From Pararhizobium capsulatum DSM 1112 (GTDB lineage Bacteria > Pseudomonadota > Alphaproteobacteria > Rhizobiales > Rhizobiaceae): 64,000 nt of DNA. Both the position numbers and the translations under genes were made by a program. Of this stretch, positions 1 to 64,000 are shown one piece after another. Position 1 is the stretch's first letter. Each line of letters opens with the position of its first letter. The notes under the pieces were generated by a model. That model worked only from the letters and a program-made list of their open reading frames with translations, searched no databases and was not told the origin of the DNA. The stretch lies in assembly GCF_030814475.1 (NCBI RefSeq), contig NZ_JAUSVF010000007.1, positions 48,819 to 112,818 of the forward strand, read 5' to 3'.

Positions 1-1
1 G

Positions 2-46
2 GCCCAACCCGCCGTCGCCCCCTTCACGACGGGCTTGGGTTTTCAG
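2..46 (+). terminator. Probable intrinsic terminator at the window edge
   Basis: An imperfect GC-rich stem pairs CCCAA..CCCG.CGTCG with CGACGGGcTTGGG and is followed by TTTT, the form of a Rho-independent terminator. The gene it would serve lies outside the window. Confidence 0.4.
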
Positions 47-738
47 GTAACTCTATGGGGATGCGGTGCGGGCGGCGTGGCCAATGACCGACCGTCCGAG
101 CAAACTCGCAGTGCCGACCAAGTTCACTTTCAAAAGACCGCAGGACGCGTAAAGCATTTCGAATTCGTGCCCCCCAGCACAAATTGCAGAAAAACTATCA
201 AATCTTAAATAATAATTTACCGAATGTTAAAGATTTGCTTACGAAATCCCCGTGGGAAACGCAAGTGCTTTGTGCGGACTTCAGTCGCCACCCCTTCATC
301 AATTAGAGGTACTAGCCAACATGGGCTAGTACTCAGGGCCAGCAATTTTGGACAGAATATAATCGCGAGGCCCTCGCTGCGAAGCGGGGGCCCTATTGTT
401 TCTCCTCGCCATAGCTGGCCACTGGATGCCCCTTGCATCTCCACTCGCTGACGTACAGGCCTCACGCCCGCATTCGAGATGCATCGGCGAGATGCATCGG
501 CCTATTTCAACGGCACGAACAGTACCGCGACCGTCTCCTGCTCCGATACTTCCGGCAAGAAAGCGAGGCGTTGGCACTAAAGAGGGTAATCCCTCCTTTC
601 TTCGCCGCTGACCGGCCCCCAGTCGCGATAGGGTAGCGAACTGTTGGCTCCAGATTGTCGGTATGGCTGAGGACGCGCTGTACCCGTCGGGGTCAACCAA
701 CAACAGGCGCTCGAAGGGGTCCGGCTATCGGGCCGCAA
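47..738. other. Non-coding stretch, no convincing gene
   Basis: Short overlapping open frames exist on both strands, but none has a ribosome-binding site, a domain or consistent codon use. The 180-235 part is AT-rich. The only clear structure is the perfect inverted repeat at 309-332, listed separately. Confidence 0.5.
309..332. repeat. Perfect 9-bp inverted repeat
   Basis: GTACTAGCC and its exact complement GGCTAGTAC are separated by six bases. There is no T-tract, so it resembles an operator or a small hairpin rather than a terminator. No gene adjoins it. Confidence 0.5.
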
Positions 739-993
739 CTATCGGCAAGGTGCCTCGAACCGGCGACCATAGCGATCGCGGTAAATGCAATAGCCTCGGT
801 GTTCCTGGGAGTGGCCAACAAGTGCGCCGACAACACCACCAGCCACCGCGCCAATAGCCGCGCCTTCCCAGCTATTGCTGACAGCGCCGCCAATGATTGC
901 GCCGGAGCCTGCACCGATTGCGGTGCCTCGTTCTGTTTGCGTGCATGACGAGAGAATCCCAATCATTCCAACCGCAATGATAAGCTTTTTCAT
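739..993 (-). CDS. Small glycine-zipper lipoprotein
   Basis: 84-residue protein. The start (MKKLII) was chosen because a GGAAG-type ribosome-binding site precedes it; a longer frame upstream lacks a signal. The N-terminus is a lipoprotein signal peptide ending in a lipobox-like LSSC, so the mature protein would be lipidated at Cys and sit in the envelope. It is followed by a Gly/Ala-rich zipper (GTAIGAGSGAIIGG ... GAAIGAVAGGVVGALVG) typical of YmgG/17-kDa-surface-antigen-like proteins, and a tail with two cysteines. The family usually affects outer-membrane stability; a precise role cannot be deduced. It stands alone, on the same strand as the exported-protein genes at 1.7-4.2 kb. Confidence 0.8.
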   Translation of the reverse strand: MKKLIIAVGMIGILSSCTQTERGTAIGAGSGAIIGGAVSNSWEGAAIGAVAGGVVGALVGHSQEHRGYCIYRDRYGRRFEAPCR

Positions 994-1269
994 ACTTCCA
1001 ACCCTTTGACCTTTGCATGATCTCAACCCGGCACAGCATCTGCGCAATGGGTGACATTGTCGATAGTGCCACAGGATCGATGCGAGTTGGTTCAGGGTTT
1101 GGGTGTCGAGTCATGTGCATCGTCGGTTTCTTGTCCAATCCCGTGAGACAGGACGCGATAGGCGCGGGGTTCTGCGTGCGCGCCAATCCCGCCTATGCCC
1201 TAAAAACCGAAAATTCGACGAAGGAACGTTCGTTCTGGCAACGGCTCCGGCGGAAAGCACGGCAGGGTC

Positions 1270-1545
1270 ATGCTGCATCGTCAGGGTTCCTCCTATGTCG
1301 TTGCCTACGCCCAGTTCGAGCTGGACAATGGCCGCCTTGCGATCCCGACCGACCCGGCCCTGAGTGATGAGGCTCTGAGCGCGGCGCTGCTGTCGGCAGC
1401 CAATAAGGACATTGGTGTTATAGGGCAGCCGGGCGACGTGATTGTGGCCGATCCGGAAGTAATGGCATGGGCGAAGACCGTTTTGGGCGTCGGACCTGCT
1501 GTTGGCAAGATCGACCAGGTGCGTGATGTCTTGGCAACCGAATAA
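1270..1545 (+). CDS. Hypothetical protein, 91 aa
   Basis: I do not recognise the family. The sequence is soluble and acidic, with a compositionally normal run (FELDNGRLAIPTDPALSDE...) and no signal peptide or membrane segment. There is no strong ribosome-binding site before the ATG, and the beginning reads less naturally than the rest, so the 5' end may be wrong or the gene may be a truncated remnant. It is isolated between two minus-strand genes. Confidence 0.4.
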   Translation: MLHRQGSSYVVAYAQFELDNGRLAIPTDPALSDEALSAALLSAANKDIGVIGQPGDVIVADPEVMAWAKTVLGVGPAVGKIDQVRDVLATE

Positions 1546-1760
1546 CGTACCCACGAACCGCAGATAGCCCAAGGCGAGGTCGATACGGCGCGGGGCAGAA
1601 ACCGAGATGTCAGCAGAACGACCGAGCCACGTACCTGCACTTGCACAAGTACCGAAATCCCCGGCCCCGCAAATGCGGAGCCGGGCATTACAGTTCAGCT
1701 ATTTCTTGTCGACCGCGGCCGCTGTCTGGTTCTCTCCCTTCTCGCGACCGAGTCACCGCG

Positions 1761-2723
1761 TCAGTCCTCCACGATCTGCCAATCGTCGTTCGGATTGAAG
1801 GTTTCGATTTTCGACGCGATTTTCGACGTGTCGTCGCCCAGATCGGCTTCATAGACGATGCCGTTCTTGTTGACGACGAAGGTCTTGACCCCGGTTATGC
1901 CATAATGGACGGGCCAGGCCACGAGGCCGAAACCGGCGATCATGTTGCCGTTGATGACATAGTCATAAGCGCCCCCGGCAATCGCGTCGCCTTGTCGGGT
2001 GAGGATCTTGTATCGGTAGCCATTGAAGCCTTCGCCTGCCTTGGCTGCCTTGAGCGCATCCCCGCCGGCAAGTGCTGCGCCGGCCGGGCTTTCCTCGCCG
2101 TCGAACGCCTCGGCTGGCCAATAGAGGCCGTCCTGGGTGCCCTCGGTGCTGATTATTTTCTGCGCATATTCGAGAACGCCATCGCCATCGTGATCGGCAA
2201 GGGCATATTGCTCCTGTGCTCCGACATAGTCGCTGATGGTGTCGATGGTCGAAAGTTCATTTTCTCCAACCCGGCGATTTGCGACCTCCTCAAGCCCGAC
2301 AAAGGTATCGAAGGCCCATTTGCCGTCGTCACCCTTGGAGATCGGGAAGGGGAAAGGCCAGCGCTCGTTGCCGATTTCCAGAACCTTGCGGTTGTTCACA
2401 TCCGTGAGATCAAGCTTTTCCTTCAGGCGGGCTTTGATGTCTTCGTAGGTTTCCGCCACGCCACTGGCCGCCTTGGTTTTTGCGGCATCGAGACCGAGCA
2501 GGGCGGCGAGCTTGTCGATATCGCCACCTTCGACGGTCGACTTGAACGCCGCGACAGCCTCTTCGGGGGTGGCGAAAGTCGGTGGTTCCTGTTTCGACGC
2601 GAAGTCCGAAATGGACATATTGTCGTCAGCGGTCTGCGCGTTGACAACCGGTACCAGCGTTGTGCCTGCAAAGACTGCGGCGCAGGCCAACGTGCGAAGA
2701 ATAGTTCTGTATTCTGTTTTCAT
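1761..2723 (-). CDS. DUF2950 exported protein
   Basis: 320 residues with an N-terminal signal peptide ending near ...VVNAQ, so it is exported. The body matches the DUF2950 family: an early 'FATPEEAVAAFKSTVEGGDIDKL' type segment, a central DHDGDGVLEYAQ element that resembles a Ca-binding loop, a YWP motif, and a GYRYKILTRQG / FGLVAWPVHYG module near the C-terminus. The biochemical function of the family is unknown. It lies 24 bp downstream of the DUF3300 gene on the same strand. DUF2950 and DUF3300 genes are commonly paired, and the two are almost certainly one operon. Confidence 0.88.
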   Translation of the reverse strand: MKTEYRTILRTLACAAVFAGTTLVPVVNAQTADDNMSISDFASKQEPPTFATPEEAVAAFKSTVEGGDIDKLAALLGLDAAKTKAASGVAETYEDIKARLKEKLDLTDVNNRKVLEIGNERWPFPFPISKGDDGKWAFDTFVGLEEVANRRVGENELSTIDTISDYVGAQEQYALADHDGDGVLEYAQKIISTEGTQDGLYWPAEAFDGEESPAGAALAGGDALKAAKAGEGFNGYRYKILTRQGDAIAGGAYDYVINGNMIAGFGLVAWPVHYGITGVKTFVVNKNGIVYEADLGDDTSKIASKIETFNPNDDWQIVED

Positions 2724-2747
2724 CGTCGTTTCTCCTTTGCGCCCGAA

Positions 2748-4157
2748 TTACCGGCGACGTCCGCCGCCACCGCCATGTCTCACCACCTTATGACCGCCAC
2801 CACCGCGATGGCCGCCGCCCATCGACTGTCTGCCGCGATTGGATGACATGTTCGTTTGGTGGCGATTGCCTGGATTGCCGAGCACGGAGTTGTTTTTCGG
2901 GGAGCGATTCTGGGTACGAGCACCTGCCTTTGGCTGCTTGACCTGCCGGTTGACTTGCTTGTTCGAACGGTTTGCCCCCTGTGAAGCTTTTGGACGATTG
3001 GCACCAGCGTTCTGTGCTTTGCCCGGCCGCTGGTTGGCAGCGTTCTGCCCCTTGCCCGGTCGCTGATTTCCGGCATTAGCGCTCTTGTTGCGAGCACGAT
3101 CCGCATCGACCTTGCTCTTGCGAATGTCGTTTGTGGTAACCTTAGGCCGATTGTTGGCGATGGTGTTACCGCCGTCGCGACGCAAATCCTTTGCCTTGAC
3201 ACCGATGTTGTTTTCGCGATTTCCCTTGAAATCGTTACGCATCTTGGTGCGATCGATATTGTTGAACTGGTTCTTGTCGAACTTGATCTTGGAACGGTCG
3301 ACATTCTTCCAGTCGACATCACCCATCTTGAACTTGTCGCGATCTATATCGACGTTGTTGAAGCAGTTGTCGCAGTCGATATCGACATCGCCGCCGCCCC
3401 AGTTTCCGCCCCATACACCCCAATCGTCCCAATCGACCGCTGAGGCCCAGATTGCACCCGTCACCGCGCCTGCAAAGAAGGTTGCCGTCGGGTAGTAATA
3501 ATTGGGGTAGGGTTCAGGATAGTAGCTGATCGGAGCCGGAGCATAGCTCGGTTCATAGAGCATTTGCGGCTCGTATTGCGGCACGTAGACCTTTTCGGGG
3601 TTCGTGGACTGGATGACGACATTGTCGCCCTCATTGACGACGGTAATCTTGTCGTCACTCTTGATGACGTTGTCGGCGACCGCCTTGTCGCGCAGCGTCT
3701 GTATGGCGATCAGCACATCCTTCTGCTGATAGGTGAGGGCGCTGCCGAGCGACTGTGTCCACTCGAGGTCGTCGCTCATCATCTTGACGACCTGGGGGTA
3801 ATTCAGAAGGGAGATGACGCTGCCGTCCCAGCTGTCCTTGGGCTTCAGGTCCTTCTTGGCCTTCGATTGATCGAGGAACCGCTGCGCCTCCACGATCTGC
3901 AGGGGGAAAATCGAGGCGGAGGTGATGACGGCGACCAGCTCGTCCGGATAGAGGGCGATGCGGGCGACGAGCACCTCCAGTTCATCTTCTGTCAGAAGAT
4001 CGGGCGTGTCTGCATCAGCATCTGCGCTCGGGGCAGCTGCTGCGGCCTGGGTGTCCTGTGCCCTGGCTGCGGGGATTGAAATCGGCGCAGCTGCGACCGA
4101 CAGCAAAAGCGCTGCCGTGCCGAGTGAGCGTCCGATAAGGCTGAAAATGTCTGGCAT
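2748..4157 (-). CDS. DUF3300 exported protein with low-complexity basic tail
   Basis: 469 residues. A signal peptide (to about residue 33) is followed by the DUF3300 domain (about residues 50-270), with its LLTEDELEVLVARIALYPDEL start, the FLDQSK and WDGSVISLLNYP elements, and a VYVPQYEP motif followed by a Tyr/Pro-rich stretch. The C-terminal 200 residues are low-complexity, rich in Asn, Arg, Lys and Gly (NRPGKGQNA-type repeats), ending in a Gly/His/Arg tail; this half is probably disordered and nucleic-acid- or polyanion-binding. Export is clear; function is unknown. It is the first gene of the pair with the DUF2950 gene. Confidence 0.87.
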   Translation of the reverse strand: MPDIFSLIGRSLGTAALLLSVAAAPISIPAARAQDTQAAAAAPSADADADTPDLLTEDELEVLVARIALYPDELVAVITSASIFPLQIVEAQRFLDQSKAKKDLKPKDSWDGSVISLLNYPQVVKMMSDDLEWTQSLGSALTYQQKDVLIAIQTLRDKAVADNVIKSDDKITVVNEGDNVVIQSTNPEKVYVPQYEPQMLYEPSYAPAPISYYPEPYPNYYYPTATFFAGAVTGAIWASAVDWDDWGVWGGNWGGGDVDIDCDNCFNNVDIDRDKFKMGDVDWKNVDRSKIKFDKNQFNNIDRTKMRNDFKGNRENNIGVKAKDLRRDGGNTIANNRPKVTTNDIRKSKVDADRARNKSANAGNQRPGKGQNAANQRPGKAQNAGANRPKASQGANRSNKQVNRQVKQPKAGARTQNRSPKNNSVLGNPGNRHQTNMSSNRGRQSMGGGHRGGGGHKVVRHGGGGGRRR

Positions 4158-4175
4158 GCTATCAACTCCTAATCC

Positions 4176-4631
4176 GTGGATTCTGAATGCACCTTTTTAA
4201 GTCATGCGTCGATGGGCGAAACCCTGCGGCGATTGCAACAATGGATGCGAAGTATTTGTTCCCGCATCTGGGGGGCGGGAAGGGTGATGGCGGTCGGATC
4301 GATAGGTTCGGCGCTGACGGCGATCTCGTCGGGACCGGTGGTTTTCGCAGTATTGCTCACGCTGATGCAGGTGGTCTCCGCCGGGGTCCTCTATTCGAGG
4401 GCCTTCACCGCAATCGTGCAGGCTGGAGGCAGGAAATCGCAGACCGCGATCGTCCATCTCACCTTGATTGCGGGTTTGGCCTCGTCCCTGTTCTGGCCAC
4501 TTGCGACATGGATGCACGGCTGGATGTCCTGGCGGGAAGTCTTGCAGATGTACGCCGCCATGAACCTTCTCGCCTGCCTGATCGACAGAGATCACATAGC
4601 ACGCGCGCTTGAACGTGAGCTGCTTCAATAA
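4176..4631 (+). pseudogene. Truncated major-facilitator (MFS) transporter remnant
   Basis: The frame encodes 151 residues whose middle and end read like the central part of a 12-TM MFS carrier: RVMAVGSIGSAL (the loop after the second helix), SRAFTAIVQ, then LTLIAGLASSLFWPLATWM and YAAMNLLACL. In intact proteins of this type the sequence continues for another 200 or more residues and starts about 50 residues earlier. Here both ends are missing: the start reads into unrelated sequence and the frame closes soon after the TM5-like segment. It is squeezed between two minus-strand exported-protein genes, overlapping the end of one, so it is most likely a dead fragment. Confidence 0.65.
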
Positions 4632-5107
4632 TACGGGGAAATGCACTGCTGACGCGGACCACTGTAGGGCTGGAAGCTGTTGTCGTAGGCACTATACGAA
4701 CGATAGCGCGAGTAGCACCAGTCAACGTGGGCCGAGGTTGAATTCGAATAGGCCGGACGCCGTGGCGACGCAATCGATCCACCGATGATAAGGCCTGTTC
4801 CAAATGCTGCGAGTGGATACCACCAACCGTCACTATGCTGATGGTAGCCGTTCCGACTATAGCGATAGCCCCTGTAGCCGTTGTGATAGCCGTATCGTGT
4901 ACCAGTGCTGTAACGTGTACCGTTGTAGCGGTTATATGTGCGTGCGTGCGGCGGGCCACCGGAGTGACCCGGCTTGTGGTGAACCAAGTCCACGCCCTGA
5001 GCGCTCAAATCCGGCACCTGTATCTTTAATACAGGCATCGCTTGGACTGGAACCACACCAGAAAAAGCCGTAACAACCGCAATTAGCATTGCACCAATCT
5101 TCTTCAT
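4625..5107 (-). CDS. BA14K-family exported protein
   Basis: 160 residues from the ATG that opens the signal peptide (MKKIGAMLIAVVTAFSG); a longer upstream frame has no signal and was trimmed. A Tyr/Gly/Arg-rich middle region precedes one hydrophobic segment (WYPLAAFGTGLIIGGSI), and the C-terminus carries the BA14K signature: WCYSRYRSYSAYDNSF followed by a GPRQQC cysteine. BA14K proteins are small envelope proteins of Rhizobiales, known from an immunoreactive Brucella protein and proposed to bind glycans. The 3' end overlaps the MFS remnant by 7 bp. Confidence 0.85.
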   Translation of the reverse strand: MKKIGAMLIAVVTAFSGVVPVQAMPVLKIQVPDLSAQGVDLVHHKPGHSGGPPHARTYNRYNGTRYSTGTRYGYHNGYRGYRYSRNGYHQHSDGWWYPLAAFGTGLIIGGSIASPRRPAYSNSTSAHVDWCYSRYRSYSAYDNSFQPYSGPRQQCISPYY

Positions 5108-5510
5108 CCCAATCACCCAACTTTTTTTCCGTCGTTCATTTTGGGACGCTTGGCATGAACCCAAGATGAATGTGGCGATAGTGACGGGGTGCACCGTAAC
5201 CGGACCTGAAGGGCGCAGTCCACGCGATACCTCCCGCCATTTTGAAGCAATGAGGGTGGATTTTACCACCAATACCCCGTATCAACCCGCGCAAAAAAGC
5301 TGCCCTTACAGTTGGCGAATAGGCTTCGACTGCAGAATGTTCAGTTAAAGAAAATGCTGGCTGCGCGTTTTGAGCGCTGATGCGATCTCCAAGCAGGTGC
5401 CTCCATAATCACCAGGACGGCATCCCTACTACGATCATATTTTCATTCGACGTTGTTCCCTATATAGAATAGTATTTCAATAGAAGCATCTGACTGCCTT
5501 GGGGAGGGAC
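5108..5510. other. Intergenic region upstream of the IclR-type regulator
   Basis: No gene is supported. It separates a minus-strand gene from the plus-strand hydantoin operon, so it must hold promoters for both. An AT-rich tract (5435-5480) lies just before the regulator. I see no convincing operator palindrome. Confidence 0.5.
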
Positions 5511-6449
5511 GTGAAAAAAGTGTCGAAAGATAACCGTGAAATTGAGGCTGCGGGCTCGCTTCAGGAGGGTTCTCCGCTAAGAAGCGCTTATTCGTCCGAG
5601 TTACGCCAAAGCGGAAATCGGTGGTTGTTGACGGCGCAAGACGATGACGTTTCTCCACAGTCTCCCGCGCCTGGACTGGTTCCTGCAGTGGAGAACGCGA
5701 TTGGGATCGTGAACTATATCAACCGCGCACCGGCTCACATGGCATCCCTTACTGAGATCCTGAGTGTACTTCCAATCTCAAAGAGCCATTGTCATTCAAT
5801 CTTGAAGACGCTCACATATTTCGGCTGGTTGAAATTCGATGCACGCACAAAAGCCTACCAACTGAACTCCGGCCTCCTTGCCAGTGCGTCCTCACTTCTC
5901 GGCTCACCAGTGCTTGATGCCATCCGACGTGAGCTGCAACTTCTCGTTCAGCGTGCGGAGATACCGGCTGTGCTATCTCAGCCTCAGGACGACGATACAT
6001 TTATTGTCGTCGATAAGTTCAATGGCGCCCAATCGATGGAGGTTTCCTTTCCCATAGGACATCACTTTCCGCGCGATGCCACGGCAAATATGCGGGCATA
6101 CCTTGCCTGGCAGCCTGAGACCGAAATCGACCGCTGGATGAAAAGTTGGCGCCCAGTTCGCTATACGTCGACGACGATGATGACTGAGAAGGAAGTAAGA
6201 GCGGAGATCGCCGCAACCCGTAAGCGCGGATATGCCAGAAGCATTGGCGAGCTGACGGAAGGACTTATGGCGCTCGGAATGCCCATTTTCGGCCGTCACG
6301 GGGAGGTTATTTACACCTTCACTTGCTCCGGTCTTTTATCGACAATAGCCCCGCGTGAGGAGCTTCTTGCGCGTGAGCTCGTTCGAACGGCCGTTTCAAT
6401 CAACCAGGCAATTTTGGGCCGCGTGCCGAATGACTTTCCAGCCGGCTGA
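5511..6449 (+). CDS. IclR-family transcriptional regulator
   Basis: About 312 residues. After a poorly conserved 55-residue leader, a winged HTH of IclR type runs from AVENAIGIVNYINRAP through LPISKSHCHSILKTLTYFGWL to the wing at YQLNSGLL. The rest is the IclR effector domain, with FPIGHHFPRDATANMRAYLAW and the end motif RKRGYARSIGELTEGLMALGMPIF. IclR regulators bind a small metabolite and control adjacent catabolic genes, so this one most likely senses a hydantoin or D-amino-acid intermediate. The start is uncertain: GTG at 5511 has GGGGAGGG only three bases upstream, and an in-frame TTG lies at 5499. It heads the operon on the same strand. Confidence 0.88.
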   Translation: MKKVSKDNREIEAAGSLQEGSPLRSAYSSELRQSGNRWLLTAQDDDVSPQSPAPGLVPAVENAIGIVNYINRAPAHMASLTEILSVLPISKSHCHSILKTLTYFGWLKFDARTKAYQLNSGLLASASSLLGSPVLDAIRRELQLLVQRAEIPAVLSQPQDDDTFIVVDKFNGAQSMEVSFPIGHHFPRDATANMRAYLAWQPETEIDRWMKSWRPVRYTSTTMMTEKEVRAEIAATRKRGYARSIGELTEGLMALGMPIFGRHGEVIYTFTCSGLLSTIAPREELLARELVRTAVSINQAILGRVPNDFPAG

Positions 6450-6622
6450 GGAAGTAGGCCATCAGACAGTGGTATCGGCTGCGCATTTTTAAAGAAATCT
6501 TCGATTGACAATGCTGCACGTGCGATGGAGTATGTCTGTGTTCTATGGAGAACAAAGTTCTGCATAAAGAACAATTTATAAAGAGGCTGAGGGGCCTCAA
6601 ATCTCAAACTGGGAGATTACAA

Positions 6623-7831
6623 ATGAAGAATTCGAAATCTCGGCGCACCATTATCAAGTTGTCGACCTACGCGCTTCTTGCGACTGTCGTGGGCATCCCG
6701 AACTTTGCCTTCGCCGATGGCAAGACACTCAAAATCGGCCAGCTTGGCGTAATGAGTGGCGCGGAGGCCTCATGGGGTCTGGTCAACAAATATGCTGCAG
6801 AGGCAACGGCCGCCATGTGGAACGAGAAGGGCGGCATCGATATCGGCGGCGAGAAATACAAGATCGAAATTGTTTCAGTCGACGACCGAAACGATCCAAA
6901 GCTTACGGTCTCCGGTTCCGAACGCTTGATGGGACAGGAAGGCATTCGTTACGTTATCGGTCCGAATACCGATGTGACGGCAACCAGCGTCCGCCCGATC
7001 GCCGAAAAATACAATGCAATTTATTTCCCTTACGCGTCCAGCCGCTCACTTTTCACCCAGCCGGCCGAGAATGCGGTCATGGGAATGGTGGCGAGCTATC
7101 AGGTCGCACCGGCCATCCTTGAGCTTCTGCAGAAAGAGCGGGGGGTGAAAAAGGTTGCTTTCGTTGCCCGTAACGACAGCGATGGCCTCAGCAACCGAGA
7201 CGATGGCGTCGCTGCAGCAACGAAGCTCGGTCTTGATGTTGTAGTCGCTGATGCAACTTATGAACCCAATGTTACAGACTTCTTCCCGATTATGTCGAAT
7301 GTCGTTGACAAGGCTCCGGACCTGATCTTCCTGCCGGCGTCTGCACCATCCAATACGCCGCTGCTCATGCGCGCTGCCCGCGAGCTTGGCTACACGGGCT
7401 TGTTCGCCAGCGATTCCGGCCAGGATATCAAGGTTATCAAGGAAATGGCCGGTGAGTATGGCGATGGTCTTATCTCCATCGGAGGTGCATCCACTCCCGA
7501 AATTCGCAGCCAATACATGGATGCGTTCATCGAGAACTATACTAAGGTTGCAGGTGAGTGGAACGACGAAGCCGGCACCAAAGTCTATGCACTTGAAGTC
7601 ATTCTTGCCGCGCTCCAAGCCGCAGGGCCTGCCGCTATTGACGATGCCAGCCTCTTCAAGAAGCAGATCGCGGACTTTTCCATGCGCAATCCGTTCTTGA
7701 AGGCTGACAGCACACTCAGCTTCACCGGCGAGGCTGACTACGGCCAGAAGCGGCAGATCGGCGTGCCCCTTGTATTAACCGAGACCAAGGGTGGTGAGTT
7801 TGTCACCATTTCCATCGGCGCGGTGAAGTAG
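6623..7831 (+). CDS. Branched-chain amino-acid-type ABC transporter substrate-binding protein
   Basis: 402 residues from the ATG at 6623, which has GGGAG seven bases upstream; the frame extends earlier without signal. A Sec signal peptide ends near ...NFAFADG, so the protein is periplasmic. The fold is the LivK/Leu-Ile-Val-binding class: TLKIGQLGVMSG at the mature start, WNEKGGIDIGG, and a VRPIAEKYNAIYFPYASS hinge region. It should deliver the substrate to the LivH/M-like permeases that follow. From its operon I infer a hydantoin, an N-carbamoyl-amino acid or a D-amino acid rather than leucine. Sequence alone cannot choose between these. Confidence 0.88.
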   Translation: MKNSKSRRTIIKLSTYALLATVVGIPNFAFADGKTLKIGQLGVMSGAEASWGLVNKYAAEATAAMWNEKGGIDIGGEKYKIEIVSVDDRNDPKLTVSGSERLMGQEGIRYVIGPNTDVTATSVRPIAEKYNAIYFPYASSRSLFTQPAENAVMGMVASYQVAPAILELLQKERGVKKVAFVARNDSDGLSNRDDGVAAATKLGLDVVVADATYEPNVTDFFPIMSNVVDKAPDLIFLPASAPSNTPLLMRAARELGYTGLFASDSGQDIKVIKEMAGEYGDGLISIGGASTPEIRSQYMDAFIENYTKVAGEWNDEAGTKVYALEVILAALQAAGPAAIDDASLFKKQIADFSMRNPFLKADSTLSFTGEADYGQKRQIGVPLVLTETKGGEFVTISIGAVK

Positions 7832-7879
7832 CGGTATCGACAGCGCAAAGCAGCCAAACGCAATCGACGAAAGAACGAC

Positions 7880-8740
7880 ATGGAACAAGTCATCATAAAT
7901 GGCGCGATCCTATCTGCCAACTATGCGCTGATTGCGCTTGGCCTTACTCTAATCTTCAGCATCATGAACGTGCTTAACTTTGCGCACGGTCAGATGTTCA
8001 TGATCGGTGGCCTGGTAGTCTACTGGGTGTGCACGGTGTATCAAATGCCTTATGGCGTAGGCCTTGCGGCTGCTGCCATAGGTGTCGGCGCCGTGGGAAT
8101 GGCGATGGAAAGAGGCCTTTTCCAGCGGGTCATGGGCTCGGCGACGCGCGAGGAGAACTCTATGCTTCTCGCCGTTGGGACCGCGTTTCTGCTGGAGAAT
8201 GCTGCGCTGTATCTCTTTGGAGAAAAGCAACGCGGCATCCCACCGATGGTTCAGGGCGTCTACCGTATTGGAAGCGCGTTTCTTCCCGCAAATCGGCTGA
8301 TGGTTTTTGTCATTTCGTTGCTTCTAATCGTTGTCGTTCTGTCTTTCGTCTACTACACCCGCACAGGACGAGCCATGCGCGCTCTGGCACAGGATCGTGC
8401 CGCCACCACGCTGATGGGAGTAGACGTCGGTCGTATTAGCATGTTCGGCTTCGGGCTGGGTGCTGCGCTGGCGGCAACTGCCGGCGGGCTGCTCATTTCC
8501 GTTTCCGGCGTGAACGCGGGTATCGGCACGGCAATATCCACGAAGGCCTTCATCATGATCATGATCGGCGGGGCCGGCGTCATCGGAGGGGCCTTGTTGG
8601 GGGCTGTCGTTCTCGGGTTTGCAGAAGCCATAGGGTACGCGCTCTTTCCAGGTTCCGTCACCTATCTGATTATCTTCGTCGCTCTCATCGCGTTTCTCTT
8701 GGTGCGGCCGCAAGGGATCATGGGCAAGCCCTGGGGCTGA
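7880..8740 (+). CDS. LivH-type ABC transporter permease
   Basis: 286 residues, a hydrophobic inner-membrane protein with about eight predicted helices. It begins with the family start IINGAILSANYALIALGLTLIFSIMNVLNFAHGQ, in which the NFAHGQ motif is diagnostic of LivH. The C-terminal half has the GIGTAIS..KAFIMIMIGGAGVIGGALLGA loop that contacts the ATPase. It forms the transmembrane core with the LivM-type subunit encoded next. The gene lies 48 bp after the binding-protein gene, in the same operon. Confidence 0.92.
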   Translation: MEQVIINGAILSANYALIALGLTLIFSIMNVLNFAHGQMFMIGGLVVYWVCTVYQMPYGVGLAAAAIGVGAVGMAMERGLFQRVMGSATREENSMLLAVGTAFLLENAALYLFGEKQRGIPPMVQGVYRIGSAFLPANRLMVFVISLLLIVVVLSFVYYTRTGRAMRALAQDRAATTLMGVDVGRISMFGFGLGAALAATAGGLLISVSGVNAGIGTAISTKAFIMIMIGGAGVIGGALLGAVVLGFAEAIGYALFPGSVTYLIIFVALIAFLLVRPQGIMGKPWG

Positions 8741-8788
8741 CCATACGAGCCTTCGCGAAACTAACCCGTACCTGGCAAGGACGACCTT

Positions 8789-9760
8789 ATGTCAAAATCA
8801 TTTTCCGGGCCGCTGCATATCACTTCTACGCTTCTCCTTGACGGCAAGATCGGTTTTCGGACGATCGGCATTCTCGCGGTCTTACTCTATGCGGCGGTAC
8901 CGCTTGTTCTGTCCGGCCAGGCCTACTGGCTGAACGTGATGACCAATGCCACGTTGCTTTCGTTTGCCAGCCTGGGCGTTTGGATCACGTTTGCCATCGG
9001 GCGCGTGAATATCGGGCAGGGCGCTTTCGCGCTTTTGGGAGGGTACACCTCAGCTATCCTGTCGACGGCGTACGACCTTTCCTTTTGGGTCTGCCTGCCA
9101 ATTGCCGCACTGGTCGCCGCTTCTGTCGGCTTCCTTATTGGTTGGCCTTTGCTCAGACTGCGCGGAATATACTTCGCCATGGTGACGCTTAGCTTGACGG
9201 AGGCGATGCGCCTTCTATTCCTCAACACACTCGGTGCAAACGGCGGCGGTATCCTCAACATTCCTCGTCCAGCGGGTCTGTCCACGCCCCTAGCGTTCTA
9301 TCTTTTCGCCGCAACGTTATTGCTGCTGGGTTATGTCGCGGTCTGGCGGCTTTCGAACAGTCGGATCGGATGGGTATTCCGTTCGATGCGCGAAAACGAA
9401 GAGCTGACGATGTCTATCGGCATCGACATTGCGCGCTATCGGGTTCTCGCTTTCGTTCTCTGCTCTGCCATGGGTGGCATCGCCGGCGCGTGTTTCGCAG
9501 CTCTGCAGCAGAACATCTATCCCGCGACCTACAACGTCTCCGATTCAATCAACTTCATGCTCTATTGCTTCCTCGGTGGACTTGAATATGCATTAGGGCC
9601 GATCGTCGGCGCATTCGGTCTCGTCATCGCCTTCGAGTTGCTGCGCTCGATTCAGGAGTACCAGGCGCTGCTGTACGGCATCCTGATGATCGTCGTCATG
9701 CTTTTTCTGCCCAATGGCCTGCTCAGTATAGGCGCGGTCTTGCGCCGTGGAGCGAGGTGA
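8789..9760 (+). CDS. LivM-type ABC transporter permease
   Basis: 323 residues. About 25 N-terminal residues precede the first helix, then a typical LivM body: LLSFASLGVWITFAIGRVNIGQGAFALLGGY, in which the GRVNIGQGAF element replaces the more usual G..SLGHAAF, then GWPLLRLRGIYFAMVTLSL, followed by RSMRENEELTMSIGID and SDSINFMLYCFLGGLEYALGPIVGA. It pairs with the LivH-type subunit. Its stop lies four bases before the next ATG, so the genes are tightly coupled. Confidence 0.92.
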   Translation: MSKSFSGPLHITSTLLLDGKIGFRTIGILAVLLYAAVPLVLSGQAYWLNVMTNATLLSFASLGVWITFAIGRVNIGQGAFALLGGYTSAILSTAYDLSFWVCLPIAALVAASVGFLIGWPLLRLRGIYFAMVTLSLTEAMRLLFLNTLGANGGGILNIPRPAGLSTPLAFYLFAATLLLLGYVAVWRLSNSRIGWVFRSMRENEELTMSIGIDIARYRVLAFVLCSAMGGIAGACFAALQQNIYPATYNVSDSINFMLYCFLGGLEYALGPIVGAFGLVIAFELLRSIQEYQALLYGILMIVVMLFLPNGLLSIGAVLRRGAR

Positions 9761-9764
9761 TCCC

Positions 9765-10544
9765 ATGAGCTTCCTCGATGTTCAAAATCTCACTATGCGC
9801 TTTGGCGGCCTAACCGCGGTAAACGATATCTCCTTCAGTGTATCGAAAGGAGAAATCCTGTCGGTTATCGGCCCGAATGGTGCGGGCAAGTCTACGTTGT
9901 TCAAGTTGATCAGTTCTTTCCTGAAGCCAACGTCGGGCCAGGTCCTGCTCGATGGGATAGTCATCAGCGGTAAACAACCGCATCAGGTGGCGCGGACCGG
10001 TGTCGTGCGGACGTTCCAGGAAACGACGGTGTTTAAGGAAATGACGGCGCTCCAGAATGTGGTCGTCGCTCATCAGCTTGGGCTGAAAGCGACGCCCTTC
10101 GGAGCCTATTTCTCCACGTCGGCGGCGCGCATCGATGCGAAGGCTTCCGCTGAAAGCGCCGCCGAAATCCTCGATTATCTGGGTCTCGGTTCGATGAAGA
10201 GCGAGCTCGCGCGCAATCTTCCTCAGGGACATCTCCGCGCCCTCGGGATTGCGATCGCGCTTGCTGCAAAGCCGCGTGTGCTGCTGCTCGACGAGCCCTT
10301 CGCGGGCATGAATTCGGAGGAAACCGACCGTGCCGTCCAGATGGTGGAGGGCATACGCAAGCGCGGGATCACCATCTTGCTCGTTGAACATGATATGCGC
10401 GCCGTTATGCGCATCAGCGATCGCATCGTCGTTGTCAGCTTCGGTTCGAAGATTGCAGAAGGTTTGCCGGCAGAAATTCGTGCCAATCCAGCTGTTATCG
10501 AAGCATATCTCGGTCAAGACGACGAGCAGATCGGGAGCTTTTGA
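9765..10544 (+). CDS. LivG-type ABC transporter ATPase
   Basis: 259 residues from ATG 9765; an earlier in-frame GTG at 9747 lies inside the preceding permease gene. Walker A is GPNGAGKST and Walker B is VLLLDEPFAGM. The switch His lies in LLVEHDMRAVM, and the LivG-specific insertion lies between Walker A and the signature. The signature is LPQGHLRAL instead of the usual LPYGQQR, a mild divergence. It powers import together with the LivF-type ATPase. Confidence 0.92.
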   Translation: MSFLDVQNLTMRFGGLTAVNDISFSVSKGEILSVIGPNGAGKSTLFKLISSFLKPTSGQVLLDGIVISGKQPHQVARTGVVRTFQETTVFKEMTALQNVVVAHQLGLKATPFGAYFSTSAARIDAKASAESAAEILDYLGLGSMKSELARNLPQGHLRALGIAIALAAKPRVLLLDEPFAGMNSEETDRAVQMVEGIRKRGITILLVEHDMRAVMRISDRIVVVSFGSKIAEGLPAEIRANPAVIEAYLGQDDEQIGSF

Positions 10545-10547
10545 GGC

Positions 10548-11273
10548 ATGGCCGTTAGCAGCACGAAATATTTTGAGGCGCGCCGGATGAGCGTTCGCTA
10601 CGACCGCGTAAAAGCGATTGCCGACGTGAGCATTGGCTTTGATGCCGGCCAGATCATTTCTTTGATCGGCGCCAACGGCGCTGGAAAGAGCACGAGCCTG
10701 AGGGCCATTACTGGCCTGGCCAGTCTCACCGAAGGCGAGATCTGGTTCGATGACCAGCGCATCGACAAAATCCCGGCAGCCAAGCGGGTTGCGATGGGCA
10801 TCGCCATGGTGCCGGAGGGACGTCGCGTCTTCCCGCTCATGTCGATCAGGGACAATCTTCTGATGGGCGCCTATACACGCCGCGATAATGCAGTGAAGCG
10901 CGATCTGGAACGTATTCTGGACCGCTTTCCCCGGCTGCGTGAGCGGTTCAAGCAACAGGCCGGGACATTGTCGGGCGGCGAACAGGAGATGCTGGTCATC
11001 GGCCGTGCTTTGATGTCAAAGCCACGCCTTCTCCTGCTGGATGAACCATCGCTGGGACTGGCACCTTTGGTCGTGCGCGACATCGCCCGCCTCATACTGG
11101 AAATCAATCGGGATGAAGGCACGACCATCGTATTGGTCGAGCAGAACTCACGTATGGCGCTGCGTATCAGCCAATACGCCTATGTGCTTGAAAACGGGCA
11201 CATAGGCCTCGAGGGAGCGTCCCAAGACCTCCTCAACGACGAAAAAGTCAAGCAACTTTATCTCGGTGGCTAA
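10548..11273 (+). CDS. LivF-type ABC transporter ATPase
   Basis: 241 residues with Walker A GANGAGKST, the LivF motif VPEGRRVFPLMSIRDNL, signature LSGGEQEML, Walker B LLLLDEPSLGLAPL and switch region VLVEQNS. It completes the five-gene importer. The start sits three bases after the LivG stop, which shows translational coupling. The sequence is canonical throughout. Confidence 0.93.
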   Translation: MAVSSTKYFEARRMSVRYDRVKAIADVSIGFDAGQIISLIGANGAGKSTSLRAITGLASLTEGEIWFDDQRIDKIPAAKRVAMGIAMVPEGRRVFPLMSIRDNLLMGAYTRRDNAVKRDLERILDRFPRLRERFKQQAGTLSGGEQEMLVIGRALMSKPRLLLLDEPSLGLAPLVVRDIARLILEINRDEGTTIVLVEQNSRMALRISQYAYVLENGHIGLEGASQDLLNDEKVKQLYLGG

Positions 11274-11302
11274 GGGCCTCGACAGCGGTAACGGAGAAAA
11301 AC

Positions 11303-12217
11303 ATGCCAGGAAAGATCATACTAGCAGTAGGCCAACTCGGTCCAATCGCACGCAGCGACAGCCGCGACCAGGCCGTGAAGCGACTTGTCTATATGCTGGA
11401 ACAGGCAGCGGCCCGAAATTCGGATTTTATCGTTTTCCCGGAGCTGGCACTGACCACGTTCTTCCCACGCTGGCATATCACCGATGAAGCCGAGCTGGAT
11501 GCGTTCTACGAGACGGAAATGCCAAGCCCAGTGACGCAGCCGCTCTTCGATGCCGCAGTAAAACACGGAGTCGGCTTCAATCTTGGATTTGCCGAGCTCG
11601 TGACAGAAGGCGACACGAAGCGACGCTTCAATACCTCCATCGCTGTCGACAAAGCCGGAAAAATTGTCGGGAAATACCGAAAAGTGCATTTGCCTGGTCA
11701 TAAGGAATACGAAGCTCATCGCCCATTCCAGCATCTGGAAAAGCGATATTTCGAGACCGGTGACCTTGGTTTTCCTGTTTTTGACATCGACGGTTTCAAG
11801 ACGGGCATGTTCATCTGCAATGACCGGCGCTGGCCGGAAACATGGCGCGTGATGGGTCTCAAAGGCGCGGAATTGATCTGCGGTGGCTACAACACACCGT
11901 TGCACAATCCGCCGGTCCCGCAGCACGACCAACTCAGCTCCTTCCATCATCTTCTTTCAATGCAGGCAGGTGCTTACCAGAACGGCGCGTGGACTGCGGC
12001 AGCCGGGAAGGTCGGTATCGAGGAAGGCTGCATGTTGCTGGGGCATTCCTGCATTGTCGCGCCCACGGGAGAGCTTGTGGCATTGACCAACACGCTTGAG
12101 GACGAGGTCATCACGGCCGCCGCCGACTTCGCCCGCTGCCGGGAGATCCGCGAGAACATCTTCAATTTCGATCTGCATCGTGAACCGAAGAACTACGGGC
12201 TTATCGCCGCCGTCTGA
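11303..12217 (+). CDS. N-carbamoyl-D-amino acid hydrolase (D-carbamoylase)
   Basis: 304 residues, exactly the length of the well-known Agrobacterium D-carbamoylase. It is a nitrilase-superfamily cytosolic enzyme that hydrolyses N-carbamoyl-D-amino acids to D-amino acid, CO2 and ammonia. The catalytic triad falls at the positions described for that enzyme: Glu47 (FPELALTTFF), Lys127 (YRKVHLPG) and Cys172 (FICNDRRWPE). The D-carbamoylase-specific stretch HLPGHKEYEAHRPFQHLEKRYF is also present. It sits between the importer and the hydantoinase, the expected neighbour. The assignment is firm; the side-chain preference is not known. Confidence 0.93.
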   Translation: MPGKIILAVGQLGPIARSDSRDQAVKRLVYMLEQAAARNSDFIVFPELALTTFFPRWHITDEAELDAFYETEMPSPVTQPLFDAAVKHGVGFNLGFAELVTEGDTKRRFNTSIAVDKAGKIVGKYRKVHLPGHKEYEAHRPFQHLEKRYFETGDLGFPVFDIDGFKTGMFICNDRRWPETWRVMGLKGAELICGGYNTPLHNPPVPQHDQLSSFHHLLSMQAGAYQNGAWTAAAGKVGIEEGCMLLGHSCIVAPTGELVALTNTLEDEVITAAADFARCREIRENIFNFDLHREPKNYGLIAAV

Positions 12218-12325
12218 TCGGACGCCGTTCTACAAAGAAAAATTGTCACCGCCTTCGCATGAGGGAGGCGGAACGAGAGCGGCATGGCCGCTTACATGGG
12301 CGACAATGAGAAGAGGGAGAAGACC

Positions 12326-13321
12326 ATGCGCGCGATCCTGCTCGAACAACCCGGCGAAGCACCGGGTGTCCTGCGCATTGCCGACATCGCTCCACCCGTT
12401 GGAGGACGGGGCGATATCGTTGTCGCCGTTGCCTGTTGCGGCTGCAACTTTGCCGATACGATGATGTGGCGTGGGACTTACCCTCATCCTGCACGCTACC
12501 CACTTGTACCAGGTTATGAAATTGCTGGCACAGTGATAGCCATCGGCGCTGCCGTCCAAGACTTTTCAGTGGGAGACCGCGTGGCGGGATATGCCGAGGC
12601 GGGTGGCGGCTTCGCGGAGTTCTGCGTCGTACCGGCCGCTGCCGCGATCCGCTTGCCAGATTCCGTGCACCTTGAAACTGCGGCGGCCTTCCTCATACAA
12701 GCACAAACGGCCTGGCATCTGCTGCATACGGTATCGACTATTCGGCCGGGTGATGTCGTCCTCATTCATGCGATCGGCGGCGGTGTTGGTCTCTACCTCA
12801 CCCAACTCGCAATCCAAGCAGGCGCTGCTGTAGTTGGGACAGTGGGTACTCCGGGCAAACAAATGCGAGCACTCGAATACGGAGCAAGCCTCGTCGTGAA
12901 CCGCGGGGAGGCGGATTTTGTCGGAGAGATCCGCAGCTTTCTTGACGGCCGGTACTTGGACAAGATTTACGATTCCACGGGGGCGACGATTCTTGATCGC
13001 AGCTTCTCATTGCTTCGTCCACTCGGGCAGATCGTCAGCTATGGCGAGGCGGAGGGCCGACCGCTCGACAATCTTTGGGCACGCCTCGTCGAGAAATCGG
13101 GCACCTTTTCCCGCTTTCATCTCGGTCATCTCGATTTCACCGGGCAGGCCTGGCGTGATGGTCTAAGCCTCACCCTTGCCGCAGTAGCCGACGGAACACT
13201 TCGCGTGCCCGTCGAACGCATCTTTTCCTTCGAACAGGCACAGCAGATGTACGAATGTCTCGAATCCCGGATGGTTTCGGGAAAGCTTCTGCTTGCTGTC
13301 AATCCCAATTGCAATCAATAG
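12326..13321 (+). CDS. Zinc-independent MDR oxidoreductase (quinone-reductase-like)
   Basis: 331 residues from ATG 12326, which has a GAGGGAGA site; an earlier in-frame start was discarded. It is a medium-chain dehydrogenase/reductase of the QOR type. The N-terminal part has CGCNFADTMMWRGTYP and YPLVPGYEIAGTV, and the Rossmann domain has HAIGGGVGLYLTQLA plus a basic NADPH-type loop. The structural-zinc cysteines of true alcohol dehydrogenases are absent. Its substrate in a hydantoin operon is unknown; reducing a reactive unsaturated or carbonyl intermediate, or handling the side chain, is a guess. It is placed between the carbamoylase and hydantoinase genes with 14 bp to the latter. Confidence 0.85.
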   Translation: MRAILLEQPGEAPGVLRIADIAPPVGGRGDIVVAVACCGCNFADTMMWRGTYPHPARYPLVPGYEIAGTVIAIGAAVQDFSVGDRVAGYAEAGGGFAEFCVVPAAAAIRLPDSVHLETAAAFLIQAQTAWHLLHTVSTIRPGDVVLIHAIGGGVGLYLTQLAIQAGAAVVGTVGTPGKQMRALEYGASLVVNRGEADFVGEIRSFLDGRYLDKIYDSTGATILDRSFSLLRPLGQIVSYGEAEGRPLDNLWARLVEKSGTFSRFHLGHLDFTGQAWRDGLSLTLAAVADGTLRVPVERIFSFEQAQQMYECLESRMVSGKLLLAVNPNCNQ

Positions 13322-13335
13322 CCGGAGCTGAAGTC

Positions 13336-14799
13336 ATGGCAAACTACGATCTCGTCATCCGCGGTGGAACCGTCGCCACCGCAAGCGACACTTTTCAAGC
13401 AGATGTAGCGGTTTCTGACGGAAGGATCGTCGCAATCGGCGAAAATCTCGGGGGTGCCGCAAGAGAAGTTTCTGCAGTAGGGCGGCTCGTTCTGCCAGGT
13501 GGCGTGGATTCTCACTGCCATATCGAGGAACCTCAGGTTGGCGAGATCCAGAATGCCGACAGTTTCGTTTCCGCTACGTCCTCGGCAGCGGCCGGTGGCA
13601 CGACGACGGTAATCTCGTTTTCACAGCAGACCAAGGGCAGCGGCATTAGCGATGCTTTGCGGGACTATCATCGCAAGGCGGCCCTCGCGCTGATCGATTA
13701 TTCTTTCCATCTCGTCGTGACCGACCCCACGGATGCGGTGTTGGAAGAACTGGTGCCGCTCATCGAAGAGGGACACCGGTCACTGAAGATCTTCATGACC
13801 TACACGAATGTTGTTCTCGATGACGAACAGACTTTGCGCGTGCTGGCGCTTGCCCGCCGCACAGGTGCGCTTGTCACGGTCCATGCGGAAAACCATGCAG
13901 CGATCATGTATTTGACACGCGTCCTCGAAAAGGCGGGGCTGACCAGCCCCAAGCATCATGCCTGGGCCAAACCCATGCCGGTAGAGCGTGAGGCCTGCCA
14001 CCGCATCATCATGCTTTCTGAGCTGCTTGATGTGCCGATCCAGATCTTCCACGTCTCCGGCGCAGAGGCGGCCGAAGAAATCCGCCGGGCGCAGAACCGC
14101 GGCTTGAAGGTTTTCGGGGAAACTTGCCCGCAGTATCTGATGTTGACGGCCCAGGATCTTGATCGGCCGAATTTTGAAGGCGCAAAGTTTCTGTGCAGTC
14201 CGGCGCCGCGTACCGAAGCCGATCAAGAGGCGCTGTGGGACTACATCCGCACCGGTACGATTGGCGTCGTTTCTTCCGACCATGCACCGAACCGCTTTGA
14301 TGACCCACACGGCAAAAAAGTCGGCGGTGAAAATGCACCTTTCAGCGCTATCCCGAACGGCGTGCCAGGGCTCGCGACACGTCTGCCAATTCTCTTCTCA
14401 GAGGGAGTAAGCAAGGGTCGTATCGACCTCAATACGTTTGTCGCGCTCACATCAACAAATCCGGCAAAACTCTTTGGCCTTCATCCGAAGAAGGGCACGA
14501 TAGCTGTCGGGGCCGATGCAGACATCGCAATCTGGGATCCGGAGCGCCAGGTAACGATCCGTAACGACATGCTACATCACCACGTCGACTACACCGTCTA
14601 TGAAGGTGTGAAGGTAAAGGGCTGGCCAATAATGACGCTCTCGCGCGGCGAGGTCATATGTGACGAAGGTGCGGTCGTCGGCAAGTCCGGTCACGGACGT
14701 TTTCTTGCGCGCGGCCCCTATGAGGCTATCAAGCCACGAGGCAAGCATGTAACGCCCTTCGATCCCGTAACGGGCAGCGTTGAAACTGCAACGCGCTGA
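13336..14799 (+). CDS. Hydantoinase / dihydropyrimidinase-family amidohydrolase
   Basis: 487 residues. A cytosolic binuclear-metal amidohydrolase that opens 5-substituted hydantoins or dihydropyrimidines to N-carbamoyl amino acids. The small beta-domain is followed by the TIM barrel. The metal motif is HCHIEEP in place of the common HTH(L/V); the carbamylated lysine lies in LKIFMTYT; later ligands lie in VTVHAEN and in IFHVSG, where HLT/HVS is usual; the fourth site is VSSDHAP. The C-terminal GLHPKKGTIAVGADADIAIWDP is typical. The variant metal motifs suggest a divergent subgroup. Next to a D-carbamoylase, a D-hydantoinase role is the best inference. Confidence 0.9.
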   Translation: MANYDLVIRGGTVATASDTFQADVAVSDGRIVAIGENLGGAAREVSAVGRLVLPGGVDSHCHIEEPQVGEIQNADSFVSATSSAAAGGTTTVISFSQQTKGSGISDALRDYHRKAALALIDYSFHLVVTDPTDAVLEELVPLIEEGHRSLKIFMTYTNVVLDDEQTLRVLALARRTGALVTVHAENHAAIMYLTRVLEKAGLTSPKHHAWAKPMPVEREACHRIIMLSELLDVPIQIFHVSGAEAAEEIRRAQNRGLKVFGETCPQYLMLTAQDLDRPNFEGAKFLCSPAPRTEADQEALWDYIRTGTIGVVSSDHAPNRFDDPHGKKVGGENAPFSAIPNGVPGLATRLPILFSEGVSKGRIDLNTFVALTSTNPAKLFGLHPKKGTIAVGADADIAIWDPERQVTIRNDMLHHHVDYTVYEGVKVKGWPIMTLSRGEVICDEGAVVGKSGHGRFLARGPYEAIKPRGKHVTPFDPVTGSVETATR

Positions 14800-14811
14800 A
14801 AGGACAAAGTG

Positions 14812-15543
14812 ATGAAGATAAAGGTGATCAATCCGAACACGACGCTAACGATGACCGCAAAGATTGGCGAGGCAGCGTCTTCCATTGCTTTTCCCGGGAC
14901 CGAGATCGTGGCGGTCAGCCCGAATATGGGGCCAGCCTCCATCGAAGGTCATTATGATGAGGTCATCAGTGCTCTCGGCGTGGTTGACGAGGTGCGTAAG
15001 GGTTCCGCTCAAGGCTTTCACGGCTATCTTGTCGCCTGCTTCGATGATCCGGGTTTGCATGCAGCTCGAGAAGTTGCGAATGGCCCCGTTGTCGGCATCG
15101 CAGAGGCTGCCATGCACATGGCATCCTTCATCTGCGAAGGTTTTTCCATCGTCGCGACCGGCCACCGCAATCGCATCATCCTCGAACATCTCGTGCGTGC
15201 TTACGGCATGGAGCACAAATGCCGAAAGGTTCGCACGACCGAGTTGGCGGTACTGGACTTGGAAGTGGAAGGTTCGGAAGCACGAAACGTCATTCTTGAA
15301 GAATGCCGGCGGGCAATCGCAGAAGACCATTCCGATTGCATCGTGCTGGGCTGTGCGGGGATGGCCGATCTGGTTGATTACATCTCTCGCGAGCTTGGCG
15401 TGCCTGTTGTCGATGGCGTGGCCGCCGGAGTGAAGATGCTTGAGGGCTTAATTGGCATGGGGCTTAGCACCAGCCGAGCCTGCGGCTATGCATATCCAAA
15501 TCTTAAGCGATACGACGGGGAAATGGCACGTTTTCAGCCCTGA
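14812..15543 (+). CDS. Hydantoin / Asp-Glu-type racemase
   Basis: 243 residues from ATG 14812, with AAGGA eight bases upstream. Cofactor-independent racemase of the Asp/Glu/hydantoin superfamily. It starts with the family motif IKVINPNTT, and two catalytic cysteines lie in the expected contexts, LVACFDDPGL and IVLGCAGMADL. Such enzymes interconvert D- and L-5-substituted hydantoins, so the whole racemate can flow through a D-specific pathway. It follows the hydantoinase by 12 bp in the same operon. Confidence 0.9.
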   Translation: MKIKVINPNTTLTMTAKIGEAASSIAFPGTEIVAVSPNMGPASIEGHYDEVISALGVVDEVRKGSAQGFHGYLVACFDDPGLHAAREVANGPVVGIAEAAMHMASFICEGFSIVATGHRNRIILEHLVRAYGMEHKCRKVRTTELAVLDLEVEGSEARNVILEECRRAIAEDHSDCIVLGCAGMADLVDYISRELGVPVVDGVAAGVKMLEGLIGMGLSTSRACGYAYPNLKRYDGEMARFQP

Positions 15544-15569
15544 AAGAGACCGACCAAAGGAGTGTTCAT

Positions 15570-16898
15570 ATGTCGAACGCACAAGCTCATGTAACCTCGC
15601 CGTTGTTTCCCGCACTCATTGATGTACGTGTCGACAGCCGCACGAAGGGAATGCCCGGAAATCTGCCGGCTATGCCGCTTGGCGAAATCGGTGCTAAAGG
15701 TTGGAACCTGCTGAGAAGAGACCTTCCGACACCGCTTGCTGTACTTGATCGAGCCGCGGTTATGCAAAACAGCCGATGGATTTCCGCGGTCACAACATAC
15801 TACGGCGTTTCGCTTTGCCCCCATGGCAAGACGACAATGGCGCCGCAGCTCTTCCGTAAACAGCTTGATGACGGCTGTTGGGGCATTACCCTCTCCACCC
15901 AGCATCACGTTCAGGTGGCCCGTCACTACGGCGTATCACGAATTTTTCTGGCCAACCAAATACTGGACACCGGCTTTCTAACCTATATTGCGCGAACGCA
16001 GATCGAAGATCCAAACTTCGAGTTCTATTTTCTCGTCGATTCGGTTGAGGGAGCCGAGCTGCTCGACCGAGTTGGAGCCGGTATTGCGGGCCATCGGCCA
16101 TTCCAAGTACTGATCGAGCTCGGGTCTCATTTCGCGCGAACCGGCTGCCGCACCGAAGCCGAGGCACGGGCTATTGCGGAACGCATCGCCCGGATGCGCG
16201 GCTCGGCTGTTCTGGTCGGTATCGAAGGTTTCGAGGGCAGCATCCGCGGAGCCGATCGACCCGAGATTGAACGCCGTATCGAAGAATTCCTCGGCTTTAT
16301 CAGGCGCACTGCCGAAGCTTTTGCCGCTTCCGATTTGTTCGGTGGACGGGAAATTATGCTGACGGCAGGTGGGTCGGCTTATTTCGACCTTGTTGCGAAA
16401 GCATTAAGGCGCGTAGTATTGAAGAAACCTACGCGTGTTGTACTGCGCAGTGGTTGTTACATCTCTCACGATGCTGGCATGTATGAGCGCGAGATCGCTC
16501 GCGCGCTGGAACGTTCGCCTGAACTGGCAAAATTAGATGCCAAGCCCGCTCAGGCGCTGACAGTTTGGGCCACGGTGCAGTCGCGACCGGAACCCGGCCT
16601 TGCCTTTCTTAACGCTGGCAGACGTGACGTTTCCTATGACGCGCATCTGCCGCGCCCGCTTCGCTACGCCTCGGGCTCACCTGCAATGGCTGTGGCAGGA
16701 CTGCCCAATGGACACGAGGTAATCATGCTGAATGACCAACACGCCTACCTCAAATGCCCCGAGGACAGTCCTTTGCGTCCGGGAGACCTGGTAGAGCTTG
16801 GAATCTCCCATCCCTGTACGACCTTCGACAAATGGGACGTTCTCTGCGTTCTGGATGAGAGTTTTGATGTTGTCGACGCGGTGAAAACATTCTTCTGA
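15570..16898 (+). CDS. PLP-dependent D-amino-acid deaminase/aldolase (DSD1-type)
   Basis: 442 residues. Alanine-racemase-N-like fold-type III enzyme. The PLP lysine lies in LCPHGKTTMAPQLF and the phosphate-binding part near LTAGGSAYFDL. The C-terminal beta-domain carries the metal-binding ISHPCTTFDKWDVL motif, the His-x-Cys feature of eukaryotic-type D-serine dehydratase and D-threonine aldolase. It would act on the D-amino acid released by the carbamoylase, giving a 2-oxo acid and ammonia or an aldehyde and glycine. That makes the operon catabolic. D-serine deaminase versus D-threonine aldolase activity cannot be separated from sequence. Confidence 0.87.
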   Translation: MSNAQAHVTSPLFPALIDVRVDSRTKGMPGNLPAMPLGEIGAKGWNLLRRDLPTPLAVLDRAAVMQNSRWISAVTTYYGVSLCPHGKTTMAPQLFRKQLDDGCWGITLSTQHHVQVARHYGVSRIFLANQILDTGFLTYIARTQIEDPNFEFYFLVDSVEGAELLDRVGAGIAGHRPFQVLIELGSHFARTGCRTEAEARAIAERIARMRGSAVLVGIEGFEGSIRGADRPEIERRIEEFLGFIRRTAEAFAASDLFGGREIMLTAGGSAYFDLVAKALRRVVLKKPTRVVLRSGCYISHDAGMYEREIARALERSPELAKLDAKPAQALTVWATVQSRPEPGLAFLNAGRRDVSYDAHLPRPLRYASGSPAMAVAGLPNGHEVIMLNDQHAYLKCPEDSPLRPGDLVELGISHPCTTFDKWDVLCVLDESFDVVDAVKTFF

Positions 16899-16913
16899 GG
16901 CGAGGACAAGGCA

Positions 16914-17294
16914 ATGCAGAAGCAACATATCGTGCTGGAGGAGGCGCCCAAGCGCGCCGGCCCGTATTCCCATGCGGTAATCGCCAATGGTTTCGTCTTC
17001 GTGGCAGGCCAGGGGCCGGTCGACCCTACAACGGGGGAAATGCCGGTTGATTTCGGGGCTCAGGTGCGGCAGGCCCTTCGCAACATGGAGACGATCCTAA
17101 AGGGGGCCGGCAGCGGGCTTACCGAGGTGGTGAAGGTCAACGCCTATTTGGCAGACCTTTCAGATTTTGAGCGTTTCAACGTAGTTTATTCGGACTTTTT
17201 CAAAGAGGACTTCCCTGTCCGAACCACCGTTGGCTGCACACTCAACGGCATCCTCTTCGAGGTTGACTGTGTCGCAGTTCTGGCATCGCGATAG
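16914..17294 (+). CDS. RidA-family (2-iminobutanoate/2-iminopropanoate) deaminase
   Basis: 126 residues, the full family length. Motifs include AGPYSHAVIANGFVFVAGQGP, NMETILKGAGS and PVRTTVG, with the Arg that binds the carboxylate of the imine, and FEVDCVAVL at the end. RidA proteins hydrolyse reactive enamines and imines made by PLP-dependent dehydratases. Its position 15 bp after the PLP deaminase gene fits perfectly: it would clear the iminium product of the previous step. Last gene of the operon. Confidence 0.9.
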   Translation: MQKQHIVLEEAPKRAGPYSHAVIANGFVFVAGQGPVDPTTGEMPVDFGAQVRQALRNMETILKGAGSGLTEVVKVNAYLADLSDFERFNVVYSDFFKEDFPVRTTVGCTLNGILFEVDCVAVLASR

Positions 17295-17685
17295 AGGTTC
17301 ATAGATCATTCATTCTGAGGTGGGAGGTCGGTAGTACGCTTATCGCGGTCTGGCTCGTCATATTGTAAAGACACTCTAAGGCTCGGTTCGCCGCCATCTT
17401 TCGGTTCCGTTCTCGAGGCCGAAGCAAAAAATATCAAGGATAACCACCGCGAAATTGGGGGGCTTCCAAAGTAAGAGCGTGCGTTATCGTGTTCGAATAT
17501 TTCTCATGGAACTTCCACCATCTATTAGTGTTTCATAATGCTGGTGTCGGTCAATTCGACGCTGGTGCTTGCGCGCTTGTAGATGAGCAGCGGAAGCGAG
17601 CCAGTGGCCGCCGCCCCCACAGCCACTGGCTCAGGAGCGGAAGCAATCGTTTCAGGCCTGCCGGCCCAGGACGACAAGTCAAGAT
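17295..17685. other. Intergenic region with a perfect inverted repeat
   Basis: No gene is supported. An 11-bp perfect inverted repeat (GAGCCAGTGGC at 17598-17608, complement at 17622-17632, loop of 13) lies between the convergent hydantoin operon and the small minus-strand genes. No T-run follows it on either strand, so it is a possible factor-assisted end or mRNA-stabilising hairpin, not a classical terminator. Confidence 0.45.
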
Positions 17686-17856
17686 TTAGCGATGCCGATA
17701 AGCGCCAGGATGCCGCATCCCACTATCGCGGCCCAAGATGATGCTTGCCCACTCCATGACATTATTGTGAGTGACATCAGCGAGCACGCCGATAGCGAAG
17801 GCCATGGTGCCATCAAGCTTCTCCGCACCCCACGCGATTATTATATCGTTGATCAT
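17686..17856 (-). CDS. Small hypothetical protein, 56 aa
   Basis: I do not recognise it. The ATG is preceded by GGGAGGGG at good spacing, which is the main argument that it is a gene. The product starts MINDIIIAWGAEKLDG and has a moderately hydrophobic middle (TMAFAIGVLADV) that could be one short amphipathic or membrane helix, then a basic tail. It follows the 55-residue gene on the same strand by 54 bp and may share its transcript. Confidence 0.45.
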   Translation of the reverse strand: MINDIIIAWGAEKLDGTMAFAIGVLADVTHNNVMEWASIILGRDSGMRHPGAYRHR

Positions 17857-17910
17857 TGTTCCCCTCCCGCCTTCCGGCAAGTTGGCACGACCGGGAGCAC
17901 GTCGTCAATT

Positions 17911-18078
17911 TCAGGCCGTCGCCCTTTTACCACTCACACTGGCAGCCTCGATATTCAGGGGAATTGGAGATTTCACATTATCATTCGCAGGCCGTAGATC
18001 AGGCCGGAGCCAATAGAACTCTGACCATGATACGCGGCGGCCCTGAAGGGGTCGGTCGTTCTCGGTAAGCATGCTCAT
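17911..18078 (-). CDS. Small 'LRPDLRPANDN' protein, 55 aa
   Basis: 55 residues with a strong AGGAGAT site five bases before the ATG. It contains the motif SWSEFYWLRPDLRPANDN, which I recognise from small hypothetical proteins of rhizobia; no function is known. A diverged and frameshifted second copy is present at 19445-19622. The motif is hydrophilic with conserved Trp, Tyr and Arg, so a nucleic-acid- or protein-binding peptide is plausible but unproven. Confidence 0.65.
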   Translation of the reverse strand: MSMLTENDRPLQGRRVSWSEFYWLRPDLRPANDNVKSPIPLNIEAASVSGKRATA

Positions 18079-18107
18079 GTGGATCTCCTTTTAGTTTAAC
18101 TTTGGTC

Positions 18108-18136
18108 TTGACATACTAACGTATTTACGTTAGTGT
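18108..18136 (+). promoter_or_regulatory. Sigma-70-like promoter with embedded operator palindrome
   Basis: A consensus -35 TTGACA (18108-18113) is 17 bases from a weak -10 TAGTGT (18131-18136). Between and overlapping them lies a perfect inverted repeat, ACTAACGTA (18115-18123), two Ts, then TACGTTAGT (18126-18134). A dimeric repressor bound there would block RNA polymerase. It precedes the two-gene cassette whose second product is an HTH protein, so autoregulation is the natural inference. Confidence 0.65.
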
Positions 18137-18161
18137 CTAATCATCGAAAGGGAGCAAGCAA

Positions 18162-18179
18162 ATGACCAACGCATCATGA
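18162..18179 (+). CDS. Five-codon leader frame coupled to the next gene
   Basis: A five-codon frame (MTNAS) has the only good ribosome-binding site here, GGGAG seven bases upstream. Its TGA overlaps the ATG of the 64-residue gene as ATGA. Ribosomes would reach that gene by termination-reinitiation. This may simply be a coupling device; no function for the peptide is claimed. Confidence 0.4.
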   Translation: MTNAS

Positions 18180-18370
18180 AAATCAACATCACCAAGCGCT
18201 TCGATGGCAACTGCAAGGTCTACGCCTTCGATGTCCGCATTGATGGCGAGGTCTATCGAGAAGTTTCAAAGGATAAGGCCTATACGCTGATCATGCAGGC
18301 TGACGACGTTGCCCGCGAACTTGACTTCATCGTCGACGTACATGGGCAGCAGTACCTGCGTGCCGCATGA
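18176..18370 (+). CDS. Small hypothetical protein, 64 aa, partner of the HTH gene
   Basis: 64 residues, acidic-neutral, with the look of a small alpha-beta protein: KINITKRFDGNCKVYAFDVRIDGE, then a helix-rich KDKAYTLIMQADDVAREL, then a final strand. No family is recognised. It overlaps the HTH gene by four bases (ATGA), and both sit behind the palindromic promoter. The layout is that of a toxin-antitoxin or small regulatory pair, but the sequence does not resemble a toxin family I know. Confidence 0.65.
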   Translation: MKINITKRFDGNCKVYAFDVRIDGEVYREVSKDKAYTLIMQADDVARELDFIVDVHGQQYLRAA

Positions 18371-18558
18371 CCAGAGAAGAGTTCAAGGCTATCCGCAAGC
18401 GACTCGGCTTCACTCAATCCGAGCTCGCTGCGCTTCTGGGTTACCATTCCGGCGTCCGCATCTCTGAGTTTGAACGGACAAAAAACCCGATTTCCGTTCC
18501 TCGCCTTTTGGCACTGGTCATGCAGGCGCTGGATAGCGGGTGGCGGCCGAAGGGTTAG
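18367..18558 (+). CDS. XRE-type helix-turn-helix protein, 63 aa
   Basis: 63 residues that are essentially one HTH domain: FKAIRKRLGFTQSELAALLGYHSGVRISEFERTK, where TQSELAALLG is the positioning helix and the segment through ISEFERTK carries the recognition helix. This short form is common as phage- or plasmid-borne regulators and antitoxins. It overlaps the previous gene by four bases and probably binds the 18115-18134 palindrome. Confidence 0.75.
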   Translation: MTREEFKAIRKRLGFTQSELAALLGYHSGVRISEFERTKNPISVPRLLALVMQALDSGWRPKG

Positions 18559-18791
18559 CCTTCACCTATACATGGTGGTGCCGTGCTTGGTGGTGTAGGT
18601 GCGCGCTCACTATCCAGATTGGATAGTGACTTACGGATTGCACCAACGGTGGTCGGGCTCACTCCAGCCCTTCGACCAATCTCGTTATCACTCCACCGCG
18701 CCCACTCGGCATCCTGAAGCAGCGTAAGAACGGCACGCCTTTTATCCTCGTTGGTACGGCGGAGACCGTGCTGGCCGTTGGCGCCTAGCAA
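18555..18791 (-). pseudogene. Fragment of a ParB-like / plasmid-type DNA-binding protein
   Basis: The minus-strand frame encodes LLGANGQHGLRRTNEDKRRA followed by LLQDAEWARWSDNEIGRRAG and VSPTTVGAIRKSL. The pattern (GAN..HG.RRTN.DKR.AV..LL.D.EW..WSD.EI.....V....V...R..L) is familiar from the HTH part of ParB-like proteins carried by plasmids and phages. Residues upstream of this part show no similarity and no start is visible, so only a C-terminal piece remains. It is a likely trace of an earlier mobile element. Confidence 0.55.
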
Positions 18792-18872
18792 TCCCACCCC
18801 GCAACGCCTATATCTAACGCGATGGCATGTTGAGCCGTTTGCGCCCGTGCCCCGAAAATCCAGGAGACAGAT

Positions 18873-19025
18873 ATGACTATTGAAAAGCCGGCACCGGCTC
18901 CAAAAGACGTGATCACGTTTGCGAAAAAGCACAGGATCGAAATTCAGGATGCGCAGAAAATCCTCACTCAATTCGGAGACGATCGCAAAAACGCAGACAA
19001 GGCGGCTCGCCGTATCGCTGCGTGA
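18873..19025 (+). CDS. Small hypothetical protein, 50 aa
   Basis: 50 residues beginning MTIEKPAPAPKDVITFAKKH, with GGAG six bases before the ATG. The body is a Lys/Arg-rich helical segment (IEIQDAQKILTQFG ... ADKAARRI). It resembles in style the small basic DUF3606-like proteins of rhizobia, but I cannot assign it. It is followed by the terminator at 19121-19151, which supports a real transcript. Confidence 0.6.
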   Translation: MTIEKPAPAPKDVITFAKKHRIEIQDAQKILTQFGDDRKNADKAARRIAA

Positions 19026-19120
19026 GGGCCGAAGTTGGTCGGGACAAGGGAACTTAATGCCGACTTGCCGGTATAGCTATGTCACCTCCTTGGTGATCAC
19101 CGGCCTTATCACCCGGCGAA

Positions 19121-19156
19121 GGAGCCGAGCGCGCCCCATGCGGTCGGCTCCTTTCT
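19121..19156 (+). terminator. Intrinsic terminator between convergent small genes
   Basis: A perfect 8-bp stem, GGAGCCGA (19121-19128) and TCGGCTCC (19144-19151), is followed by TTTCT. It lies between the plus-strand 50-residue gene and the minus-strand gene at 19158-19367 and could serve either, with the better T-tail on the plus strand. Confidence 0.6.
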
Positions 19157-19157
19157 G

Positions 19158-19367
19158 TCAACAAACTTCGTCCGTAAGGTTTCGGACCAGGACGACAAGT
19201 TCCTTCTCATCCGTCATTCCGCTACGGAAAGCATGCATGACAACAAGCGCTAGGTCTTGGCCTTGCCCCGCGTCAGGGTCAATTTCGCGACGTGCGCATT
19301 CTTCATCGAGAACCCTTCTCATCATCACCAGCGATTCGTCGCCGATTGATTGTCCGTAAAAGGACAT
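19158..19367 (-). CDS. Small hypothetical protein, 69 aa
   Basis: 69 residues from the ATG with AGGAGT eight bases upstream; ten extra N-terminal residues of the open frame were dropped. The sequence SLVMMRRVLDEECARREIDPDAGQGQDLAL followed by a helical ...VVMHAFRSGMTDEKELVVLV tail matches a common small rhizobial protein type whose function is unknown. It is mainly helical and soluble. It converges on the terminator at 19121. Confidence 0.65.
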   Translation of the reverse strand: MSFYGQSIGDESLVMMRRVLDEECARREIDPDAGQGQDLALVVMHAFRSGMTDEKELVVLVRNLTDEVC

Positions 19368-19444
19368 GGCAATCACTCCTGTTGTGGGCGAAAGCACTAT
19401 GATCTTTCAAGCGCTGATACCCTTAAATTGGCAGCGACCAACTA

Positions 19445-19622
19445 CTATGCGCTTTTGCTGCTCTGATAGGAAACGCATTCGTTTTGGGAGATGCGTGAGG
19501 CGATTGATGCCGGCTGATTATCATTCGCTGGCCGCAGATCGGGGCGCAGCCGATAGAACTCCTGCCAGGACAAGCGACGGGGCGCGCAATGGCTTGTCGG
19601 GGCTGATGTCGACGTTGTTCAT
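19445..19622 (-). pseudogene. Frameshifted second copy of the 'LRPDLRPANDN' small gene
   Basis: From the ATG at 19622 the frame reads MNNVDISPDKPLRAPS. A one-base shift then puts the conserved motif RLSWQEFYRLRPDLRPANDN in another frame, which runs to a stop at 19445. The motif and upstream DNA are clearly homologous to 17911-18078: the stretch beginning with the complement of attatcattcg is shared. Either the gene is broken, the base call is wrong, or programmed frameshifting occurs. A broken gene is the simplest reading. Confidence 0.6.
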
Positions 19623-19752
19623 GTGAATTCCTTTTTCTGAGCAATTCGCCAAAGGCTGCTTTCAGTCGTCGCTATAATCTCGCCGCCTTCGATCTCCTTA
19701 ATTACGACGAACTCTAGAAAGTCCATTCCCACCAGTCTCGGTCGCCTATAGG

Positions 19753-20968
19753 TTGGCGTCGCTCTGGTTCACCTGGTCAATTCGGCCTCAAGGTTGGGAA
19801 ATGCCGAACCCTTGGGACGCCATGGCGGGCGATTACAAGACACCGAATGGATGGATCAAACTCCATACCAATGCCCCGCATCACCGCGCAGCGGCGCTAT
19901 CAGTGCTTGGTTGCGAACCAAGCCGCGAGGCTGTTGCGGACATTGTCAAGACATGGTGTGGAGACGAGCTTGAAGAAGCGATTGTCGCTGCTGGTGGCTG
20001 CGCCGCACGCTTGCGGTCTGTCGAAGATTGGGCTGCCCATCCGCAAGGCGAAGCTGTTTCGGCAGAAAAATTGATACTTTGGGATACACCCGGCAAGCGG
20101 ATGGCAAACGAATGGCAGCCCTCTCCCGCTCGCCCGCTTTCGGGGCTGCGTGTGCTCGATCTGCGGCGCGACAATCAGGATGAGAATCGGCCTCTCATCC
20201 AGATCGCCGCGCTATATCGATCTCACCCGCGTTCTTGCGGGGCCTGTGGCGACGCGATTTCTTGCTGGATTTGGCGCGGATGTCTTGCGTATCGATCCAC
20301 CCGGATGGGATGAACCCGGCGTCATCCCCGAAGTCACATTGGGTAAGCATTGCGCAAGGCTCGACCTCAAGACGCCATCTGGGCGTAATGTCTTTAGTGA
20401 GTTGCTCAACAAGGCGGACATATTGGTTCATGGCTATCGCAGCGACGCACTCGAAGAAATCGGGTTCGGTACCGCAGCGCGACAGGCCGTTCGCCCTGGC
20501 CTGATCGACATATCCCTCGATGCTTATGGCCATAGCGGACCCTGGGCACGGCGGCGCGGCTTTGACAGCCTCGTCCAGTTTTCGTCCGGGATTACTGCAA
20601 CGGGCATGGATTGGCGCAGCGCAGACGCTCCGTTCTCGCTTCCCGTTCAAGCACTCGATCATGCTACAGGCTATCTCCTGGCGGCTGCCGCAGTTCGGGG
20701 TGTGATCGCAAAATCGACAGGCGCAGGCCCAATAAGTGCGCGGCTGTCTCTGGCCCGCACAGCAAAGCTCCTAGTTGATCACAAAGACAGCCCATCCAAC
20801 GCCAGATTTGCACCGTTGATGGATGAAGACTTCGGCACCACCGTTGAACAAACAGATTGGGGACCGGCGCTGCGCTTGCTTCCACCGGTCAACATTGCTG
20901 GCATACCGATGAACTGGACACGGCCAGCAATAAAACTCGGTTCAAACGAGGCGGTCTGGCTTGGTTGA
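19753..20968 (+). pseudogene. Class III (CaiB/BaiF) CoA-transferase, truncated and interrupted
   Basis: Two frames together make one CoA-transferase. Frame one has GWEMPNPWDAMAGDYKTPNGW and LHTNAPHHRAAAL, then PLSGLRVLDL. Frame two resumes with DLTRVLAGPVATRFLAGFGADVLRIDPPGW and runs through the PGLIDISLDAYGHSGPW region to what looks like the natural C-terminus. The break is a 61-bp insertion (20158-20218), not a multiple of three. The first 50 or so residues of the family are also missing, and no start or ribosome-binding site is visible. It is a dead gene in a debris-rich patch. Confidence 0.8.
20158..20218. repeat. 61-bp palindromic insertion inside the CoA-transferase gene
   Basis: GATCT at 20158-20162 recurs at 20219-20223 exactly where the coding frame resumes, so removing 61 bp restores VLDLTRVLAGP. 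Within the insert, GCGGCG (20163-20168) and GGATGAGA (20178-20185) pair with TCTCATCC (20193-20200) and CGCCGC (20205-20210), giving a long hairpin. It resembles small palindromic intergenic repeats known in rhizobia (RIME-like); the exact family is not determined. Confidence 0.65.
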
Positions 20969-21700
20969 GTGAACGGTGTACCCGGCGCTTCGCAAAACCG
21001 TTAGTTGCAAGAATGGCATCAGGGGAAGACTTGCGCGCCTTCCCGCTCGAGGAGAGTGCCGGGGACGAGCCATATGCCGTGATCTCGCGCGGCGAGAATA
21101 GCGACGCCCGATCAGTGTCCAATGCCTACCTAAAGTATCCCGATCGGAAAAATCAACGAGAGAGATTTGGTCGGAGGTGTGAACTTTTGTTGCGAGATTC
21201 CTCATGGCCTGAGCACTTGTAGTTGGTTGGGGCAACCGGTCCTGTTGTTGGTCCTCTAGTGGTATCACATTGATATAAAAACATAATGCTATGTTTTTGC
21301 GGGGCTCTGTTGTCATCTAGTTCGGTGGGAGAAATTTCAATGAAGGCTATTGCAATTTCATACAGAAAGGTGTTTCACTGTCTAAGGCGCTTACACAGGG
21401 AGGTGAAGTTGCAAAATTCGACGCACAAGGCCGACTTGCCTAAACAGGGGCGTATCTCACTCGCTACCTTCACAACTGCACCCGTTTCGCGCCTCGGCCA
21501 CACTCCCCATTTAAATTCCCGACGGCGGCACGACGGGTAGCGCAGACCAAACAGCAAAGCAGCGTCAATTTCACCGAGGGCATGACCCGCGGGAGGGATT
21601 TTGCGTCCGACAGACAAGGTTCAAAAAGCGTTGAAGCACAATGGTCCCCATGCTCAAACGTAATTTAGAGGGGACCAACTTTTAACCGTTGGAGGAGTCG
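20969..21700. other. Intergenic region upstream of the polyol ABC operon
   Basis: No gene is supported across 730 bp; short frames lack homology. It contains the AT-rich inverted repeat at 21277-21298 (listed separately). It should hold the promoter of the operon starting at 21701. Confidence 0.5.
21277..21298. promoter_or_regulatory. AT-rich 9-bp inverted repeat, candidate operator
   Basis: AAAAACATA and TATGTTTTT, exact complements, are separated by ATGC. The arms are too AT-rich for a good terminator, and the position about 400 bp upstream of the binding-protein gene fits an operator or the end of a preceding transcript. Confidence 0.4.
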
Positions 21701-23008
21701 ATGGGAATTTTCAAAACTTCCATATTGTCGTTTGGCGCTATGATCCTTGGATCGCAGCTCGCTCACGCCGAAACGCTTACGATCGCGACAGTCAACAATG
21801 ACGATATGATCGTCATGCAGAAGCTGTCGGCAGAATGGGAAAAGAGCAGCGGCAACAAACTCAATTGGGTCGTGCTGGAGGAGAACGTGCTGCGTCAGCG
21901 CGTCACGACAGATATCGCCACCAAAGGTGGACAGTTCGACATCGTAACGATCGGCGCTCTTGAGACGCCAATTTGGGGCAAGTCAGGGTGGCTGAACCAA
22001 CTCGACGATCTCGGCGACGACTACGACTACGCCGACCTGTTTCCGTCTGTGAAGAACGGCCTTTCGGCCGACGGCAAGCTCTACGCCGTTCCATTCTACG
22101 CAGAAAGCTCGTTCACGATGTACAATACAGACCTGTTCGAGCAGGCTGGGCTGAAGATGCCGGAACAGCCGACCTGGACACAGATCGCTGAGTTCGCGGA
22201 AAAGCTGACTGACAAGTCCAAGGAACAGTATGGCATCTGCCTTCGTGGCAAGCCGGGCTGGGGCGAAAACATGGCGCTCATTACGCTCATGGCGAACGTC
22301 TGGGGGGGTACATGGTTCGACAATAACTGGCAGCCGCAGCTGACGTCCGAGCCGTGGAAGAAAGCAGTCAATTTTTACGTTGACACGATGAACAAGTACG
22401 GTCCTCCAGGAGCGACCGCAAACGGCTTCAACGAAAACCAGGCGCTTTTCGCGGCAGGTCATTGCGGTATCTGGGTTGACGCGACTTCCGCCGCGGGCCG
22501 TCTCTACAACAAGGACACCTCGAAAGTCGTGGACAAGGTCGGGTATGCAAAAGGTCCCGGCGAGGTGACAGATGTCGGCAACGGCTGGTTCTGGGCGTGG
22601 GCACTTGCCATTCCGTCTACGTCCACAAAGACCGACGCAGCAAAAAGCTTCGTCAAGTGGGCGACGTCTAAAGACTACGTCCAACTCGTCGCCAAGACGA
22701 ACGGCGTCGTAACCTCGCCTCCAGGCACGCGTAAATCCACTTATACGGAAGAGTACCTGAAGGCCGCGCCCTTCGCGGAGATGACGCAGAAGGCGATCCT
22801 CACCGCAGACCCGTCCAAGCCCACACGCGACCCAGTACCATACACCGGAATTTCGTTCGTCATCATACCTGAGTATCAAGGTATTGGAACGACCACAGGG
22901 CAGGCGATCGCAGGTGCACTCGCTGGACAGTCTTCGGTCGATGACGCACTTCAGTCCGCTCAAGACAACGCGGTCGAAGCTATGACGCAGGCTGGTTACA
23001 TCAAGTAA
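21701..23008 (+). CDS. Polyol (sorbitol/mannitol-type) ABC transporter substrate-binding protein
   Basis: 435 residues from ATG 21701, directly after GGAGGAGTCG; an upstream in-frame TTG was rejected. Signal peptide to ...LAHAE, so periplasmic. It belongs to the family 1 extracellular solute-binding class and reads like SmoE of Rhodobacter: LTIATVNNDDMIVMQKLS, FDIVTIGALETPIWGKSGWL, YAVPFYAESSFTMYNTDLF and GNGWFWAWALAIPSTS. Together with the SmoF/G/K-like genes and the SDR that follow, it points to a sugar alcohol as ligand. Which polyol cannot be read from sequence. Confidence 0.9.
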   Translation: MGIFKTSILSFGAMILGSQLAHAETLTIATVNNDDMIVMQKLSAEWEKSSGNKLNWVVLEENVLRQRVTTDIATKGGQFDIVTIGALETPIWGKSGWLNQLDDLGDDYDYADLFPSVKNGLSADGKLYAVPFYAESSFTMYNTDLFEQAGLKMPEQPTWTQIAEFAEKLTDKSKEQYGICLRGKPGWGENMALITLMANVWGGTWFDNNWQPQLTSEPWKKAVNFYVDTMNKYGPPGATANGFNENQALFAAGHCGIWVDATSAAGRLYNKDTSKVVDKVGYAKGPGEVTDVGNGWFWAWALAIPSTSTKTDAAKSFVKWATSKDYVQLVAKTNGVVTSPPGTRKSTYTEEYLKAAPFAEMTQKAILTADPSKPTRDPVPYTGISFVIIPEYQGIGTTTGQAIAGALAGQSSVDDALQSAQDNAVEAMTQAGYIK

Positions 23009-23024
23009 CATCCAATGCGTCCCG

Positions 23025-23057
23025 ACGCCCGGTCGCTCACCTCCCGCGACCGGGCGT
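23025..23057 (+). terminator. Stem-loop after the binding-protein gene
   Basis: A perfect 12-bp stem (ACGCCCGGTCGC at 23025-23036, complement at 23046-23057), a nine-base loop and a TTTC tail. Placed between the binding-protein and permease genes, it would act as a partial terminator or 3' stabiliser, keeping the binding protein in excess. Confidence 0.7.
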
Positions 23058-23098
23058 TTCTACCAAGAGGCGTGCGAGTAATCATTGGAGTACACTGA

Positions 23099-23974
23099 AT
23101 GGCAGCCCGCTCAAGAGACGTGAGAACAGGACCGCTACTTGCCCCGGCAGTCGGCGTTCTGTTGTTTTGGATGATCGTGCCGTTGGCGCTTACACTCTGG
23201 TTTTCATTCCAGCGATACAATCTCCAGAATCCATTGATCACCGGTTTTGCGGGAATTACGAATTACAGGCTTCTGCTGTCTAACGCTCGGTTGTGGATTT
23301 CCATTTTCAACACGCTCGTCCTTGTCAGCAGTGTTCTGGGTATCACCGTGGTCGCGGGTATTATTTTCGCGGTGGTCTTCGATCAAGACTTTCCAGGCCG
23401 GAACATCGCCCGCCTCCTTGTCACCGCTCCGTTTTTCATCATGCCGACGGTCAGCGCATTGATCTGGAAGAACCTGCTGATGCACCCGGTGAACGGGTTC
23501 TTTTCCTATGTTTCACGCTGGCTTGGCTTGCCGGTCGTCGATTGGTTCGTCCAGGCGCCGATGTTCTCGGTCATCATGATCGTTGCCTGGCAGTGGATAC
23601 CTTTTGCCACGCTTATTCTTGTGACAGCCATGCAGTCATTGGATCGAGAACAGCTTGAAGCGGCCCGCATGGATGGTGCGAAGGGCTTTTCAATGTTCTG
23701 GAACATCACTCTGCCGCATCTCCTTCGTCCGATTTCGGTCGTCGTCATGATAGAGTGCATTTTCCTGCTCTCGGTCTTCGCCGAAATTCTGGTCACGACG
23801 TCGGGGGGACCAGGTCTGGCCACGACCAACCTCAGCTACTTCATCTACATGCGCGCTCTTCTGCAGTGGGACGTCGGTGGGGCTTCCGCGGGAGGCGTGA
23901 TTGCTATCGTGCTTGCAAACATAGTCGCCGCGTTCCTCATCAGAACCTTTGCGAAAAATCTGGAGCGCGACTGA
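23099..23974 (+). CDS. Polyol ABC transporter permease (SmoF-like)
   Basis: 291 residues with six predicted membrane helices. The MalF/UgpA-type binding-protein-dependent permease signature is seen at QLEAARMDGAKGFSMFWNITLPHL (the EAA loop that docks on the ATPase). The N-terminus LAPAVGVLLFWMIVPLALTLWFSF and the TSGGPGLATTNLSYFIY segment are typical. It partners the SmoG-like permease encoded two bases after its stop. Confidence 0.92.
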   Translation: MAARSRDVRTGPLLAPAVGVLLFWMIVPLALTLWFSFQRYNLQNPLITGFAGITNYRLLLSNARLWISIFNTLVLVSSVLGITVVAGIIFAVVFDQDFPGRNIARLLVTAPFFIMPTVSALIWKNLLMHPVNGFFSYVSRWLGLPVVDWFVQAPMFSVIMIVAWQWIPFATLILVTAMQSLDREQLEAARMDGAKGFSMFWNITLPHLLRPISVVVMIECIFLLSVFAEILVTTSGGPGLATTNLSYFIYMRALLQWDVGGASAGGVIAIVLANIVAAFLIRTFAKNLERD

Positions 23975-23976
23975 TC

Positions 23977-24789
23977 ATGAAAAAATCGAGAAACTCACTC
24001 ATTGCGGGAATCATAGGATGGACGTCCGCTGTCGTGATGTTCTTTCCCATCTTCTGGATGGTCCTCACGTCCTTCAAAAGTGAAATCGACGCAGTCGTAC
24101 CATCGATATTGTTCGAACCGACGCTTCAAAGCTATGTCGATGTGAACAGTCGTGCCAACTACTTTCACTACGCTCTGAATAGTCTGGTCGAATCGGTCGG
24201 CTCGACGGTTCTGGCTTTGATTATCGGACTGCCCGCGGCGTACGCCTGCGCGTTCTATCCTGGCAAGCGAACCAAGGATTTGCTCTTGTGGATGCTGTCT
24301 ACCAAGATGATGCCGGCAGTTGGCGTGCTGGTTCCGATGTACCTTCTTTTCAGGGATGCGGGCCTGCTGGACACACGTATCGGGCTCGTGATCCTATTTA
24401 CGCTATCAAACCTCCCCATCGTTATCTGGATGCTGTACTCGTTCTTCAAAGACGTGCCTACGCCTATCCTTGAGGCGGGAAGGATGGACGGCGCTCGGTT
24501 CTGGACGCAGATGCGCTACATTCTGATCCCGATCTCACTGCCAGGAATTGCATCGACCGCTCTGCTGTCCATCATCCTTTGCTGGAATGAAGCGTTCTGG
24601 TCGCTCAATCTATCTGCCTCCCAGTCCGGTCCCCTGACGGCTTTCATCGCATCCTTCTCAAGTCCTGAGGGACTGTTCTGGGCCAAACTGTCGGCGGCCT
24701 CTACGCTTGCGGTCGCCCCAATCCTCATCATGGGATGGATCACGCAGCGACAACTGGTGCGAGGCCTCACCTTCGGAGCCGTGAAATGA
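23977..24789 (+). CDS. Polyol ABC transporter permease (SmoG-like)
   Basis: 270 residues from ATG 23977, chosen over a much longer frame that only shadows the previous gene. MalG/UgpE-type permease with [15 protein letters not shown] at the start, [19 protein letters not shown] in the middle, the EAA loop [27 protein letters not shown], and the usual end [12 protein letters not shown]. Second inner-membrane subunit of the importer. Confidence 0.92.
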
Positions 24790-24817
24790 TCGAACTACAG
24801 AATTCAAGGAACTACTC

Positions 24818-25930
24818 ATGGCAAACCTGAGTCTGAAAAATGTTACCAAGTCGTTCGGCGCCCTGGAAATCATCAAGGGCATCGACCTTGAGATCAAGGA
24901 CCACGAATTCTGCGTGTTCGTCGGGCCTTCCGGCTGCGGAAAATCGACTCTTTTGCGCATGATTGCCGGTTTGGAGGAGATTACGTCCGGAGATCTCCTG
25001 ATCGCGGGCAAAAGGGTGAACGACATCCCGCCCGACGAACGCGGTCTTGCGATGGTTTTTCAAAGCTATGCCCTCTATCCACACATGACCGTCCGGGAGA
25101 ACATGGGATTCGCACTCAAACTGGCAAAAGTACCGCAGGCCGAGCGCGACGCCCGAGTGGAACGGGTCGCCGATCTACTTGAGCTGCGACAATATCTGGA
25201 TCGCAAGCCCGGTGCTCTCTCTGGAGGGCAGCGCCAGCGTGTTGCCATCGGCCGTGCCATTATCCGCGAACCATCGATCTTCCTCTTTGACGAGCCGCTA
25301 TCCAACCTCGATGCAGCTTTGCGGGTCCAGACACGCATCGAACTTGCTCGGTTGCACGAGCGCCTTGGTTCAACGATGATCTACGTGACGCACGACCAAG
25401 TGGAGGCGATGACGCTTGCGGACAAGATCGTCGTCTTGAAGGACGGCAGGATCGAGCAGGTCGGCAGCCCGATGGAGCTTTATCATCACCCCGTCAATCG
25501 TTTCGTGGGCGGGTTCATCGGCAGCCCGAAAATGAATTTCATAAAAGGGTCGGTCATCTCTGCATCCACCGGCGGCGTCGAGGTTTCTCTCCTTGGAAGC
25601 TCGCGCCTGACCGTACCGGTGTCGCCAAACAAAGTCGCCATTGGCGACAGCGTTGATGTCGGCGTGAGGCCTGAGCATCTCCGACTGGACGACGCAGGCC
25701 CGCTGACTGGCGGGGTGATCGTCGTCGAGCGGCTTGGCAGTGAGACGTTTATTCACGTTGAACTTAGTCCCGACACGATCGTGATCGCTCAACTTGATGG
25801 CAGCAGCAGTGTACGCGTCCATGACCGAGTTCGTCTCGCGGCGACGGCGGGCTCCAGCCATGTTTTTGCGCCTGATGGCGCCGCGTTGCCATCGCTGACG
25901 ACCCACCCGCTTGTCGCTGAACATATCTGA
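24818..25930 (+). CDS. Polyol ABC transporter ATPase (SmoK/UgpC-like)
   Basis: 370 residues. Walker [13 protein letters not shown]-loop [14 protein letters not shown], signature [14 protein letters not shown], Walker [12 protein letters not shown], switch [11 protein letters not shown]. The C-terminal 130 residues form the TOBE/OB regulatory domain seen in MalK-type ATPases. All catalytic motifs are canonical. It energises the SmoE/F/G-like importer; such ATPases are sometimes shared by other sugar importers in the cell. Confidence 0.93.
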
Positions 25931-25944
25931 AGTTTGGAGGTTCC

Positions 25945-26718
25945 ATGTATCTTGAGAAAATGCGCCTGGACGGGCAGACCGCCTTCATCACCGGTGGTGG
26001 CCGCGGGATCGGGCTTGCTGCCGCCGAAGCTCTTTTCGAAGCCGGCGCGCACGTCATCATCTCCGACGTCAACGACGAGTTGCTTGAAAGTGGTCGCGCC
26101 TACCTCGCAACCAAGGGCTATGCGGCAGATGCCGTCCGTCTCGATGTCACGCGTCCAGACGATGTGGCGGCCGCCGCAAAGGCAGCGAACGAACGACACG
26201 GTTCCGTCGACATCCTTGTGGCAAACGCCGGAATTGCTTGGCCGGATACTCCAGGGGAAGAGATCGCCGACGACAATTGGAGGCGGCTGATCGACGTCGA
26301 TCTCAACGGGGTCTACTGGTCCTGCCGTGAGTTCGGAAAACACATGCTCGGTCGTTCTAAGGGCGCGATCGTTACGCTCGGCTCTATCTCGGGACTGATA
26401 TCCAACAAGCCCCAGCGGCAAGCTCACTACAATTCCGCCAAGGCCGCGGTCCATCATCTGACGAAAAGCCTTGGTGGCGAATGGGCGGAGCGGGGGGTCC
26501 GGGTTAACTGCGTCGCACCGACTTACGTTGACACGCCGATGTCAAACACAAGCTTCGACGACCCGGAGCGAATGCCGATCTGGATGGATTTTACTCCCAT
26601 GCGGCGTGTCGCAAAACCGGACGAAGTGGCATCCGCGATCCTGTTTCTTGCGAGTGGTGCTTCCAGCGCGATGACTGGGACGGTAATTCCGGTCGATTGC
26701 GGCTATACGATCTGGTGA
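25945..26718 (+). CDS. Short-chain dehydrogenase, probable polyol dehydrogenase
   Basis: 257 residues. Classical SDR: TGGGRGIGLAAAEAL at the cofactor site, NAGIAW, catalytic Ser near LGSISGLIS, and YNSAKAAVHHL (Tyr-x-x-x-Lys). It ends with GASSAMTGTVIPVDCGYTIW. A GGAGG site precedes the ATG, 15 bp after the ATPase stop. In Smo-type operons this position is held by sorbitol or related polyol dehydrogenases that make the ketose, which I infer here. Confidence 0.88.
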   Translation: MYLEKMRLDGQTAFITGGGRGIGLAAAEALFEAGAHVIISDVNDELLESGRAYLATKGYAADAVRLDVTRPDDVAAAAKAANERHGSVDILVANAGIAWPDTPGEEIADDNWRRLIDVDLNGVYWSCREFGKHMLGRSKGAIVTLGSISGLISNKPQRQAHYNSAKAAVHHLTKSLGGEWAERGVRVNCVAPTYVDTPMSNTSFDDPERMPIWMDFTPMRRVAKPDEVASAILFLASGASSAMTGTVIPVDCGYTIW

Positions 26719-26732
26719 TCGCTGGGGCAGGG

Positions 26733-27899
26733 TTAGCTCGCCGCGATCTCACGTAATGCGTTCGCGATGGCTTTTCCGTCGTGCTGGCCCCTGTTCCAGG
26801 CGTCTTCGTACTCGCCGATGATCACGGCGGGCTGATCGCAATCGTCGGTCTCATGTGAAAGGTAGGGGAAGGCGCCGACCGTCTTCTCGAACGGAAAGAG
26901 CACCCTGTTAGCGAGGACATGTGTCAACAGTTGGCGGCGAGACCTATCGTCCCGCTGCCATTGGCTCCGACACGCCCGCAAAATGTCACCAAGCTTTAGA
27001 TCGGTGGTTTCCGGACATTGGAGAATATTGCCGATCCAGACACGAGGGCAATTCACTTTCAACAGTGTGGTGGCGATTTCCTGGATCTGTAAGTGCGGAA
27101 GGAGGCTCGTGAAGACGCTTCCGGGGCCGAAGGCGATCAGATCTGCATTCGCGAGGGCTTCCAGGGCCGCGGGATTAGCTTTCGGCCGATCGTTCGAAGT
27201 CCTTGAAAGCTCGACATAGTCGATACCGATCGTTGCCTCGTCTTCTGACAGCTTGGTAATCGCATCCTGCCGCTCAATCTTTCTGCCGTTTTTCAACGTC
27301 GCGGTGAGGACGAGATCGTTCTCGAGAGACGACGTCCATACATCGCCGACAACGCTGCAGAGCTTGCGGAACACGAACACGGCGGTGTTAATGTCGCCAT
27401 TATGGGCCAGACAGGCGCCGGCAAGGATGAAGTTGCCGATGCTGCCGTTTCTGTAATCGAAGCCCGCTCCGACCGTCGACGCAAACGTCTTCAGATAGTT
27501 CAGGATCGCCCCTCTCAAGCCGGGGTGCATCCGTTCAAGCAAAGGGTGCCGCGCCTCGGAGTAAAATTGAAATTCGGCGCGAGCGACGTCCATCCCGAGA
27601 TTGCTCGACAAACGGGCGTTGCAAATCTTGACAACATCTCCCGCTCGTCCTTCACCATGCGCCATCGTCATCAGGGCCTGGCGAAGGTCGCCCACAGCAA
27701 GGAGGCCCACCTTCTCGCGGATTAGCTTCGAGCTTCCCCCACTATCCCAGCTAGGCACGACACGTGTCAAATGTGCGTTGCCGCAAAGCGCGAGGTTGAT
27801 CGAGCGACAGGCGCTTCCTCCTGAGAACAGGACAATTCGTTTCAATGCTGCTCCACGGATGATGGCGGCGACGTCGTCAGGTGCCGAGTTTCTGTTCAA
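26733..27899 (-). CDS. CofD/YvcK-like protein (GAK-system CofD-related type)
   Basis: 388 residues as an open frame from TTG 27899. An alternative TTG at 27845 with GGAG five bases upstream would start just before the conserved core. The core has IVLFSGGSACRSI at the nucleotide-binding start, WDSGGSSKLIREK and AVGDLRQALMTMA. It then has IGNFILAGACL, ENDLVLTATL, and the ADLIAFGPGSVFTSLLPHL motif that defines the CofD/YvcK superfamily. CofD transfers 2-phospholactate to F420; YvcK relatives bind UDP-sugars and affect central carbon use. Neither role obviously fits a polyol cluster. It overlaps the ROK-fusion gene by 23 bp, so the two are co-translated. Exact function unknown. Confidence 0.82.
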   Translation of the reverse strand: MNRNSAPDDVAAIIRGAALKRIVLFSGGSACRSINLALCGNAHLTRVVPSWDSGGSSKLIREKVGLLAVGDLRQALMTMAHGEGRAGDVVKICNARLSSNLGMDVARAEFQFYSEARHPLLERMHPGLRGAILNYLKTFASTVGAGFDYRNGSIGNFILAGACLAHNGDINTAVFVFRKLCSVVGDVWTSSLENDLVLTATLKNGRKIERQDAITKLSEDEATIGIDYVELSRTSNDRPKANPAALEALANADLIAFGPGSVFTSLLPHLQIQEIATTLLKVNCPRVWIGNILQCPETTDLKLGDILRACRSQWQRDDRSRRQLLTHVLANRVLFPFEKTVGAFPYLSHETDDCDQPAVIIGEYEDAWNRGQHDGKAIANALREIAAS

Positions 27900-29316
27900 A
27901 TGAGTCCGTTATCCACGTCAGAACCGTATCCGTTTCTATCGGTGTCGTAGTGTCAATATCGAACACGGGTCCGAGACCGCAAGGCCTCGCCCGTCGAGCC
28001 AACTCGATGAGTTCCGGCACGTAGGCCAATCCGGGATGGCCGGGCAGCCGTCGGCCGCTGCGTTGTCCATATCGCTGGCCGATTACGTCGGGAGGGGCAT
28101 GGCACCACAGCTCCAGCACTTCCGTTATACCCGCCATTGCGAGATGTTCGCGCAGGACGTCGACGGGTTGAAATCCGAACCAGGCATCGACAATGAACGT
28201 CGAACCAGGAGGGGACTCTTTGATGATTGAGAAAATCGACTTGTAACTGGCACGGCCGAGGACACGATTGAACGGCCGATCGACGTTCTCGATCAATTCG
28301 AGAAATGGGTTCTTCACGGTGTCCAGCGCCAGGATAGGCCAACCGGTTTTCTCGGACAATGAGCCAGCTACTCCGCTTTTTCCGGAAGCGGGAACCCCGT
28401 TGACCATGAGGAGCCGCTTAGCCGTTCCGTGGTTGGAACGCGACACCACTTCGAGGGCGGCAAGCCCTGATCCGATTACGCCGGCATCGTCGCCGAGCTC
28501 TGCAAGGCGGACCGGCACTTGATACCAGGTTTGAAGGTCAGGAAGAAAATTCAAAGAAGCGACGGCGGCCTCACCCATGCCCCCGCCCAGCACGAGGACG
28601 TCGGGATCGAAGGCTGCAGAAAGAGTGTTTATAGCGGCACGTAGAGGCCCGCCCCACGCGCGCATGACGCCGATTGCTCGCTCATTGCCTGCTTCCGCGC
28701 TTTCGCGAACGTGCTCGAAACGAATTTCGGGCCCATAACCGACGTCGTTCAGATGGCGTCGCAATGAAGTGCCCGACGATTCCGTTTCGATACAACCACG
28801 CTGACCACACGGGCAAGGCTGCCCATTTAAGTTGACCACCAGATGACCGAGCTGACCCGCACATCTCTTGCCGTTGACAATCTGGCCGTCCTCCATGACC
28901 GCACCGCCAATCCCAGTGCCGATCGTCATCATGACGGCGTTGCGCAATCCTCTGGCCGCTCCGCGTCGCGACTCGCCGATGAGTGCCATGCTGCAATCAT
29001 TGGCCACCAAGGTCGGGTGACCAAAACTATCTGCAAGCTCGCGTCTCAGATCGACGCCGGAGAGATCCAGGAAACCGCCTGAAATGATCTCGCCCGTCCA
29101 GCCGTTCACTCGTCCGGGGATGCCGACGCCGATGGCCCGAGCGCCGTCTCCATCCATGCTTCGAACCAAGTCCCTGATCAGTCCAAGCGCCGTTGTCGGA
29201 TCGCGGCTTCCGGCGATTGACCGCCTTTCAAGGATCTCTCCTGAGGGAGAGATCCTTGCTACCCGCATATTCGTGCCGCCAACATCAATGCCGATTGCAA
29301 AATCTTTTGGAGACAT
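27877..29316 (-). CDS. ROK sugar kinase fused to a P-loop kinase-like domain
   Basis: 479 residues. Residues 1-295 are a ROK kinase: phosphate loop GIDVGGTNMRVA (9-20), catalytic Asp107 in LVANDCSMALIGE, TIGTGIGGAV, and the zinc motif CPCGQRGC (168-175). Residues 300-479 form a second nucleotide-binding domain with Walker A NGVPASGKS (306-314) and a following LDTVKNPF. That domain resembles small-molecule kinases of the chloramphenicol-phosphotransferase/AAA_33 type. Two phosphotransfer domains in one chain are unusual. With an aldolase next door, sequential phosphorylation of a ketose is an attractive but unproven idea. The gene sits 14 bp after the aldolase gene. Confidence 0.85.
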   Translation of the reverse strand: MSPKDFAIGIDVGGTNMRVARISPSGEILERRSIAGSRDPTTALGLIRDLVRSMDGDGARAIGVGIPGRVNGWTGEIISGGFLDLSGVDLRRELADSFGHPTLVANDCSMALIGESRRGAARGLRNAVMMTIGTGIGGAVMEDGQIVNGKRCAGQLGHLVVNLNGQPCPCGQRGCIETESSGTSLRRHLNDVGYGPEIRFEHVRESAEAGNERAIGVMRAWGGPLRAAINTLSAAFDPDVLVLGGGMGEAAVASLNFLPDLQTWYQVPVRLAELGDDAGVIGSGLAALEVVSRSNHGTAKRLLMVNGVPASGKSGVAGSLSEKTGWPILALDTVKNPFLELIENVDRPFNRVLGRASYKSIFSIIKESPPGSTFIVDAWFGFQPVDVLREHLAMAGITEVLELWCHAPPDVIGQRYGQRSGRRLPGHPGLAYVPELIELARRARPCGLGPVFDIDTTTPIETDTVLTWITDSFEQKLGT

Positions 29317-29330
29317 TTCGTTTGCGAACC

Positions 29331-30242
29331 TCAGGCAGCGGCACTATCGGCGCGGTAGCGGCGGATGATATTCTGAATGTCCTGAAGGCGGGAGATCGCG
29401 ATTGTCGAAAGTTTCTCCTTCGAAACCTTGCGGTCGAGCGAGATGCAATCCTTCCAGAGAGACCTTCCTGCGATGACGCCGGAGGCACCGTTTTTCATTG
29501 CCGCTTCGACCTGTGGAAGGAATGTCTTGTGATCTACACCAGCAGACAGTACCGCCCACGGTACATCGCCGGCGATTTTGGTGACTTCAGCACATGCTTC
29601 CTCCGTCCCAGGATAGGGAATCTTGAGGACCTTGGAACCAAGTTCCAGGCATGCTCTCGAACCCTCGACGATCAGCATCGGAACTTTCGATTCATAGTCT
29701 TCCTTGCTTTCGCCTTCCAGTTGATAGGTTAGGAACTCGACGACAAGCAGCAGGTCTTCCGCAGCGAAGTCCTGGATGCTCTTTTTCAGCGTCTCCAGGT
29801 TCCTCGTATTTGCATCCGGCGTATCCATGCGCAGGTAGATCATGATCTTCCCGCCCGTAGCACCTAGTTCACGCACTTTCCGGGCATCGATGCCGTCAAC
29901 CATCTTTGAGATACGATAGCCCTCGGCGGAAGTTTCCCAACCCGAGGCGTCGATGCCGATTAGAAGTGCAGTATCTCTAGGCAGTATATCGTCGTCCACC
30001 AGTCCGGGAACAGCACAAACCGGATCTACCAACACGCAACCAGCCTTGGAGGCCAGGTACAGGGTGATATCTGCCTTCGTTTCCCCGAGTGTTTCATTAC
30101 TGATTTTCGCCTGTTCTTCGGGGGTCGCCGCGAGTACAGTGCGCATTCCACCCCGCTGATCGCACGCAATTACCATCATGGCTCCGCTAGAATCACAAAT
30201 CTGGTGATAGCCGCGGCGCTCCGCGGTGGTCATAGCTGTCAT
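29331..30242 (-). CDS. LacD/YihT-like class I aldolase
   Basis: 303 residues from the ATG at 30242, with an AGAGGGA site; the longer open frame was trimmed. The family is tagatose-1,6-bisphosphate aldolase LacD and its relatives (YihT, sulfofructosephosphate aldolase). It has VIACDQRGGMRTVL near the start and KADITLYLASKAGCVLVDP. The Schiff-base lysine is expected in GGKIMIYLRMD, and LSAGVDHKTFLPQVEAAMKNGASGVIAGRSLWKD closes the barrel. It would split a ketose phosphate or bisphosphate into DHAP and an aldehyde. It is the first gene of the minus-strand operon, followed by the ROK fusion and CofD-like genes. Confidence 0.87.
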   Translation of the reverse strand: MTAMTTAERRGYHQICDSSGAMMVIACDQRGGMRTVLAATPEEQAKISNETLGETKADITLYLASKAGCVLVDPVCAVPGLVDDDILPRDTALLIGIDASGWETSAEGYRISKMVDGIDARKVRELGATGGKIMIYLRMDTPDANTRNLETLKKSIQDFAAEDLLLVVEFLTYQLEGESKEDYESKVPMLIVEGSRACLELGSKVLKIPYPGTEEACAEVTKIAGDVPWAVLSAGVDHKTFLPQVEAAMKNGASGVIAGRSLWKDCISLDRKVSKEKLSTIAISRLQDIQNIIRRYRADSAAA

Positions 30243-30324
30243 ACTCGTGTTCCCTCTTACATGTGCGTTGACGGTGTCGGCGCTTGGTCGGATTTTGGTC
30301 ACACGTCTTCCTTTCGCGCCATCT

Positions 30325-30338
30325 CAAGCGATCGCTTG
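30325..30338. promoter_or_regulatory. 14-bp palindrome in the aldolase/SorC divergent promoter
   Basis: CAAGCGATCGCTTG is a perfect palindrome in the 230-bp gap between the divergent aldolase and SorC-type regulator genes. A second weaker pair, TTGCA (30404-30408) and TGCAA (30418-30422), lies nearer the regulator. These are the natural candidates for SorC-regulator operators. Confidence 0.5.
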
Positions 30339-30471
30339 TATGGGACGATGTCTGGATTGAATTGTGGACCCGTTAGGTGTAACTTTCCGCCTTATGTAAC
30401 ACATTGCAGAAAGGAATTGCAAGCTGCTTCCGCAAACATCACACGACACGACGTCTCGAGCGACGATCCAT

Positions 30472-31401
30472 ATGGTGGCAAAGCTTCACTATGAAAGCGA
30501 TATGCCGCAAGTCGAGATTGCGAAGAAGCTGGGCGTTTCCACCGCGACAGTTTCACGGCTTCTTACGAGGGCGCGGGCGCTTGGAATTGTACGGATCCAG
30601 GTCATGGACCTGGTGATTCCAGACGAGATTACGGCCCGTCTGATTGAGGTTCTCGGTTTGAAGCGCGCCGCCGTGGTCGATACACCTTCGACCGGTGTTC
30701 TTTCCTCGTTGGCAACGCCTCTTGGTAATATGCTGAAGGACGAAAACCTCTCGAAGGGAGCTGTCGTCGGAATAGGTTGGGGGCGCGCGGTGCGCGAGGT
30801 CATACAAGCCGGTTTGCCACGGGTACCAGAAGTTCGTGCAGTTGCGTTGAACGGGGGATTGCAGCAGTCCGCCCCTCATTTTCAGATCAATGAGTTTGTT
30901 CGCCAGGCCGCAGAGCAATTCGGTGGCACGGCGCACTTTCTGCACGCCCCATACGTCTCTTCTGTCGAACTGAGAGACGCGTTCCTCACTGACCCAGTCG
31001 TCAAGCAAACTACGGGTCTCTGGGATCAACTTGACTGTGCGATCGTGGGGATCGGTCTTCCCCATGCGATAAACCCTCCGGAGGCAAGTGCAGCCACGAT
31101 TAGCGAGCAGGACATCGGAGGAGCGGTCGGCGACGTTATTCGACATTACGTCGATCGCGACGGCGCCCTTCTTCACTGGGAGGGAGAGGAACGAATGATT
31201 GCGGCGTCGGTCGCGCAGTTGCGGAACGTGGGACTGTCAATTGGCGTCGCCGCGACCGTTGAAAAGGCTGCTGGGATAGTGGGAGCTGTTCGGTCCGGAA
31301 TGATCAACGCCCTTGTAACAGACACCACGACGGCGCTCGCTGTTTTGGAAATCTGTGAGGCCGACCCAAAGATCCATGCCGATCGGGCTGCTCAGAAATA
31401 G
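30472..31401 (+). CDS. SorC/DeoR-type sugar-binding transcriptional regulator
   Basis: 309 residues. N-terminal HTH LHYESDMPQVEIAKKLGVSTATVSRLLTRARALGIVRIQV, typical of SorC-family regulators, then the phosphosugar-binding domain with GAVVGIGWGRAV, TGLWDQLDCAIVGIG and LVTDTTTALAVLE. No ribosome-binding site is seen before the ATG at 30472, and the HTH begins unusually close to the start, so a few residues may be missing. It is divergent from the aldolase operon and probably represses it until a phosphorylated sugar accumulates. Confidence 0.88.
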   Translation: MVAKLHYESDMPQVEIAKKLGVSTATVSRLLTRARALGIVRIQVMDLVIPDEITARLIEVLGLKRAAVVDTPSTGVLSSLATPLGNMLKDENLSKGAVVGIGWGRAVREVIQAGLPRVPEVRAVALNGGLQQSAPHFQINEFVRQAAEQFGGTAHFLHAPYVSSVELRDAFLTDPVVKQTTGLWDQLDCAIVGIGLPHAINPPEASAATISEQDIGGAVGDVIRHYVDRDGALLHWEGEERMIAASVAQLRNVGLSIGVAATVEKAAGIVGAVRSGMINALVTDTTTALAVLEICEADPKIHADRAAQK

Positions 31402-31653
31402 TGTGAAATAACTTTCTGGAAAAAATTGCTTGACGCTGTTCCATGCGTTAGGCGAATATCCCACGTGCTGAACATTGAGGAGCGTTCGCGTAGCAATTCA
31501 GCGAGGGGGATGCTGTGGAAGTTCGTTCGGGATCACCGGAGGCCTCCCTGCCGGTCGAAGGTGGTCACACCGTGTTCCGATGCTTGATAGAGAGATTACG
31601 ATGAGACGACCAACTCCTCGCACCGCAACCAAATCTCGACGTCTGGAACACCA

Positions 31654-32403
31654 ATGACCACAGCCCTCTCAGTCAACGTCAACGCGATAGCTTTTCTCCG
31701 GAATCGACGGAAACTTCCTTGGCCAAGTGTCGAAGGCTTGGGCAGGATCGCCCTTGATGCCGGAGCACAGGGGCTGACCGTGCACCCAAGGCCAGATGAA
31801 CGACACATCCGCTTCGCCGATCTGCCCGTTCTTAGAAACCTGATTGACGAATTCAGGGGTGCGGAGTTCAACATCGAAGGTTATCCGACCCGCCAGTTTT
31901 TGGACCTCTGCCGCGATTCCCGTGCCGACCAGGTAACTCTCGTTCCCGATGATCCCCTGCAGGCGACTTCCGATCATGGTTGGGATTTCAGGAAGCATAA
32001 AGCCTTTCTGATCGAGGCAGTGTCGGAGCTCAAAACCTCAGGGATCCGTGTTTCGGTGTTCGCTGACGGTGACGGTGATGAAGGCTCGATGGACGTTGCG
32101 AAGGAAGTCGGAGCCGACCGGATTGAATTGTATACCGGACCATATGGTGGATGCTTCGATGATCAAGAGCGAGCCCTCGTCGTTCTTGAGCAGTTGGGTC
32201 GGACAGCCGATGCTGCGCGCGCGCGCGGCCTTGACGTCAACGCCGGCCACGATCTGACGGTGGCGAACCTGCCCAAGCTGATCGAGAGAATTCCCTATTT
32301 GGCCGAGGTGTCAATCGGCCATGATCTAACCGCCGATGCTCTGACGCATGGGATGGCAGAGACTGTTCGTCGTTTTCGACAATCTTGTGGACAAATGATC
32401 TGA
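31654..32403 (+). CDS. PdxJ-like pyridoxine 5'-phosphate synthase homologue
   Basis: 249 residues, full PdxJ length. The TIM barrel has [26 protein letters not shown] (phosphate and substrate contacts), [14 protein letters not shown] with the conserved Glu, [32 protein letters not shown] and [13 protein letters not shown]. All the usual His and Glu positions are present. PdxJ makes pyridoxine 5'-phosphate from deoxyxylulose 5-phosphate and aminoacetone phosphate. Lying between a SorC regulator and sugar-modifying genes, this copy may be a paralogue with another aldol-type role. There is no strong ribosome-binding site at the ATG. Confidence 0.83.
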
Positions 32404-32428
32404 TTAATTTTGAGTTCTGGACACCGTT

Positions 32429-33115
32429 ATGACTGAAATAAAATCTGTAATCTTCGACTGCGACGGTGTTTTGGTCGATTCCGAAATCATTGGTATAAAG
32501 ATCGAAGTAGAACTCCTTCATGGAGCGGGTTGCGAAATAAGTGTCGAGCAATTGGCCGAGCGTTTCAGTGGCATGAGTTGGAAGGATATTCTGCTCATCC
32601 TGGAGAAGGAACGCGGGTTGAGCCTGATGGATTTGCTGCTCGACAGGACCGAAGCTGAACTCGATGTGCGCATTCCGGCAGAGGCCCGAGCAATAGACGG
32701 CGTGCTGGCAGTCCTGCAAGAATTGCGGTATCCCCGCTGCGTTTGTTCAAACACAAAATTATCGCGTGTCGAAGAGGTTCTGACCAACGTTGGCCTAAAA
32801 GAATTCTTTGCGCCTAATATCTATTCGGCAAAGGATCTGGGTGAGGGGAGGTCCAAGCCGAAGCCTGACATTTTTCTGTTCGGCGCACAGCAAATGGGGT
32901 TCGATCCGTCACAAACCGTGGTGATTGAAGACTCGGTTCACGGTGTTCACGCCGCGCGCGCCGCTGGTATGCAGGTCATAGGCTTCACCGGAGGATCCCA
33001 CACATATCGTGATCATTCCGAAAACCTTCTCGAGGGGGGTGCTCGGTCGACCATTTCGGATATGCGGGACCTGCCTGCGGCCATCGGCGCAATCACCAGC
33101 CTCCATCGCGGCTAA
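32429..33115 (+). CDS. HAD-superfamily phosphatase/phosphoglucomutase-like protein
   Basis: 228 residues. Subfamily IA HAD: nucleophile motif VIFDCDGVLVDSE, a helical cap, CSNTKLSRVEEVL (motif II), KPKPDIFLF with the motif III Lys, and VVIEDSVHGVHAARAAGM (motif IV). It hydrolyses or isomerises a phosphosugar in the cytosol. It lies 25 bp after the PdxJ-like gene and before the polyol SDR, so a sugar phosphate of this pathway is the likely substrate. Confidence 0.88.
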   Translation: MTEIKSVIFDCDGVLVDSEIIGIKIEVELLHGAGCEISVEQLAERFSGMSWKDILLILEKERGLSLMDLLLDRTEAELDVRIPAEARAIDGVLAVLQELRYPRCVCSNTKLSRVEEVLTNVGLKEFFAPNIYSAKDLGEGRSKPKPDIFLFGAQQMGFDPSQTVVIEDSVHGVHAARAAGMQVIGFTGGSHTYRDHSENLLEGGARSTISDMRDLPAAIGAITSLHRG

Positions 33116-33181
33116 GGACAAAAGCTGAACCATCGGTGCGATGTCGATGCCGGATATACAATCAAATGCAAGGAGACTCGA

Positions 33182-33910
33182 ATGACAGGCATCCTCGATG
33201 GCAAAATTGCAGTCATCACTGGCGCGGCCTCGGGCATTGGACTGGCGACGTCCAAAGTCCTCATGGCAGAGGGAGCGACGGTTGTGATGGTGGATCGAAA
33301 TAAGGTCGCGCTTGACGACTTGGTCGCTGCCAACGGAGACAAAGCAATTGCGCAGGTGACTGATCTCCTGAATGCCGAAAGCTGCGCGGCGATGGTTTCA
33401 GAAATCTTGGCTAAGACAGGTAAAATCGACATCCTTTATTGTAATGCGGGCACATACATTGGCGGCGACCTGATCGACACCAACGCGGAAGCAATCGATC
33501 GAATGCTGAACCTCAATATCAATGCCGTCATCAAAAACGTACACGCTGTTCTGCCGCATATGATCGAGCGGGGAACCGGAGATATCATTGTCACAAGTTC
33601 ACTCGCCGGACACGCGGCAATCAAACACGAACCCGTGTACTCTGCGTCGAAATGGGCAATGACCTGCTTCACACAGACAACACGGCGTCAAGTCAACAAA
33701 CACGGCATTCGCGTCTCCCAAGTATCGCCAGGCCCAGTGATATCCGCACTGCTTGCCGACTGGGAGCCAGAACGGCTCCAGGCCGTCAAGGACGCGGGAG
33801 CCGTTATCGAACCTAAGGAAGTCGCAGAGGCTGTTCTGTTTATTCTAAGCCGCCCGCGCAATGTGACCATTCACGACGTAATCGTATTGCCGACTAATGT
33901 AGACGGCTAG
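33182..33910 (+). CDS. Ribitol-2-dehydrogenase-like SDR
   Basis: 242 residues. SDR with [45 protein letters not shown] and the unusual C-terminal VTIHDVIVLPTNVDG. The NAGTYIGG and TTRRQV elements and the ending closely resemble Klebsiella ribitol 2-dehydrogenase, which oxidises ribitol to D-ribulose with NAD+. AAGGAGA precedes the ATG. It strengthens the case that this region handles pentitols or hexitols. A different polyol preference is possible. Confidence 0.85.
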   Translation: MTGILDGKIAVITGAASGIGLATSKVLMAEGATVVMVDRNKVALDDLVAANGDKAIAQVTDLLNAESCAAMVSEILAKTGKIDILYCNAGTYIGGDLIDTNAEAIDRMLNLNINAVIKNVHAVLPHMIERGTGDIIVTSSLAGHAAIKHEPVYSASKWAMTCFTQTTRRQVNKHGIRVSQVSPGPVISALLADWEPERLQAVKDAGAVIEPKEVAEAVLFILSRPRNVTIHDVIVLPTNVDG

Positions 33911-34260
33911 AGGCCGCAATAGTCTTTCACTTCGGGGCTGAATTGTCAGCCGCAGCGCCTCGTCAACTTCCATCTCGTCTATCGTCAATAGGGTTCTTCG
34001 CATCGATCAGAACATCGTTATGTCAGCGCACGTAGCCCCGACGGAGCGCCAAAAAATAATCCGGCTAAAGCTCTAGACGGGGCGATATTGCTGTTTTGGC
34101 GGCCATAACGGTGCTCGCTCGGCGTGACGGCCGAAATGCTTGTAGGTCCGCTCACGCTCGAACAATGAAGGGACGGCGACTTTTCTCGACGCTGCTGACC
34201 GATCCGCAAGCTCAGGATCGAATTGAACCCAAATGATGAGCATATCAAGGAGCAGTAAAC
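33911..34260. other. Intergenic stretch, no firm gene
   Basis: A minus-strand frame here ends in ...AERAPLWPPKQQYRPV and looks slightly gene-like, but its start would abut the start of the plus-strand gene at 34261 with no ribosome-binding site. I see no terminator or repeat. Confidence 0.45.
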
Positions 34261-34524
34261 ATGCCGCATGACAGTGCCTTGCTTTCTGCCGGAGCCGTTG
34301 CTCTTTCGACCTCGGCAACCGTGGCAGCTCTGATTGCCCATCTTGGACGAATGGGCGCCGTCAGTAAGCAAGCTGAGCAAGAAATCTATGAGGACGCTTT
34401 GCTGATGCTTGAGGAAGGTCAGGCGGACGATGAGAGTGGAGTATTCTTCGCAGCCAGAGCGCTTATCGAAAGGCAATTGGCGATGGATGAGGTCGTGAGA
34501 GGCACAGCGGGACAAGCGGAATGA
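34261..34524 (+). CDS. Small hypothetical protein, 87 aa
   Basis: 87 residues with AAGGAG eight bases before the ATG. One hydrophobic N-terminal stretch (LLSAGAVALSTSATVAALIAHLG) is followed by an acidic helical region (AEQEIYEDALLMLEEGQADD, then SGVFFAARALIERQLA). This is reminiscent of small rhizobial proteins of unknown function. It is isolated beside an insertion-sequence scar. Confidence 0.6.
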   Translation: MPHDSALLSAGAVALSTSATVAALIAHLGRMGAVSKQAEQEIYEDALLMLEEGQADDESGVFFAARALIERQLAMDEVVRGTAGQAE

Positions 34525-34738
34525 CTTTTCAAATTAGGGAGGAGACGTGTCTTGTCTCGCATGCGTGCGTCATCATTCCAACACTGGTCTGGCTGACGGC
34601 GACGATCCTGATCGGCTGATCAGTCGACGCTTGACGGAGAAACTCCGCATCTCCTCGCTCCGAAATCCGCTTTTCTTCGCCATCATTGTGCTCTGCATTC
34701 TTCTGCCGGGCGTTGGCCTAGTGCGTATTCCGATGATA

Positions 34739-34820
34739 CCGGCCACCCATTCCGACATGAAGCCGGCCACCCATTCCGAATTCATTCCGGCCACGATTCC
34801 GGCGTGAAGCCGGCCATCTC
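34739..34820. mobile_element. IS21-type terminal repeat remnant
   Basis: Four near-identical units beginning CCGGCCA start at 34739, 34763, 34787 and 34810, a 23-24 bp period; the first two share CCGGCCACCCATTCCGA. Arrays of this appearance occur at the ends of IS21-family elements of rhizobia, where they bind the transposase. No istA or istB coding sequence remains, so this is a scar. Confidence 0.6.
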
Positions 34821-34847
34821 AAGATGAACTCTGGGTCTATGCAATGA

Positions 34848-35318
34848 ATGGATCCTGATAGTCGCGTGGTTGCGGCCTATCTGCTTGCTTTGCCCATCGG
34901 GTGGGATCGGGAAAAGAGCGAACGGAGCGCCGGACTTCGCACGTTCCCGCTTGTCGCCATCGCGAGCTGTGGTTTCATCCAAGCCACCGAGCACCTTACT
35001 GCTGGCAATCCGGAGGCCACCGCCCGGATAGTCGAGGGCCTGATCACCGGAATGGGGTTCATCGGCGGTGGCGCAATCCTTGTTGTTAAAAACAATGTCA
35101 AAGGCACCGCAACCGCCGCCAGTTTGGGGGCGACTGGAGCGGTTGGCACTGCGGTTGGCCTGGGCTCGTACGACATAGCAGTCGTTTTGTCAGTCATGAC
35201 CTTCTTCACCCTGCGGATCATGACGAACTTGAAGCCCGACGCACCCAGCGACGAGCAAAACAGTAGTCATACCGCGTCGCACCGAGCGCCATGCAGCTAT
35301 TGTCTACGCCCCCAGTAA
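34848..35318 (+). CDS. MgtC/SapB-family membrane protein, altered C-terminus
   Basis: 156 residues. The MgtC N-terminal membrane domain is clear: VVAAYLLALPIGWDREK, AGLRTFPLVAIASCGF, GLITGMGFIGGGAILVV and KGTATAASLGATGAVGTAVGLGSY. Four or so membrane helices fit an inner-membrane protein; MgtC relatives act in magnesium or phosphate homeostasis. The last 20-odd residues (SSHTASHRAPCSYCLRPQ) are not family-like and read through into a convergent kinase fragment, so the 3' end was probably replaced by a rearrangement. The N-terminus may also be slightly short. Confidence 0.7.
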   Translation: MDPDSRVVAAYLLALPIGWDREKSERSAGLRTFPLVAIASCGFIQATEHLTAGNPEATARIVEGLITGMGFIGGGAILVVKNNVKGTATAASLGATGAVGTAVGLGSYDIAVVLSVMTFFTLRIMTNLKPDAPSDEQNSSHTASHRAPCSYCLRPQ

Positions 35319-35961
35319 TCACCTTGACGCCGGCGGGCAGTCCCAGCCCAAGAGCGATATCGGGCAATACCTCGCCGACGACATCGGTAGAGGCTATCGC
35401 CCGCGGCATCAGCCCTGGCTCGAGGCCTGCGGCTGCAAGCAGCTCGGGCGAATAGCGGCGTGCTTCAAGATCATAGACGCCCGTGCCGGATGCGTAAGAA
35501 TGATCGGTCGCGATGATGCCGGTCAAGCGGAAGTTGATATAGTCTTTTGTGCCGATGATGGTGCGCGTCCGCGCGAACAACTCAGGTTCATGGGTACGCA
35601 GCCAATGGATCTTGAAGATGGGGTAGAGCGGCGCTGGGAAGCCGTTGCCAGTCTTTCGATACCATTCTTTTTTGTCGAGGCGGGTGAAAAACGCTTCCGC
35701 TTCTGCCTCGGCCCGGCCGTCCGACCAAATCGGCACGCGATCCTGAAGCAAGACGCCATCGGCATCGAGCGGCACGCAACCCAGGCTGTGCCCCGACAAT
35801 GAAATTGCCCTGATCGATGTGGGATCAACGCCTGGTGCAGCCAGTAGAGCCAGAATACTGCGGCTGACGACATCCCACCAGTCGAGCGGCCGCTGTTCGT
35901 GGCGGGAGGGTGACGGATAAAAATACTGGTCGCTGGAACAGGCAAAGCTAAAAAAGCCTAG
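35218..35961 (-). pseudogene. FGGY carbohydrate kinase fragment
   Basis: The frame right after the DeoR stop codon encodes the middle of a FGGY kinase: PLDWWDVVSRSILALLAAPG, IRAISLSGHSLGCVPLD, PIWSDGRAEAEAEAF, GTKDYINFRLTG, ATDHSYASGTGVYDL and ITGGVDNSCMALGA. The N-terminal phosphate-1 loop (D-x-G-T) is absent and similarity stops near 35278, before the ATP-binding half. It converges on and overlaps the MgtC-like gene end. It probably was the kinase partner of the DeoR regulator upstream, lost by deletion. Confidence 0.75.
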
Positions 35962-36849
35962 CTAGACGAGTTCGAGGTTTATCCCGTTCTGCTGTAGGTA
36001 TTGGATGATCCGTTCATCGACAGTCTGGGGGACAATAACGACATCGAACACCGAGAGATCGGCAACGTGGTTCAGCGCCGAAAAATGGAACTTGCTTTCG
36101 TCCACGAGGAGGATCTTCTTGCGGGCGATGCGGATCATCGACTGCTTGACCCGGAGGACCTGTTCATCCTGCGTGTAAAGCGAGAGGCCTTGGATCGTCG
36201 TGGTCGACATCAGGGCGACGTCGACATGGTAGGACTGTATCGCTTTTTCACACGCAAGGCCGAAAAAGCCATTGTAAACCCGATGGTACTTCCCCCCCAG
36301 CGCGATCAGTTCGATATCGGCCACATCGCGCAGGCGCTCGATTACGGGAATTGCGTTTGTGATCACCGTCACAGGCGTCACCGATTCGATGAAGTCGCAG
36401 GCGTGGTAGGTCGTCGAGCTGTCGTCCCATATGACGGCATTGCCCGGATCGATATGGGCGACCGCAGCGCGTGCGAGCCGCCTTTTTTCGTCCACGAACT
36501 GGCGCGCACGGAAAACATAGCTGCTCTCGTGCAGCATTGATTTCTCTGCTGTCACAGCGCCTCGAATTCGCCGGACCAGTCCCTGATCTTGAAGATCGTT
36601 CAGGTCTCGATGGATCGTCATCAAGCTGACGCCGAGCGAAATCGCCAGATCCTTGATCTGCGCCGTGCCGTTTTCCATCAACGTCCTGACGATCGTAGAT
36701 CGGCGCAGGTCCGCCTTGGATTCGTTGTGCTGGGGACCGTCGGCTTTTGCCGGCGCATTGTCGATCTGGTGGGCCAATTGGTCGTCCTCCCGGCGCTTTT
36801 CGTTAGCGAAGGCATCGTCTCTCTGCAAGTCATGCCAGCATGTTTTCAC
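35962..36849 (-). CDS. DeoR-family transcriptional regulator
   Basis: Up to 295 residues. The DeoR HTH runs from LRRSTIVRTLMENGTAQIKDLA to VSLMTIHRDLNDLQDQGLVRRIRGAV, about 48 residues into the frame, which is later than usual. A TTG at 36777 with GGGAGG eight bases upstream is a better start than the GTG at 36849. The effector domain has NAVIWDDSSTTYHAC, GKYHRVYNGFFG and ILLVDESKFHFSALN, as in regulators that sense phosphorylated sugars. It is divergent from the glycerol-like ABC operon and probably controls it, with an operator near 36904. Confidence 0.86.
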   Translation of the reverse strand: MKTCWHDLQRDDAFANEKRREDDQLAHQIDNAPAKADGPQHNESKADLRRSTIVRTLMENGTAQIKDLAISLGVSLMTIHRDLNDLQDQGLVRRIRGAVTAEKSMLHESSYVFRARQFVDEKRRLARAAVAHIDPGNAVIWDDSSTTYHACDFIESVTPVTVITNAIPVIERLRDVADIELIALGGKYHRVYNGFFGLACEKAIQSYHVDVALMSTTTIQGLSLYTQDEQVLRVKQSMIRIARKKILLVDESKFHFSALNHVADLSVFDVVIVPQTVDERIIQYLQQNGINLELV

Positions 36850-36903
36850 CGCGTGGTTCTCTTAAAAGTCGACTGGGCAGCACCCAGACGGCGACATATG
36901 AGA

Positions 36904-36917
36904 ATGTTAAATAACAT
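36904..36917. promoter_or_regulatory. Palindrome in the DeoR/ABC divergent promoter
   Basis: ATGTTA, two As, TAACAT forms a perfect inverted repeat in an AT-rich gap of 337 bp. Related TGTT-containing words occur nearer the ABC operon (around 37014 and 37090). It is a plausible DeoR-type operator. Confidence 0.45.
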
Positions 36918-37186
36918 CAAATCCATCACAAAATGTCGAGCAGAGTGAGAATTTCCATGCCAACAAAAAACCCGGTACGGGAGAATTCGTGGATATATCA
37001 GCACAAAATCAATATGTTAAAACTTTATAAGCTGACGTAGCATAATTCTGTATCTGGGCTTTGAAAATATGTTTGAGAATTATAACTTTTATGTTGATGT
37101 TTCTAACTCTGCCTCCTATCCTGATCCCGGGCAAAAGAAGTCCTGAGGAGATGCTTCTTTGATTGCCTGTCGAAGTGGAGGAGAGA

Positions 37187-38605
37187 ATGGAACACGGAAA
37201 ACGCTTGCGTCTTGTGGCGTCGGTGGCCGCCATTGGCGTGTCGCTCGCCGTAACTGCCGGGATAGCCCGAGCAGAAACGACGCTGACTTTCGTATGGCAT
37301 GCCGGCACCTGTGCTGATGCACTTGTCAATATCGCCAAGGACTATCCCGACAAGACCGTGAAAATTGTGCCGGCCCTGGTACCTTATGGGCCGGAGTGGC
37401 ACAACAAGATCGCTTCCGAGTTTGCCATTAAGGGCGATGCATTCGATTTCGCCATGTGGGACAGCCAGTCGACAGCGGAGTTTGCAGGTGGGGGGCACGC
37501 CGTCAAGCTCAATGAAATCTTCGACAAGTCCAGCTACCTGAAGGCCGATATCTTTCCGGCTGCATCTCTCTCCCGCTACGGCGAATATCCTGATGGTTCA
37601 GGGCAGTTTTTTGGCCTGCCCGCAAACCAGGATGCTTATGGGCTCATGTACCGCAAGGATCTGTTCGAGGATCCAAAGGAAAAGGACGCATTCAAGGCAA
37701 AGTACGGCCGCGATCTAGCCGTTCCGCAAAGCTATCAAGAAGCTCGCGATATTGCCGAATTCTTTACGCGTCCGGACCAAGGTCTCTACGGCTGGGGGCA
37801 GATGGGTGGCCGCGAGTACGATTTCGCAACGACCGCATCCAACTCGTTCCTGTGGTCCTTCGGTGGCGAGCTTTATAATCCGAAGACCTACGAAGTGAAA
37901 GGGTATCTCGACAGTCCGGCATCGGTGGACGGTGTTCAGGCTTATGTCGACATGTTCAAGTTCGGACCTCCGGGTAGCGGCAACTGGGGCTTCGATGAGG
38001 TCAACGCTGCTTTCCAGCAGGGCCAGTTGGCAATGGCGATGCAATGGTTCTACTTCAACGGTTCGAACGCCGATCCGAAAGTCAGCAAATTTGCCGAACA
38101 GACCGCTTTCGGCATCCTGCCGGGTGCCGTGGGCCGTGATGGCAAGTTCCGTCGTCAGTTCTCCGTCGGCGGTCAGGGCATGGGCATCAACAAATATTCC
38201 AAGAAGCTGCCCGAGCTGACCAAATTCATGGAGTGGTATTTCCAGCCTGAGCAGCAGAAGCGTTATGCCGCTGTTTGTCAGACAGGCTTGAAAGCAGTTC
38301 TGGAAAGCCCGGAATGGCAGGGTTTGAACTCTTATAACAAGCAGTTCGCTACGGCTCTTGAGTACCTGAACGACTACTGGCACCTACCGGAGTACCCGGT
38401 TCTGCTCGATCAACTTCAGGAGGAAGTCAGTAATGCGGTTTCCGGATCGAAAACCGTAAAACAGGCTCTGTCAGACGCCGCCGCCAAGAACGAGCGCACG
38501 CTTGAGCGCGCTGGTTACGAGATCAAGCGGAGCGACAAGACACCAGAAGTACCCGATCAGGAAATATCTCCAGTCGGCGTCGATGGTGTGGTTGCCGTGC
38601 AGTAA
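37187..38605 (+). CDS. Polyol ABC transporter substrate-binding protein (GlpV-like)
   Basis: 472 residues from ATG 37187 behind GGAGGAGAG. Signal peptide to ...GIARAE, periplasmic. Family 1 solute-binding protein with LVPYGPEWHNKIASEFAI, FDFAMWDSQSTAEFAGGGH, FFGLPANQDAYGLMYRKDL and GQGMGINKYSKKLPELTKFMEW. The operon architecture (one binding protein, two permeases, two different ATPases) matches the rhizobial glycerol importer GlpSTPQV, although the gene order differs. The ligand is probably a small polyol; glycerol itself, erythritol or threitol are all possible. Confidence 0.88.
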   Translation: MEHGKRLRLVASVAAIGVSLAVTAGIARAETTLTFVWHAGTCADALVNIAKDYPDKTVKIVPALVPYGPEWHNKIASEFAIKGDAFDFAMWDSQSTAEFAGGGHAVKLNEIFDKSSYLKADIFPAASLSRYGEYPDGSGQFFGLPANQDAYGLMYRKDLFEDPKEKDAFKAKYGRDLAVPQSYQEARDIAEFFTRPDQGLYGWGQMGGREYDFATTASNSFLWSFGGELYNPKTYEVKGYLDSPASVDGVQAYVDMFKFGPPGSGNWGFDEVNAAFQQGQLAMAMQWFYFNGSNADPKVSKFAEQTAFGILPGAVGRDGKFRRQFSVGGQGMGINKYSKKLPELTKFMEWYFQPEQQKRYAAVCQTGLKAVLESPEWQGLNSYNKQFATALEYLNDYWHLPEYPVLLDQLQEEVSNAVSGSKTVKQALSDAAAKNERTLERAGYEIKRSDKTPEVPDQEISPVGVDGVVAVQ

Positions 38606-38619
38606 CACGCTGCTTCGAC

Positions 38620-38648
38620 CGGACGCGTGGACTTGTTCCTCGCGTCCG
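38620..38648 (+). terminator. Stem-loop after the binding-protein gene
   Basis: CGGACGCG (38620-38627) pairs exactly with CGCGTCCG (38641-38648) across 13 bases. There is no long T-tract, so it is more likely an mRNA-stabilising or attenuating hairpin between the binding-protein and permease genes than a full terminator. Confidence 0.55.
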
Positions 38649-38710
38649 CAAGGTCAAGATCTTTCCTTCCAGTGCTATTTTTTAGCAGGCTTGCTGCAGC
38701 AGGAGCATCC

Positions 38711-39583
38711 ATGTCTCGTTCCAGAACCTCGGCAACAGACCACGTCGCCCGCTGGCTGTTTCTAGGCCTTCTTGCAATCTATACACTTTACAATCTCGGT
38801 CCGATTTTCTGGCTGCTCATTTCATCCTTCAAGAGCCGTATGGACATGTTCTCCATGCCGCCGAAGGTGTTTTTCGCGCCTGATTTCAGTGGGTATCAAA
38901 GTGTATTCGGCATCGGTGCCGCCAAGGACAGCGCATCTGCCTATGGCGTTTTCGATTCGCTGCTCAACAGCGTCATCGTCTCTACGGTCGGTACCGCCCT
39001 GGCCGTCTTCCTCGGAACTCTCGCCGGCTATGTCTGCTCTCGGTTCAATTTTATCGGCAAGAGTGACTTTATGTTCTTCGTGCTGTCGACACGCATGTTG
39101 CCGCCGGTCGCCGTCCTCGTCTTCTACCACTTGATGTTTGCCGAACTCGGCCTTGCCGATACGCGCATCGGGCTGATCCTTGTGGCAATCTTTGCCAACG
39201 TTGGTCTCGCAACCTGGATCATGAAGGGTTTTTTCGACGGAGTTCCGAAGGAGGTGGAACAGATCGCCATCGTCAATGGCTATACGCGGATGTATGCATT
39301 TTCCCGGCTGGTCTTGCCGATGGTAAAAGGCGGGATCGCCGCGACCGCTGGTTTCTGCTTCATATTTGCCTGGAACGAATTCGCTTTCGCCTCCATCCTC
39401 ACCACGACGCATGCAAAGACCTTGCCGGTTAAAATATCTGCCGCCTCAGGCGCCACAGGCATCGAGTGGACGCAGATCTGCGCGGCTGGTGTCGTGCTCA
39501 TCATACCCGTGCTGATCTTCTTCTATCTCATCCGCAAGCATCTTCTGATGGGGATGACCTTCGGCGTTCTGGGAAGGCGTTGA
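38711..39583 (+). CDS. ABC transporter permease (MalG-type)
   Basis: 290 residues from ATG 38711 with GGAG upstream. Six-helix permease: FLGLLAIYTLYNLGPIFWLLISSFKSR at the start, LSTRMLPPVAVLVFYHLMF in the middle, EAA-type loop VEQIAIVNGYTRMYAFSRLVLPMVKGG, and the ending HLLMGMTFGVLGRR. One of two membrane subunits of the glycerol-like importer. In this operon the MalG-type gene precedes the MalF-type gene. Confidence 0.92.
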   Translation: MSRSRTSATDHVARWLFLGLLAIYTLYNLGPIFWLLISSFKSRMDMFSMPPKVFFAPDFSGYQSVFGIGAAKDSASAYGVFDSLLNSVIVSTVGTALAVFLGTLAGYVCSRFNFIGKSDFMFFVLSTRMLPPVAVLVFYHLMFAELGLADTRIGLILVAIFANVGLATWIMKGFFDGVPKEVEQIAIVNGYTRMYAFSRLVLPMVKGGIAATAGFCFIFAWNEFAFASILTTTHAKTLPVKISAASGATGIEWTQICAAGVVLIIPVLIFFYLIRKHLLMGMTFGVLGRR

Positions 39584-39585
39584 TC

Positions 39586-40485
39586 ATGACCAGACTTGCT
39601 GTCCGCCAACGTTCAACCGGCCGACTGATGATTTTCGGCTTCCTGTCGCCGACACTGGCCATCCTACTCTTCATGGTCGCCTATCCGATCTTCTCGCTGA
39701 TATACTACAGCTTCTTCAATTTCTCGGCGCTCAGGCCCGCCGCTGGCATGAAGCCTGTCGGTTTCGGCAACTACAAGTTTCTGCTCTCCGACCCCGATTT
39801 GTGGCAGCGCTTCATCTTCACCGGTAAGTTCGTCTTCCTGTGCGTGACGCTGCAAATGCTGATCGGCATCTTTGTCGGGTACCAGTTGCAGAAGAACTTT
39901 CGTGGCCGCGACCTGATCTTTACCGCACTAATGATGCCGATGATGCTGTCGCCGGTCGTGGTGGGCTTCCTTTGGCGCTACATGTTCAACTCCGAATGGG
40001 GTATGATCAACTATCTGCTGACGGTCGTCGGGCTTCCGAAAATCGACTGGCTTGGCCAGACGACTGCCGCCCTTTGGGCTGCCGCTGCCGCTGATACCTG
40101 GATGTGGACACCCTTCATCATTCTGCTCGCTACCGCTGCCTTCCGAGGTATCCCTGAGACGATCAATGAGGCCGCCGAGGTCGACGGCGCCAGCCCCGCC
40201 TACAGGTTCTTCCGCATCACTTTGCCTATGTCTGCCCCTGTGTTGTTCATCGCCCTGATCCTGCGACTGATCGACAGTTTCAAGCAATACGATCTGTTCT
40301 TCGCGTTGACTGGCGGGGGACCCGGCTCATCCACGGAAACCGTGTCCTTTGCCGTGGCCAAGACCGCCTTCAGTTACTTTTATACCGGTGAAGCCTCCGC
40401 GCTCGCCGTGGTGCTGCTCGTCATCATCATTGGGCTTTCGATGATCCTCGTGCGGCATCTGAACAAGATGGGCGAAAGGTTCTGA
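39586..40485 (+). CDS. ABC transporter permease (MalF-type)
   Basis: 299 residues from ATG 39586, two bases after the previous stop. Hydrophobic permease: GFLSPTLAILLFMVAYPIFSLIYYSF, AADTWMWTPFIILLATAAF, EAA loop INEAAEVDGASPAYRFFRITLPMSAP, and LTGGGPGSSTETVSF. Second membrane subunit. The pair docks the two unlike ATPases encoded next. Confidence 0.92.
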   Translation: MTRLAVRQRSTGRLMIFGFLSPTLAILLFMVAYPIFSLIYYSFFNFSALRPAAGMKPVGFGNYKFLLSDPDLWQRFIFTGKFVFLCVTLQMLIGIFVGYQLQKNFRGRDLIFTALMMPMMLSPVVVGFLWRYMFNSEWGMINYLLTVVGLPKIDWLGQTTAALWAAAAADTWMWTPFIILLATAAFRGIPETINEAAEVDGASPAYRFFRITLPMSAPVLFIALILRLIDSFKQYDLFFALTGGGPGSSTETVSFAVAKTAFSYFYTGEASALAVVLLVIIIGLSMILVRHLNKMGERF

Positions 40486-40489
40486 TTGC

Positions 40490-41584
40490 ATGGCTGAAAT
40501 CCGGCTCGACAACCTGAACATCGAATTTGGTGCTTTCAAAGCGGTCGATACTGTCAACCTTACGGTCAAGAATGGCGAGTTCGTCGTCTATCTCGGCCCA
40601 TCAGGTTGTGGCAAGACGACGACGCTCCGGTGTATTGCCGGCCTCGTAAAGGCGACCTCAGGCGACGTTCTATTCGATGGTGTCCGGGTCAACGACCTGT
40701 CGGCCAGTGAACGCAACATCGCCATGGTGTTCCAGTTCGTCTCGCTCTATCCGCATTTGAAGATTCGCGAAAACATCGTCTTTCCTCTTAAAGCACGCGG
40801 TGTCGCTAAGGCCGAGATCGCCCGCAAGCTGGAATGGGTGACCGATATCTTCAAGCTGGGCCGGGATCTCGATCGGTATCCCGGCACACTTCCACCGGGT
40901 GCTCGGCAAAAGGTGGCGCTCGCCCGCGCTGTCATACGCGATCCGGCGGTGCTGCTTCTCGACGAGCCATTGTCGGCGATCGACGAGCAATTCCGCGAGG
41001 AAATGCGCTGGGAACTGGGCCATCTACAACGCCAACTCGCTGTCACCACGATCTACGTCACCCATGACCAGCGCGAGGCGATGTCGCTTGCCGACCGGAT
41101 CGTGCTGATGAGCGATGGCCGTATCGTCCAGGTCGGAGAGCCAGACCAGATCTTCTTCCAGCCAGTCAGCGTTTTCTCCGGTCAGTTCATCGGCTCGCCA
41201 AGCATGAACCTGATTGATCTCGTGCCTGTGGAAGGGGGGCTGAAACTGGCCGGCAGCGACGTCCGTTTGACGGTGCAGAATAATCATATTCCCGAGTGGG
41301 CGATTGCCAACAAACGACGGTTAAAACTTGGTATTCGACCAATGAACATTCATCTTCGCGATGAAGCCGATCCGACGTCAGCCGTGGCCATTCCTGTCGA
41401 TGACATTTTCTCGGTCGGTAGGGAGCGCTACTTCAATTTCCGAGTCGGGGAAACGATCTATCAGGGTGTCGACAAACGTAAGGCGCCGGGCGGCCTATCT
41501 GGTCATGTGCATTTCGCGCCGGAAGGGTTCCTGTTTTTCGATGCAGAGACAGGGCGCCGCGTCACGTCGGAGACAGCAGCATGA
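40490..41584 (+). CDS. ABC transporter ATPase with degenerate signature motif (GlpS/GlpT-like)
   Basis: 364 residues. Walker A GPSGCGKTTT (36-45), Q-loop AMVFQFVSLYPHL with Gln82, Walker B VLLLDEPLSAID, and switch VTHDQREAMSL are normal. The ABC signature, normally LSGGQ, reads LPPGA (134-138, in YPGTLPPGARQKVALARAV), so this subunit probably cannot complete an ATP site through its signature. The C-terminal regulatory domain is present. The next gene encodes a second, different ATPase, so the importer likely has an asymmetric heterodimeric motor. The stop overlaps the next start (ATGA). Confidence 0.9.
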   Translation: MAEIRLDNLNIEFGAFKAVDTVNLTVKNGEFVVYLGPSGCGKTTTLRCIAGLVKATSGDVLFDGVRVNDLSASERNIAMVFQFVSLYPHLKIRENIVFPLKARGVAKAEIARKLEWVTDIFKLGRDLDRYPGTLPPGARQKVALARAVIRDPAVLLLDEPLSAIDEQFREEMRWELGHLQRQLAVTTIYVTHDQREAMSLADRIVLMSDGRIVQVGEPDQIFFQPVSVFSGQFIGSPSMNLIDLVPVEGGLKLAGSDVRLTVQNNHIPEWAIANKRRLKLGIRPMNIHLRDEADPTSAVAIPVDDIFSVGRERYFNFRVGETIYQGVDKRKAPGGLSGHVHFAPEGFLFFDAETGRRVTSETAA

Positions 41585-42693
41585 CCGAACCGATGCTTCG
41601 TCTTGAAGGATTGAGGAAATCCTACAAGGGCAAACAGGCGCTGCGTGGCCTCGATTTGACCGTCAATGACAATGAAATCTTCGCCCTGTTGGGGCCGACC
41701 GGCGCTGGCAAGAGCTCGACGCTTTTGTCGGCTGCCGGATTGGTCGACCTTGATGCCGGCCGTGTCCATCTCGCCGGCAGAGACGTCACAGATATCGATC
41801 CATCCGGGCGCGATGTATCGATCGTATTCGAGGGTTTCAATCTGCTGCCGGTTCTCGATGTCAAAGACAACATCGCCTTTGCCTTGCGGTCGCCGACCTA
41901 CCGCGAAGCGGAGGCCGTGATCGCCAGTCGTGTCGGGCGCACAGCCGAACTGCTGCGGATCTCGCATCTGCTCGACCGCGATGTCGATACACTGTCGGGC
42001 GGGGAACGCCAGCGTGTGGCGATCGCCCGGGCGCTGGTGCGCCGACCGAAACTGTTCCTGCTGGACGAGCCGTTGTCCGCACTGGACTTGAAATTGCGCG
42101 AGGGCCTGCGCGCGGAGCTGCGTCAGATCCACCGAGAGAATCGCTCGACCATGCTCTACGCCACCCACGACTATCACGGCGCCATCTCTATTGCCGACAG
42201 GATAGGCATCATTGATGGCGGGGTCATGCAGCAGGCGGGAACCATCGAGGAGATCTATGCCTGTCCGGCCAATATTTTCGTCGGCAAGTTGATCGGCAGC
42301 CCTGCGATGGCATTCTTTGATGCCGTCGTTGAGGATGGTTGTGTGCGCATTGGGGCTAGCGGTCAGCGGATAGGTCTTCCTGTGTTCGGCCAACTGGCAG
42401 CGAACATGGCGGAAAAACTTGTGCTTGGTGTCTGGCCTGAAGATATAGAGATCGTTGCACCCGGCACGGACGGTGCCAATGACGGCAACGTATATGCGGT
42501 AGACAATCGCGGCTTCGAACGAGCGGTTCAGATCAATGGCAACGCCGGTTCCTTCCGCAAGGTCGTTCCATCGGCAACCATGCTCAAGCAATCGGACGCC
42601 TGTGCATTCCGCGTTGTCGATGGCGCCGGCTTCCTTTTCGACGTTGCCGGCGGCAAGCGGATCTCCCATCAAACGAAGGGAGGACGGTCATGA
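41581..42693 (+). CDS. ABC transporter ATPase with Q-loop substitution (GlpS/GlpT-like)
   Basis: 370 residues. Walker A GPTGAGKSST (38-47), signature LSGGERQ (138-144), Walker B LFLLDEPLSALD and switch YATHDYHGAISI are intact. The Q-loop Gln is Glu84 (SIVFEGFNLLP). The C-terminal regulatory domain carries ...LVLGVWPEDIEIVAPG. It complements the preceding ATPase: one has the good signature, the other the good Q-loop. Overlaps with both neighbours by four bases show tight coupling. Confidence 0.9.
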   Translation: MTEPMLRLEGLRKSYKGKQALRGLDLTVNDNEIFALLGPTGAGKSSTLLSAAGLVDLDAGRVHLAGRDVTDIDPSGRDVSIVFEGFNLLPVLDVKDNIAFALRSPTYREAEAVIASRVGRTAELLRISHLLDRDVDTLSGGERQRVAIARALVRRPKLFLLDEPLSALDLKLREGLRAELRQIHRENRSTMLYATHDYHGAISIADRIGIIDGGVMQQAGTIEEIYACPANIFVGKLIGSPAMAFFDAVVEDGCVRIGASGQRIGLPVFGQLAANMAEKLVLGVWPEDIEIVAPGTDGANDGNVYAVDNRGFERAVQINGNAGSFRKVVPSATMLKQSDACAFRVVDGAGFLFDVAGGKRISHQTKGGRS

Positions 42694-42893
42694 CACGCAC
42701 CCTTGTCATGAAGTGGCTCTACTTCGTGGCGATCACCCTAATTTTGGGCGGTTTTGCCATGCTCTGCCAGCCATTTGTGCATGTCCTGTTTGCGACAGGC
42801 TTTCCGGTGCTTCTGGCCGGTGTCATCCTGTTCATGATCCTGGATCACATCCCGGATGGACGATCGTCAGAGGAGGAAGACAATAATGGCTAG
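42690..42893 (+). CDS. Small two-helix membrane protein, 67 aa
   Basis: 67 residues, starting on the ATGA overlap with the ATPase gene and overlapping the DhaK start by eight bases, so it is translated as part of the operon. Two predicted membrane helices (KWLYFVAITLILGGFAMLCQ and HVLFATGFPVLLAGVILFMIL) are followed by an acidic tail. Rhizobial glycerol importer operons also contain a small membrane protein of unknown function; this could be its counterpart, but I do not see clear homology. Confidence 0.75.
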   Translation: MTRTLVMKWLYFVAITLILGGFAMLCQPFVHVLFATGFPVLLAGVILFMILDHIPDGRSSEEEDNNG

Positions 42894-43893
42894 AGCGGGC
42901 AAGAAAATCCTGAACGACCCGAGAAAAGTGGTCCATGAAATGCTGGAAGGGCTGGTGCTGGCCAATGATGGCAAGATCACCAAGCTTTCCCATCATGACG
43001 CAATTGTCAGAAGCGATCTGCCGCAGAGCAAGGTTGCTATTCTGATCGGCGGCGGCAGCGGGCACGAGCCTTTGTTTCATGGCTTTGTCGGCCGGAACAT
43101 GGGCGATGGCGCTGCGTGCGGGGGCGTTTTTGCCGCCCCGTCTCCCGATACGATCTATGAAGCAGGCAAAGCTGTGCATCGAGGGCGCGGCATCTTGTTC
43201 CTCTATGGAAACTATGCGGGCGACGCCATGAACTTCGACATGGGTGCTGAACTGCTTAACGAAGACGGTATCGAGGTGCGCACCGTGCGTGTTTCAGACG
43301 ATGTGGCCGCCGCGCCGCCAGAACGGATGCACGACCGACGCGGCATCGCTGGCGATCTGCTGCTGATTAAGATCGCCGGCGGAGCCGCCAGCGAACTCGA
43401 TACGCTCGAAGATGTAGAGCGGGTGGTCAAGAAGGCCAATGCGCAGACCCGCTCCATGGGCGTCGCCGTCGCAGCAGGCTCGATCCCGGAAACCGGCAAA
43501 CTTACCTTCGAGCTTGCGGAAGACGAGATCGAGATCGGTATGGGCGCTCACGGAGAGGCCGGAATTTCGCGCCAGAAGCTGACCTCCGCCGACGACATCA
43601 CCGATCAGATGTTAGGTCGGATCCTGCCAGATCTGCCGTTTGCCTCCGGTGACGAGGTGGCGCTTCTGATCAACAATCTTGGCTCGACGACGATGATGGA
43701 AATGCTGATTGTCAATCGCCGGGTGCGCCAGATTCTCGACGAGCGCGGCATCAAAGTCTACCGCACTGATGTCGGCACCTGGGTGACGACACAGGAAATG
43801 GCAGGGCTGTCGATCACGTTGATGAAGCTCGATTCCGAGCTGAAGTACTATCTCGACCTTCCAGCCGAGTCCCTCGGCTATTCCAGAACGTGA
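42886..43893 (+). CDS. Dihydroxyacetone kinase-type subunit DhaK
   Basis: 335 residues from ATG 42886. DhaK domain: AILIGGGSGHEPLFHGFVG (substrate loop, 52-70), the YGNYAGDAMNFDMG segment, and the catalytic histidine 222 in IGMGAHGEAGI that forms a hemiaminal with the substrate carbonyl. It phosphorylates dihydroxyacetone or a related short ketose such as erythrulose, together with the ATP-binding DhaL encoded next. No phosphotransferase DhaM gene is nearby, so an ATP-dependent form is inferred. Confidence 0.9.
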   Translation: MARAGKKILNDPRKVVHEMLEGLVLANDGKITKLSHHDAIVRSDLPQSKVAILIGGGSGHEPLFHGFVGRNMGDGAACGGVFAAPSPDTIYEAGKAVHRGRGILFLYGNYAGDAMNFDMGAELLNEDGIEVRTVRVSDDVAAAPPERMHDRRGIAGDLLLIKIAGGAASELDTLEDVERVVKKANAQTRSMGVAVAAGSIPETGKLTFELAEDEIEIGMGAHGEAGISRQKLTSADDITDQMLGRILPDLPFASGDEVALLINNLGSTTMMEMLIVNRRVRQILDERGIKVYRTDVGTWVTTQEMAGLSITLMKLDSELKYYLDLPAESLGYSRT

Positions 43894-43901
43894 GGCGCGG
43901 A

Positions 43902-44543
43902 ATGGTTCAATCTCTTGATAGGCAGGCCTCCATTGACATGCTGTCGCATGTGGCTGCCGAGGTCATCCGCAACACCGATGTGTTGACAAATGCCGATCTT
44001 GCCATCGGTGACGGCGATCACGGTATCGGCATGCAGCGCGGTTTCGAAGCTGTGCTGGAGAGTTTTCAAACGACGCGGCCAGAGACGATTGAGTTGGCAT
44101 TCAAGGCTGCTGGAATGGCCGTAATGGCCAAGACCGGAGGGGCGGCGGGTGCTATTTTCGGAACCCTGTTCCGATCCGGCTCCAAGGCATTCGTCGACCA
44201 GGATGGCATCGTCGGCAGTAATTTCGCAGGCTTTCTCGAAAGCGGTCTTGAAGCGGTCCTGAAGCGCGGCGGTGCTACGGAAGGCCAGAAGACGATCATC
44301 GATGCTCTGGCACCTGCCGCACGCGCAGCGCGTGCCGAGGCAGGCAAGGACAAGGACCTGGGTCAGACTGTGGCTGCTGCCACGAAGGCGGCTCTAGCCG
44401 GTGTCGAGGCGACGAAGAATATGATCGCGACCACTGGCAAGGCTCGATCGCTGGGAGAACGCAGTCTCGGTCATCCGGACCCGGGCGCCATTTCTGTCGC
44501 GATCATCTTAAAAGCAATGCAGGCCTTCACGGACAAAGCTTGA
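43902..44543 (+). CDS. Dihydroxyacetone kinase-type subunit DhaL
   Basis: 213 residues from ATG 43902; a GTG overlapping the DhaK stop gives four more residues. The DhaL motifs are LAIGDGDHGIGM, whose Asp residues bind Mg-nucleotide, MAVMAKTGGAAGAIFGTLFRSG, and LGERSLGHPDPGA near the end. It delivers the phosphate to the DhaK-bound ketose. The two-subunit arrangement without DhaM is also seen in tetrulose kinases of other bacteria. Confidence 0.9.
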   Translation: MVQSLDRQASIDMLSHVAAEVIRNTDVLTNADLAIGDGDHGIGMQRGFEAVLESFQTTRPETIELAFKAAGMAVMAKTGGAAGAIFGTLFRSGSKAFVDQDGIVGSNFAGFLESGLEAVLKRGGATEGQKTIIDALAPAARAARAEAGKDKDLGQTVAAATKAALAGVEATKNMIATTGKARSLGERSLGHPDPGAISVAIILKAMQAFTDKA

Positions 44544-44579
44544 CAAGCGGGGCTCCATTTTTAGCGGAGAGGAACAAAT

Positions 44580-45467
44580 ATGGCAGATCTCGACGACATC
44601 AAGGACGGCAAGGACTGGGGACAGGATCGCCCTGCAGATACAAGCCGCTTCTATCTCAAGGGCGCCGCTCATCACGATTGGGGCATGAAGGCACGCCTAT
44701 CTCGGATCTTCAACCATAAGAGCGGCAAGACCGTCATGCTCGCCTTTGACCATGGCTACTTCCAGGGCCCGACGACCGGGCTCGAGCGCATGGACCTGAC
44801 GATCGCGCCGCTTGCGGCGCATGCGGATGTTTTGATGTGCACTCGCGGGGGGTTGCGGACGACCATTCAGCCCGAGGTCAATAAGCCCGTGGTCCTTCGA
44901 TGCAGCGGCGGCAACAGTATCCTAACGGAGCTTTCGAACGAACTCGTCGCTGTCGATATTGATGACGCCATTCGGCTGGGTGCCGTTGCGATGGCAGCGC
45001 AGGTCTATGTGGGGGCGGAACACGAACACAAATCGATCGGCAACGTCATCAAGTTAATCGATTCCGGCACGCGCTACGGCATTCCGACGATGGCGGTTAC
45101 TGGCGTGGGTAAGGATATGGTTCGTGATGCCCGCTATTTCGGTTTGGCGACCCGCATCGCTGCCGAACTCGGTGCTCAGTTCGTCAAGTCCTACTATGTC
45201 GAGACCGGCTTCGAAAAGATTGTGCTCGGCTGTCCGGTGCCCATCGTGATCGCTGGAGGCAAGAAACTACCCGAGCGCGAAGCCCTTGAGATGGCCTGGC
45301 TGGCTATTGATCAGGGCGCGGCAGGTGTCGACATGGGGCGCAACGTCTTTCAGTCGTCCAATCCGGTGGCAATGCTCAAAGCCCTGGCTTCAGTCGTTCA
45401 CCATGGCGAAACTAGCGAGCAGGCTTACAACCAATTTCTTGATCTGGACCATCAGAAGGCGGAATGA
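44580..45467 (+). CDS. LsrF-like thiolase / class I aldolase
   Basis: 295 residues, very similar throughout to E. coli Lsr[63 protein letters not shown], and [19 protein letters not shown]. Lys203 (FVKSYYVE) occupies the position of the LsrF catalytic lysine. LsrF uses 3-hydroxy-2,4-pentanedione 5-phosphate and CoA to give DHAP and acetyl-CoA in AI-2 breakdown. No other Lsr protein is recognisable here, so it probably cleaves a different C4-C6 ketose phosphate made by DhaKL or the FGGY kinase. It overlaps the next gene by four bases. Confidence 0.9.
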
Positions 45468-46270
45468 CAATGGAGATCAAGACCACCTTAGCACCTGCGA
45501 ATATCGGCTGTTCCGCTCTACACGGCCGGATCGTCGTCGTTACCGGTGCTGCAAGCGGTATAGGACGCGAAGTAACGCGTGCCTTTTCCCGAGCGGGCGC
45601 TTTGGTCGCAGCGCTCGATATTAATGAGCAGGCGCTGCAGCCGCTGGCTGACGAGGTTGGCTGCAGAACATTCACGTGCGATGTGACCGACACGACATCC
45701 GTTGAGGTGACCTTCGAGACAGTGGCTGCTGACCTTGGTGGTCTTGATATCCTGATCTCCAATGCGGGCTCTGCTCAGCAGGGGGCGATCGGCGATTTGC
45801 CGATGGACACCTTGCGTCAGAGCTTCGAGTTGAATTTCTTTGGACATCAAAATGCGTGCCAGGCTGCCATCCGCATTTTTCGCCGTCAGGGTCGGGGCGG
45901 CACAATCTTGTTCAACATCTCAAACCAATCGGTCAACCCTGGCAAGGACTTCGGTCCATACGGCATCCCTAAAGCGGCGACTTTGGCACTGATGAGGCAA
46001 TATGCCATCGATCATGGAAAAGAGGGGATCCGGGCCAATGGCGTCAATGCCGGTCGTATTCGCACCGGCCTCATGACCGATCAGATGATCATAGATCGCG
46101 CCGCTGCCCGAGGTATGACGCCACACGAATATATGGCGGGCAACCTCCTTGGCGTGGAGGTTCTGGCAAGTGATGTTGCCGACGCCTTCCTGCATCTGGC
46201 GCTCATGGACAAGGTCAACGCCGCAGTGCTTACAGTCGATGGTGGTGTCATGGCAACCTCGCTTAGATAG
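45464..46270 (+). CDS. Short-chain dehydrogenase, paralogue of the fused SDR domain
   Basis: 268 residues. SDR with [47 protein letters not shown] and Tyr-G-I-P-Lys. Its second half is closely similar to the SDR domain of the aldolase fusion at 58359-60407: both share [30 protein letters not shown] and TVDGG. It probably oxidises an aldehyde or polyol intermediate with NAD+. A 6-bp hairpin follows the stop at 46268-46282. Confidence 0.88.
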
Positions 46271-46470
46271 GTTGGGAACCTACAGCGCTTAATTATCCGG
46301 AAGCAGAGAGTACCTCGAAGCCCTGGGAAGCAGATCGCACTCGGTAACGCAGTGTGGTGCTGCCAATTTCGGCCTACCGAGCTCCCTGGTTTCATGATTC
46401 TCTCGCGTCCAGCGGGAAAAGTTCATTTCACAAACGGGGTCATTTTTAGCTGGCGGTGCATACACCGGCT

Positions 46471-47967
46471 TCAAGAAAGCGATGGCCGCTCGCGATTGTT
46501 TAGATAAACTTTGGCCTGTCTTTCCGACAGGATGAGCCAATTCCGGTAGGCGGCAAAATCGGGAGCGACTGCCTCGGTCGTATGCGCCATGGCATTTTTC
46601 GCGTCCTGAAAATTTCCATACCACCCGCACCCTACTGCTGCCGACATGCCTGCACCGAGTGCCGACGCTTCATTGGAGAGGCTCCGATGGACAGGAAGGC
46701 CCGTCGCGTCGGAAACCATTTTTCGCCATAACAAGCTGGAAGCACCGCCGCCGATCACAAAGATGCGTGCGGCGGCAAGCCCCTTGGCTCTCATTTGTTG
46801 CAGGCTCCTTGCAAACTCCAGCGTGATAGCCTCAAGCGATGCGCGATAGAGATGACCCATTCCATGATCCGGTCCGAAGCCGGTGAAGCTCGCCCGCGCA
46901 TTTTCATCCCAATAGGGGTCCATGCATCCCATCAGGTATGGGCACACCATCAGTCCGTCCGAGCCGACGGGCAGGCGCATTGCCTCAGTTTCCAGTCGTT
47001 GGAAAACCGCGGGATCAGCGCGTCCACCGGCAAAATTATCGAGTAGCCAATTCACGAAAAAAGCACCGCCGCGCTGGACGCTTTCCAAGACGTAGCCGTC
47101 GCCGGTTGGAGATACCAACGTTCTCCAGTGCCCGCTCAGTTCCGGCGTAGGGGACCAGACACCACCCACAACCGCCGTTCCGAGATTGAGATAGACTGTC
47201 CCCGGTTCGATCGCGCCCACGCCAAGAGCGGCGCAATGGCCATCTCCGCCGGCGGCAAAGATTGGCGTGCCGGCCCTCAAGCCGGTCTCGGTAGCTGCTT
47301 CCTGCGAGACAGAGCCGATTCTGGAGGCGGGCGAATGGAGCGGCGGAAGTTTGGCTTCATCGATCATAAGGTGGTCGAGGATTTTCTTGGACCAGGTTTT
47401 GGTGACAATATCGAATATTCCGAACGGATCGGCACTGGTCCATGTCGCTTGAGGCTCGCCGCTGAGGCGCATCGTCAGGTAGTCGTGCACGGACAGAATA
47501 TGGGCGGCCTTATCGAGCAAATCCGGCCGATGTGCGCGCATCCAGCGCAGGCGATAGACGCATGGAATAACGTCGACCGGCTTGCCCGATATCGCATGCA
47601 GGGTCTCTGCGCCCAGTTCGTCCGCAAGAAGGGCGCGCATATCCCCCGCACGCCGGTCAAGCCAAACCGTGGCGGGCGCCAGCGGGCGTCGCTCGTCGTC
47701 CAGCAGCGCCATTGTCTCGCGCTGATTGGAGATCGCTATGCCGTCGATGCGGCCTGGGTCGAGGTTGTCGGTTACGGCCCTCAAAGCAGTAATCGCCGCG
47801 CTCCACCATTCGGTCGGATCCTGTTCGGCGCGATAGGCGTCGGGGCTTACCAGGGTATGGGGCGCACGTCCCTCGAAACACGGCCGCCCGTCTTTCGACC
47901 AGGCAATGGCCTTCACCGACTGCGTCGATGAATCGATGCCGATGACAAAGTGTTCCTCTGACTGCAT
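46471..47967 (-). CDS. FGGY-family carbohydrate kinase
   Basis: 498 residues, full length. N-terminal phosphate loop VIGIDSSTQSVKAIAW, substrate region IAISNQRETMALLD and VWLDRRAGDMRAL, the second phosphate loop LNLGTAVVGG, and adenosine loop IFVIGGGASSLLWRKM. It phosphorylates a sugar, ketose or polyol with ATP. Family members act on xylulose, glycerol, erythritol or AI-2, and the specificity here is open. An AGGAG site and a leader shared with the LsrF-like gene precede it. It is convergent with the SDR and read after the SorC regulator on the same strand. Confidence 0.9.
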   Translation of the reverse strand: MQSEEHFVIGIDSSTQSVKAIAWSKDGRPCFEGRAPHTLVSPDAYRAEQDPTEWWSAAITALRAVTDNLDPGRIDGIAISNQRETMALLDDERRPLAPATVWLDRRAGDMRALLADELGAETLHAISGKPVDVIPCVYRLRWMRAHRPDLLDKAAHILSVHDYLTMRLSGEPQATWTSADPFGIFDIVTKTWSKKILDHLMIDEAKLPPLHSPASRIGSVSQEAATETGLRAGTPIFAAGGDGHCAALGVGAIEPGTVYLNLGTAVVGGVWSPTPELSGHWRTLVSPTGDGYVLESVQRGGAFFVNWLLDNFAGGRADPAVFQRLETEAMRLPVGSDGLMVCPYLMGCMDPYWDENARASFTGFGPDHGMGHLYRASLEAITLEFARSLQQMRAKGLAAARIFVIGGGASSLLWRKMVSDATGLPVHRSLSNEASALGAGMSAAVGCGWYGNFQDAKNAMAHTTEAVAPDFAAYRNWLILSERQAKVYLNNRERPSLS

Positions 47968-48085
47968 GAAAGCGGCTCCTCTCCGCTAAAAGCTATCTGC
48001 AAAGCGTCGCGACGAACCGGTGCAATGCGGTGGGATTGAATGGTTCCTCCAAATGCAGCAACCTTTTGGCTATCGCGTATGAATG

Positions 48086-49042
48086 TCAAACCGCCAGCAA
48101 TGCCTCTCCTGTTTCCATGTCGGTAACGAAATGCGTTGCGTAACCGCCTTCAAGTGTTGCTGTGATTGCCTCTATCTTAACGGCGCCACCCGCCACGCAA
48201 ATTCTGTTGGGTGTCTGGATCAGTTCTTCCAGCGCAATTCCTACCATGCGCTCGTCGTGGTCGCCGCCGACGGCGCAACCATGTGAATCGATGAAGCGGC
48301 CGATGATGACGGCGACTGCGCCGTTCTCGACATAGGTGTCGATTTCGGCCTGGCTTGCGATCCCGGACGCTCGCACGGTGCTTTTTGTGCCGATATCGCC
48401 GACACCGAAAAGAATGCGATTTGTCGAATGTATGAGATCGAATTGTTTCTTCAACACCGGTTCGTCGAGCAGCATCGTTCTGAGTTCCCGAGTCGACAGG
48501 ATGGCCGGTGCCAGAAGGTTGACACAACGCGCGCCAATCCTGCTTGACAGGACCGAAGTGCATAGTTCGGGCGAGAAATCGGGCTCGCCTGTCGAGCTTC
48601 CCGAGACTTGGACCACGGTCAGATGCGGAACCGGTTCAGGAAGGGAAATCTGGTCCGCGACCGAAAGCACGGTGCGTCCCCACGCCACCCCGATCACGTC
48701 CCCCGCGGTCACCTGATCCGCCAGAACCCGTGCTCCAGCGTCCCCCAACCTGCGCACGAGATCGCGATCTCCGGTCGAGGGGATGACAAGCGCGCCTTGG
48801 AGGCCGAATTTTTCCTTCAGCGCGCGAGCGATCCGTGTTCGGCCACTTGCATGGGTGTTGATACGGATGGAGACGATGCCACGGTCGCGAGCCTCTTGAA
48901 GATAGTTGACGATAGTTGCGCGCGAGACATTGAGCGTCTTAGCAATCTCGCTCTGGGTCAACTCGTCGGCGTAATAGAGCCATGCCGCCCAGTTGACGGC
49001 GTCGTCGAATTCCGTGGGCAGGGTTCCGCCTGCGTCCAGCAT
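48086..49042 (-). CDS. SorC-family transcriptional regulator
   Basis: 318 residues. HTH LYYADELTQSEIAKTLNVSRATIVNYLQEARDRGIVSIRI, then a phosphosugar-binding domain with GDVIGVAWGRTVLSVAD, FDLIHSTNRILFGVGDIGT and ICVAGGAVKIEAITATLEGG. It is the same superfamily as LsrR and as the regulator at 30472. It is divergent from the AraM-type operon and upstream of the FGGY kinase, so it likely controls both, with its effector being the phosphorylated polyol. Confidence 0.9.
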   Translation of the reverse strand: MLDAGGTLPTEFDDAVNWAAWLYYADELTQSEIAKTLNVSRATIVNYLQEARDRGIVSIRINTHASGRTRIARALKEKFGLQGALVIPSTGDRDLVRRLGDAGARVLADQVTAGDVIGVAWGRTVLSVADQISLPEPVPHLTVVQVSGSSTGEPDFSPELCTSVLSSRIGARCVNLLAPAILSTRELRTMLLDEPVLKKQFDLIHSTNRILFGVGDIGTKSTVRASGIASQAEIDTYVENGAVAVIIGRFIDSHGCAVGGDHDERMVGIALEELIQTPNRICVAGGAVKIEAITATLEGGYATHFVTDMETGEALLAV

Positions 49043-49121
49043 ATGTTTCCCCAGAGGTTTTCTATGTCCAACTTATCAGATGGCACGCAATGGCAAATGT
49101 CAACACTGTCTGATTTATGTA

Positions 49122-49134
49122 TTGACATGTGTCA
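49122..49134 (+). promoter_or_regulatory. -35 element with overlapping inverted repeat before the AraM-type gene
   Basis: TTGACA (49122-49127) overlaps the inverted repeat TGACA-TG-TGTCA (49123-49134); further TGTCA words lie close by on both sides. It lies in the gap between the divergent SorC regulator and AraM-type genes and is the best operator candidate there. No good -10 is visible. Confidence 0.45.
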
Positions 49135-49181
49135 GGTGCTGGTGTCACTTGTCTCTATCATAACAATACTGGATATCGGCA

Positions 49182-50537
49182 ATGGAAACGGCAACGAACC
49201 GGGGCGGCGGCGCAAACGCTCCCCCAGGCGGCTGGACTGTGTTGATTGATGACATTGTCGCCGGCCGCTGGACAAATCCGGAGACCGGAAAACCGGCAAC
49301 TGTGCCTTACGAGTCGATCGTCATTGCAGACAGCCTTGCGGGACGTGAAGCCGACCTGGTTGCCCGGCTCGAACTCGGCGAGACGTTCACGGTCGTCGCC
49401 GATCACGCCACCTGGGATGCTATGGGTGAACGTGTCGCCCGTGCTCTGGAATCGCTTGGCCCGGTCAAGACAGTTCTTCTCGACCATCCTCATGCCGATA
49501 TGGCGAATGTGGCGATATTGACCGAAAAGCTGGATGGCGCTGACGGCGTCGTTGCCGTCGGATCAGGCACGATTAACGACCTGGTCAAATATGTAACCGG
49601 CCTTGATGGCCGGCGATATTGTGTGTTCGGTACAGCCGCTTCGATGAACGGCTATACCTCAACCACAGCGTCCATGACCCTCGACAACGGTCTCAAGGTG
49701 TCATTGCCGTCTCATGCGCCTGCCGGCTTCTTTGTTGACCTTGGTGTCGCCGCAGCGGCGCCGACCTATCTATCGGCTGCCGGTTTCGCCGATTGCCTCG
49801 TGCGGTCGGTCGCGCAGGTGGACTGGTGGCTGTCGCACCGCCTCTTCGGGACGCTCTATGCTAAGGCGCCCTATATCATCCAGCAGGAGGACGAGTCGGA
49901 ACTTAACCGGCGCGCCGCTGGGATCGGCAGTGGCGATGTCTCCGCAAACGGCTACCTTTACCGTGTTCTAACGATGTGCGGTCTCGGCGTGTCCTTTACC
50001 GGCATGTCGAACCATGGGTCGATGGGCGAGCATCAGATCTCCCACTACATCGACTGTTTCGCGAGAGACCTGCATCCCGGCACGATTCATGGGCAGCAGG
50101 TAGGTGTAGGGGTATTAACCATGGGCCGATTGCAGCGGCACTATCTGGAAAACGCCACGCCACCGAAAATGAAACCTACCCGGATCGATTTTACGAGTAT
50201 GGTGGGCCGTATGGGCATCGACATTGCCACGCAATGTTTCGATGAGATCCAGCCCAAAATCTTCGATAGTAGCGCGATCGCAGCGGTCAATGAAAAGATT
50301 GCCGAGATCTGGCCGGTGCTCCGTGAGGAACTAAAAGCCTTCGTCATCCCGGTCGAAGAAATGACGCGGCTGCTCAAGGCCGCAGGCGGTCCCACAACGG
50401 CGCAAGAACTCGGTGTGCCCGTCGAATTTTATCGTGAGGCGGTGGTTCACTGCCGCGAGATGCGCAACCGGTTTTCGTTTCTCGATATTGCCGCAGATGA
50501 AGGCATTCTCGAAGACTTCGCACGTGGCGAGGTGTGA
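49182..50537 (+). CDS. AraM-type sn-glycerol-1-phosphate dehydrogenase
   Basis: 451 residues. Iron/zinc-dependent dehydroquinate-synthase-like fold: dinucleotide motif VVAVGSGTINDLVKY, CVFGTAASMNGYTSTTASMT, and metal ligands in the segments FADCLVRS, SNHGSMGEHQISHYID and GTIHGQQVGVGVL. AraM/EgsA enzymes reduce DHAP to sn-glycerol 1-phosphate or the reverse with NAD(P)H. In this catabolic locus, oxidation of a polyol 1-phosphate is the more likely direction. No strong ribosome-binding site is visible. It is followed four bases later by a HAD phosphatase gene. Confidence 0.88.
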   Translation: METATNRGGGANAPPGGWTVLIDDIVAGRWTNPETGKPATVPYESIVIADSLAGREADLVARLELGETFTVVADHATWDAMGERVARALESLGPVKTVLLDHPHADMANVAILTEKLDGADGVVAVGSGTINDLVKYVTGLDGRRYCVFGTAASMNGYTSTTASMTLDNGLKVSLPSHAPAGFFVDLGVAAAAPTYLSAAGFADCLVRSVAQVDWWLSHRLFGTLYAKAPYIIQQEDESELNRRAAGIGSGDVSANGYLYRVLTMCGLGVSFTGMSNHGSMGEHQISHYIDCFARDLHPGTIHGQQVGVGVLTMGRLQRHYLENATPPKMKPTRIDFTSMVGRMGIDIATQCFDEIQPKIFDSSAIAAVNEKIAEIWPVLREELKAFVIPVEEMTRLLKAAGGPTTAQELGVPVEFYREAVVHCREMRNRFSFLDIAADEGILEDFARGEV

Positions 50538-50541
50538 TCTC

Positions 50542-51354
50542 ATGCGCGCGATCGTAGAAATGCCGTTGGAAGATGCGCGCAGGATCAATACGCTGTTTGC
50601 CGATATTGACGACACGCTCACTAAGGACGGGCGCCTGCCGGCCTGTGCCTATCAGGCGCTGGAGCGGCTTCTGGAAGCGGGCATTGCTGTCGCGCCTATC
50701 ACCGGACGGCCGGCCGGCTGGTGCGATATGATCGCGCGGATGTGGCCCGTCTCGGGCGTTGTCGGTGAAAATGGTGCCTTCTATTTTTCCTACCATCAGG
50801 AGAGCCGGCGTATGCGCCGTGTTTTCGCGATAAACGACGATCAACGCGCCGATGATCGCAAACGGCTGAAAACGGTGCGTGACCGCATTTTGGCCGAAGT
50901 GCCGGGGACCGCAATTTCCGCCGACCAGCTCTATCGCGAGGCCGACCTCGCCATTGACTTTTGCGAGGACGTACCATCATTGCCTGCCAGCGCAGTGGAC
51001 CGTATCAAGCGGATCTTCGAGGAGGAAGGTGCGGTTGCCAAGGTTTCGTCCATCCATGTCAATGGCTGGTATGGTGCCTATGACAAGCTGACCATGACGC
51101 GCCGTTTCGCTTCCGACGTGCTCGGGCTCGATATCGACCGCGATAAAGACAATATCGTGTTCGTGGGAGACAGTCCGAATGACGCGCCGATGTTCCGTTT
51201 CTTTCCCAATGCCTGCGGTGTCGCCAATGTCCTCCACTTTCAAGGACGCATCGAGGCCGAACCGACATATGTAACGGCCGCTGAGGGCGGGCACGGCTTC
51301 GTCGAAGTTGCCGATCGTCTTCTGGCAGCGCGTAAGGGGAGAACGGCTGCATGA
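50542..51354 (+). CDS. HAD-superfamily (type IIB) phosphatase
   Basis: 270 residues from ATG 50542, four bases after the AraM-type stop. Nucleophile motif TLFADIDDTLTKDGRL, then ITGRPAGWCDMIARM (motif II region), a type IIB cap with ENGAFYFSY, and NIVFVGDSPNDAPMFRFF (motif IV). The family dephosphorylates sugar or polyol phosphates. Beside a glycerol-1-phosphate dehydrogenase, a polyol phosphate substrate is likely. It overlaps the next gene by four bases. Confidence 0.87.
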   Translation: MRAIVEMPLEDARRINTLFADIDDTLTKDGRLPACAYQALERLLEAGIAVAPITGRPAGWCDMIARMWPVSGVVGENGAFYFSYHQESRRMRRVFAINDDQRADDRKRLKTVRDRILAEVPGTAISADQLYREADLAIDFCEDVPSLPASAVDRIKRIFEEEGAVAKVSSIHVNGWYGAYDKLTMTRRFASDVLGLDIDRDKDNIVFVGDSPNDAPMFRFFPNACGVANVLHFQGRIEAEPTYVTAAEGGHGFVEVADRLLAARKGRTAA

Positions 51355-52820
51355 CGATAGCGACGTACGACCTGGCGATCATCGGTGGCGGAATCAATGG
51401 CGCGGGTTTAGCGCGCGATGCGGCCGGTCGCGGGCTTAGCGTCTTTCCGTGCGAAAAATCAGATATTGGTTCCGCCACGTCCTCGGCCTCGACCAAGCTC
51501 ATTCAAGGCGGCCTTCGCTATCTCGAGCACTATCAGCTCGGACTTGTGCGCCATGCACTGCGCGAGCGGGAGGTTCTGTGGAAAATTGCGCAACACATCA
51601 TCTGGCCGCTCCGTTTCGTGCTGCCGCATCGCAAGGGAATGTGGCCTGACTGGCTATTGCGTTTCGGACTGCTCATCTACGATCATCTCGGCGGGCGGAA
51701 AACGCTTCCGGGAACACAGGCCCTCAACCATTCGCGCGATCCCCTCGGCGTACCACTTCGCGATGTATCTTCGATTGGGTTCGAATATTCCGATTGCTGG
51801 GTACAGGACAACCGGCTCGTGGTACTCAATGTCCGCGACGCAGAAAACCGTGGCGCCGATATCCGCACGCGGACGCGCCTTGTACGGGCCAACCGCGAGA
51901 ACGGTTTCTGGCAGGTGAGTGTCGAGGATACGGAGACGGGGGTCTTCGAGAACATTAGGTCTCGGGCGCTCGTCAACGCAGCGTATATCGTCGTGCCACG
52001 CGTGTACGAACACGATCGAGGCTACATGTTCCAGAATCCCGATGGGCGTGTTTTCTTTGCAGTTCCCTATGGAAATGACTTCACCTTGATCGGCACGACC
52101 GATGTCGACTTTAAGGATCAACCTGATAACATACGCATCTCGGATGACGAGACCGACTATTTTTGCAAGGCAGCCTCATCCTATTTCAAGACGTGGGTAA
52201 AGCCATCCGACGTCGTTTGGTCCTATTCCGGCGTCCGGCCGCTCTACAACGATGGCGCTGCCCATGCACAGAAAACTACGCGCGACTATGTTCTTGAAAT
52301 CGATGGAGCCGAAAACGAAGCACCGTTGCTGACCATCTTCGGTGGAATGATCACTACCTATCGATGCCTGACTGAGGATGCGATTGAAACATTGGCATCG
52401 CGGTTCCCAAAGTGGAGTGCGAAGGCGGCCTGCACAGACAAACATGCTTTGCCCGGAGGTGACTTTCCCGCAGACGGAGCAGAACGACGAGTTCAGGATT
52501 TGGTGCGGGATTATGGATTTTTAGACATTCGAGCGGCGCGTCGTCTTGTTCGACATTATGGATCCGAGGCGCGCGACATTCTTGCCGGTTCCCGTGCCTG
52601 TGGGGATCTGGGCCGGTCCTTCAACGTCGATCTGCCGGAAGCTGAGGTGCAGTTCCCGATGGCGCGCAATTGTGCCCGTACGTCCGAGGATATGGTGTTT
52701 CGTCGAACGAAAGCGGGCATCCGCATGAACTTGCACGAGATTGCGGAGCTCGATGCCTGGATGTTGAAACACCGAACAGCAGCTCGCATGCAGAGACAGG
52801 AAGAAGTTATCGCGCGCTAA
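51351..52820 (+). CDS. GlpD-like glycerol-3-phosphate dehydrogenase with an internal deletion
   Basis: 489 residues. FAD-dependent membrane-associated oxidoreductase: IIGGGINGAGLARDAAGRGLSVF, ATSSASTKLIQGGLRYLEHYQL, FEYSDCWVQDNRLVVLN and DFTLIGTTDVDF. Compared with E. coli GlpD, about 26 residues between LVNAA and IVVPRV are missing; this includes the GPW turn and the KGSH segment. The usual LIHGG is LIQGG and the FGGK-x-TTYR lysine is Met. These are substrate- or cofactor-site positions in the family, so the enzyme may have a new substrate or be inactive. It overlaps the HAD gene by four bases. Confidence 0.86.
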   Translation: MTIATYDLAIIGGGINGAGLARDAAGRGLSVFPCEKSDIGSATSSASTKLIQGGLRYLEHYQLGLVRHALREREVLWKIAQHIIWPLRFVLPHRKGMWPDWLLRFGLLIYDHLGGRKTLPGTQALNHSRDPLGVPLRDVSSIGFEYSDCWVQDNRLVVLNVRDAENRGADIRTRTRLVRANRENGFWQVSVEDTETGVFENIRSRALVNAAYIVVPRVYEHDRGYMFQNPDGRVFFAVPYGNDFTLIGTTDVDFKDQPDNIRISDDETDYFCKAASSYFKTWVKPSDVVWSYSGVRPLYNDGAAHAQKTTRDYVLEIDGAENEAPLLTIFGGMITTYRCLTEDAIETLASRFPKWSAKAACTDKHALPGGDFPADGAERRVQDLVRDYGFLDIRAARRLVRHYGSEARDILAGSRACGDLGRSFNVDLPEAEVQFPMARNCARTSEDMVFRRTKAGIRMNLHEIAELDAWMLKHRTAARMQRQEEVIAR

Positions 52821-52976
52821 ACCGCACCAAAGACTTCAAAGATGCATACCGGTTTGCGGCCGGGGGAAGAGAAACAGGAGCGAGGAGCCGAACCGACAGA
52901 GGAGTGTGGGTTTGGCAACGGTGAACGCGTTCGGCTAGAGCGCAAAGTCACAATCCGCTCGCGGGAGGGGTACGGA

Positions 52977-53864
52977 ATGGCCGTCACACAGGTGAAACGC
53001 ATTGCGATATCGGACTCGCCGATTCCGTGGCTTCTGCCACTGGTTTGTCTGCTCGTGGTCTTCACGATCTACCCACTCATTTACAATGTCTGGCTGAGCT
53101 TCCACGAATTCGTGCCCAAGAAGCGTACTTTGAAATTCGTCGGAATGGCGAATTGGGTTCAGCTTTGGAACGACACGCGTTTCTGGAGCGCTCTTGGCGT
53201 TACCTTCCTCTATTTCTTCATCGCGTTGGTGTTCGAAATCATCCTTGGCATGGCAATCGCGATGCTGCTCGATGCCGAGCTACCCGGATTTGGCATGCTG
53301 CGCGCGACCCTCTCGATGACGCTGGTCATCCCGCCTGCCATTGCCGGCATGATGTTCCTGCTGATGGAGGACCCGCAGTTCGGAGTCTTGCCCTATCTGC
53401 TAAATACGATGGGCCTGCTCGACAAATCGACGCCAATTCTCGCAACTTCGTCATTGGCCTTGGCCGGTGTGCTCGTTGCGGAAATCTGGCAATGGACACC
53501 TTTCATGGTGCTGATCTTTATGGCAGGCCTGCGCTCACTTCCCGCCGAACCCTACGAAGCGGCGATGATCGACGGGGCCTCGTCGTTTCAGATGTTTCGA
53601 CGGCTGACGCTACCGATGATGTCGAAGGTGATCGCAGTGGCGGTGCTCCTGCGTGGCATCGATCTCTTCCGCGTGTTCGACTACGTGTTCGTCATGACCT
53701 CCGGCGGACCTGGAACGGCAACGTATACCGTCAGCCTCTATGCCTGGCAGCAGACGTTCTCGTTCCTGAAATGGGGGTATGGCGCGACGCTCAGCCTCGT
53801 CAGCTTGGTGATGGTGATGATCATGGCCAATATCTTCATCAAAGTCTTTAAGGTGAGGTGGTAG
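52977..53864 (+). CDS. ABC transporter permease (MalF-type)
   Basis: 295 residues from ATG 52977, with GGGAGGGG upstream; an earlier in-frame start lacks a signal. Membrane permease with WLLPLVCLLVVFTIYPLIYNVWLSF, IWQWTPFMVLIFMAGLRSLP, the EAA loop PYEAAMIDGASSFQMFRRLTLPMMS and MTSGGPGTATYTVSLYAWQ. First membrane subunit of the third polyol-type importer. It follows the GlpD-like gene by 156 bp of non-coding sequence. Confidence 0.92.
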   Translation: MAVTQVKRIAISDSPIPWLLPLVCLLVVFTIYPLIYNVWLSFHEFVPKKRTLKFVGMANWVQLWNDTRFWSALGVTFLYFFIALVFEIILGMAIAMLLDAELPGFGMLRATLSMTLVIPPAIAGMMFLLMEDPQFGVLPYLLNTMGLLDKSTPILATSSLALAGVLVAEIWQWTPFMVLIFMAGLRSLPAEPYEAAMIDGASSFQMFRRLTLPMMSKVIAVAVLLRGIDLFRVFDYVFVMTSGGPGTATYTVSLYAWQQTFSFLKWGYGATLSLVSLVMVMIMANIFIKVFKVRW

Positions 53865-53865
53865 C

Positions 53866-54741
53866 ATGCACCAAAGCACGGGCATACGCACATTGCGCAC
53901 CATCGGGGGCTGGCTGGTTGTCGCGGCCTTCTTCTTCCCGATCTACTTCTGGACGTCGGTGGCCTTTCGCAACTCAAAGGATATTTTCAACTGGCCGCCG
54001 AAGTTCTTCGTCTTCGAGCCGACCGTGAAGAACTTCGAACAGGTCTTTGGCGTCTCGCTGGGTTTCGGCGCAGCGGAAGCCGTCACGCCCGGCGGCGGCA
54101 ATTTTTATATGGCTCCGCGCCTCTGGGATTCGATTGTCGTCGCCTCGATGTCGACGGTGCTCGCGATCATCGTCGCAACGCTCGCCGCCTATTCGCTGTC
54201 GCGCATGAATTTTCGCGGTCGGCACGAGTTCGTCAACTGGGTGCTCTCCACCCGTATGATGCCACCGGTCGCTGTCGCCATTCCGATGTTCTTCATCTTC
54301 AAGCAGTTCAGTTTGCTCGACACGTATCTTGGCGTCATCCTGATCCACGGGTTGATGAATCTGCCTCTGGCGGTACTGCTTCTAAAGAGCTTCTTTGACG
54401 ACATTCCATCCGAGATTGATGAGAGTGCACTACTCGATGGCGCGTCGCGCTGGACGATCTTTCGGCGCATCGTTCTACCGATGGCAAAGGGCGGCATCGC
54501 CGCCACCGCCGTACTCTGCTTCATCTTCTCGTGGACGGAATTCCTTTTCGTGCTGACGCTGACCCAGACGAACTTGAAGACGGTGCCGGTGGTTTCGTCC
54601 ACGTTCGTGACGTCGATCGGCACGGCCTGGGGCAACATGGCAGCGCTTGGCGCCGCATCGATCGTACCCGCGTTCATCGTCATTCTTTTGGTTCAGCGGC
54701 ATCTCGTGCGGGGCCTGACGATGGGGTCGCTAAAGCAGTAA
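53866..54741 (+). CDS. ABC transporter permease (MalG-type)
   Basis: 291 residues, starting one base after the previous stop. FFFPIYFWTSVAFRNSKDIF at the start, LSTRMMPPVAVAIPMFFIFKQF, the EAA loop IDESALLDGASRWTIFRRIVLPMAKGG, and the ending HLVRGLTMGSLKQ. Second membrane subunit of the third importer. Similar in layout to the permeases at 24 and 38.7 kb, which shows recurrent recruitment of this transporter family. Confidence 0.92.
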   Translation: MHQSTGIRTLRTIGGWLVVAAFFFPIYFWTSVAFRNSKDIFNWPPKFFVFEPTVKNFEQVFGVSLGFGAAEAVTPGGGNFYMAPRLWDSIVVASMSTVLAIIVATLAAYSLSRMNFRGRHEFVNWVLSTRMMPPVAVAIPMFFIFKQFSLLDTYLGVILIHGLMNLPLAVLLLKSFFDDIPSEIDESALLDGASRWTIFRRIVLPMAKGGIAATAVLCFIFSWTEFLFVLTLTQTNLKTVPVVSSTFVTSIGTAWGNMAALGAASIVPAFIVILLVQRHLVRGLTMGSLKQ

Positions 54742-54812
54742 TTCGACGCGGAGGGCGTCTGAATATCCGGCCGGCAATTCTGTTGACCGTATAAAAAGTG
54801 GAGGAGAAGAGG

Positions 54813-56309
54813 ATGAAGGACAGTATCAGAAAGATGCATCTCGCATCGATCACCGACAAGTTCGTCAAAGGTCAGATGAGCCGCCGAAACTTCCTGATGG
54901 CCGCCGGAAAACTCGGCTTGGGCGCAAGTGCGCTCGGCATGGGCATGGGTCGGCGGCCGTTCACCATTTCGCAAGCAAACGCCCAGGAAGGACTTCAGCC
55001 GTCTGCCGACGTCATTGCCTGGCTGAAAGATGTCGGTAAGCCGTTTGCCGGCACGACGCTGAAACTGGCAACGGAATCGACTCCGCCCTCCAACGCCATC
55101 AATTCGCAGTTGAAAAAGTATTTTGAGGAGGCGACAGGTATCAAGGTCGAGATCGAAGTTCTTCCGCTGGAGCAAGTTTTACAGAAGTTAACGCTCGACG
55201 TAGCGTCATCGCTCGGAACCTATGACCTTTACTACATCGATCAGAGCTGGGCTGCATCCTTCAGCCAGGACGTCTTTGACCCCCGTGAGCAGATCGAGGC
55301 AAAGGCCGATTTGGCAATGCCTAACTATAATATCGACGATTTCCTGCCGGCTCTGGTGGACGGCATCTGCAAGTATGAAAACCGCTGGGTCGGCGTTCCC
55401 TACGACATTCCGATCTTCATCATGATCTATCGCAAGGACATCTACGAAAAGTTGGGCTTCAAGGCACCCGCCACTTTCGAGGAATTGTATAACAATTCAG
55501 CGGCCATCACGAAGGAAATGGGGCCGACCACATATGGCTACGCCGGCCAGATGAAGTCGGGCCACTATGCGCTCGAGTGTGAATGGACATCTATGCTGTG
55601 GGGCCATGGCGGCTCGATCTTCAACGCCGACAAGAAGTTCGTCGGCAATGACGAACAGGGCATTGCCGCACTTGACTACTATACCAAGCTGCGTGCCATC
55701 ATGCCTCCGGGAGTGGATGGCTGGACGTGGGACGGTCAGGGGCAGGCCGTTGCGCAAGGGGTTGCAGCGTCCATGCTTTCCTGGGGCGAGTTTTTCCCCT
55801 TCTTCGACGACCCGACCCAAACGAAGGTCTCCGGGCTATGCGAAGTCGTCATCCCGCCGCAGCCGATCGCACTGCGCAAACCGGCCGATTGCGGTTATGG
55901 AGAAATACCGGGCGTCGGCCATCAAGGTGGCTCTTCGCTCGCCGTTTCAAAATACTCCAAGAGCCCGGATGCCGCATGGCTGTTCATGCAATGGGCGACA
56001 TGCGCCGACACGCAGGCACTGATCACCACGCTCGGTGGGGGGACAGGTCCGACGCGTGCCAGCGTCTATGACGATCCCCGCGTTCTTGCCAATGCTCGCG
56101 TCGGTGCCGGTACCACCCGCCACCTGCCGGTCGTGCGCGAAACCATCGCCAAGTATATGGGCTCCGAGCCGGACCTGCCGGAATGGGCCCAGCTTTCCAG
56201 CGATACGATCCCCGTCAGCCTCGGCAAATATTTTGCCGGCAGTTACAGCTCGTCGAAACAAGCGCTCGACGATATCGCCGCGCAGGTCGATGCAGTGATG
56301 AAGGGCTGA
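54813..56309 (+). CDS. Tat-exported ABC transporter substrate-binding protein
   Basis: 498 residues from ATG 54813 behind GAGGAG. The N-terminus has a twin-arginine motif, MSRRNFLMAAGKLGLGASAL, so export through the Tat pathway is likely, unlike the Sec-type binding proteins of the other two importers. The body is a family 1 solute-binding protein: GTTLKLATESTPPSNAINSQL, GTYDLYYIDQSWAASFSQDV, WVGVPYDIPIFIMIYRKDIY and GHQGGSSLAVSKYSK. Ligand unknown, probably a small polyol or its derivative. Confidence 0.88.
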   Translation: MKDSIRKMHLASITDKFVKGQMSRRNFLMAAGKLGLGASALGMGMGRRPFTISQANAQEGLQPSADVIAWLKDVGKPFAGTTLKLATESTPPSNAINSQLKKYFEEATGIKVEIEVLPLEQVLQKLTLDVASSLGTYDLYYIDQSWAASFSQDVFDPREQIEAKADLAMPNYNIDDFLPALVDGICKYENRWVGVPYDIPIFIMIYRKDIYEKLGFKAPATFEELYNNSAAITKEMGPTTYGYAGQMKSGHYALECEWTSMLWGHGGSIFNADKKFVGNDEQGIAALDYYTKLRAIMPPGVDGWTWDGQGQAVAQGVAASMLSWGEFFPFFDDPTQTKVSGLCEVVIPPQPIALRKPADCGYGEIPGVGHQGGSSLAVSKYSKSPDAAWLFMQWATCADTQALITTLGGGTGPTRASVYDDPRVLANARVGAGTTRHLPVVRETIAKYMGSEPDLPEWAQLSSDTIPVSLGKYFAGSYSSSKQALDDIAAQVDAVMKG

Positions 56310-56348
56310 TCGCAGCAACGGCGGTTTCAACCGCTCTTAAACCAACCG

Positions 56349-56403
56349 GTTCCCGGGTTGCGCGACCTCTGGCTCTATTCCAGTCGCAGGCGCACCCGGG
56401 AAC
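56349..56403 (+). terminator. Stem-loop after the binding-protein gene
   Basis: GTTCCCGGGTTGCGC (56349-56363) pairs with GCGCACCCGGGAAC (56390-56403), with one bulged base and a 26-base loop. There is no T-tract, so it is more likely a 3'-protecting or attenuating hairpin between the binding-protein and SDR genes. Confidence 0.55.
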
Positions 56404-56432
56404 AGCCGCAGAATTATTCGGGAGACTGAAAC

Positions 56433-57158
56433 ATGGCGGACAAGCCGCTGATTGCAATTACAGGCGCAAGCTCAGGTATCGGCGAGGCGACGGCAAGGGC
56501 ATTTTCGGCAGCCGGCCACCCGGTGTTGCTGCTGGCGCGTCGCTTAGACCGGCTGCAGGCGCTGGGCTTGTCGAACGCCGTGTTAAAGCAGGTCGATGTC
56601 CGCGATCGGGCAGCACTAGCTGCAGCGGTCACTGATGCCGAGGCAGAATTCGGACCGGTGGACATGATGTTCGCCAATGCTGGTATTGCCCGACTCGGAG
56701 ACATCGCCAAGCAACCCCCCGAAGAATGGGACGAGATGATAGACATCAACACGAAAGGGGTGATGAACTCCGTCCATGCAGTGATGGCCGGTATGATTAG
56801 CCGCCGCCACGGCACGTTGATGATGATGAGTTCGATTGCAGGCCGCAAGGTTTATCCGGATCACACGGTCTATTGCGGCACGAAGTATTTCGTCCACGCG
56901 GTCTCGGAAAGCTTACGCGAATACCTGGCACCGCACGAGGTGCGCGTTATCGTTTTGTCGCCTGGAATTATCGACACCGAAGTGCTGGATCATGTGAACG
57001 ACAAGAATACGCTCGCTAACTACAAGGCCAACAAGGAAGCGATCGGAGGCGGAATTTCCGCTGACATCGTCGCCGAACTGATCCTGAATGCTTACAATCT
57101 GCCGCAGCGGGCGATCGTGCAGGAAATCGTCATAACCCCAACGAGACAAAGATACTGA
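56433..57158 (+). CDS. Short-chain dehydrogenase
   Basis: 241 residues. Classical SDR with TGASSGIGEATARAF, MFANAGIARLG, MMSSIAGRKVY and Y-C-G-T-K, plus LSPGIIDTEVLDHV after the active site. The C-terminus (IVQEIVITPTRQRY) is typical of the YdfG/serine-dehydrogenase-like group. It lies between the binding-protein and ATPase genes of the third importer, so it most likely oxidises the imported polyol. Confidence 0.88.
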   Translation: MADKPLIAITGASSGIGEATARAFSAAGHPVLLLARRLDRLQALGLSNAVLKQVDVRDRAALAAAVTDAEAEFGPVDMMFANAGIARLGDIAKQPPEEWDEMIDINTKGVMNSVHAVMAGMISRRHGTLMMMSSIAGRKVYPDHTVYCGTKYFVHAVSESLREYLAPHEVRVIVLSPGIIDTEVLDHVNDKNTLANYKANKEAIGGGISADIVAELILNAYNLPQRAIVQEIVITPTRQRY

Positions 57159-57223
57159 CGGCTACAGCCCATGATCCGGCCGTACTGATAAAGAGAATAC
57201 AAAGACGTGTGGAGCAGAAGTTC

Positions 57224-58288
57224 ATGGCAACCGTAGAATACCAGCGCATCGGCAAATCCTTCGGTGCCTTCAATATCATGCGTGATATTTCGTTTCTGAT
57301 TGAGGATCATCAATTCGTAGTTCTACTCGGACCGTCCGGCTGTGGGAAGACTACGCTGTTGCGCATGACAGCAGGCCTGGAGAGTGTCAGTGAGGGGGAT
57401 CTTCTGATCTCCGGTCGCCGGGTCAACGATGTACATCCGCGCGACCGCGACATCGCCATGGTGTTCCAGAACTACGCGCTCTATCCGACCATGAAGGTAT
57501 ACGAGAACATCGCCTTCAGCCTGGAGGTTGCAAAACTCGCACCTGTAGATATCAAGCGGCGCGTCGAACACGCCGCAGAGATCCTCAATCTCACACCCTA
57601 TCTCCAGCGGTATCCGAAGGAGCTTTCGGGCGGCCAGCGCCAGCGTGTCGCCATGGGGCGGGCGATGGTGCGCGAAGCAGCTGTGTTTCTGTTCGATGAG
57701 CCACTTTCCAACCTCGACGCAAAGCTACGTGCACATATGCGCACCGAAATTCGCCAGCTTCACAACCGGCTCAGGACGACCACCATCTATGTGACGCACG
57801 ACCAGATCGAGGCGATGACGATGGCCGATGAGATCGTCGTCATGCGGGCCGGCAAGATCGAGCAGATTGGCACGCCGGACGATGTCTATGACAGGCCCGC
57901 GAGCAAGTATGTCGCCGACTTCATAGGTTCGTCGGCGATCAATTTCCTCACGGGTATCGTCGTTGCCAACCAGGGAGCACCGGCTGTGGAAACCAGGGCC
58001 GGCCTCATCCAGCTCGACCCATCCCTGAATGTGACAACGGGCCAGCGGGTGATCTGCGGTGTTCGCCCGACCGATGTCACCGTTGATCCCCACGGGTCCA
58101 TCGTTGCCCGGTCGCTGCTCATAGAGCGCATGGGGCACGAGGCGCAGCTGTGCTGCGAGGGTCCGGAAGGCCAATTCCTGGCGATTGTCGACAAGTCCGC
58201 CCGCTTTGAAACACGTGCGGATATCCGTTTCTCGATCGCACCTGACAAGGTGCACGTCTTCGACGCGGCGACGGAAAACCGGGTCTGA
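57224..58288 (+). CDS. ABC transporter ATPase (UgpC/MalK-like)
   Basis: 354 residues from ATG 57224 with GGAG nine bases upstream. All motifs are canonical: Walker A GPSGCGKTTLL, Q-loop MVFQNYALYPTMKV, signature [14 protein letters not shown], Walker [12 protein letters not shown], switch VTHDQIEAMTM, then the regulatory OB domain. It powers the third importer as a homodimer, in contrast to the unequal ATPase pair at 40.5-42.7 kb. Confidence 0.93.
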   Translation: MATVEYQRIGKSFGAFNIMRDISFLIEDHQFVVLLGPSGCGKTTLLRMTAGLESVSEGDLLISGRRVNDVHPRDRDIAMVFQNYALYPTMKVYENIAFSLEVAKLAPVDIKRRVEHAAEILNLTPYLQRYPKELSGGQRQRVAMGRAMVREAAVFLFDEPLSNLDAKLRAHMRTEIRQLHNRLRTTTIYVTHDQIEAMTMADEIVVMRAGKIEQIGTPDDVYDRPASKYVADFIGSSAINFLTGIVVANQGAPAVETRAGLIQLDPSLNVTTGQRVICGVRPTDVTVDPHGSIVARSLLIERMGHEAQLCCEGPEGQFLAIVDKSARFETRADIRFSIAPDKVHVFDAATENRV

Positions 58289-58358
58289 CCCTCCGGCTAT
58301 TGGACAGTTAGTTTTTGCAGCCCGCTTCCGTAAGGATGAGGGGAGAAAGGAGACAGTG

Positions 58359-60407
58359 ATGGAATCGAGATGGGACGAAAGCGAGTTCGCATCCGTAGTC
58401 GAGGCTTATGTCGGAAAAGGTGTCAACCGCGATCTGGCCATCCGGACCTATACGACGCGCCTGCTTGGGCAGGATCCGGAGCTGGTGCTACATGGTGGCG
58501 GCAATACGTCGGTCAAAACGGCGTTTACTGATCGGGACGGCGCTTCGGTGGATGTCCTTTGCGTCAAGGGCAGCGGCTGGGATATGGGCACAATCCAGCC
58601 ACAGGGCCTGCCGGCGGTGCGGCTGGAGCCACTAAAGGCCATGGTCGGCTTCAACGAATTGAGCGATGACGAAATGGTGATGCTGCAGCGGCGCCTGCTG
58701 ATGGACCCCAACGCGCCGAACCCCTCGGTCGAAGCCATCCTGCATGGATTGCTGCCGTTCAGGCATATCGATCATACCCATGCCAATGCGATCGTCTCCC
58801 TGACGAACGAGCCGCATGGTGAAGACCTCATCCGCGACCTTTTCCCCAACTCGATCATTGTTCCCTATGTCATGCCCGGCTTCCTTCTGGCCAAGGCCTG
58901 CGACGCAGCCTTTCGAGCCAACCCCAATGGCGACGGTATGATCCTTCTCAAGCATGGTATTTTTACCTGGTCTGACGATTCGCGCACAGCTTATGAGGAT
59001 ATGATCGCCAAGATCGATCAGGCGGAACGCAGGTTGGCAAGAGGCCGTCCTCGGCCGTTCACACCTGTCGAACTGCCCGTAGCGGTCGCGAGCGTGGCAG
59101 AGATCGCGCCGATCCTACGCGGTGCCATCGCCATCGATACCGGGATCGAGGGAGCACCAAAGCGCTTTGTCATCGAACACCGGACCAGTGCAAAGGTTCT
59201 CGACTTCTGCAACGCAGAGACGGTAAAAAGTCTCGTCACGCGAGGCAATGCGACACCCGAACACGTCATCCATATTAAACGCTTCGGCATTGCGCTGCCT
59301 GCGCCTGTGTCGGGAAGTCTGGAGGAATGGGGACTGGTAGTCGTTGACGCGGTCGCGGCCTACCAGGCAGAGTACCGCGCCTATTTCGAACGGAACAATG
59401 CCCGTGTCGGCGGGGGCAAGACTATGCTCGATCCGATGCCGCGCGTCTTTTACGTTGCCGGGGTCGGCCTGTTTTCCGCCGGTGCCACTCGCAAGAACGC
59501 AATTGTCGGCGCCGATGTGGCGGAGGCGACGATCGACGTGATTACGAACGCCGAGGGCATCGAGACTTTCGAAGCGCTGTCCGAGGCCGACCTGTTCGAC
59601 ATCGAATACTGGTCGCTGGAGCAGGTCAAGCTGACCAAGCAGGTGGAAAAGCCCCTGACTCGGCAAATAGCCGTAGTAACCGGCGCAGCTAGTGGGCTTG
59701 GCCTCGCCGTAGCAGAGGCCCTTCGCGCCGAGGGTGCGGAGATTGCGCTGATTGACATTGCGGGGGAGGCAGTCGCCCGCGAAGCCAAGAGACTTGGCGG
59801 GTTAGGCATCGCCTGCGACGTGACCGATCCGGCGGATGTGGATGCAGCGATCGCCAAGGTGGCTGGTCATTTCGGCGGTGTCGACATCCTGATCTCAAAT
59901 GCCGGGGCGGCGTTTCAGGGCCGGCTCGTGGATGTGCCGGAGGAAACGTTTCGAAAGGCGTTCGATCTGAATTTCTGGGCCCATCACTACGTGGCACGCG
60001 CTGCCGTTCGCGTGATGGAAAAGCAGAACACCGGTGGCGCGATCGTCTTCAACGTGTCAAAGCAAGCCGTCAATCCAGGGGCGGATTTCGGTCCCTATGG
60101 CACCTCGAAGGCGGCGTTGATGGCGCTGATGCGTCAATACGCCATCGAACATGGCGCATCGGGCATCACCTCCAATGCCGTCAACGCCGACCGGATCCGT
60201 ACGGGCTTAATGACGGATGACATGGTCAAGGAGAGAAGCCGCGCGCGGGGCTTGACACCGGAGGCCTATATGCGCGGCAACCTCGTCGGCAGAGAGGTGA
60301 CGGGTGCCGACGTGGCGGCAGCCTTTGTTCATCTTGCGAAGGCCCGCGCCAGCACCGGTGCCGTGATCACCGTAGACGGCGGCAATGTCGCCGCCATGAT
60401 GCGATAG
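58359..60407 (+). CDS. Class II aldolase fused to a short-chain dehydrogenase
   Basis: 682 residues from ATG 58359 with GGAGA upstream. Residues about 20-420 are a class II aldolase/adducin-like domain, with LHGGGNTSVKT, the metal-binding HIDHTHANAIVSLTN and LKHGIFTWSDD. Residues about 430-682 are an SDR, with [30 protein letters not shown] and Y-G-T-S-K. This is the architecture of bifunctional rhamnulose-phosphate-type aldolase/dehydrogenase (RhaEW-like) proteins: a ketose 1-phosphate is split to DHAP plus an aldehyde, which the SDR half oxidises. The substrate here is not necessarily rhamnulose phosphate. A stand-alone SDR paralogue is at 45464. Confidence 0.9.
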   Translation: MESRWDESEFASVVEAYVGKGVNRDLAIRTYTTRLLGQDPELVLHGGGNTSVKTAFTDRDGASVDVLCVKGSGWDMGTIQPQGLPAVRLEPLKAMVGFNELSDDEMVMLQRRLLMDPNAPNPSVEAILHGLLPFRHIDHTHANAIVSLTNEPHGEDLIRDLFPNSIIVPYVMPGFLLAKACDAAFRANPNGDGMILLKHGIFTWSDDSRTAYEDMIAKIDQAERRLARGRPRPFTPVELPVAVASVAEIAPILRGAIAIDTGIEGAPKRFVIEHRTSAKVLDFCNAETVKSLVTRGNATPEHVIHIKRFGIALPAPVSGSLEEWGLVVVDAVAAYQAEYRAYFERNNARVGGGKTMLDPMPRVFYVAGVGLFSAGATRKNAIVGADVAEATIDVITNAEGIETFEALSEADLFDIEYWSLEQVKLTKQVEKPLTRQIAVVTGAASGLGLAVAEALRAEGAEIALIDIAGEAVAREAKRLGGLGIACDVTDPADVDAAIAKVAGHFGGVDILISNAGAAFQGRLVDVPEETFRKAFDLNFWAHHYVARAAVRVMEKQNTGGAIVFNVSKQAVNPGADFGPYGTSKAALMALMRQYAIEHGASGITSNAVNADRIRTGLMTDDMVKERSRARGLTPEAYMRGNLVGREVTGADVAAAFVHLAKARASTGAVITVDGGNVAAMMR

Positions 60408-60451
60408 CGGTTCGGCTTGCCGTTTGAAGCCAAGCAAGGTGGAGGATCGCC

Positions 60452-61492
60452 GTGGCAAAAATCGTTGTACTTGGGGCCGGGGTGATGGGCACGGCACTCT
60501 GCGTGCCTGCTTCCGAAAATGGCCACACAGTGCTGCTCGTCGGTACGCCGCTCGACCAAAATATCGTGGCGACCCTGCGGCAACCGGGCGGGGTCCACCC
60601 CAAACTCGATGACCCGTTGTCCGCCAACGTCGAAGCAATTTCTTTCGACGCGTTGCGGTCCGACCACCTTGGCAATGCTGACTTCATAGTTGCCGGGGTG
60701 AGCAGCCCCGGCATCGAATGGGTGACCGATATGCTCAACCGGCTTATGGCCGCACCCTGTCCCGTGGCCTTCGTGACAAAGGGTCTCGACGCGAGGGGGG
60801 CCACCGTATCGACCTATGCCCAGGCGCTTCCTCCGCGTATTCCGATGATGAGCGCCTTCGTCGCAATCGGCGGACCTTGTATCGCTCGCGAACTTGCTAA
60901 CCGTTTGCCGACTGCCAGTATTTACGCCTGTCGGGATATTTCCGTCGCCGAACGGTTCGCCAAGATCATGGAGACAGACTACTACCGTTTGTCGGTGACG
61001 ACGGATGACACGGGCATCGAAGCCTGCGCCGCCCTCAAGAATTTTTTTGCGATTGGCGTCAGCGCCATGCAGACACGATATCCAGATCCGAGACGCGCAA
61101 ATAGTCAGTCCAAGAATCCCACGGCAGCAGCCTTCACCCAGGCCACTTTGGAAATGGCGAGGCTCTGCGAGCGGCTGGGCGGCCAATCCGCTACCGCCTT
61201 CGGGCTTGCCGGTCTTGGCGATCTGCATGTCACCGTCGGCGGAGGACGCAACAGTCGCCTTGGTCACGGTCTCGGAACGGGCCGCACGGTCCTTGATGTA
61301 CTGTCCAGGGAATTGCTCGGCGAAACGGTCGAAGGCGTCGATACGGCACGGGTACTTGCGACCATGCCGCTGGATGAGCCGCTTACCAAAGGAGACGCAA
61401 CCGGGTATTTCCCGCTTGCGTCTGCTATCATGGATGCCGTTCTTGAGCACAAACCCTTCGCGTTGGATTTTTCCAGCCTCGTTGTTCGGTAG
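60452..61492 (+). CDS. GpsA-like NAD(P)-dependent glycerol-3-phosphate dehydrogenase
   Basis: 346 residues from GTG 60452 after GGAGG. Rossmann start IVVLGAGVMGTALCVPASENGH, VAFVTKGLDARG, an active-site lysine region AALKNFFAIGVSAMQ, and GLAGLGDLHVTVGGGRNSRLGHGLG, matching the GpsA family with some departures (GVMGTA for GAWGTA, and VTVGGGRNSR for LTC...SRN). The cell should have a housekeeping gpsA elsewhere, so this is likely a catabolic paralogue working on a polyol phosphate made in this locus. It is the last gene of the operon. Confidence 0.87.
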   Translation: MAKIVVLGAGVMGTALCVPASENGHTVLLVGTPLDQNIVATLRQPGGVHPKLDDPLSANVEAISFDALRSDHLGNADFIVAGVSSPGIEWVTDMLNRLMAAPCPVAFVTKGLDARGATVSTYAQALPPRIPMMSAFVAIGGPCIARELANRLPTASIYACRDISVAERFAKIMETDYYRLSVTTDDTGIEACAALKNFFAIGVSAMQTRYPDPRRANSQSKNPTAAAFTQATLEMARLCERLGGQSATAFGLAGLGDLHVTVGGGRNSRLGHGLGTGRTVLDVLSRELLGETVEGVDTARVLATMPLDEPLTKGDATGYFPLASAIMDAVLEHKPFALDFSSLVVR

Positions 61493-61762
61493 TCGCGGGT
61501 GCCCCGAGGTGCAATCGATCCGGGAGGCACGGCGAAAATGCGTAGATCGACAGCGTTCCTTATCTCGCTGCGATAGATGCGCCAAGTTCCATAATTGATC
61601 TTACGTGATTTTAGATAACATATTGATAGTATTATATGTTTTACTCAAAAAATGTTCACCGTAGTGGAGGCACCTTGTCAGCATTCCTAGAGCCCCAATG
61701 TTCCACGCTGTTCTTGTAAGCCATTCCGGCCTCAACGTGGAAACGTTATCCGATGCTCGCAA

Positions 61763-62197
61763 CTAGTGCCTTTGAAAGCGTATAGTAAAATCAGGGCGGT
61801 TTTTGAATTCTACGACTGACGCGGAGGTCGGTCTCCTCTTCCGTGCGTCTAGCTTTGAAGTCGTTAGCTGGTATGGGTCTCCGTCGCTATCGTGGAGTTT
61901 TTGCACGTATTTCGGATCGTGTTCCGTGGAATGAATGATGCTGAGAAATGCGGCCCGCGAAATTCCTTTTTTGATCGCCGTCGGATGTCGTTCCTTCACC
62001 GCATCGATAAGAGCCATGGGACACATTCCGGTCGACGCCAGGCGCCTTGGATCACTTTGTTGCAGTTTCGTTCTGAACGCCGATACGGAGACTCGCTGGC
62101 AAGTTTTAACGTTTAATTTTCGGGGCCATTGTGGCCAGTTCAGCGGCGCAAAACCGGCGGTGGGCTCGGAGGGACGACACGAACTCAGTGAAATCAA
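61763..62197 (-). CDS. Uncertain ORF, weak ProQ/FinO-like resemblance
   Basis: Open frame of 144 codons from TTG 62197; the first ATG is at 62026. The C-terminal part, MALIDAVKERHPTAIKKGIS followed by RAAFLSIIHSTEHDPKYVQKL, resembles in pattern the RNA-binding core of ProQ/FinO proteins (a helical A-region, then a Y-x-x-x-L segment and a D-G loop), but the match is weak and key Lys/Arg residues are not all evident. The N-terminal half reads poorly. It could be a short ProQ/FinO-like protein, a remnant, or a chance frame. Confidence 0.35.
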   Translation of the reverse strand: MISLSSCRPSEPTAGFAPLNWPQWPRKLNVKTCQRVSVSAFRTKLQQSDPRRLASTGMCPMALIDAVKERHPTAIKKGISRAAFLSIIHSTEHDPKYVQKLHDSDGDPYQLTTSKLDARKRRPTSASVVEFKNRPDFTIRFQRH

Positions 62198-62793
62198 TGG
62201 GCTATCCGATCGGTTAGCCAGCCAGTTTCGCGCTATGTTCCGAAGCGATGGCTAACCGGCCGTGGGACACCCTGCCCTTTGATCGCCTGCATTCCTGGCC
62301 TTTCGCCCTGTAGTGCGCATTGCGCAGGCCCGGGCGGCGGCTTCTCGGTTTTTGAAGTCGATGGGCGACCACCCCGGCGGAGATGATCGCCCACCAAGAA
62401 GCAAGGATGAACCTGCTTCGTTGTCCTCAGCCCGCGGGGTTCACCTTTGAGCGCGAGGTGTCGCTAGCCTTTGGGGTTGGGGTAGCTAGCGCCGTTGATC
62501 ATAGCGTGCGGTTGAAGCCGCAAATATAGCTATATTTGGGGACTGAAAAAGCGGATGCCATCGCCCAATTGGGTTAGGCGCGACTCAACGTGGTTTGTGT
62601 GCATAGTCCGTTCCGTCGCCGTTCGTGTGTGCTTTAGATTGACCAAATCTCGGTCACCTCAGCAGAATGAAGTGAGGTTCAAGCCGGTCGATTCTCACGG
62701 GCAGACCGTGACAGTAACTGCTGGGGCCGTCAGGAACATTCCCAGCCTGTCCTGCGTTTCCAGTGGACGGGTTTTTTGATCCAGGAGAGAGCG
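62198..62793. other. Non-coding stretch with a cluster of hairpins
   Basis: No coding gene is supported. Three stems lie within 130 bases: TGGGCGA (62362-62368) with TCGCCCA (62387-62393), GAAGCAAGG (62398-62406) with CCTGCTTC (62412-62419, one bulge), and CGCTAGC (62462-62468) with GCTAGCG (62485-62491). This could be a structured RNA or the remnant of a palindromic repeat. Confidence 0.4.
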
Positions 62794-62940
62794 ATGTGGT
62801 TCGCAGCCTACGTGTTCTCCAGCATCATCTTCCTCTGCCTCGCCGCCGTGACGATGGTGTCTGGCTTCTCGGTACTCCCAACCATTTTGGCTGGTTTGTC
62901 GTTCGCCGCGCTCTTGGCAATCATCAGATACGCTCGGTAG
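62794..62940 (+). CDS. Small membrane protein, 48 aa
   Basis: 48 residues starting MWFAAYVFSSIIFLCLAAVT, with AGGAGAG before the ATG. Almost the whole protein is two hydrophobic helices (residues 2-22 and 26-44) ending in the positively charged RYAR, so it sits in the inner membrane. No function can be assigned. Confidence 0.65.
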   Translation: MWFAAYVFSSIIFLCLAAVTMVSGFSVLPTILAGLSFAALLAIIRYAR

Positions 62941-63115
62941 ATGCCTAGCCGTCGGTTAAGCCCAGCAAGTCGTGGTAGCGCCCTCGGAATTGGAACATCC
63001 GCAGCCGACGAAGGTTTGCCCCAGAATGCGCTGAGACGTTCTGCGGGCTGCGAACGTGGTGCAAGACTCTGGATACCAGTTCACGGTCAGTCAGTTACAG
63101 CTTGAGGAGAGTAGG

Positions 63116-63337
63116 ATGCCAAGTTCGAACAATCATGTTGCCTCACTGGTGAAGGCGCGCGTTAAGTTAGTGGAAAGACGTCGCGCGGAGGCGGAGCGTG
63201 CCGGTACCGCAAGCAACATCGACGAGTGTTTCCTTGAGATTGTGAAATATCAGCAGGCTATTGAAGTGTTAGATAGGGCTATCGCCGACGAGGTCATGCT
63301 TGAGAAGAAGCCTTACACGGCCGACGACGTCCAGTAG
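63116..63337 (+). CDS. Small helical hypothetical protein, 73 aa
   Basis: 73 residues from ATG 63116 with GAGGAG upstream; 20 additional codons of the frame were dropped. It is highly charged and helical (SLVKARVKLVERRRAEAERA, then IVKYQQAIEVLDRAIADEVM), consistent with a coiled-coil. Typical of small rhizobial proteins of unknown role. The next gene starts two bases after its stop. Confidence 0.65.
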   Translation: MPSSNNHVASLVKARVKLVERRRAEAERAGTASNIDECFLEIVKYQQAIEVLDRAIADEVMLEKKPYTADDVQ

Positions 63338-63338
63338 T

Positions 63339-63530
63339 ATGATGACTTGGTTCGAATGTGGAAGAATTCTTCTGTGGGCATCCTGCGGAGTTGTAGCGGC
63401 ATTGATTGCGCGAGTTAAGAAGCGACGATGGTACCTTTGGCTTGTGATCGGGCTAATCCTCGTTCCCTTCGCGGTTGTTGGGATCGCGCAGCTGCCGGCC
63501 ATAAGCAAAATTAGTGAAACGGATGCATGA
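63339..63530 (+). CDS. Small membrane protein, 63 aa
   Basis: 63 residues beginning MMTWFECGRILLWASCGVV. Two hydrophobic helices flank a short basic loop (ARVKKRRWY), the second being LWLVIGLILVPFAVVGI. It starts right after the previous stop without its own strong ribosome-binding site, suggesting translational coupling. Function unknown. Confidence 0.55.
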   Translation: MMTWFECGRILLWASCGVVAALIARVKKRRWYLWLVIGLILVPFAVVGIAQLPAISKISETDA

Positions 63531-63579
63531 GAAGTCAAACGGGCCGAGACCGCCTAATGCCTATCGAAATTCCTCAATC

Positions 63580-63888
63580 ATGACCCCGATCACCGACTTC
63601 ATCGCAGAGCTTATCCGGGCCGCGAACAAGGTCGAGAAGCTAGGCGTACCGCAGCGGAAGCGCCTGCTTCAGCGGGCCATAGGCACGATTTACGCCTTGC
63701 GCGACAAGGTGGGCATGGTGTCAGACAAAAACTCGGCCGATGCTACCGCCCGTCTCAAGGTTGTGGCGGGAACGATCGATCGACGGACGAACGAAGAAGT
63801 AGGAGCGGCACTGCTTGTGGCGGCCGATATTATCCGCACGCTCAAGATCGTGCTGGATGCAAAGGATGAGGTTTTGAGGGGCGAATGA
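63580..63888 (+). CDS. Small helical hypothetical protein, 102 aa
   Basis: 102 residues from MTPITDFIAELIRAANKVEK, the natural start of a common small rhizobial protein; an upstream ATG at 63523 that overlaps the previous gene would add 19 residues. It is all-helical and soluble, with KLGVPQRKRLLQRAIGTIYALRDKVG in the middle. No function known. The start is uncertain because no clear ribosome-binding site is visible. Confidence 0.6.
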   Translation: MTPITDFIAELIRAANKVEKLGVPQRKRLLQRAIGTIYALRDKVGMVSDKNSADATARLKVVAGTIDRRTNEEVGAALLVAADIIRTLKIVLDAKDEVLRGE

Positions 63889-64000
63889 GGGGGCTACTTC
63901 CGCCAACGAATAACTCGTCGTTCCGCCAAGTTGCAGATTTTTCACGGTCCCGGACGTGCGGCCGCCAATCGACACGAAAGGCCCGGCGTTTTTTTTTTTT
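63889..64000. other. Non-coding end of window with T-run
   Basis: The last bases read GGCCCGGCG followed by a run of Ts to the edge. It could be the T-tail of a terminator whose stem cannot be fully judged, or an assembly edge. No gene is seen. Confidence 0.4.

What the first reader, a model, noticed from the sequence alone, without database searches (positions are those of the whole stretch)
26733..30242. CofD/YvcK-like protein, double-kinase fusion and aldolase as one operon beside a polyol importer
Seen: three minus-strand genes (LacD-like aldolase, ROK plus P-loop kinase, CofD-like) with 14-bp spacing and a 23-bp overlap, flanked by a Smo-type polyol ABC operon with SDR on one side and a SorC regulator on the other. 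Known: CofD transfers phospholactate to F420 and YvcK-like proteins bind UDP-sugars; neither is a normal sugar-catabolic enzyme. Inferred: a pathway in which a polyol is oxidised, phosphorylated and cleaved, with the CofD-like protein as a new phosphoryl or nucleotidyl transferase or as a flux sensor. This is my best candidate for an undescribed system.
Basis: partly seen in the sequence, partly recalled or inferred. Interest (0 to 1): 0.78.

Follow-up and report, generated by a model that had tools for sequence, protein, structure and literature searches.

The report
Ketose-splitting operon with optional CofD-like gene
A probably plasmid-borne sugar-alcohol island in a rhizobium-like bacterium carries a common kinase-plus-aldolase pair for splitting a six-carbon sugar, to which a relative of the cell-wall regulator GlmR has been added in only two of the lineages examined; the idea that all three form one new pathway is mostly not borne out.

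Summary
The genes are real: LacD-like aldolase, ROK plus P-loop fusion, CofD-like protein, on one strand. Two details change: the CofD-like start is more likely TTG 27845, so the 23-bp overlap becomes a 31-nt gap, and its closest fold is GlmR/YvcK, not CofD.

The three-way link mostly fails. LacD and ROK/P-loop sit together in 35 of 35 family loci examined, usually with SorC and a ribose-type importer; none has the CofD-like gene. Of 44 other CofD-like loci, 1 has LacD and the kinase. In 394 genomes both occur in 2, about chance.

The exception matters: an Agrobacterium rubi plasmid has the same 12 genes in the same order, CofD-like gene included, at 67-93% protein identity. So it is a maintained optional addition. 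A relative with the same surroundings minus this gene shows an empty site.

Best reading: ROK makes a ketose phosphate, the P-loop domain probably adds a second phosphate, LacD splits the bisphosphate. A Sodalis plasmid supports this: a PTS stands where ROK would be. The CofD-like protein is probably a GlmR-like accessory.

The parts
26733..27845 (-). CofD-like protein, 370 aa from TTG 27845 (frame opens to TTG 27899); GlmR/YvcK fold
27877..29316 (-). ROK sugar kinase (residues 1-290) fused to a small P-loop kinase-like domain (about 296-479)
   Evidence: PF00480 160 bits, AAA_33 22.6 bits; DVGGT, CPCGQRGC and GVPASGKS motifs; separate genes in 8 of 35 family loci
29331..30242 (-). LacD-like class I aldolase, 303 aa
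   Evidence: PF01791 64 bits; nearest solved: 8tnf, YihT/SFP aldolase and tagatose-bisphosphate aldolases; Lys207 in SKVLKIPYP, present in the 5 relatives checked
30472..31401 (+). SorC/DeoR-type sugar-phosphate-responsive regulator (by family), divergent
   Evidence: PF04198 157 bits; a SorC relative lies in the stretch around 33 of 35 family LacD loci, 27 on the opposite strand
25945..26718 (+). SDR, probable polyol 2-dehydrogenase, convergent with the operon
   Evidence: best solved relatives 3awd 'putative polyol dehydrogenase' 255 bits, 2wdz galactitol dehydrogenase 196 bits
21689..25930 (+). Smo-type polyol ABC importer: SBP, two permeases, ATPase
   Evidence: PF01547 for the SBP; SBP best solved relative 4rya '(Sorbitol)' 541 bits over residues 25-439; permeases and ATPase from the frames and the annotated A. 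rubi counterparts
31654..33910 (+). PdxJ paralogue (31654-32403), HAD phosphatase (32429-33115), SDR (33182-33910)
   Evidence: PF03740 250 bits, HAD 82 bits, adh_short 178 bits; same three genes in the same place in A. rubi

Best explanation
This is a catabolic island, probably plasmid-borne, for a hexitol and its ketose. Shown: gene content, neighbourhoods, fold. Inferred: the chemistry. The Smo-type importer brings in a hexitol; the SDR oxidises it to a ketohexose; ROK puts on the first phosphate; the P-loop domain probably puts on the second; the LacD-like class I aldolase splits the bisphosphate into two triose phosphates; SorC senses a pathway phosphate. D-tagatose is the likeliest ketose. 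The CofD-like protein is not a step of this route. It is a GlmR-fold accessory found in varied gene neighbourhoods, mostly in Hyphomicrobiales, and was added to this island before the window and A. rubi copies parted. Its likeliest job is GlmR-like: helping cells that receive only triose phosphates keep fructose-6-phosphate flowing to cell-wall precursors.
For: LacD with ROK and P-loop in 35 of 35 family loci (27 fused, one of them split over two frames; 8 separate), SorC relative around 33 of 35, CUT2 ATPase/permease/SBP clusters in 30/27/26 of 35. In plasmid records 24 of 24 with ROK-P-loop also have LacD. Sodalis praecaptivus: EIIA/EIIB/EIIC-GAT PTS genes, separate P-loop protein (42%), LacD (74%), HAD (45%), no ROK detected in the 18.9-kb locus, so the PTS appears to stand in for ROK. 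The CUT2 SBP of one such relative (L102) is close to 5dkv (529 bits), recalled as D-tagatose-bound. CofD-like: GlmR fold; A. rubi has the same 12-gene order, CofD dN 0.22, dS not computable, third positions differ at 59%; empty site in L102. In B. subtilis GlmR is needed on gluconeogenic carbon because F6P is limiting (PMC6171935, abstract and passages).
Against: No substrate is shown by any search; the ligand of 5dkv is recalled and could not be confirmed. Sodalis also has a PfkA-type kinase in the operon, which could do the second phosphorylation there and leaves the P-loop role open. Of the three residues proposed as catalytic in Listeria GlmR (D40, D41, N198; PMC10128056, passages) only the first is kept; the others are Ser (22 of 23 rows, Asn in one) and His (23 of 23) in this subfamily, so a uridyltransferase activity is doubtful. 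Several CofD-like contexts (hexapeptide-like protein 10, IMPase 7, NUDIX 5 of 44) do not suggest gluconeogenic growth. The window has no CUT2 tagatose-type importer beside SorC.
Confidence: 0.55

Rival explanations
1. The CofD-like protein is a true pathway enzyme: a nucleotidyl or phosphoryl transferase acting on a ketose phosphate made by this island.
For: Same strand, 31 nt behind the kinase gene; kept under constraint in two lineages in the same place. The two divergences from GlmR at proposed catalytic positions, S35 (Asn in 1 of 23 rows) and invariant H251, hint at different chemistry.
Against: Absent from 35 of 35 other LacD-kinase loci, and in 43 of 44 other CofD-like loci neither gene was found. 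The closest relative, S. fredii L155 in a 100/100 clade with the window and A. rubi, sits beside an inositol-monophosphatase-like gene and an ABC ATPase gene, not LacD.
Confidence: 0.15
2. The CofD-like gene is a neutral passenger carried with the island on plasmids.
For: Scattered gene neighbourhoods; both copies lie on plasmid-type replicons (repC on contig C7; pW2_73_1, typed as conjugative).
Against: Window and A. rubi copies differ at 59% of third codon positions but only 21% and 18% of first and second, which points to purifying selection; 78 columns are invariant over 23 rows.
Confidence: 0.15
3. The P-loop domain is not a second sugar kinase but a regulator or a kinase for another molecule, and ROK plus LacD act on a substrate that needs one phosphate, as in sulfosugar routes.
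For: P-loop Pfam matches are weak (AAA_33, CPT); LacD is about as near YihT sulfofructosephosphate aldolase as solved tagatose-bisphosphate aldolases; Sodalis already has a PfkA.
Against: P-loop is beside LacD in all 35 family loci and in the Sodalis locus, where ROK is replaced by a PTS. No sulfosugar partner gene was recognised among the listed clusters (by eye, no search made).
Confidence: 0.25

Closest known systems
GlmR/YvcK (Bacillus, Listeria; UDP-sugar binding, GlmS activation, accessory uridyltransferase)
   Different: Second Asp is Ser and Asn198 is His; 370 aa against 323-341 for the solved YvcK chains; here behind a kinase-aldolase operon
GAK system CofD-like protein (TIGR04357)
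   Same: Best NCBIfam match, 185 bits; an Alloyangia protein so named also lies beside ABC transporter genes
   Different: Well under the cut-off of 340 bits; GAK partner genes were not sought in this genome
CofD / FbiA, 2-phospho-L-lactate or PEP transferase for F420
   Different: 13.6 bits against a cut-off of 257; 13-17% identity
LacC-LacD tagatose-6-phosphate pathway
   Same: LacD-family aldolase with kinases beside it
   Different: No PfkB-type LacC in the operon; a ROK plus P-loop fusion takes its place; lacD equivalog 59 bits against 432
S. meliloti smo locus and galactitol to tagatose catabolism (PMC10433430, passages; Kohlmeier 2019 seen only as a title in its reference list, not held)
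   Same: SmoEFGK-type importer and SDR polyol dehydrogenase; galactitol use tied to a tagatose operon
   Different: No ROK-P-loop match at E 1e-40 in Sinorhizobium plasmid records; whether the pSymB tagatose operon is homologous was not tested

Membership tests
GlmR/YvcK | Whole-length GlmR fold | tested here: met
GlmR/YvcK | TIGR01826 curated score | tested here: not met
   105 bits, cut-off 196
GlmR/YvcK | Proposed catalytic residues D40, D41, N198 of L. monocytogenes GlmR | tested here: not met
   D34 kept, S35 (Asn in 1 of 23 rows) and H251 instead; numbering transferred by hand through B. halodurans 2hzb
GlmR/YvcK | Needed for gluconeogenic growth or UDP-GlcNAc supply | not testable with these tools
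   needs a mutant
CofD / FbiA (F420) | TIGR01819 curated score | tested here: not met
   13.6 bits, cut-off 257.45
GAK system CofD-like (TIGR04357) | Curated score | tested here: not met
   185.5 bits, cut-off 340
GAK system CofD-like (TIGR04357) | GAK partner genes nearby | not tested
   no search for the GAK ATP-grasp or HprK-like families was made; their names are recalled
LacD tagatose-bisphosphate aldolase | lacD equivalog TIGR01232 score | tested here: not met
   59 bits, cut-off 432; best is subfamily NF009498 at 145 bits, cut-off 184
LacD/DeoC class I aldolase superfamily | PF01791 above cut-off and a Lys at the Schiff-base place | tested here: met
   64.3 bits, cut-off 23.8; Lys207 in the VLKIPYP stretch that aligns with LYKVEMP of YihT; that this Lys is the YihT Schiff-base residue is recalled
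ROK sugar kinase | PF00480 above cut-off, nucleotide and zinc motifs | tested here: met
   160 bits, cut-off 22.9; DVGGT at 11, CPCGQRGC at 168; motif roles recalled

The most novel reading that the evidence does not exclude
LacD with ROK and a CPT-like P-loop kinase is an undescribed, widespread ketohexose route in which a new kinase family replaces LacC-type tagatose-6-phosphate kinase, and in two plasmid lineages it has acquired a portable GlmR-type protein that adjusts cell-wall precursor supply to growth on triose phosphates, a metabolic checkpoint moved about with catabolic operons.
Probability: 0.25. Interest if true: 0.65.

Novelty: new variant of a known kind. Interest (0 to 1): 0.42.

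Why it matters
The conserved aldolase-kinase pair is a clean target: one fusion protein and one aldolase should carry a free ketose to triose phosphates, with a P-loop domain that the Pfam and NCBIfam matches do not assign to that step. The CofD-like subfamily gives GlmR-fold proteins of Alphaproteobacteria a testable role: does a GlmR relative go with operons that feed carbon in below fructose-6-phosphate? A word search for YvcK with rhizobia listed 3 papers whose titles concern other subjects (none opened).

Tried and rejected
Rejected: a fixed three-gene system; a purely accidental insertion in one strain, because A. rubi has the same arrangement with signs of constraint; an F420 role.

Led nowhere: paper searches for CofD with ROK and aldolase (none), GAK system with CofD (none), 5DKV (none), tagatose with ROK and SorC (none); tagatose with ROK family and Agrobacterium (2 listed, not opened); the genus of G340 for further CofD-like genes (0 of 9, no positive control); phages (three weak matches below 30% identity). 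The Ensifer adhaerens matches H13-H15 (26% of the query) were not examined.

Limits: family genomes are an even sample of 394 from a larger group; thresholds were E 1e-40 for LacD and 1e-30 for the CofD-like protein. Genome contigs could be scanned once and with exact peptides, so close relatives only. Of the 44 CofD-like loci three pairs look like one contig fetched twice, by equal contig length (L041/L156, L058/L161, L059/L158), and four loci hold under 4 kb on one side of the gene (L043, L058, L161, L168); L168 holds only 0.26 kb upstream, the side where the kinase would be. The marker proteins were taken from L166, L168 and L176, which therefore count themselves. L053 (shortened match) and L165 (interrupted) were left out of the tree, as were the loci other than L155.

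Corrected on checking: a by-eye count of 82 invariant columns is 78 by script.
Full report
What is there. The window holds three minus-strand genes, LacD-like aldolase (29331-30242), ROK plus P-loop fusion (27877-29316) and a CofD-like protein (26733-27845), with a Smo-type ABC importer and SDR converging from one side and a SorC-type regulator diverging on the other, followed by PdxJ, HAD and SDR genes. The reported 23-bp overlap depends on a far upstream TTG; most relatives' starts and a GGAG five bases ahead favour TTG 27845, which leaves a 31-nt gap.

Does the trio hold together elsewhere? The aldolase was sought in 394 family genomes: 34, the window's own included, have a match at E 1e-40. 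The neighbourhoods of the other 33, plus two same-genus loci found, were fetched (35 loci). In 35 of 35 a ROK domain and the P-loop lie beside LacD, fused in 27 (one split over two frames) and separate in 8; a SorC relative lies in the fetched stretch in 33, on the opposite strand in 27; no locus has a CofD-like gene. CUT2 importer clusters (ATPase, permease, SBP) are in 30, 27 and 26 of 35 (cluster identity read from sequence, from the plasmid annotation of similar loci, and for one SBP). In plasmid records 24 hold the fusion and 25 the aldolase; the 24 are all among the 25, and the extra one is Sodalis. Of those 24 records one, A. rubi, is also among the 15 with a CofD-like match.

LacD and ROK-P-loop were found in 1 of 44, the A. 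rubi plasmid. Other neighbours are amino-acid- or oligopeptide-type ABC operons, a disulfide-reductase-like gene and a DAHP-synthase-like gene (read from sequence by eye), a protein with a weak hexapeptide match (10 of 44; 23 bits, under the cut-off of 27), inositol monophosphatase relatives (7) and NUDIX (5) (three loci supplied the markers and count themselves). In the 394-genome sample the CofD-like gene is in 20 and LacD in 34, both in 2 (the window's genome and G241, where they lie at 4,434,183 and 690,818 of one contig), against 1.7 expected. In the window's genus it is in 1 of 26 genomes, the window's own. The whole PF01933 family has one match in the window's genome and is present in 32 of 199 family genomes.

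The exception. Agrobacterium rubi W2/73 plasmid pW2_73_1 carries all 12 genes in the same order: SDR, HAD, PdxJ, SorC, then LacD, ROK-P-loop, CofD-like, then SDR, ATPase, two permeases, SBP. Protein identities run from 67% (HAD) to 93%; CofD-like is 71%. dS is 1.9-3.0 in the 6 of 12 genes where it could be computed and not computable in the other 6, CofD-like among them; CofD-like dN is 0.22, with 59% of third and 21% and 18% of first and second positions changed. So the CofD-like gene appears to have been kept in place over a long divergence. Locus L102 has the importer, SDR, fusion, LacD and SorC in the same order without it: 85 nt between SDR and fusion stops instead of 1158 in the window. 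Gain in the shared lineage is the simplest reading (inference). The window copy is on a 112.8-kb contig with a repC gene.

How it most likely works. The aldolase keeps a Lys where YihT-type aldolases have one. In Sodalis praecaptivus a PTS of the EIIC-GAT type, a separate P-loop protein 42% identical to ours, LacD (74%) and HAD (45%) lie together on one strand and no ROK is detected in the 18.9-kb locus; a PTS phosphorylates its sugar on entry, so ROK is most simply the first kinase and the P-loop the second. A PfkA-type gene in that operon weakens the last step. The SDR is nearest polyol and galactitol dehydrogenases, the importer SBP nearest 4rya, and the CUT2 SBP of L102 nearest 5dkv, which I recall as a D-tagatose complex without confirmation. 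For the CofD-like protein I favour a GlmR-like accessory role: the aldolase yields only triose phosphates, and in B. subtilis GlmR is needed on gluconeogenic carbon, where fructose-6-phosphate is limiting for peptidoglycan precursors; [quoted passage not shown] This is inference and I give it about one chance in three.

Verdict. Ordinary core, unusual addition. The aldolase-kinase pair is a real and widespread variant of ketose catabolism for which the paper searches here listed no title describing it (open-access library only, of the listed papers only PMC10433430 was opened, by passages). The CofD-like gene is optional and probably not an enzyme of the route.

Noticed in passing
31654-32403: Second PdxJ in the genome (the other on contig C1; 65% identical). 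PdxJ relatives also lie within about 6 kb of LacD in 3 of 35 family loci (L111, L112, L121) and beside SorC on the Rhizobium sp. SL42 plasmid: a recurrent, unexplained partner. Whether the copies in L111, L112 and L121 are the only PdxJ of their genomes was not tested.
   Followed up: partly
L174:5024-10687 (Sodalis praecaptivus pHS1): PfkA, GAT-type PTS, separate P-loop protein, LacD and HAD in a row on one strand: a PTS version of the same route.
   Followed up: partly
L166:7337-10804, L168:257-3021: CofD-like gene directly followed by a protein with a weak hexapeptide match and an inositol monophosphatase; recurrent pairing (hexapeptide-like protein in 10 of 44 loci), a possible better clue to its function.
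   Followed up: partly
20150-20968 and 35218-35799: Partial CoA-transferase III and partial FGGY kinase frames on either side of the island, which suggest past rearrangement at its edges.
   Followed up: no
44580-45467: A second DeoC/LacD-family aldolase, behind a Dak1 dihydroxyacetone-kinase gene and an ABC importer.
   Followed up: no
G000:C7:12862-13383: repC on the contig that holds the window, so the contig is probably a repABC-type plasmid.
   Followed up: partly
L165:8004-8642: Allorhizobium ampelinum S4 plasmid holds a shortened CofD-like gene behind a hydantoinase and aminotransferase gene row.
   Followed up: no
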